Assembly (NCBI GenBank): GCA_903813345.2
Contig: CAIIXF020000003.1
Coordinates: forward strand, 29,525,248 to 29,589,247
Direction: 5' to 3'
DNA: 64,000 nucleotides
Origin: Owenia fusiformis
Taxonomy: Eukaryota > Annelida > Polychaeta > Sabellida > Oweniidae
Made by a program: the position numbers and the translations under genes
In this document: positions 1 to 64,000 of the stretch, piece by piece
How the letters are laid out: each line of letters starts with the position of its first letter
Position numbering within the stretch: the stretch's first letter is position 1
The notes under the pieces: generated by a model
What the model was told of the DNA's origin: nothing
Databases searched by the model: none
Seen by the model: only the letters and a program-made list of their open reading frames with translations

Positions 1-595
1 GAAAAACGATACAATATTTGCAATCTACTCTAAATTGCCTTTGTTTCATTTGAGTATAATAAAGCTATACTTCAGAGAGATCTCAAAATTGACGCAAATT
101 CCTGTTGGTAGCCATTTTGATTTTTCTGAGGCACAATTCAGAAAAACAATACTAGTATCATAATAATGATCTACCCTAAACTTCTTTTAATTTGAGTATA
201 TTATATAGCAATACTTTGAAGAGATCAGAAATTTTTTGCAAAATCTCACATAAGGTGGTCATTTTACAACTATTAACCAATAAGTATCTTTCCACCAAAT
301 ATTAACAAAATCCGTCTACTAGTATTTGAGTTATCTTTGGGACAGACAGATGGACTGAGTGACTGACTGATGAACAGCTTCACTATATCACTACCAAACT
401 TCGTTCCTTGAGAGAATAAAGGTTTAAATATTAACAGATTTTAACAAGCTATCAAATGAAGACTTCTGTTGCCAAACTATTTGAGGGGGGTGTACCTATA
501 ATTACATGCTATTTCTGTCTTGCATATAGGACTGGATCTAACAAGTAGATATCTTCAGTACTTCATATTTGGCTGAGCATTTTTTAATATTTTAC
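1..595 (-). other. SPG7 intron 8 (partial)
   Basis: AT-rich intron DNA running off the edge. It holds two loose copies of a stretch like TTGAGTATA..TTTGA..GAGATC (about 50-130 and 195-275) and a short GACTGA repeat near 355-372. No coding sequence seen. Confidence 0.75.
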
Positions 596-745
596 CTTGA
601 ACTTATCTGCTTTATTAAGGTAGTCCACAAACTCCATCACTTCTATTTTGGCTTCTTTGAGACCTGCTACATCCTTGAACATAATACCTTTACCCTTCTG
701 AGTTTGTAGGTCAACCCTTGTATATTTGGCTTTGCGTTCACCTGC
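596..745 (-). CDS. SPG7: SPG7 exon 8, entrance to the AAA ATPase domain
   Basis: 50 codons, residues 286-335, containing KGKGIMFKDVAGLKEAKIEV and EFVDYLNKADKFK. FKDVAG is the conserved start of the AAA domain in FtsH/m-AAA proteases. Donor GTAAA at 595. The Walker A exon would follow to the left of the window. Confidence 0.96.
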
Positions 746-3700
746 CTGGAATTAATAGAAGATTATCAGTAGTCAATCATGGCCAAACACTCTCAACCAA
801 TCGAATTGCTTATTTACTATTCATTATTAGACAACAATGAACTTTTTGGTAAATAAATGCATTGTTCAAATTTGTACCACAGTTCTATGTCTGGAACCAG
901 GAATCAACAAGTTAATTCCAAGTCAGCTCAGAGCAATGTCACATTCATTTCGATCATTTTATATGCTTTGTGAACAGATAGCCAAAAAGTTAATTACACA
1001 GCAACACATTTAAAAATGAGATTGTTTGTCTCATTATGAATGCTGAATTCATCAACACTGATGAATCTCACGTGTTAATGATAGGACAACAATCTCAATT
1101 TTAATTCATCATTCTTTAAATATTCAATGTTATAGACATATGTAGATATAACACATGGTAAAATGCACTTACAAAAATATCCATAGGGTTTGGCATATGT
1201 ACAATGTACTTACAAACATATCCATAGGGTTTGGCATATGTATAATGCACTTACAAACATATCCATCGGGTTTGGCATATGTATAATGCACTTACAAACA
1301 TATCCATAGGGTTTGGCATATGTATAATGTACTTACAAACATATCCATAGGGTTTGGCATATGTATAATGTACTTACAAACATATCCATAGGGTTTGGCA
1401 TATGTATAATGTACTTACAAACATATCCATAGGGTTTGGCATATGTATAATGTACTTACAAACATATCCATAGGGTTTGGCATATGTAAAATGTACTTAC
1501 AAACATATCCATTGGGTTTGGCATATGTATAACTTAATTACAAACATATCCATTGGGTTTGGCATATGTATAATGTACTTACAAACATATCCATAGGGTT
1601 TGGCATATGTATAATGTACTTACAAACATATCCATTGGGTTTGGCATCTGGACTTTGACATTACGAAACATCATGTACAATCCTAAAGCTATTATCATTA
1701 GTACTGCTACTGACGCCCAAGAACTGAAATAAGAAAACATCAATTAAAACATCCCTCATATTTTTGTTTTTTGTTTCAGAAATCATTATCGAAAAATGAG
1801 GACTTTAGTTTACTGATCAAGTGAGAAAATCACATGTAACTTTATATTCAATAAGACTGAATATTCTCTTATGATTGTAATCATTTTATAAGACTATATG
1901 TCAATAAAACTTATATTACATTTACATTGACTATCTGCATTTTGTGACTTGACTTTAATTCCTTATGATTAAGAAATCAGTAATAAATAAAGTGTTCTTT
2001 AGTAATACATGGTGTCTCATATTGACATTATGCACATACCTGCCCCTCTGGTAGGATATTGGAATACCCTGCTCACGACGTATCCCAAGACCCTCCTCAG
2101 CTTGACGTAACTTCTCCTCAAACCTGTCACTGTCAACTATTTTCATGTGGAATATTGTATTATCCAGCTGTAATAATGATAACCAGAGATCCAATTTAAA
2201 TATGTAAGAATTCTTTATTTAGAAATTCAATGTTGTTTCAATGGATCCATTGTATCCATTACATTAGTGATGCTGGAGCTGTAACTTCAAAGGTGATGAT
2301 GTCCTTAGAAAAGAAAATACCCCAGAATTTGCAGATGAACCCATCTCAATGTAAAAAAAAAGAACCTCTAAATAGAGATCAGTTCATCTATGAACGATGG
2401 AGTGTTCCCCCTCTTATGTCCTTATATCAATCCAAACAGACTTACCCTACGTCCCTTAATGACTGCACCAGGGTACAGTTTGATGACAGCCATCTCCATC
2501 TCAGGTCCAATAATAATCTCCTCAACCTGGAACAATGAGGAAGACAATGTTGAGATTAATACTGAACAAGCATATAGTACAAGCATGGGCTTTCTGGAAA
2601 AGGGTACATTACTTTGTATTTTTAACATTGTGAAAATCTCACAATGAACATTAATCTGCCTCCCTTATTTAATGATATTTCCAGTTAACTTTGAAGGTAA
2701 CTTGAAGAGTCTGCAAATATTTTTTTCATTTATATCACATAACTGATGATGTTAGATCTTGTTGACAAGAGATTTATTTTAAGAGACCCAAATACAAGTG
2801 AAGAACAATGTACTCTAAAAGATTATTGGGATGCTTCTCTTAGTGTACACAGTCGTCATAGTATCTTTCTATGATAAAAATGGTGAACATGTACATGTAT
2901 AATTAATCAAAGGAATAACTTAATGTCCAAATGTCAACAGCTGTGGAAGAACAACATTTTTATTTTTAATTTACTTGATATACAAATCAACAATTTAAAA
3001 TATTGTTATGTAAAGAAAGTAATGGGGTAAACCCATAATGAGATCAACTTCATTTTACCACAACTGTCAACATTCAGACACCATCCTTAATGTACCTCTC
3101 CCTTTGCCAGCATATCATGAACAAACTCAGTCCAAGAGACATAATGAAATCCTGAAGATTTGTCGTCATCTCCAACGAGCCTAGATAACATATACATCAG
3201 AGCAGCAGTCCATAACCACACAAATACCAGGCCTTTTAACGGAGGTTTACCTAAAAAAAAACTTTGTATCTTAGGAAATCATAACAAAAACATGTAGAAT
3301 TCCAAAATACTTTTTAGGATTAAAGACAATGAGTGTGTGGCATGAGACATTGACTATTCAATTTTTCAAAAGTTGCTTGGCTGAATGTATTCATCCAAAA
3401 AGACATAGATCATAAAGGTCCTAAAGGGCAAACAGCACTTTGTAATCAGGCTTTTTATCATTTTTTTTTTTATTTACCCCAAACTTGCAAAGATTCCTAG
3501 ATGAGAACTAAAATTCACCTTATCAATAATAAATGTTCAAATCAAATAAAAGAATTTTTAATATAATGTTTGAACTACCATTTTCATTTCCATCATTTTC
3601 TTTTTTCTCATCTTCATTGTCATGACGACCATCTGGCCTGTGTTGTTGGAGACGAGGATCAGATTTTGAAAACAAGTTAAGAGAATCTGTAAAATATAAT

Positions 3701-6368
3701 CATGATAACAAGACATATATTTAGGGTACTGTTCTTCAATGTGTCTGAACTACATAAAGCAAATTTGTAAAATGTTTTTAGTCGTTACAAGATTTAGTAT
3801 TAGGTTAGCTATCCTCACTGTATTCAACTTTGAACTGTAAGTTAGGTTAACATCTACTCTATTTTTAGTTATTTCCTTTCGCTTGAATCAAACTCATTGA
3901 GAATTCAATTGGGACAGTTAAGAAAAACTATGCAGCGGAGAAAAACCAAATTATTATAGTTAATTTATACTGTAGTCTAAGATAAGATAGTCTCACCTAT
4001 TCCTAGAAGACGAGCAATATCAGCTGGCTTTGTCAAGTTGGAGCGCTCCAAGACTGTACACATGGCTTTAACCTCCTGTCGTGCATTTTGATATGACTGT
4101 CAATCAAAACACAAGAACATTACTGATGAGGTAAATCAAGCATTCAAACAAAAAACTCATTTACAAAGTACATGTACATATGCATCTCATCTCTGCAGTT
4201 AAAATACTACATACTTACCACATTTTTCATTGAGAATTTTCCCATAAACTTATTATTATAACAACCTGTATATGAATGAACAGTTTATGCCAGATCATGG
4301 ACCTTTTATTCTTATTTTTTATTTATTTATTACCAAACACTTTCTATTTTTATTTTTTATTTATTTATTTGCCAAACACCTTTTAAACAGTGGCACAATG
4401 GAACAATTCCAGAGAGGCAGTACATATAACAAATCACATTATAGACATAAAATACAATGCAGATAAGTAAAATAATAAAATGAAATAATGTTATATAGAG
4501 ATCAAGCAGGAATGTGAAATAATAAACATGAATTTTCTAGTTTCTCGTTTCTATTAGACTTGCAAGAAGATCCATGATAATTGCACCATTGTTAAGCTTC
4601 AAAACGTTGACATGTGGGATAATGACGACATGAGAAATGGGGTAACTTTGACATTTTACTTGTTACAAATTTGAATTTCTGTACTCCGCATGTTTGATTT
4701 CGACAAAAATAAAAACCTTGTGCAATCTCTATCCATGCAAAAAGAAATACATGGCCTATCCGCCTAGATTGGAAATTAGAGTTTAGTTCAGTTTAAATAT
4801 ATCAAAAACAATAAATACATAAAAATACATAAAAAATATTACAAGTTTTGCACTAAAATTGAATAAAAACACACAGCCCAGCCAGCACCGGCTTATGAGA
4901 GACTTTTTACATTTTATTACACTGAATAGTTTTAAATTATAAGTCTATTTGACATCATAATACCAATTGTCTTTGCTAGTATGCGTTGCGATGAAGGGGT
5001 GCACATTATATTACAGTATTTCCCTAATGATGGAAGGTTTTCAAAGTCAGGAATTATATCTCTAGCTCTTTGAAAAAGGTTTAAACGTAATGTTTCATGT
5101 AAGGGACAGTCAATAAGAAAGTGTTGCTCGTCTTCAATAGACTCATTTGAACAAGAACAAGTCCTGTCCGCAAGGGGAGTGGCACTGTATCTCCCTGTTT
5201 CTATTTTTAATGGAAGTGTCCCTGATCGTATCTGGGCTATGTTACTTCTTTGTTGTTTGCTTAGTGTAACATAACTCTCTGGCTCTAAAGCATGGCGCTT
5301 AATTATGTATCCTGTATGTCTGCAATTTGTTGCCATTCACTGGGTTGCGCCGATCGTTCCAGAGTTCCTTGAACCAGAGATCATTGTCGATTTCCACAAG
5401 CCGTTGTTTGACAAGCTCGAGTTTACGTTTGACCCCACATTAGACCAAACAAGAGATCATTTTAAAAAATGAAGGCTCGTGTGAAGGAAATGTTTGCAGT
5501 GTTGTAATGAATTGTATTGATAAATAGGGATGCTTACTTTTAACGAGGTTGTAATTTACCGAACGGCAAAGTAGAAAAAATCCGAACATCTTGAACTGAT
5601 TAAGATCTTTAAATTGTGAAGGTCTGAGTACCTGGACCTCTTAGAAAACATCCAAACATGAAGAAGGGCCAATTTGATTCTCGTTTTCCGAAGATATTTA
5701 TAAAATAGTTAAATGTCCGGAGTTTTTTTAATGCTGTAAATTATTCGCAATTCTAAATCAAGAAGTCGCTCGTATTTCTGTTGTATTTAGGAAATCATGT
5801 TGCCGAAAATCAGTGCACAGTGTTCATGGTGTTGCTGTAAAATTGCGTATATGTCATTTGAAACCCTCTCTAACGCAATTTTATTATAAACTAACACCTT
5901 AGGGTTAAACTTTTGCTCGAGGAATTAACTCATTTTCATCAATAAATATTAACCAATCAGGTTTTCTACTAATAAAGTAACGTTGAAATCTCAGTCCATT
6001 GTCGTTATCACTTACTACTAAACCCAAGTGAGATATGGCTCTTGCCTCAGCACGAGCCAATAAACAACATTGTAGATTGACTTCAAAGCAACACTAGATC
6101 TAAGTTATGCAACACAACAATGTAACGAAGTTACCACAAAGTGAAACGAATTGGCGTCAATGTTATACCCCTTCGGCCTACTTACTTGTCTATCTGTGGA
6201 GATGGATCTACTTGTTGTGCATCCCAAACAAGGAACGAGTCCATTCAAAAGATCTTTGGTTGCACAACTTTTTGAAAAAATATTTTTGTTACCTAACTTC
6301 ACTTTTTGGAAACGGTTCAAACAAACACGAAATATGGCACTTCGGGATAATGCAATGTACTTATTCAT
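596..6368 (-). CDS. SPG7: Paraplegin (SPG7), m-AAA protease subunit; N-terminal 8 exons, gene continues off left edge
   Basis: Eight exons join in frame (1005 nt, 335 codons): 6368-6186, 4096-3997, 3686-3579, 3250-3096, 2526-2446, 2167-2040, 1723-1624, 745-596; every intron is GT-AG and every phase matches. Seen: basic, Ser-rich N-terminus (residues 1-61) fit for a mitochondrial presequence; charged linker (96-131); membrane segment 1 (about 137-153); intermembrane-space FtsH_ext-like domain with WTEFVHDMLAKGEV and YPGAVIKGR; IPISYQRG just before membrane segment 2 (about 254-271); then KGKGIMFKDVAG (F308-G313) and EFVDYL, the entrance to the AAA ATPase domain. Known of the family: paraplegin forms hetero-hexamers with AFG3L2 in the mitochondrial inner membrane and degrades or processes matrix and membrane proteins. 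EFVDYL and the ISYQRG context fit paraplegin better than AFG3L2 (which has EFVNFL). Walker A/B and the zinc peptidase site are outside the window. Start chosen as the ATG of the only targeting-like exon next to the promoter. Confidence 0.95.
746..1623 (-). other. SPG7 intron 7
   Basis: 878-bp GT-AG intron between exons 7 and 8. More than half of it (about 1160-1623) is the splice-donor array; the rest (746-1160) is ordinary AT-rich DNA. The acceptor TTCCAG (747-746 being AG) is preferred over a nearby GCAG because only it keeps the frame. Confidence 0.85.
1160..1660 (-). repeat. 41-bp minisatellite duplicating the SPG7 exon 7 / intron 7 splice-donor junction, 12 units
   Basis: The donor hexamer (plus-strand acttac) recurs at 1167, 1208, 1249, 1290, 1331, 1372, 1413, 1454, 1495, 1536, 1577 and 1618, exactly every 41 bp. 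The 1618 copy is the true exon 7 donor; the other 11 are in the intron. Each unit on the minus strand has the end of the exon (ATGCCAAACCC-ATGGATATGTTT), the donor and about a dozen intron bases. Only the 1536 unit has a changed donor (GTAATT). Units near the exon have CCAATGG or CCTATGG variants. Confidence 0.97.
1624..1723 (-). CDS. SPG7: SPG7 exon 7, second transmembrane helix
   Basis: Completes Ser252, then residues 253-285. SWASVAVLMIIALGLYMMF is the second membrane helix; the exon ends MPNPMDMF before a GTAAGT donor. The last 24 coding bases and the donor are the seed of the 41-bp array that fills the neighbouring intron. Confidence 0.93.
1724..2039 (-). other. SPG7 intron 6
   Basis: 316-bp GT-AG intron, AT-rich; nothing further recognised. 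Confidence 0.85.
2040..2167 (-). CDS. SPG7: SPG7 exon 6, FtsH_ext domain
   Basis: Residues 210-251 plus two bases. Contains HMKIVDSDRFEEKLRQAEE and REQGIPISYQRG, aligned by eye with FEEKLRAAEDEL and RIPVSYKRTG of vertebrate paraplegin. Acceptor ATTACAG, donor GTATGT. Confidence 0.95.
2168..2445 (-). other. SPG7 intron 5
   Basis: 278-bp GT-AG intron, no internal feature recognised. Confidence 0.85.
2446..2526 (-). CDS. SPG7: SPG7 exon 5, FtsH_ext domain
   Basis: 27 codons, residues 183-209, beginning VEEIIIGPEMEM and containing IKLYPGAVIKGRR, equivalent to the LHPGAVVFGRPR region of human paraplegin. Acceptor TTCCAG, donor GTAAGT. Phase 0 at both ends. Confidence 0.94.
2527..3095 (-). other. 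SPG7 intron 4
   Basis: 569-bp GT-AG intron, AT-rich. Open frames here on the plus strand are shadows running over exon 5; no gene seen. Confidence 0.85.
3096..3250 (-). CDS. SPG7: SPG7 exon 4, first transmembrane helix and start of FtsH_ext domain
   Basis: Residues 132-182. LKGLVFVWLWTAALMYMLSR is a clear membrane helix. GFHYVSWTEFVHDMLAKGE matches the conserved start of the intermembrane-space domain of m-AAA proteases. Acceptor is a T-run plus AG; donor GTACAT. Ends in phase 0. Confidence 0.95.
3251..3578 (-). other. SPG7 intron 3
   Basis: 328-bp GT-AG intron with a T-run near 3463; no other content recognised. Confidence 0.85.
3579..3686 (-). CDS. SPG7: SPG7 exon 3, charged matrix-side linker
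   Basis: Residues 96-130, starting SLNLFSKSDPRLQQHRPDG and ending in a run of Asp/Glu/Lys/Asn. A similar charged stretch precedes the first membrane helix in known paraplegins. Acceptor TTTTACAG, donor GTAGTT (weak). One base is left for codon 131. Confidence 0.87.
3687..3996 (-). other. SPG7 intron 2
   Basis: 310-bp GT-AG intron, AT-rich; nothing else recognised. Confidence 0.85.
3997..4096 (-). CDS. SPG7: SPG7 exon 2, residues 62-94 plus first base of codon 95
   Basis: Encodes SYQNARQEVKAMCTVLERSN... ending ARLLGI. Acceptor GACAG, donor GTGAGA. It leaves one base, completed by exon 3 to Asp. No domain assigned; it lies between the presequence and the first membrane segment. Confidence 0.85.
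4097..6185 (-). other. SPG7 intron 1
   Basis: GT-AG intron of 2089 bp. Contains a decayed LINE 3' fragment (about 4740-5470) and an A-rich tail-like stretch near 4290-4420 (minus-strand AAATA repeats). About 5470-6180 shows no gene, only AT-rich DNA with scattered CCAAT words. Confidence 0.85.
4740..5470 (-). pseudogene. Non-LTR retrotransposon (LINE) 3' fragment, broken
   Basis: A minus-strand frame at 5336-4932 (134 aa) carries the C-terminal signature of LINE reverse-transcriptase proteins: SNIAQIRSGTLPLKIETGRY followed by a Cys/His cluster CSCSNESIEDEQHFLIDCP. Just upstream (5460-5340) another frame reads LVEIDNDLWFKELWNDRRNP, the usual preceding segment, so at least one frameshift near 5305 separates them. 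Downstream lies an AT-rich 3' tail with GCTGGCTGGGCTGTGTG. The RT core and endonuclease are absent, a typical 5'-truncated dead copy. Clade not determined. Oriented with SPG7 inside its intron 1. Confidence 0.8.
6186..6368 (-). CDS. SPG7: SPG7 exon 1 (coding part), residues 1-61
   Basis: Begins MNKYIALSRSAIFRVCLNRF, rich in Arg/Lys/Ser and lacking acidic residues, as expected for a mitochondrial presequence. Ends STDRQ followed by a consensus GTAAGT donor (minus strand, plus positions 6185-6180). Phase 0. N-termini of this family are poorly conserved, so this exon is assigned by position, frame and composition. Confidence 0.85.
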
Positions 6369-6575
6369 ACTTATTTACAAGTATTTGTCATCACAAAAAG
6401 TTACTTATTTAGTTAATTCCTAAATATTTCCAAGAACTTTCGAAATTATTTTTCGCCGGAAGTACAACGAATTCTTATTGCCCAATCAGAACTCGTCTAT
6501 TGAAATCTGGTTCAATAGTATCGACCAATCAAATTACACGTTACAAAAAATATCCCGAAATCAAAAGGCGCTTGG
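6369..6575. promoter_or_regulatory. Probable bidirectional promoter of SPG7 and the ANKRD11-like gene
   Basis: 207 bp between the SPG7 ATG (minus) and a plus-strand donor. Seen: CCGGAAGT (6456-6463, ETS/GABP type), CCAAT at 6482-6486 and 6525-6529, no TATA box in a usual place. ETS and NF-Y sites without TATA are typical of divergent housekeeping promoters. Start sites are not known; the role is inferred from the gene arrangement and motifs. Confidence 0.7.
6530..6575 (+). other. Putative non-coding first exon of the ANKRD11-like gene (5' end uncertain)
   Basis: GCGCTTGG is followed by a perfect GTAAGT donor at 6576-6581 and then a T-rich intron start. It is the natural first-exon donor for the plus-strand gene whose first coding exon lies near 35.2-35.6 kb. 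The left boundary is not visible; 6530 is only a guess. Confidence 0.5.
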
Positions 6576-6581
6576 GTAAGT

Positions 6582-9500
6582 TTTTATATTTTTTTTTTTA
6601 AATATCTCAGTGAATAAGGGATGCATATGACTTTTGCGAATGGGATGCTGATAATCATGTTCGTAAGAAATATTATGGCTAATTTTATCTCCATTGATGT
6701 CTTAATTGTGAGGATATCGTAGGATGAAGTCCAAATTCATAAAAATTGGATCATTCAATTTCAATTTCATTCAACTTTTAGGCTAGATGCCTTAGTTGTT
6801 CCAATACATTGCGTTTAGGCTATCCGTGCCATGCTAAGCACATTGTCCATTATCTCAATTCTACAGTTCATGTACATCATCACAGATCAGGCCTGTCTGG
6901 AGGCTTGTGCCGTCAACATACCGCCCACTCAAAGCGTCGCATTGCAAGCTAGGGGGTCTGGAGGCATGTCCCCAGAAAAATGTTGAAATTTAGACCCTCT
7001 CTGGTGCATTCTGAGTATATATGAGATAAAAACCACAATCTCTAAAAAAACATTTCATGGTATAGAGTTGCAGGTTGTCCCATCTTCGGACAGGCATTCA
7101 CATGGTTATTTATCATACTTAATCACCACCCCATATTGACACTTATGTTGTCATTACTTGTTCAGTATCAAGTGTGTGTTGTGTGTTTGAAGCTGAAGAG
7201 TTTGAATTCAATATATTACGGTAAATCATGTTCTTTCAAGAGAAACCCCATCATTAAATAGTTCTATAATCTCCGTATAACCTTTCGTCTCAATCTTGAT
7301 AACTGTCATATTATTATCTGGTCACCTTCATCTAAATTTTTTAAGATCATCATATGAGTTTCTGGTACCTGTCATATTAACTATCAAATCAAATACCAAT
7401 GGACGTCACTTAGCAATCTAATCAAATTGGTAGACATTTCAATTGACCATTCACAATAGACCTAATCAGTATCATATTTATCACAATTCCCAGGAATTTT
7501 GAACTGATCAAGATGATGGTCCAAGAGCATTACAAACACAATTTGCAAATTGATGGGTTTTATACATGGCACCTCCTCATACTGCCATTGTCTTTTAGAT
7601 CTTATAGTTTTGCAATTACTGTATATATAGTCTTTCCGCGGTTGTTAAAGACGAAGTGCTTTGAGCTTGGGCTAGAGTTAGACCATTCAGAAAATGCCTC
7701 ACCTGACTGTCTAGCAGTTCTTTTAATATGTGACACGTCAGAACTCATGATATTTGAATTTGCTTTGTGATATTATTGCTTAGGCAAAGAGCAGTGAATC
7801 AGCAAACTCAGATATGTGGACCCTAAGTACTATAGACATAGTTAACAAGAAAAAATATTCCCCCTTGAGATCTGATGTTCTACTCCTAAAATGTTTTTGC
7901 AGATTGGGAAATTGCTTATTACTCATGATCTGATCATGTGGTTAAATATAGTTTCTGTTTCGTAGCTCAAAACCTTTTAATTATACAGTAAAACCTGTCT
8001 GATAGATCATCTTTCTGGAAGTTTTCAAAAGTATCAAGTCCTATTGACTTACATGTTAAACATCTCTCTAAGGAAAGCCTAGCTACTAGCCCTTGTGACC
8101 CCCCACCCAACCCACTACTCATCCTAACAAGGATGTGTGAAAGGTGTATAGTCAAGTAGAAGGGGGAGGAGGTCACTTGAGCATGTAGCTAGACTGTCTT
8201 GTAGCGTGTCTATTGAGGAACAATTTTACCCAGTATAAAGGGTGTTCCCGACTTGATTTATCTTGAACATAGTAATTACCCTTGGGAGCTGACATTGGGG
8301 CTGTTCCAAACACATATTATTAAACAGCCTGCAATATAATCCATATTAATAACTGCAATTTCATAGAGATATCTAAAAGTGCTGATGATATCAGTTCAGG
8401 GGGCCATTACATAGATCATTAATAGCTGACATCAGTCAGGGGGCTGTTACACAAATCATTAATATCTGATTACAGTTCAGGGGGCCATTACACAAATCAA
8501 CCAAAGATGTTCAGTGTTCAGGAAGGACATTACATGATAGTCAACATCAGTTCAGGGGCCATTATACTTATCACTCAGGGCTGATATCAGTTCAGGAGAC
8601 TATTACATAAATCATTGATATCTGATATCAGTTAAGGGCCTGTTTTTTTACATTTATAATCATAAATCATATGTCATAACAAGGTACATGTAAAGTTGTG
8701 TCAAAATCAGGCGTATTTCAGGTATTTTTAAATACATGAACTTCAAAACATTGATAAACCATGTCATAGGCAAGGTTGGCTCAATTTATCTTAGTTAAGA
8801 GATATCTTATGAGAGAAATAAGCAACATCAGCAATCTTAACAAAAATCTTTAAAAGGATGTGGGTGTCTATTGAAACAGATGCTATTTAGTACTAAAGAT
8901 GTAAAAAGCTATTGAATGATTTTCTCTGCTTGCAACCAGAATCAATATTTCATTTTAGCTTCTAAAGAAATATTGAGTTGGGATAATTTTATGAGAGGAT
9001 CAATTGGAAATCGATTTCTAGAGTCTTAAAACTAGTCATATTCCCCACACTGTAATGAGATGAGAATTTGAATTACCCTTTGCCTTGTTAAGATCTGTTT
9101 TCACCCATATGATAATTTCGAAAATCTTATTATGAGCATTTTTCTTTATCTTTAGATAGTTGTAAATTAGAACAATAGATAAATTATTTTCAAATTGTAG
9201 GTACAAGTGGGTCTTCGGGAAGGTGGAAGCCTATATGTATTTTCAAAATGTCAAGTGTAGGTGCAGTGCTTACTTGCTTCAGTTTTTGGATTACTGGCAT
9301 ATATAGACCGGTGATTTTGCTCCCTGTACTGGATATGATGTCATTTAATTTAAAAAACAATAGCTCTGGAGCCATCAATCAATGGGAGACTTGACCCCAT
9401 GCTAGGAAATTGAGTCAAGACATGCACAGTGCATTAGAATATTGTATGGTAATCTATTATGCAAAAAAACATTCAAACCCCTGCATGAAATTCACTTAAA

Positions 9501-10622
9501 CAGTAGTAGCTTGTGGTTTTAAGATGACATGTACAAAATACAAAAAGTTGGCTAATAACCAGAGACATCAGTAACTGAAAGTTCAATGTCCAATTTACCT
9601 TCCTACTGTTACCTATATATTTAACCTTTCCATTGGCTTCACTGTACTATCATGCTTATCAGTACTTGCCACTGCCACTTCATATGTTGCCAACAACGAC
9701 TAACTGGATCACAAGGGTTAACCCTAAGAGGCTTAAGTTCTGTATGAGGCACAACTGAAATACTGAATCCATATATAAATCTAGGAAAGCACTTTGCACT
9801 CTTTTCACTTGGCTATCCTATTTCGCAATTCTTCTGATTTCAAAATAAGAATGGTTGATTGAATTAAGAATGGTTGATTGAAATAAGAATGGTGGATTGA
9901 TGTTTAGGTTCAAGATAGGCATGTCTTGTAGTTGCTTTAAGGATATTTATTTAGTGTTTGATGATGATTACTTTATTAGAAACCATTTCATTACATAAAT
10001 GATATAACCTGAAAATGTGTCGGGTCAGAATGTTTGGATAAAATCTGAAAAACATCATATTTGATAAAACCTGAAAAACATAATATTTAATCAAACCTGA
10101 AAATCATGAATTTTATAAAAACCCGAAAAACATCATAATCAAACCTGAAGAATATTTTCCAAGGGTTTCAATTAATCTTTATTGATTTCTATCATTTTAT
10201 AATGTTACATGAACTGAATCAATAGTTAATCTGGATGATTCCTCTAAATCTCTAAATATTGGCTGAATAATTCTTACATTTAGATGCCAGTCACTCTTAA
10301 TTTTCATAGAAAAGGTCATTATGAAATATAAGTTATATCTTGTGTCTATATGCCATCTCTATAGTATGATTTATTGTGACTTAACCCCTCCCCTGCTTTG
10401 TGTTTTGATTAAAGTATTTCTGATGTAAATTTTTTGGGCTGATTCATTCGCTATATAATTTTATGTACAGGCAGCTAACAAACTGTTGACATAATTTCTA
10501 AAAATATCAATATAGAGATTTATCTGAAATCAATTAATAGCGATGAAAATAATATTTGTTTTGCTAAACGAAGCTCCACATGCTTGCCATTTCACGTGAT
10601 GAGGCATATGCTCTATTTCTAG

Positions 10623-10659
<37 letters not shown>

Positions 10660-11050
10660 GAACACTGACGTCAATGTTAGCTTAAATATAAATATTTAAA
10701 GGGAACTAAAACTATGTAGTACCTCAGGTCTTTCTCAAAATAACTAATGTCACCTTTCTTATAAATAGTTAAACCAAATAAAAACAAGGCCTTAAAGGTA
10801 TTGAAAATTAACATATGTGTACTCTAGGTAAAATGTTAGTGGTATAAAATAAAACTCTGAGCCTCCTCTCTCTCATGTACTTCCTCTTAAAGGTAGAGAC
10901 AAGTCATAAACTTTTGAGAAGCAAAGTCAAACAAATGCAAATGGTGTTTGATACAAGAAAAAAGATACAAAACAAGTAAGGAGTGAGATACATCTCATAC
11001 ATCTATATGTTTGTTTTCATGTATTCACCACACCTTGAATACCTTTATTA
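6582..11050. other. Intron stretch with weak tandem repeats only
   Basis: AT-rich. Degenerate repeats: five units of about 55-60 bp sharing GATATCAGTTCAGG..CCATTACA (about 8385-8640); three 18-bp-type units AAGAATGGTTGATTGA (about 9848-9900); loose AAACCTGAAAAACAT units (about 10010-10150); a pure (AT)n run (10629-10655). No gene recognised. Confidence 0.7.
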
Positions 11051-12320
11051 TCCCATCGAACGAAGTTCGGAGGGATATAGGGAACGCCTCCGTCCGTCCG
11101 TCCGTCCGTACGTCCGTCCGTCCGTACGTACGTACGTCCGTCCGTACGTACGTCTGTCCGTCCGTACGTCCGTCCGTCCGGGCAATAACTCAAATACCGT
11201 TGGCCCGATTTTATTCATATTTTGTATACATATACCCTATGGGGGTAGAAGTTCTGCTCGAAAGTCGATTTTCAAAATGGCCGCTCATTTAAAAATGGCG
11301 GCCATATTAGTGCAGATTTTACAGTAGTTTAGGTGCAATATGTAAAACTGTAATAGCAATATGTTTTAAATGTAAAAAAAATTATATAGGACATTAATAA
11401 AGCTAGAAATGTAGATATTATAAAAGCACATGGCAGCCATCTTGAAAAATGGCGCCCTTTTCTCGTTATTTTACGATTTTTGCTGTAACTCGAAAAGTAG
11501 TTGAGCGATTTTGTTCATATTTGGTATGTGAATACTATAAGCATGGCACACTGTCTAATGACACTTTTGGTAGAAGGTGGCCATTTTGAAAAATGGCGGA
11601 CATTTTGAAAAATGGCCGCCATTTTAAGTTATTTTACTAAAACTCGAAAAGTAGTGGAGCGATTTTGTTCATATTTGGTATGTGAATACGTATAAGCATG
11701 GCACACTGTCTAATGACACTCTTGGTAGAGGGCGGTCATTTTTCAAAATGGCCGCCATTTTAACGTATTTTACTATAACTCGAAAAGTAGTGGAGCGATT
11801 TTGTTCATATTCTGTATGTGAATACTGTAAGCATGGCACACTGTCTAATGACACTTTTGGTAGAAGGCGGCCATTTTGAAAAATGGTGGACATTTTGAAA
11901 AATGGCTGCCATTTTAACTTATTTTACGATAACTCGAAAAGTAGTGGAGCGATTTTGTTCATATTTGGTACGTGAATACGTATAAGCATGGCACACTGTC
12001 TAATGACACTTTTGGTAAAAGGCGGCCATTTTTCAAAATGGCCACCATTTTAACGTATTTTACTATAACTCGAAAAGTAATGGAGCGATTTTGTTCATAT
12101 TTGGTATGTGAATACTATAAGCATGGCACACTGTCTAATGAGACTTTTAGTAGAAAGCGGCCATTTTTCAAAATGGCCACCATTTTAACGTATTTTACTA
12201 TAACTCGAAAAGTAGCAGAGCGATTTTGTTCATATTTGGTATGTGAATATTATAACCATGGCACACTGTCTAATGACACTTTTGGTAGAAGGTGCCCCTT
12301 TTGAAAAATGTTCGATGGGA
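11051..12320. mobile_element. Non-autonomous TIR element A with CGTC array and AAAATGGCGGCC tandem repeats
   Basis: Bounded by an inverted 11-mer TCCCATCGAAC (11051-11061) and GTTCGATGGGA (12310-12320). Just inside the left end is a CGTC/CGTA microsatellite (about 11088-11182). Then six units begin CTCGAAAAGTAG at 11490, 11643, 11780, 11933, 12070 and 12204 (alternating 153 and 137 bp at first), each with palindromic words such as AAAATGGCCGCCATTTT. Open frames through the array are repeat artefacts. No transposase. Confidence 0.7.
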
Positions 12321-12594
12321 TTCGCTACGCTTTGGCGTTGCTGTTGTTCTGGTGTTATACTTTGAGTATTTGGTGGCTCTTCTGAGTAGAACTTACCAAA
12401 TAAAAGATACCGAATGGGGTTTACCTACTTGAAATTCCTTTGACACACCTAGCATGATAAGACATGTTGTCTCATTCCTTCTCAATTAATGCCAATGAGA
12501 TCTTTAAAATCTCAAATGTAGCTTTCATGGCCTTTAAATGTAAAGTGAATGTCTATACTTTGTACATTTGGAACATTACGTAGTTTCATGTTTT
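12321..12594. other. Spacer between TIR elements A and B
   Basis: Plain AT-rich intron DNA; nothing recognised. Confidence 0.6.
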
Positions 12595-15239
12595 TATCGC
12601 ACTTTGAAAAAGTGCTATATTGTCGTCGTCTTGTGCTGTTGGGCGGGCGGGTGTGCGGGCGGGCGGGACATAAACCAAATCTTGTCATCAAATTTCCAGG
12701 ATAACTGCTTACCTGTTCAACTTGAAATTTTTACAGATGTAACAGCAGACTAGTACCAAGATCTGATTAGGTTAAGGGCATGCTGGGTAAACTATGTGGC
12801 GGCCATTTTGAATTTTTCAACAAATCTTGTCATCAAAATTCCAGGAAAACCACTTATCCGTTCAACTTGAAATTTTTACAGATGCAAGAGCAGACTATTG
12901 CCAAGATCTGATTAGGTTTTGGGTATGCTGGCTGAATTACATGGTGGCCATTTTGAAATTTTTCAATTTGGCGGCCATTTTGAATTATTCAACTTGCTCC
13001 AAATTGACCAAATTTTTTTTTAAAAACATCTACAAGTTCTCAGAAGTTCAAATCTGACCTTAGATTTCAGATTTGACCTTTCATTCACCTTCAGTGACCT
13101 TGAAAAGGTCAAAAAAGTTGATTTTCTGAATTGATATTTTGGATTTAAATTTAGGTCAGCTTAATTACAAAACACCTACTGAGGTCTGAAAAAGTGAAAT
13201 TTTCAAGGTCTAAGGTCAAGGTCATTAAACTAGGTCACAAATGATGTTATCCAAGTTTCTCAAAGTTTGAGACTACAAATCAATTCTTGTCATCAAAATT
13301 CCAAGAACACCGCTAACCTGTTCAACTTGAAATTTTTACACATGCAATAGCAGACTAGTGCCAAGATCTGATTAGGTTAAGGGCATGCTGGGTAAACTAC
13401 GTGGTGGCCATTTTGAATTTTTCAAAAAATCTTGTCATCAAAATTCCAGGAAAACCACTTATCCGTTCAACTTGAAATTTTTACAGATGCAAGAGCAGAC
13501 TTTTGCCAAGATCTGATTAGGTTTTGGGTATGCTGGCTGAATTTCATGGTGGCCATTTTGAATTTTTCAATTTGGCGGCCATTTTGAATTTTTCAACATG
13601 CTCCAAATTGACCAATTTTTTTTCTTAAAAACATCTACAAGTTCTCAGAAGTTCAAATCTGACCTTAGATTTCAGATTTGACCTTTCGTTGACCTTCAGT
13701 GACCTTGACAAGGTCAAAAATTTGATTTTCTAAATTGATATTTTGGATTTAAATTTAGGTCAGCTTAATTACAAAACACCTACTGAGGTCTGAAAAAGTG
13801 AAATTTTCAAGGTCTAAGGTCAAGGTCATTAAACTAGGTCACAAATGATGTTATCCAAGTTTCTCAAAGTTTGAGACTACAAATCAATTCTTGTCATCAA
13901 AATTCCAAGAACACCGCTAACCTGTTCAACTTGAAATTTTTACACATGCAATAGCAGACTAGTGCCAAGATCTGATTAGGTTAAGGGCATGCTGGGTAAA
14001 CTACGTGGTGGCCATTTTGAATTTTTCAAAAAATCTTGTCATCAAAATTCCAGGAAAACCACTTATCCGTTCAACTTGAAATTTTTACAGATGCAAGAGC
14101 AGACTTTTGCCAAGATCTGATTAGGTTTTGGGTATGCTGGCTGAATTTCATGGTGGCCATTTTGAATTTTTCAATTTGGCGGCCATTTTGAATTTTTCAA
14201 CATGCTCCAAATTGACCAATTTTTTTTCTTAAAAACATCTACAAGTTCTCAGAAGTTCAAATCTGACCTTAGATTTCAGATTTGACCTTTCGTTGACCTT
14301 CAGTGACCTTGACAAGGTCAAAAATTTGATTTTCTAAATTGATATTTTGGATTTAAATTTAGGTCAGCTTAATTACAAAACACCTACTGAGGTCTGAAAA
14401 AGTGAAATTTTCAAGGTCTAAGGTCAAGGTCATTAAACTAGGTCACAAATGATGTTATCCAAGTTTCTCAAAGTTTGAGACTACAAATCAATTCTTGTCA
14501 TCAAAATTCCAAGAACACCGCTAACCTGTTCAACTTGAAATTTTTACACATGCAATAGCAGACTAGTGCCAAGATCTGATTAGGTTAAGGGCATGCTGGG
14601 TAAACTACGTGGTGGCCATTTTGAATTTTTCAAAAAATCTTGTCATCAAAATTCCAGGAAAACCACTTATCCGTTCAACTTGAAATTTTTACAGATGCAA
14701 GAGCAGACTTTTGCCAAGATCTGATTAGGTTTTGGGTATGCTGGCTGAATTTCATGGTGGCCATTTTGAATTTTTCAATTTGGCGGCCATTTTGAATTTT
14801 TCAACATGCTCCAAATTGACCAATTTTTTTTCTTAAAAACATCTACAAGTTCTCAGAAGTTCAAATCTGACCTTAGATTTCAGATTTGACCTTTCGTTGA
14901 CCTTCAGTGACCTTGACAAGGTCAAAAATTTGATTTTCTAAATTGATATTTTGGATTTAAATTTAGGTCAGCTTAATTACAAAACACCTACTGAGGTCTG
15001 AAAAAGTGAAATTTTCAAGGTCGAAGGTCATCAAATTAGGTCACAAACAATGTTATCTAATTTTTCCCAAAGTTCAAGACTACAAATAAATTCTTGTCAT
15101 CAAAATTGCAGGAAAACCGCTAACCTTGTCAACTTGAAATGTTTACAGATGCAAGAGCAGACTAGTGCCAAGGTCTGATTAGGTTTTGGCCATGCTGGGT
15201 AAATTGCATGGTGGCCAGTTTGCTCTTCAAAGTGCGATA
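12595..15239. mobile_element. Non-autonomous TIR element B containing a 604-bp higher-order satellite rich in AGGTCA
   Basis: Perfect terminal inverted 14-mers TATCGCACTTTGAA (12595-12608) and its complement (15226-15239); the outer TA could be a TA target duplication. Near the left end is a G-rich run (12641-12667). Inside, a unit repeats with exact 604-bp spacing (the GACTACAAATCAATTCTTG word at 13271, 13875, 14479), with diverged partial units at both ends. Middle units look almost identical. No coding capacity found. Confidence 0.8.
12670..15200. repeat. 604-bp tandem array inside element B
   Basis: About four units. Each full unit has nine AGGTCA/TGACCT half-sites, including the direct repeat AGGTCAAGGTCA, the everted pair TGACCTTGACAAGGTCA, and several GGCGGCCATTTTGAA words. 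Each unit is itself a diverged double of a roughly 180-bp part (CTTGTCATCAAAATTCCA recurs twice per unit). Confidence 0.9.
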
Positions 15240-16981
15240 TTTATCACTGTGTGTCTTGTCTAACTATACAATCTGATCGGATATTGACTCAATCAAATAA
15301 TTGTCTTATTGAAAGAGTGCAAATGACATACACCTCTTGAAAAGGGTAACATCATCAGTGTATGGTTAAACTTGCAAATGAGACCAGATGCTCATATTGA
15401 AATAAAAAACATGATTACTCATTAATGAAACAATAATTAATATGCCTAGAGGTTGCTATAGCAATTATCATTACCCTGGAGAAACATAATCTTTCATATA
15501 TGTTTTTATTCATCATATTAAGTGAATAAAGATGTATCAACTAAGAATAAACTAGGAATAAATTACCAGGTATAATGTTAGGCTTTCATGGGAATGTAAT
15601 CAATAGATAATATTTCCATGCGAAAGGAAGTAAAATAATTCAAGGGAAATCTCTTGCTAAAGTGAATGTTATCAGCCATTTATAAATTTGTTATCGTGAA
15701 ATGGAAAGTAGGTCAGTTAATTTAGTTTGACTTTGCCGTATTTGATTTGATTTCAGAGAAGTCTCTTTAAGCAATAACCTCCTTTGTGTACAGAACATAG
15801 TCTCTTGAGCTGGCCCTCTCCCCCTCCCCATACATCATCATGATCCTTGTGTACAGAACATCCCTTCCTCATATGTCATCATAGTAAACAGTGTCATCTC
15901 ATACATTTCTTCTCAGTGGTAAAACTGAAAGGAATTCAGAAGCAAAACCAAAATATTAGAAGGGGTAAACTCATGGTGTCTAACTCGAAAAAATTGGCTA
16001 GCATGACAGTTATGAATTCATATATACATATACAAACATCAAGTTGAAAGATTTTTGATAAAGGTTCACTGTTTATATTACTGAGGTGTAACATTAACTG
16101 ATAATATATGCCAAAAGCTGGGTGAACATCAGATTGAGATGGCTTCACGTATGACCTTTGGGTGACCAAGCTATTCATTTCAGTTCAATGTAAAAATCAT
16201 TAAAGAGTGAGTGAGAAATGTATGAAATACAGATCCTGAATGAATGCAAAGAATATAACATATGGCAGAACTAAATATTTCATATGCATTGTATATGCAA
16301 TTAATTTCCAGAGTCTTTACGATTTTAATTGGATATTCTCAAAGCTGCTTGATCTGACGTGTCACTCTCACATTCAGTTTTTTCTTTATACTTTTTCTAT
16401 ACTGTATATCTAGATGGATTAACATTTACAAATCTCACATCTGGATTCATCTGAAGAGAGCATGTAAATTGATGTTTTAATGCCTTAGTCAAGATGTGCT
16501 TGATAGGAATTTACGAAATGGTTTATTTTGAATTTCGAGATTCTTTGATCCAGAAATAGAATATTCTTTGGATTCAAGATATTGAAAGTCAAGCATTCTC
16601 AATTTCTAGCATCCAGAAGTAGATGTTAATAAAAATGATAAATATCTGAATATCTTGATGAATTACATAGAACTCCCATCTCAATGTTGTTTATGAAATC
16701 CCTATAGAGTATTAAATATAAATGTGGTCATATAAGGGTTAATTCTCCCAGGTATTTCTTATCTCCAGGATTCAGGTTACCATGGTTACCCCCAGAATAT
16801 TGCAATTGGATTCTGTTTTCCCAAGTTTGTTATGTTATTATGTGCAATAAGATGTATCTGTTATGAAAATCTGCAATTGTAGAGATAATGACATAAAAAC
16901 GATTCATTTACAACGACGTTATATCCAATAACGATTTCAAAGACTTGAATATGCAAAGATTTCTATATTGCTTTCATTATA
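15240..16981. other. Intron stretch, no feature recognised
   Basis: AT-rich; short open frames near 15.85-16.2 kb show no family signature. Nothing supported. Confidence 0.6.
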
Positions 16982-18074
16982 CGAGGGGTGATTCAAAAGT
17001 AATGGACAAAATTTTATAGGCATACTAAATTTCACCCAATCAGTCTAATTTTTTCACAGTGAATAGATCAATCAATTCTCTATTTTGTGTCGAATTCTCA
17101 TTTAAATGCATTTGAAATTGTTTCAGCTATGCGTAACCATGGTAACAAGGGTAAGCATGGGTGGAATTGGTTTTTTAATGATAATTGAATGTTTTTGTCA
17201 TTTTTGCTTGATTTCGTTTTAATGACTCAATTACCACACATGATATGTCTAACAAGCATGGTAATGCAATTGTCAAGCAAGACTCACATGCCCATGTGTT
17301 TGCTGTTGAGTTCTAAATTCAGCAACCAATTGTGCTATGACATCACAATGATATTTCTAAGACAGGCACTTCAAAAGAAAAGGAAAGACACAAGAGACAA
17401 TCGTTTGTTACACATGGACAATGCCCCAGCACACAGGTCCAAGCTAGTTCAGGATACTCTTGCAGCATTCATGGACGTGCCTCAACTTCCACATGCTCCA
17501 TATAGCCCTGATACTGCTCCTTGTGATTTCTATCTTTTTCCCACCCTTAAGATGGCATTAAAGGGACAATCCTTTCAGACATTAGCTGAGCTGGAAATGG
17601 CTGTACAAAAACAGCCGAACACCATGGCTGCTGATGGATTTGGGCATGTGTTCTCTGCATGGGTGCGCCGACAGAAGAAAGTAATTGAACTTGGAGGAGA
17701 ATACATTGAGGATTGAATATAATTCAAATGGATGATCATCAGGAATAATAAGGAATGATATGGATTATTATTGAACTTACTGCGATATGCTTTTCATATA
17801 CATCTTGCATTGCAAAATATATATTGCACCAGCAAACTTTTCATTGAAAATCCATTTGTTATTATGATGAAAATAGCCTTAAAAATGGATTCCGGGTGTA
17901 TGTACCATGATCCAAGAGAAGTGCTCTATCTCAAAATGTATTTGCATTTAGTTAATAAAATTTTAACATCTAATAGATAATTGATTAATCTTCATTTGTA
18001 CAAAGTTTCATTCAAATCTGGTAAAGGTAAGCGTGCCTATAAAATTTTGTCCATTACTTTTGAATCACCCCTCG
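16982..18074 (+). mobile_element. Internally deleted mariner-type transposon, 1093 bp
   Basis: Perfect 41-bp terminal inverted repeats at 16982-17022 and 18034-18074, starting CGAGGGGTGATTCAAAAGTA, flanked on both sides by TA, the mariner/Tc1 target duplication. A transposase remnant lies inside. Full mariners are about 1.3 kb, so some internal sequence is missing, mostly from the 5' half of the gene. Confidence 0.93.
17381..17716 (+). pseudogene. Mariner transposase C-terminal fragment
   Basis: In the open frame 17189-17716 (175 aa) the last two thirds match mariner transposase: HMDNAPAH carries the second catalytic Asp, and YSPDTAPCDFYLFPTLK the third, about 35 residues later; it ends VIELGGEYIED. 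The N-terminal DNA-binding domain and first catalytic Asp are missing, and the first 60 residues look unrelated, so the protein cannot be an active transposase. It may still serve as a substrate for a relative's enzyme because the TIRs are intact. Confidence 0.88.
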
Positions 18075-19600
18075 TAGACATTTTCTTGTTCAGTAAAATG
18101 TGAATTATGGTTTTAATATTGTGTACTTTGAATACTCCAATAACTTTTTTGCTGATAATGTGGTCAGTGTCTGTAACAAATGGCAGATAGTGACATTGTG
18201 TTATTTTGTGATTATTTTGGCCCATCCTATATATTCATAACCATTCATTTGTTAAGAAAGCAACCTTACAGTTTTTTGATAAATCAATAGCAAGGACCAT
18301 AGTCTAATGATTTCTGATAGATAAGTCTAGATAGTATGCTTAGTGTCATAAACATGAGTCTAGCCACGTGAGCTGAATAGGAAATACAACATTCATGCAA
18401 TACCCTTGTGAAACTGCGGCTTGGCACCATATAGAACATTGTCGCCTTCCACTGAGTCTAGAGCTTTCGACTTGGTCTAGAGGTATGAACAACTGACACC
18501 TTGTGAATCAATATGACGTAAAACAAAATCAGTGAATTTGATATTTTCAGATAGTCTTGCCTCAAGCCCTCATGACTCACTGAGACTATGGAATCTCTAT
18601 GAAAATTTGAAAGACCCTCTCCCCCCTCTGAACCCTATCCCCTTGTTATGGGCTTTCTCTTATGTTTAAATATCTACTTTTTATGCTGTATCCGCATACC
18701 TAAGTAGAGTTAGAATAAGTTCTACTTCAGATAATTCCTTGATGAAGAGGTTCTCAATGCATTCTTGTTCAGAGTTCCAGTTAATGTATTCTCCAGACTT
18801 AGCCTATGGCTGTATAATCTATTTAGATCAGAAAAGAAGATCTGTCTTATATTAAGGTGCTTAAATAATGCTGAAATAATGTTTCCCCCAAGTATTTTTT
18901 GAAAGAGCAGAAAACCCTGAAAGTTTCTTCCAACTTGGCATTTGGCTGTATAATCTATTCAGATCAGAAAAGAAGACCTACAGGTCGTATATTAAAGTGC
19001 TTCGATTGAATAATAGACTTTCATCCTCAAAGATACATCAGCCTCCTAATTAGTTTGATTTTGAAGAAACCTAAGATGAAGAGTTTAAATTAAAATTCAG
19101 AAGCAAAAAGGAATGAAGGTGATGTAAGTACATCACGTTGCTGTATATGCCCCTCTATTTGAATAAAAAACATGGTTTTGAAAAGGCTTGAGGTGTGAAC
19201 TCTAAATGACAAGTTACAATTTAACCAGGGATTCCCTCAGTAGACCTATCCCCCCCCCATATCTCTTGTTCTTTCAGTTAAATCTGGATGATTACACTGC
19301 CAAGGGCAACATTTCTATTAGTACATGGTACTTTGTAAATGTCATAGCACTAGTTTGAAGAGCTTGGCCAACATCATGTTATATTTATGAAGCAGATTGC
19401 ATAAGATGCTTACTTGATTGATGATATCATTAGTTTATTATGAGTAAACCCTTCTTCTTTTCTATTAACACAATTTGTCTGTTAAAGCTGGGAGAAATGG
19501 AAGCCTTGATCCTTTAACAATCTATTATACTCTTCTACTAGACACCTACACATTACTGGGAAAAATAAAGAGAATGGGAGTCCCCAATCCATCTTCAACA
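18075..19600. other. Intron stretch with one dispersed-repeat trace
   Basis: Around 18125-18200 (GTCTGTAACAAATGGCAGATAGTGACATT) resembles the dispersed family at 38.4, 42.0 and 51.9 kb. A 35-bp segment (TCTATTNAGATCAGAAAAGAAGA) recurs at about 18815 and 18955. Otherwise nothing. Confidence 0.55.
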
Positions 19601-19615
19601 TGTATATATCAGGAA

Positions 19616-20270
19616 GACATGTTATTCCCAACATGTTTCTCATCAACAATTCAGTGTTCTCCCTAATTTTTCAAAAGTGAGTGAATTTCCATCAATTTTC
19701 CTTCAAACTTCCACTACTCACTTTTGAAAAATTAGGGAGAACACTGCATGTTATTCCCAACATGTCTCTCATCAACACATGCTATTCCCAACATATCTCT
19801 CATCAACACATTTTATTCCCAACATGTATCTCATCAACATATGCTATTCCTAACATGTCTCTCAACAACACATGTTATTCCCAACATGTCTCTCATAAAC
19901 ACATGCTATTCCCAACATGTCTCTCATCAACACATGCTATTCCCAACATGTCTCTCATCAACACATGCTATTCCCAACATATCTCTCATCAACACATTTT
20001 ATTCCCAACATGTATCTCATCAACATATGCTATTCCTAACATGTCTCTCAACAACACATGTTATTCCCAACATGTCTCTCATAAACACATGCTATTCCCA
20101 ACATGTCTCTCAACAACACATGTTATTCCCAACATGTCTCTCATAAACACATGCTATTCCCAACATGTCTCTCATCAAGACATACTATTCCGTACATGTC
20201 ACTCATGCATACATGTTATTCCTAACATGTCTTTCATCAACACATATTATTCTTAACATGTCTGATATTC
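19616..20270. repeat. 31-bp minisatellite with 6-unit higher-order repeat
   Basis: About 17 units sharing ATTCCCAACATGTCTCTCAT, spacing 31 bp (for example 19933 to 19964). A block of six units (186 bp) is duplicated (19791 and 19977). All three forward frames stay open because the unit has no stop and 31 is not a multiple of three; the 191- and 132-aa frames are therefore artefacts. The first unit (19619-19651) is split from the rest by a hairpin. Confidence 0.95.
19652..19746. mobile_element. 95-bp perfect hairpin inserted in the 31-bp minisatellite
   Basis: Arms 19652-19681 and 19717-19746 are perfect 30-bp inverted repeats (starting CAGTGTTCTCCCTAATTTTT) with a 35-nt loop. The hairpin sits between a first minisatellite unit and the main array, so it is most simply a small foldback/MITE insertion. 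Confidence 0.85.
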
Positions 20271-23200
20271 AGACCATCGCTGTCCTGTATAGAATAGGAA
20301 TCCATGCGGGACCGATTGAAAGCAGCGATCTACTGCAATGTTGTATCTCCAATAGAAGAACTTCTATTCATATTTAAAATTGTGTATCTTTAGCTCCTAA
20401 TCAGCTTATCTGCATTGTTAAATATATATGTTGACCTTGAACATAAAGATAACATTTGATAACACTATGTGGTTCGATCTGCCCAGAGAAGCTTTTCTTT
20501 TAGGGGACAATCGGATGTACTTTTTATATTTCAAATTAAATTATATTTCCTAAATATTAGTTAGTACATGTACATATATATAACATATGCCAAGTGTTAA
20601 TTGATAACAGGAGTGGGAAATCAGTACAGTTGATGTGGCAACATTATTATGGCATCAGATGGTCTGACCACAACGAACCAATCATATATGGCTATAGAAA
20701 AAGTTTATGTTCATGTGATTTTGAAACCTGAACTTGAATTAGCTCTTTGATTTGATTAATGGTATAAATAAGGGTCCTGCTGCTGATTTATTGCGGAAAT
20801 TAATCAGCCTTGATGTTTGAATTAATAAGTCTTGGTATTTGCTAACAGAACATCTGACATTCTCAGTAATGGCATGTTCGGCATGTTGTTCAGATCATAT
20901 TGATTCAGATTTGATTAAGTTAGCAGAGGTTGTTTTGCATATCAAGATATTTAGTTAGTGGTACTGCATTTTATATAAAATACTGAGATAAATCACGATT
21001 TGTCTTACATATCGTCGATGTGTCTTGTACTTGCATATCTCTCTCATATTCTCTGGACTTAGACAGGAACCAGATGTGATGTTTAGAGTGAGGGGCTTGT
21101 ATATCACTTTACGTGTAGTTCAAAATTTTCTATGATTAAGGTTCATTATTTACAAAAACGTCAAATATTTGTGTTTTTTAGGAAGGATCATTAATTGTCA
21201 TTTGTGGTTAATTTTGATATGAACAACACTTATATGATATATCCTGTTTTTTCATGCACTGGATTCTTGCCAAACATTGCAACAGAATTTTCTAGGAAGA
21301 CGGGAGTTATCATTTTGCCTTTGGAGTATGATTTCCTGATATGTGGTGAAAAAATAAACCAATGAACCTAAAACATTGAGTCCATATTTCCTCTAGAGAC
21401 TAGTAGATGCAATAGATCCATTTTGTACCCTTTCAAATAATCTGATTTTGCTTCTTGATAGAAAACTTCATATTACCGAATGTACTAGGCTCGGATACCC
21501 GGTTTAACATTAATATACAGTGAGAATATATAATGAGGTATTGCTTGCCAAAATATGACGGTAACCAAAATACAACAACAATAGATCTCGTACATATGTA
21601 ATTTTTCATCAAGACATCAGTTCACTAACCTCTAGATAACCATTCATTGTGGGATCCACAGTCTCTTCTCTCCCTTGGAGCTTTAGATGAAGAGAGATTG
21701 AAAAATCAGAATGAGCTTTAACTGTTTCTGATGATTTGACAGTTTTCATGCTACTAAAATCTTAATAATCTCAAATGATGCTTTCATAATCACAAGACTC
21801 AGAGACTCTCTTTAATAGGTCATTCAATAGTCATTCAATGATGATGACTTACTTATTTTGGATTTTACAGAAAGATTGAATGTGATTTGAATTCAGAATC
21901 CTTTCAGAGTGAGGTAAAATCTGGTATCTTCAGTAGCCTAGTATATTTTCTTGACCATTACCGAAATGAGATTACATTTGGTTTATTTTGTAAGAAGATA
22001 GTGGATGTAACCTCACTTGGTAATGCTCGGTTAATGCTCGTAATGTACTCGTGAATAATCTCCGAAGTTGATGGAAACATTTTGAAATACTGGCTGGTTT
22101 AAAGTTTGAAGTGTATGGGCTCTACAATTTAGACATTCACAACATTTTGGACTTTGAGACTTTGTTTAGGCTGGTGTTTAGAATCGATTGAGAAAAGAAA
22201 TATGAACATTACTCCAATTTGGGCTTTTGAAATATAATGTGTGGTTTTATTATATGTGCGCAAGACCAGAACAGGAAGATGGTCTTGGTACTAGATAAGT
22301 TGTTCCTGTGTTCCTCATAAAGAAGGTTATGTCTCTAAATAAAATTGTTTTGTGCCAAGATGCTTTGCGACCTACAACTTGCCTATTTTGTAAGTCTTAT
22401 TGAGTCTGTTTATGTTACTTTAATGTTCAGAATTAACTGTACTTATTCGCTCACATGGTGAGCTTTTGTATGTATAACGTTTAAGTCAATATACTTTTTT
22501 GTATGAAATTGGGTGTGTTATTCATACCAAAAGTAACCTAGCTTTTCATCGAACCGTCCTTCTTTTTCTTGGTATAACAGTTCTATATATAAGGGTGGCT
22601 TATTATTCTGTAAGAAAGGCTTATTATATTGTAAGGGCAGCTTATTTTAGAAGTCTAATAATGAAGTAAGCACACACCACAATGGAGGCAGATTATTACA
22701 TTGGATGCCATCGATTTTTCTAGCTTCACATTCGATAAACACAATACTCCATGTTAAAAGGGTTAATCTTTCATGAATCATAGCTAAGAAATTGAGCACA
22801 TAAACCTGATATATGTTCCCTGTTTTACACTCGTTGGCTAGTAGTGATTACCATGGGAAATATACCCTGTGCTACTAGGGCTTATCAGTTAAACCAAGGG
22901 CAAATAACAGCAGCTGATTATAGAACTGAGCCATTCAAATTGTACTGGCCATGTTTCAAACTGTAAACCGAAAAGTCAAAATTGTGAATCTGGTGTAAAC
23001 ATACATATTGGCTTATGTTATTTGTATAAAACACAAGAGAGCTGAGTTAGGCATAGCAAACATTCAAAATCTAGTGACTGTGGTACCTGTTATAAAACAG
23101 GGTTAAATTGCCTCATGACGAAGCGTTTTCTCAAAAATCGTCATGACCAAGAATTTTTGTGTAACATCCATGCGTGTGCCTGTGTAACATCCCTGCATTT

Positions 23201-26200
23201 GTTAGAACTAAGCAAATTATCAGAAAATCTAACATATTTTATGCATTGACTTAACATAATCAGAATGGACAACTATGTTTTCAGTTACAAGATGTTTACT
23301 CTCACTTCAAGACCCTGGACTATCTACTCTAACAACTTGTGTCACAATAACAAGGGCTTGTAGCTCGACTACAAGACGTTCAAATTTTCAATGATTTTCA
23401 TATTTCTCTTGCCACATATGAACATTGTAAAATAGATGTGGCTAACCCACTTTTGATCCTTTAGAATGTATCTCATAGGAACTCTGTACTGGTACATCTG
23501 TATGTTGGTGAGGTATAGTGGCTCATCATTTGATAGTATCTAGTGGTTCACCACACTGAATGCCATAGTTTCATACCATAGGCTTCTTGTATAGGTGTAG
23601 CATGATTCTAACATGGTAAAATTGAATTTGACAATTCTTTACTCAATGTTTTTCTCAAATGGTTGCTTAAATGGCTTGCCTGATTTCCTGATTTTGAAAT
23701 GTAAATACCTTTGAAATTTAAGATGAGCCTGATATCCAGTATCATTATAAAATGGAACCACCTAGGGCAGTCCATTCTGATCTATCAGAGCCCCTCTAAA
23801 CCTAACACTGTCTATTCTAAAGGATGGTAAATACTGTGGATCCAACAATGGTAGTCTAGGATTCTTTTCTTTATTCTGTGGCTGGTAAAGGGAATGTCAC
23901 ACAGAGAAGGTTCAGCGTGAAGAGAGAGAATAGTCAATTCTTTTGTCCATGCTTACTGAATCTTCATACTCTGCTACTAATTATCAAGTTGCCATAGTAA
24001 CTACTCCTTCTGATTGATATACATAAACTGACTGTCTTTGACATATTGTTATAAAAGACTAAGTCGCAAAGTTAAGTAAAACCAGCATAACAGATCGATC
24101 TATTTATACAGAAATCTTACAGAATCCCTTCATCGTGAAAAATGAAAAAATATAAAATATGAGATGTTTTTCTTGAGGCAGGTTTTAAGAAGCTTTATGA
24201 TGTTTTCCTCATACTGATTGCTATATACGGTTATTGTAATGTATTGATCTTGTTCTCCAATGTTCTGTGATATATGGGGAAAATAAGGAAATAGCTATAA
24301 ATTATCTATGAAAGCAAAAGAATTGCATTTCATCTCCATCCTCATTTTAGTTGAAAAGGATTATATGAATACAAGATTGTAACGGCCATAATTGGATTCT
24401 ATCAGCCGCTGATGAAAAGAAAACGAATAAAGAAACCCCTTAGATTATATCGGCCATATTTACTGATTCTGAATTCATTTTTAGAACTGTCACAAAAATT
24501 CCATTTATTTGAGTTCGACATGTCGTGCAACACACAAGATGTGTTTACAAAAAGGGAAGTAGGATAAACCTGATTTTACCAGTTGGTGTTTTATTGATGA
24601 CAGTTGACAACCAAACAAAAAAGTACAACCTCAAGATAAAGATCAAGATAAAGCTCATAGTATCAACTGAGTGTATCTAACAACAACTCATTGTACCAAA
24701 TCAAAATCATTATTTACCATTGTAGTATCCACATTCTCCCTTGAAGAGCTCTCATATGAGACAAAGAGTTACTTTAAACCAGAATGATATTGACATGAAC
24801 TCTCCCCCCCCCCCATTCTCCTACTTATCTACCATGTGCTGTATCTCATGGCCCAACTTGCATTTCTTTTTAAAGATAATGGTTTTGCCTAAAGGAGTTT
24901 TAATCAGTTAATACTTCCAGTTCAAGATATGACTACCCCTTTAAATAATGTGATTTTGCTTATTTAAAAGACAGCTTCACCTATACTACTATAATTCTAG
25001 GTTCTTGCCCTAGGGATAAGATTTGATCAACTGAAATCAACGGTTATGATTAGCTAAGTCCTTTTACTACTTCTAACTTCTATTTTTTGATATGAGTTAA
25101 TAAACTTTGATTGACAAGTTGGTTTCTATGACGATTTCATGAACATGATGATTCTTAGAAGGGCAGGTGATATGAACACAAACTAATGAGAATATTGAGT
25201 TGTGATATAAGATTCTCTCATCATAATGGTGCTTATTTCCTGAAGAATGTATCTCTTGTTATAGCCAGGTGCAAAATACTGTTTATTTCTACTCAAAACC
25301 CAAAGTAAAGAAATTGTACATATTGCACAACTTGACTGGCAATTTGGCAGTAAAATATTTCTATATTTTGGCTAATGTTACTGATGAAATGCCACACTTG
25401 CTGAGCCATTCAATTTACATCAGATATTTCCAGAATCTTAGCTTGACTTTTACATCTATTATCATTTTTGCAGTAAATAATTTCTAATAAGACACATTGA
25501 TAATATAATATAATATTGTTATTTTGAACATTAGTCTGAACTGTTGAAAATGGTATACAGACTTCAGGATTCTGTTTGTTTGATGTGTTGGCCCCTGATT
25601 TTCTCTTCCTCCTTCAACCAGATATAGCTGTGTGGTCGTAAAGAGTTAAATTTGAAATTGCCAATAATTGTAGTCTGAATATAAGAGGAGGGTCCTATTG
25701 AAGGCAAGAGGCTTTAGATATTCTCTGGTATATAGACACATAACAGTTAGCTGAAGATCCTTCTACAGTTTCTGCAACTATTACAGGTAGGCATGTTTTT
25801 ACTTAGTGAGTAGCATGATGGGAGGGGGGTAGGGGTTGATTTAGGTACATGGTCGTTGTTGACACAATTTGGTATGTAGTTGGGTGAATGACATGATGTA
25901 TGGATGGGTGGTACCTAGATTGAGTGAGGTTAGGCTAGTGAGGGGGGGGTGGGGTATTGTGAGGGGTTGAGAGCATAGGGGTGGTTGTAAGTAACTATAG
26001 TAATGACAACATGGGTACATTTAAACCCAAAGAATTATATGATTATGACGTGTTTGATGTGTTAATTTCGGGTTCTGTAATCTTATAATTTTACAATTGC
26101 GTCTTCGCAAGAAGTGGTAATATTGTAGTAAGTGACGTAAGTAGATTGAGCTGGTAGATTCTGTTGTATTTTCAGTTTCATAAATATCTGGCCATATGGC

Positions 26201-29071
26201 TTTATTCCTGTCTTTAGTGCCTCTCATGCCATCATCTTTGTAAACTGGCAAGGGAGGGAGTAGTGGCAATTTGGAAGAAGATATGGTGAAGATTCTCCCA
26301 TATGTATTTGAAACTAACATCACGCTACATGAAATGATATAATATCGAGGAAAGTCCAGATTGGCAAGAGCTAGATATAGTCTGGTATCCTGTATAATGT
26401 ATTATATTTGTAGAAGAACTTTTGTATAATGACAGGTATCAGTTTTTTAATGATCACTTTCATAGTCATGAAAACTCTTTATTCATTTAAAAAGGCCAAT
26501 GGTCTGATGAGGCCCATTGAAGGCAGTATACTAGTATATAGAGCAATAGCTTCAAAATACATTCTGGTCATGGCAAGTTTCTGTTTCACCTGAAACATGC
26601 CCTGATATTACGAGGCATATTCATGATGTCAAAATACAGAAACAACGTAGGTGGTATCACTGGTATATGTCATTAAATGGCATCAAGATTCAATATCATA
26701 TAAGCTTAAAAGAAATAACGGAGGAATTGAATCTAACTCACAACATCATAATTCATAATACGGAGAATAACGTAGGAGGTAAATAAAGGACATTGAACTT
26801 TATCTATTCACTTAGTTTCTTTGTATTCACTTATTTCTTTTGTGTAAGAGAGAATAAGGGAATGTAAGACATGCCTTGAGTGTTAGAGCCTGGTAATGAC
26901 ATGAAGCTCTCTTTTAGGAGGCAAAATCAGACCATTGTATAGCGTACACAAGACAGGGCCTTGATCCAAAATATGGGGTATGTAGAAAACAGGGCCTTAA
27001 TTAAAGACTATGCAGGAAAAGAGGAAGAAATAGACTGAAATAGTTTAGTTGAGGTATTTCCTGTAGTTGCTCAAAATCATCAATGCCTGTAAGGTTTATA
27101 GGGCTAGATACAGTTTAGGGCTAGATACAGTTCATGGAATAATACAAGATATTGATGTTATAGTCGATTATAGCAGTGATAGCTAGCTTTCTTTAACACC
27201 AATATGTAGCATTTATATGCCTTGTATATTCCAATCAAGTAATGTTAGGTATTGTAGTGTTGTCTGGTGTTTCTCCTTTAGGAGATTATAGGATACTTGT
27301 TGATTGCTACATTGAAGAGACAGTTACACACACACACCATTTTGCATATTGCCATTTCAAAAAATCTTATCAACAAACATGGTCTTGTAGTGTTTATATG
27401 TACCTTGTCATCATTTTCATTGAGTTCTTAGTCTACTTAGTCTGAGCTATAGTCAGCAACTTCCATTTTGTGCTTTAGAATGGATGTTGAACTACATGTA
27501 CCTGTGGTCAGTTTTGCCTCAGATATTAATATTCTTGGTGCATAAGCTTATTGCTATTAGCACCATACTGAGAGCAAGATTTTCTTTAGTCATTCACCTG
27601 TTGTTTTGACCAAAATGCCTTGTTTCCAGAACTAGGAATGGCTTACTTCATTTATGTTACATCTGCCAGGTGCCTTGCAAGATCTTCTTTTAGCCATTCA
27701 CCTCTGATTAAAAATTATGTTGGACCATAGAGTCAGATTAGTCTAAATCTAAAATAGTGTTCTAAATAGAGATCGCCATTTTACAGCCAGGCTTAGCCTT
27801 GTAAGTAGATTAACTGACATACATTTTCCTAATGTAAATGTTGATATTTAGTTGATTAATTAGAAGCGATTGTTACGGTTCCTATATATAATACTAAATA
27901 AACAGATTTACTGTAACAGGCTTGTACGTGTATAATTGTAAGTTCTTTAGGTTCCCATGCATCTGGAAGGGAACAGATCTCACATAAGAATTAGATGAAA
28001 GGGGGCTTGGACATCATGAAAAACCATGACATTTCATTTCTTCTCAGCCCTGAGATGTTTCAGGTGAAACAGAAAGATGCTATGAGTATCAGAATGGGGC
28101 TTGGATAAATCAGATCTATCTGTAATAGAAACCACTTGTGACTAATAACAGAGGGGGGGGGGGCTGGTTATACAAGTACTGTATGTAGGATAGATATTAG
28201 AAAAAAGGGGGGGGGTTGTTACAGACACTTTAAGATGAAGGTTAAGAAGTGAATAAAGTGTTTGGAGTTGTTTGTTTATTTTAGATTTAAATTCAACATT
28301 TGCTGTGTTATATGGCCTGAATAAATACTGGTGTTTCTAGTTAACATATGTCATATAACACTACATTGTACATGTTTGGTTAGTTAAAGAAAAATGTCCT
28401 TCACCCTGTCAGTAACACTTATAACAAAAATGTGATAGTATTTAAAAAAAACAGTAATAGAATCTGTTCTTTTTAGCGATCTCTTGAATGTTAATTCTTA
28501 GGAATTTCTCTTATTTGAAGTTCATCTACCTCCCCTGATTCTAATTCTATTCTTATTCAAACCGTGTCATGTATAGAGAGGATGGGGAATTCAATAAAAT
28601 GGTATTTCTAAAGTTCACTATATCTAGAGTTGATGAAAGTATACCATATGTGTTATTGTTAGTCTACGTTGGTTTAAAGGGTTAACATATGAAGGTTAAA
28701 AGTACTAAGTTATCTATTGGCGCTTTGCCAACGGTCTACTTCCAATTTTACCATCCCATCAATTTAACTCGCCCTGTACAAAATAAGCCATCTTTCGTAA
28801 ATGTTTATTTTTACTATTTTCCTATATGTTTTGTTTTAAAAAATCAGGAAATTATAAAGAAGGTAGCAGGCTTTTTTCTTAAGATAACCATATTGTGTAT
28901 TACGTTCTGTTAAAGTAGGCTTGGACTGTTAAATGTCAGTATTAAATAAATATGTATTCTTTGGGTGGCAGGAAAAACACTGCAACCTTGTTGAAGATAG
29001 CCAGATGGACATGGCAGAATTTCAAAATATCTATGAAAAACTAATAACTCCACATTAGCAATAACAACTAG
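20271..29071. other. 8.8-kb intron stretch with no recognised gene
   Basis: AT-rich with homopolymer runs (C-run near 24808, G-runs near 25800-25990, 28150 and 28206). Short open frames show no motif. A TTACAG followed by GTAGGC at about 25786 could be a cryptic or alternative first-exon donor, but support is weak. Confidence 0.6.
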
Positions 29072-32000
29072 TACTCGGGGTGGAAAATTTTCTAAGAGGC
29101 TCCGTTAAAGAAAAAATGACTTTTTGAGCTGGATGGAATTTCTTTGTATTTTTTATTCTATTAGGGTGTCCTGCATAAGGGATTTCGCCTGCGAAGCATA
29201 TAACTCTTGCGAACATATCTAAATACTGTTCCGAAGAAGACATACCTTGAATATTTTAGAAAAGAATTGGCTAAAAATGGAAACTACAAAAAGTCAAAAT
29301 GTTCAACTGAAACAAACTTGTAGCTATTCTATATCAATATTATGTGTTATGTAAGGTTTCTCAGATGTTTCAGGACCTTCATTAGTGTACTTGTGTCTAG
29401 AAATGTGACATTTAAGGACAAAATTTGGCATTTTTTAATCATTTTCGCTTTCAGCATTAACATACAGTTCCTTATATCTTGAGTTTAATGCTGACTGGTT
29501 GTTGCATTTTTGATTAAATCTATGCTTGTACATGTGTTCTTCCATTTAAGGTATAGAAAATGTATAGTGGACAACCAATGTTCATATGAGAGCGTTCAGA
29601 TCTCCCCTACCCCATTTATTATACAAAATTACCCAAAAATATGAAAAAATAAAATAACTTGACATCATAAACTTTAACAAAGTTGTAGCTATTCCATATC
29701 AATATCATGTGTTATTTAATGTTTTAAGATATTTCAGAACCTTTATTGGTATACAAGTGGCTAGAAATGAGACATTTAAGGACAAAACTTTGCATTTTTT
29801 TTATCATTTTCGCTTTCAGCAGTAATATATAGTTCCTCATATCTTGAGTTTTATGCTGTCTGATTGTTTTATTTTCAATCAAATCTGTTCTTGTGCATGT
29901 CTTCTTCCATTTAAGGTATAGAAAACGTATAGTGGACAAACAATGTTCATATTAGAGCTTTCAGATATCCCCTACCCCATCTATTATGGAAAATAAACGA
30001 GAAATATGAAAATGTAAAATAACTTAAAATTATAAACTTTAATAAAGTTGTAGCTGTTCTATATCAATATTATGTGTTATTTAATGTTTTTAAGATTTTT
30101 AAAAACCTTTATTGGTATTCAAGTGACTAGAAATGAGACATTTAAGGACAAAACTTGGCATTTTTTAATCAATGCTGCTTTCAGCAATAACATATAAATC
30201 CTTATATCTTGAGTTTTATGCTGACTGGTTGATGCATTTTTGATTAAATCTGTTCTTGTACATGTCTTCTTCCATTTTAGGTATTGATAATGTATAGTGG
30301 ACAAACAATGTTCATATTTGAGCTTTCAGATCTCCCCTACCCCATTTATTAGGGAAGATGACCAAAAATATAAAAAATAACTTCAAATTACCAGTATAAA
30401 CTTTAACAAAGATGTAGCCATTCCTTATGTGTTATTGAATGGTATAATTAATGTTTCAGGACCTTCATTAATATATTAGTGTCTAGAAATTAGACATTTA
30501 AGAACAAAATTTGGCATTTTTCATCAATTTTTCATCATTTCCACGTTTAGCAATAACATTACTGTATTTCCTTTTATCTTGAGTTTTATGCTGATTGGTT
30601 GATGGATTCTTGAACAAATCTGTTCTTTTGCCTGCCTACTTTGATTAAAGGTATTTAAACACGTGAGGACATCCTGACATGATATGAGAGCTTACATATC
30701 TCCCCTAACCCATTTTGAAAAAATATTACCATCAATACTATCAATACTATCAATACTACTCTATGTATTATTTGATATTTTCAGATGTTTCAGGAACTTC
30801 ATGAGTATACAAGTCAAAAAATTAGACATTTAAAGTTGAGTTGCAAATGGGGCGGGTATTCTCTATCTTTGTCTATTTGGGCTTTCTGGTAATAATACGT
30901 TGCAAACTGTTCATGAATCTATGCAATGTGTAAGAACACTTGGAATATATTTAAATGTAGTGGGGTATAGTAGTGTGATAATTATAACCAGTGATCAAGC
31001 CATATTGGTTGAATATCCTTGATGCGAGTAGAAATAATCTTGATTTACGTCATTAAAAAAAATTCACAATTCAGCCAAACTGGTGTCATATTTGGAATCT
31101 TCATATAAAATTACATCTAAAAGTGTGGTTTTGAAAAGAGTTGATCAACTTTGGTCGGGGAGATTCCCCATAGACCCCATGTTGTAAAACTACAAAAAGT
31201 GAAATATCTTCTCTTGTGTTGGGCAGATAATATTTTCTTTAACTGGACTTATTAATTTGTATAACTATCACATACATAAGGGTAATTTGAAAAGTGAACC
31301 ACTAAAACTGATGCATATTCAAGTTTAAGGGAATTTTGTAATACCCTGCCATGTTATTTCCCCCGAATCAGCCACTGGTGGCGAAACTGGTAACTACCTA
31401 CTCGCATCTGAGTGATTCCCTCATATCAATTGCAATGTTGTCAAAGGCTTGGTGATTTCCATATTACACCTAAGGGTGGTGTAATTAGAAAGTTCATGAT
31501 GGATGTTGGGCTTGGGGATATTTTGGTAAATGCAAACATTGTGAAATGAAGAAGTTGACACTCTCCTTATGGCCGATGTCTATTACAGTGCTGCAGACAA
31601 GACAAAGGAATTCAATGTTGAGAGAATTTGTATTCAGTCTGATGATACAGAATGTTGCTTGCAAAGAAGGATGAGAGTTAAAAAGAGCTCTTAAAGTTTC
31701 TTATGTCCTTCATTTAGGTAGCATTCTAAATTACTATAGTAATCTCAGAGTGCAATACCTATTTGAAAATATATCAAAGATGGGTGTCTCGTACCAGTAC
31801 TCACAAACAAACCTTCGTAGCAACACAAAAAACATATGTCCTTGGCAATTCGCAAATGTAAAATGGCAAAAGGCAGAGAAAATTGCAAATACAAGGTTTC
31901 TAGTCAAGGGTGTATTGCTACTTGTCCATGTGGCAATAAACAACATAGTGAACATCGTTGGACAATAGTAGTACTGACAATATTTTAGGATGAGTTTCTC

Positions 32001-34568
32001 AGAACTATAAAAATTATTTAGAGATCTTACATATCTGAATATATAGCTTGTGGTGTCATGAGCAACTTAGACCTCTAAAACGACTTAAATGCAGCTCTAA
32101 CATAGAACCAGGGAAATTGGAAAAATCAGGCTGTTGCTAGATTAAGTTCGAGAGTTGTGAACAATCATGTTTATATATAGACATATCCTTTGATTCATAT
32201 GAGAGTAAACTGTGAAATTACAAAATTATTCCGCACTATTCTATTTTTGAGTAATCTTTTAAAAATATGGTAGTGTAGTAATTTTATCCCTAATATGTAT
32301 ATTTGTGTTTAAAACACATTTCCCATGCTTTGAAGATAACAAGACACATAATTGAATATATATAACCTTGACGGTAATTAATTTGTATAAGGCAGTTATA
32401 AAAGCGGTTGGGAACAAACTCCCGGACCGATATTAGTACTCCTAACTGTTAATGATTGGGTGGAAGGAAGGGGTAAGGGTGGAAGGAAGGGGTAAGGGTG
32501 GAAAGAAGTAAATGTAAATATATATCAGTTAATTAATTATGGTATTTTACATAATAGTTTGATTGAACGTAAAATGGAAGTCCAGTGAGTGTGTTCCAAC
32601 AGTATGTAGCAAAAAGATATGGAACAGAGGGTATGATCCTTAGCATGGTGTGAGATTAGGAAAGACAAGCATGCTATTGGTTGACAGTGACATGTAGGTG
32701 GAGCAATAACAGGCATGAAAAATAGCACAGAGTGTGTGGTATATTCCTCCCATAAATTTCCTAATGAAGCATTAGGGTTTATTTATATGATGAATATAAA
32801 CCACAGAAAAGATAAGTTTTGTGTGTGAGATATATATATATATTATAAAATCATAACTTATAATTTATATTACATAATATGACGTAACAATGGTTGTGAT
32901 TACGTAATAACAATTACCTTGATGGTAATTAATTTGTATAAGGCAGTTACAAAAGCGGTTGGGAACAAACTCCCTCTGAGTTCAACTAAAAATATAAACA
33001 ACTATTGCTGAAAGTGAAAAATTGGTCATTTTGCCCATTTATGTGTCTTTTTCATTTGATTTTAGTGTGCTAATAAATGTGCTAAACTTTTGAAAAGTTT
33101 AAGAATATTAACATGCAATAATAACATTTGTGTTGGTTTTCTTATTAAATGGTGGAGGGCAGATCTTAGACCTCTAATAAAAACATTGTTTGTCTTACAT
33201 ACATTTTCTTTAACTTAAATCAAAGAAGACAGATTCTAGATAGAGAATAGCTACAATTTTGTTAAAGTTTATGATTTGAAATCACTTTTTCATTTACATT
33301 ATAAATGGGGCAGGGGAGACATGAAAGCTCTAATATCAACATTGGTTTTCCAATATACATTTTTTATATCCTAAATGGAAGAAGACATGAACAAGAACAG
33401 ATCTGACCAAGAATGCACCAACCAGTCAGCATAAAACTCAATATAAAGGGACCTATATGTTATTGCTGAAAGCGAAAATGGTAAAAAAGCCATGTTTTGT
33501 CCTTAAATGTCTCATTTCTAGGCACTAGTTTACCAATAAAGGTTCAAAAATATCTTTAAAAGATTAAATAACACATAATATTGATATAGAATAGCTAATT
33601 TAACTAAAGTTTATAGTTTCAAGTTATTTTATATTTTCATATTTTTCTTATAATTTTTCATTATAAATGGGGTAGGGGAGATCTGAAAGCTCTAATATGA
33701 CCATTGGTGGTGCACTATACATTTTCTATACCTTAAATGGAAGAAGACATCAACAAGAACAGATTTGATTAAGATTGCAACAACCAGTAAGCATAAAACT
33801 CAATATATGAGGAACTATATGTTACTGCTGAAAGCTAAAATGATTTTTAAAAATGCCAAGTTTTGTCCTTAAATGTCTCATTTCTAGGCACTAGTATACC
33901 AATAAAAGATTCTGAAATATCTGAAAAACTTTAAATTATACATAATATTGATATAGAATAGATACAACTTTGTTAAAGTTTATTTATTCAAGTTATTTTA
34001 CATTTTCATATGTTTCAGTAATTTTTCATAATAAATGGGGTAGGGGAGATCTGAAAGCTCTAATATGACCATTGGTGGTCCAATATACATTTTTTGTATC
34101 TTAAATGGAAGAAGACATGTACAAGAACAGATTTGATCAAAATTGCAACAACCAGTCAACATTAAACTCAAGATATGAGGAACTATATGTTACTGCTGAA
34201 AGCGAAAATGATCAAAAGTGCCAAATTTTGTCCTTAATTATCTTATTTCTAGACACTAGTACACTAATGAAGGTCCTTAAACATCTGAAAAACATTAAAT
34301 AATACATAGTGTTAATATTAAATAGCTATAGTTTTGTTTGAGTTGAACATTTTAACTTTTTGTAGTTTCCATTTTTAGCCAATTTTTTTCTAAAAAATTC
34401 AAGGTATGTCTTCTTCGGACCAATATTTAGATATGTTCGCAAGAGTTATATGCTTCGCAGGCGAAATCCCTTAAGGAGGACACCCTAATAGAATGAAAAA
34501 TACAGAGAAACTCCATCCAGCTCACAAAGTCATTTTTTGCACAATTCTCACACCTTCCACCCCGAGTA
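29072..34568. mobile_element. 5.5-kb foldback element with tandem-repeat inverted arms
   Basis: Ends are inverted: TACTCGGGGTGGAA at 29072 and TTCCACCCCGAGTA ending at 34568. The first 200 bp on each side match closely in reverse (CTGGATGGA, TAGGGTGTCCT, GGGATTTCGCCTGCGAAGCA). Arms (about 29072-30850 and 33000-34568) each contain about four tandem units of roughly 365 bp (left units at 29321, 29686, 30051, 30415; right units near 33249, 33593, 33959, 34320). The centre (30850-33000) is unique and has no transposase I can recognise. Confidence 0.88.
30850..33000. other. Unique centre of the foldback element
   Basis: No family recognised. It contains a pair of 59-bp direct repeats (32365-32423 and 32916-32974) differing at two positions, a 20-bp GGAAGGGGTAAGGGT repeat (about 32458-32505) and a short AT run (32828-32843). 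Confidence 0.65.
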
Positions 34569-35217
34569 TAGTGCTTTTCCCCATATTTTATACCTTACCT
34601 TTTTGAATAACATCTATTTTTATCTTCTGAGTGAGGGAGGGGTGAATTTGGGTTAATATGAATATATAATTTAAATTTTATAACACTGATATGAAGGAGT
34701 CCATGTACATATGGTTTTAGTGCATACTCCCTTTATAATTTGTTCTCAGTACCTTTGTAAAGGGCAATATATATCTTCGTTCTCTCAGCTTTCGTCAGTC
34801 AGAACGCAGAGAAGACCGAGCATGCCAAGATGAGCTATATGTCAAATCAGAATATGCATGTTCAAATTCAGTATAGTAGTAAATGACACCATATCATGCA
34901 TGTGGTCACTTATATAATGCTGTCATTTTAGCACTTTAATAGCTACTTTATCTCCCCATGTTGTTTTCTCAACAGGTGCTAAGTTCTAATTTTGGCTGCT
35001 TTGGTCAAAATGTGTCAACATGTTATCAATTGGGTTTTCAATTTTCAATCGGGTGGAATGTGATTTTTGAATTTTCATTTGGAGCCGGCACCCATTAGCT
35101 TATGCTTGGGAGACCAGTATTTAGATTCCAGTAAATATGCCTAACCCTGCTTTACTCCAAGATAAAAGCATCCATCAACATTTCCATCATTGACATTTTT
35201 ATAATTTCTATTTCCAG
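34569..35217. other. End of intron 1
   Basis: AT-rich DNA between the foldback element and the predicted acceptor of exon 2. Nothing recognised. Confidence 0.55.
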
Positions 35218-35490
35218 ACTCAAGTACAAGAAGATCTACTAGGACATTCACTGATTCAGGATTGTACAATTGATTGTAGAATAAACAATACAAAATACTA
35301 TTGAAGATTTGAACAAACGGCACAAATGGATTAATTCTTTTGCTGAACATGGCTTGATTTACTTTCAACGGGAAGTTGACTAATGGAACATAACAGTGAC
35401 TGAGTTCATATAGTAGATATATGAGATTATGAAACTAATAGTCATAGAAGACTCTCCGCTGTGTTCAAAAGTGACGATACCCCAGTTGCT

Positions 35491-63257
<27,767 letters not shown>

Positions 63258-64000
63258 GTATACATTTACTTAAAAAATAATTTTTCATTGCCTTTTCAGC
63301 TGTATCTCTCAACCATTATTAAATGAATAACTTGAAATAGCTTTAATCAACCTTCATAAAGATTAAGGTAGAACTTCTTTCATCAATGATTAAGCATTGT
63401 GGTTTCACAATATTATAATCAATATTAGTAGATACGTTTGTTCTAGGGCTTGATTTCCCATTTTAGTCTACATAGGATTCCATATAGTTTGGGGATTCAA
63501 AATAAACTCTTTTTCTCATCAAAATTTGAAATGTCCAAAGTTGGCAAAAAATCTATATTTTTATGATTTTTTGAATTTTCAACTTAAGATTTCTTTTGAA
63601 TAACCCAGATGCCAATAGGTAGCTTCCAATTTAACAACCAGGTCTTTAATTTGAGTCAACCAAAGTTCTAGATGTAATTTTACATGTAGTAGGTTTCAAA
63701 TATGATATCACTTTTGAATTTTGGATATTTAATGATGTGATTCAAAATTATTTCTACTCGCATCTAGTAATCTATTCTCAACTGGGTTCAGTTATAAGTT
63801 TTGATTCAGCTAAGGAGATAACTGTGCTCATACAACTCCTGTCCCATTTGGTCTTACTTATTCACCTTTGCAAAAATCAATACTTACGGCGGCCATTAAA
63901 CTATCCATTTCTCAGAAACCTATTAATTTCATTTGAAGCTAACAAAGCTCAAATGGGAGCTAATCTTTGCATCATACTTGTCTGTCTATATCATGAGAAC
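63258..64000 (+). other. ANKRD11-like intron 7 (partial)
   Basis: Starts GTATAC and runs off the right edge. No exon recognised in it. Confidence 0.75.

Follow-up and report, generated by a model that had tools for sequence, protein, structure and literature searches.

A tandem array of exon-intron junctions lies on the minus strand of the window (the whole 64-kb stretch of DNA that was analysed), at the end of a coding exon of the gene for paraplegin (SPG7), an m-AAA protease. The array exon, 1723-1624, and the exon following it, 745-596, join in frame and remain open, giving an 83-residue peptide. The AAA part of this two-exon peptide found its best match among 16 solved sequences in paraplegin (2qz4, E 8.6e-6), with AFG3L2 (6nyy) third among the solved chains at E 7.8e-4. 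A Pfam search with the same 83 residues returned no family. A Walker A region was recognised by eye downstream, in the neighbouring DNA (L010). With paraplegin as the best solved match and the AAA domain following, the earlier note's assignment of the gene to SPG7 is supported. At least four open exon-like stretches were visible upstream of the array exon, from 3690 to 2040 (edges by eye). The introns flanking the array exon are about 316 nt long upstream and about 878 nt long downstream, as measured from exon edges of which the upstream ones were placed by eye. In human SPG7, a phase-0 intron presumably falls at the codon where the array exon ends. The features of the locus and of related arrays in the genome are collected in Table 1.

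Table 1. Features of the SPG7 locus (window positions) and database-identified donor and acceptor arrays elsewhere in the genome, with the family of the adjoining exon and its E-value.
Feature	Location	Strand	Basis or exon family
SPG7/paraplegin coding exon (array exon), 100 nt, phase 0 end	1624..1723	-	Translation; in-frame join to following exon; acceptor TTTCAG before 1723; its final 24 bases form the exonic part of the unit
Following SPG7 coding exon	596..745	-	phmmer to paraplegin 2qz4, E 8.6e-6; phase 0 join
Preceding exon, edges by eye	2040..2167	-	Open frame LQLDNTIFHMKIVDSDRFEEKLRQAEEGLGIRREQGIPISYQRG; AG and GT flanks
Copy 1 of unit: exon end, GTAAGT donor (1623-1618) and first intron bases; taken as true donor	1607..1647	-	Array register; sole open-frame donor of 12
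Copies 2-12: eleven intronic copies, ten with GTAAGT decoys	1156..1606	-	Tandem Repeats Finder and array register
Copy 2 donor; its TAA is the in-frame stop for use of copy 3 or later	1577..1582	-	Array register and joining script
Copy 3 donor, GTAATT, weakened but GT retained	1536..1541	-	Array register
Donor array L007			Muted/BLOC1S5, 3.7e-14
Donor array L009	G000:C3:17778800-17780400, 1-965		Ist1-family exon 931-1044, minus strand, Pfam 2.7e-4, under Pfam's cut-off
Donor array L011			CTDNEP1, 7.6e-12
Donor array L014	G000:C6:25948900-25953600		Kringle, 2.6e-4, under Pfam's cut-off; plasminogen 2.6e-11
Donor array L016			Il2rg family, 2.4e-7
Donor array L019			PPP2R5E, 2.1e-15
Acceptor array L027	G000:C2:33853300-33855100		Zinc finger, 5.4e-12
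Acceptor array L031			NUP93, 1.2e-17
Acceptor array L032			Photolyase, 3.3e-21

Tandem Repeats Finder placed the array at window positions 1158-1647 with a period of 41, 12.0 copies, 95% matches, no indels and a score of 882. In the register of the exon it spans 12 x 41 = 492 bp (window 1156-1647, minus strand), and its consensus unit consists of 24 exonic bases, ATGCCAAACCCTATGGATATGTTT, followed by 17 intronic bases, GTAAGTACATTATACAT, which open with the donor. Five of the 12 copies (copies 2 and 5-8) are identical and the remainder are near-identical, the period being exact throughout. This bears out the earlier note, which described a minisatellite built from exon-intron junctions, repeated 12 times with an exact 41-bp period and with 24 exon bases per copy. 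TTT occupies positions -3 to -1 in every copy, and private or sparsely shared variants were seen in copies 3, 4 and 9-12. The donor is GTAAGT in 11 of the 12 copies and GTAATT in copy 3 (1541-1536), where the GT is kept. Since the true donor counts among the 11 GTAAGT sites, the previous claim of 11 decoy donors has to be amended: the figure of 11 intact donors in 12 copies stands, but the decoys comprise ten perfect sites and one weakened site.

The array might owe its existence, or a badly wrong length, to the assembly. Copies 5-8 are identical to each other and to copy 2, so that an error in length is possible, and one amphioxus array of this kind was seemingly misassembled in a draft genome, according to the available text of PMC3087553. 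However, a DNA search with a 661-base array query matched the assembly at its own locus and at one weak place, which puts the array at a single place in the assembly, and the variants in copies 3, 4 and 9-12 do not resemble the product of one unit simply stuttering. The contig of 34.9 Mb suggests long reads or scaffolding, and several independent arrays described below share the same anatomy. An artefact is thus very improbable. The DNA search of the assembly found no second haplotype of the SPG7 array; by analogy, polymorphism of its copy number is plausible.

The consequences of using each donor were examined with a script that cut the array exon at the 12 donors in turn and joined it to the following exon. 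Donor 1 was the only one to give an open frame. The unit is out of frame (41 mod 3 = 2), and use of donor 2 gave a frameshift and a stop inside the following exon, 71 nt before that exon's end, while use of any of donors 3-12 gave a stop at codon 47, the in-frame TAA within donor 2. All 11 decoy products contained a stop, which fell 71-556 nt short of the following exon's end, and this confirms the earlier claim that decoys lead to stop codons. At these distances nonsense-mediated decay is predicted if a further intron follows there, and use of any of the 11 decoys is predicted to yield either a decayed message or a broken protease. The proposal that the true donor is the first one transcribed (1623) holds to the extent that this donor alone keeps the protein open, and homology of the protein suggests that splicing would take place there. 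An older precedent of a repeated splice donor is said to be the minisatellite of human IFI6, attributed to Turri in 1995, in which the unit is reportedly 12 bp long and in frame and several of the donors are used. The SPG7 array resembles it as a minisatellite repeating a splice donor but differs from these reported features in its 41-bp, out-of-frame unit and in the stop present in every decoy product (11/11), and hence it lacks the in-frame unit and the several protein-giving donors of the IFI6 kind.

Arrays of this anatomy have been described as mirages in amphioxus, where minisatellite-like tandem duplications of exon-intron boundaries occur at both 5' and 3' boundaries (PMC3087553, available part). 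In the Adh3 mirage the units are 10-72 bp long, and the amphioxus mirages show length and somatic instability (PMC3087553); a troponin C mirage and similar repeats in PGBD5 are also reported (PMC3902484), and in the globins BflGb6 and BflGb9 many, but not all, repeats carry AG/GT signals (PMC3087553, PMC3902484). Splicing was reported to be undisturbed for Adh, including Adh3, for troponin C and for the globins, as far as the available text of these papers goes (PMC3087553, PMC3902484). The SPG7 units likewise span an exon-intron boundary in tandem, the exonic side being identified as exon because it joins the paraplegin-matching exon, and splice signals are present in the copies (GTAAGT in 11/12, GTAATT in 1/12). 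The SPG7 array fits the anatomical definition of a mirage and is not new in kind. It differs from what is described of the amphioxus examples in its host gene and in its 12 copies at an exact 41-bp period; the present genome resembles amphioxus in having such arrays at donors and acceptors. In the literature searched, with relevance judged by title, mirages were found only in amphioxus (PMC3087553, PMC3902484), and the present genome may be a second lineage that has them. Models of COX1 and hemerythrin, tried as markers of the organism, gave no match. In human genes within segmental duplications, variable minisatellites at exon-intron boundaries are also reported to form new introns and to give rise to alternative splicing among recent paralogues (PMC2812944, available part). 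The SPG7 array shares the position of those repeats; however, it lies behind an exon of a conserved gene, and no feature observed there points to a new intron.

Donor arrays elsewhere in the genome were collected by genome-wide pattern scans and from the one weak DNA match. Three GTAAGT placed 26-56 bp apart gave 7,013 matches genome-wide vs 7,154 for the reversed control. The first 100 rows for this pattern formed 10 clusters, four of which were one look-alike sequence by eye; the other six were read. Among the matches listed, two of these six had exon ends (L007 and L003) and four had no exon by eye (L004, L005, L006 and L008). The pattern of three CAGGTAAGT gave 141 rows, and all 11 clusters among the 100 rows listed were read. 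An exon family was found at the first copy in 4 of these 11 (CTDNEP1, PPP2R5E, Il2rg family and kringle), an open exon by eye lacking a solid family in 5 (L012, L013, L015, L017 and L020) and no exon by eye in L018 and L021, again among the matches listed. The weak Pfam matches in this set were of L012 to DUF4845 (0.047) and of L015 to the PI3K p85 inter-SH2 model (0.043). The weak DNA match of the SPG7-array query, L009, has a 46-bp unit in at least 21 copies, with its donors partly lost (GTAAAT in copy 2). In all, six further donor arrays adjoin an exon with a family at E<0.001, namely BLOC1S5, CTDNEP1, PPP2R5E, Ist1, Il2rg-family and kringle. The uniqueness of the SPG7 array that the earlier note implied cannot be upheld, the same structure being present in other genes of this genome and already named in the literature. 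Both in SPG7 and in every database-identified donor array, it is the copy transcribed first that closes the homologous exon.

Three of these arrays had features of their own. After the kringle exon of L014 there are about 67 copies of a 44-bp unit, in which 32 of 402 donor positions are changed; this is perhaps an older mirage. The array of L003 (G000:C1:441700-444700, 1007-1988) follows the end of a tetraspanin-like exon (Pfam 0.058, weak) and has 18.2 copies of a 54-bp unit; this unit keeps the reading frame, and no stop occurs in the 600 nt of read-through analysed, so that each extra donor would add 18 residues (e.g. VSSIYIIIGIGIGIGVVE). A 120-bp tandem pair just upstream of the L003 array duplicates the acceptor and much of the exon. 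In L012 (G000:C3:6491600-6493300, 871-1168) a 17-bp unit (GTAAGTTCATTTTTCAG in rotation) is repeated 17.5 times directly after an open frame ending in ASDRFIFQ, and this unit resembles a tiny intron because it holds both a donor and an acceptor. We take the L012 gene to resemble KIAA0895/MATCAP; a Pfam search of its exon gave no confirmation of this.

Acceptors are arrayed as well. The pattern of three TTTTNCAGG gave 174 rows vs 92 in the control. The 100 rows listed formed 23 clusters, of which 20 were read, L012 being among the remaining three. Among the matches listed, 3 of the 20 had an exon after the last copy with a family at E<0.001 (NUP93, photolyase and zinc finger), three more had weak matches (2OG-FeII oxygenase 0.006, myosin 0.010 and ANF receptor 0.013), five had an exon-like open frame by eye (L025, L028, L030, L034 and L035) and nine were not exon-like. 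Pfam searches with the open frames of L025, L028, L030 and L034 returned no match, and L035 gave a weak one (0.054). Ahead of the zinc-finger exon of L027, an acceptor mirage, the acceptor pattern matches 22 times at a spacing of 54-58 bp. In the NUP93, photolyase and zinc finger arrays the exon begins at the last transcribed acceptor copy.

These acceptor arrays bear on the possibility that donors are chosen on a first come, first served basis, with U1 committing co-transcriptionally to the first donor made and later copies never competing. Such commitment would agree with the exon ending at the first transcribed copy in every database-identified donor array. However, synthesis order alone fails as a rule for both sides of the exon, since the three acceptor arrays start their exons at the last copy: a choice of the first site transcribed would explain only the donor arrays, whereas a choice of the site nearest the exon would explain donor and acceptor arrays alike. 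We regard commitment by order of synthesis as unlikely. The donor-first, acceptor-last pattern is itself partly built in, since duplication of a boundary leaves an untouched exon on that side. Protein homology, together with the stops in SPG7, indicates that the exon-proximal site must be the one used if a working product is to be made.

The earlier note had attributed the retention of the donor consensus to youth of the array or to selection. The divergence of the donor hexamers was therefore compared with that of the rest of the unit in ten donor arrays, copy 1 being excluded. L007 was included; L013 was left out on the ground that the open frame of its exon continues across the repeats. Among the ten, L015, L017 and L020 have an exon by eye only and L003 has a weak family match. 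For the SPG7 decoy donors, divergence was not significantly below that of the remaining unit positions (1/66 vs 12/384, p=0.70), and the same held for the pooled decoy donors of the ten arrays (53/1,626, 3.3%, vs 439/11,010, 4.0%, p=0.17). Pooling with L013 and without L007 gave 58/1566 (3.7%) for donors vs 435/10436 (4.2%) for the rest. Donors were less diverged than the rest in L016 (p 0.009) and L020 (p 0.010) and more diverged in L015 (p 0.013), with the same lean in L014 (p 0.066). In arrays away from exons (L004, L005 and L008, the unit of L005 being doubtful) the figures were 35/642 (5.5%) for donors vs 285/3813 (7.5%) for the rest. The search pattern demanded three intact donors, so that the sample favours intact donors if anything. 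Overall there is no sign of selection on the decoys, though a few arrays could be under selection. Of the two explanations offered earlier, youth is favoured and selection is not; the SPG7 array is probably a young, neutral minisatellite.

This comparison also weighs against a functional device for unproductive splicing, in which use of decoys would divert a share of the SPG7 mRNA into decay, with the output tuned by the length of the array. The SPG7 DNA would also be compatible with productive transcripts occurring beside decayed ones: all 11 decoys introduce a stop, located 71-556 nt ahead of the following exon's end, and ten of them keep a perfect GTAAGT. Nevertheless, the decoy donors show no significant excess of conservation, either in SPG7 (p=0.70) or when pooled (p=0.17). 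The same structure occurs in unrelated genes with differing frames, L003 and L017 being open over the 600 nt of read-through examined, and acceptors are arrayed too. Furthermore, amphioxus mirages reportedly leave splicing undisturbed, in the available text (PMC3087553, PMC3902484). A regulatory role for the array is accordingly improbable, somewhat more so than commitment to the first donor made.

The interpretation that we prefer, with a probability of roughly 0.8, is that the SPG7 array is a mirage minisatellite whose exon-proximal donor is used through exon definition and whose decoys are neutral passengers. A short tandem duplication straddling the SPG7 exon-intron junction would have seeded the array, which may then have grown by slippage or unequal crossing-over. 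As it sits in the intron, the array would be removed together with it. Recognition of the exon as a whole would hold the spliceosome to the copy-1 donor: U1 bound there, closest to the acceptor of this exon, would pair across 100 nt of exon, vs 141-551 nt for the decoys. The decoys would be tolerated, their donor sequence being kept by the youth or homogenisation of the array without selection. The anatomy, the effects of each donor on frame and stops, the presence of such arrays in other genes and the lack of a significant conservation excess in the decoys are direct results; the splicing at copy 1, exon definition as its cause, the mode of growth and the neutrality we infer.

Experimental work on competing sites is in line with this interpretation. 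When minigenes spliced by exon definition offered a pair of identical CAG/guaagu donors, with flanking introns of 365 nt, the upstream donor was used exclusively, according to the available text of PMC9225289. The SPG7 upstream intron, at about 316 nt, is slightly shorter than the introns of these minigenes. The earlier note's suggestion that splicing faces a hard choice among near-identical sites is thus not supported. Among all human donor-pair events, before matching for strength, the same text gives a preference for the downstream 5' site in about 60% (PMC9225289). At acceptors, exon definition significantly reduced the upstream preference without plainly reversing it (PMC9225289, available part), and so the acceptor half of an exon-proximal rule is the weaker one.

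Two further properties of the arrays were considered. By number of rows, triples of CAGGTAAGT exceeded their control (141 vs 56), which favours donors. By number of clusters, 11 were found for CAGGTAAGT in the 100 of 141 rows listed, which reach C9, vs 5 of the control's 8, these being the ones in C1-C9; the enrichment of CAGGTAAGT donors in arrays was not significant (Fisher p=0.13), with the single sites genome-wide, 4,020 vs 4,455, as rough denominators. Given this value and the three-GTAAGT counts (7,013 vs 7,154 in the control), no claim is made that donors attract minisatellites. A bias of the period towards multiples of three was rejected (5/10 arrays, p=0.32).

A single array would be a curiosity; the value of these arrays lies in their recurrence, on both sides of exons and beside conserved genes whose protein sequence is known. 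In arrays of near-identical splice sites the strength is near constant and the position varies, which suits a test of exon definition in a living animal, and in such a genome RNA-seq could address exon definition without the building of minigenes. It is conceivable, though we hold it only tentatively, that the genome is rich in mirages at donors and acceptors which act as natural competition tests, that on either side of the exon the exon-proximal site prevails, and that in-frame open units such as that of L003, with its 18 residues, give rise to protein length variants. The arrays also have a bearing on the origin of new introns, and in gene prediction annotation programs may turn array copies into false exons.

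The 64-kb window is rich in minisatellites, three further long ones being present besides the SPG7 array, at 19747-20263 (31 bp x 16.7), 40451-40928 (43 bp x 11.2) and 43890-44597 (25 bp, about 28 copies). Window positions 11478-14804 hold nested tandem repeats of 135, 145 and 290 bp; several contain CATTTTGAAAAATGGCC-like palindromic pieces, and together they are perhaps a mobile-element family.
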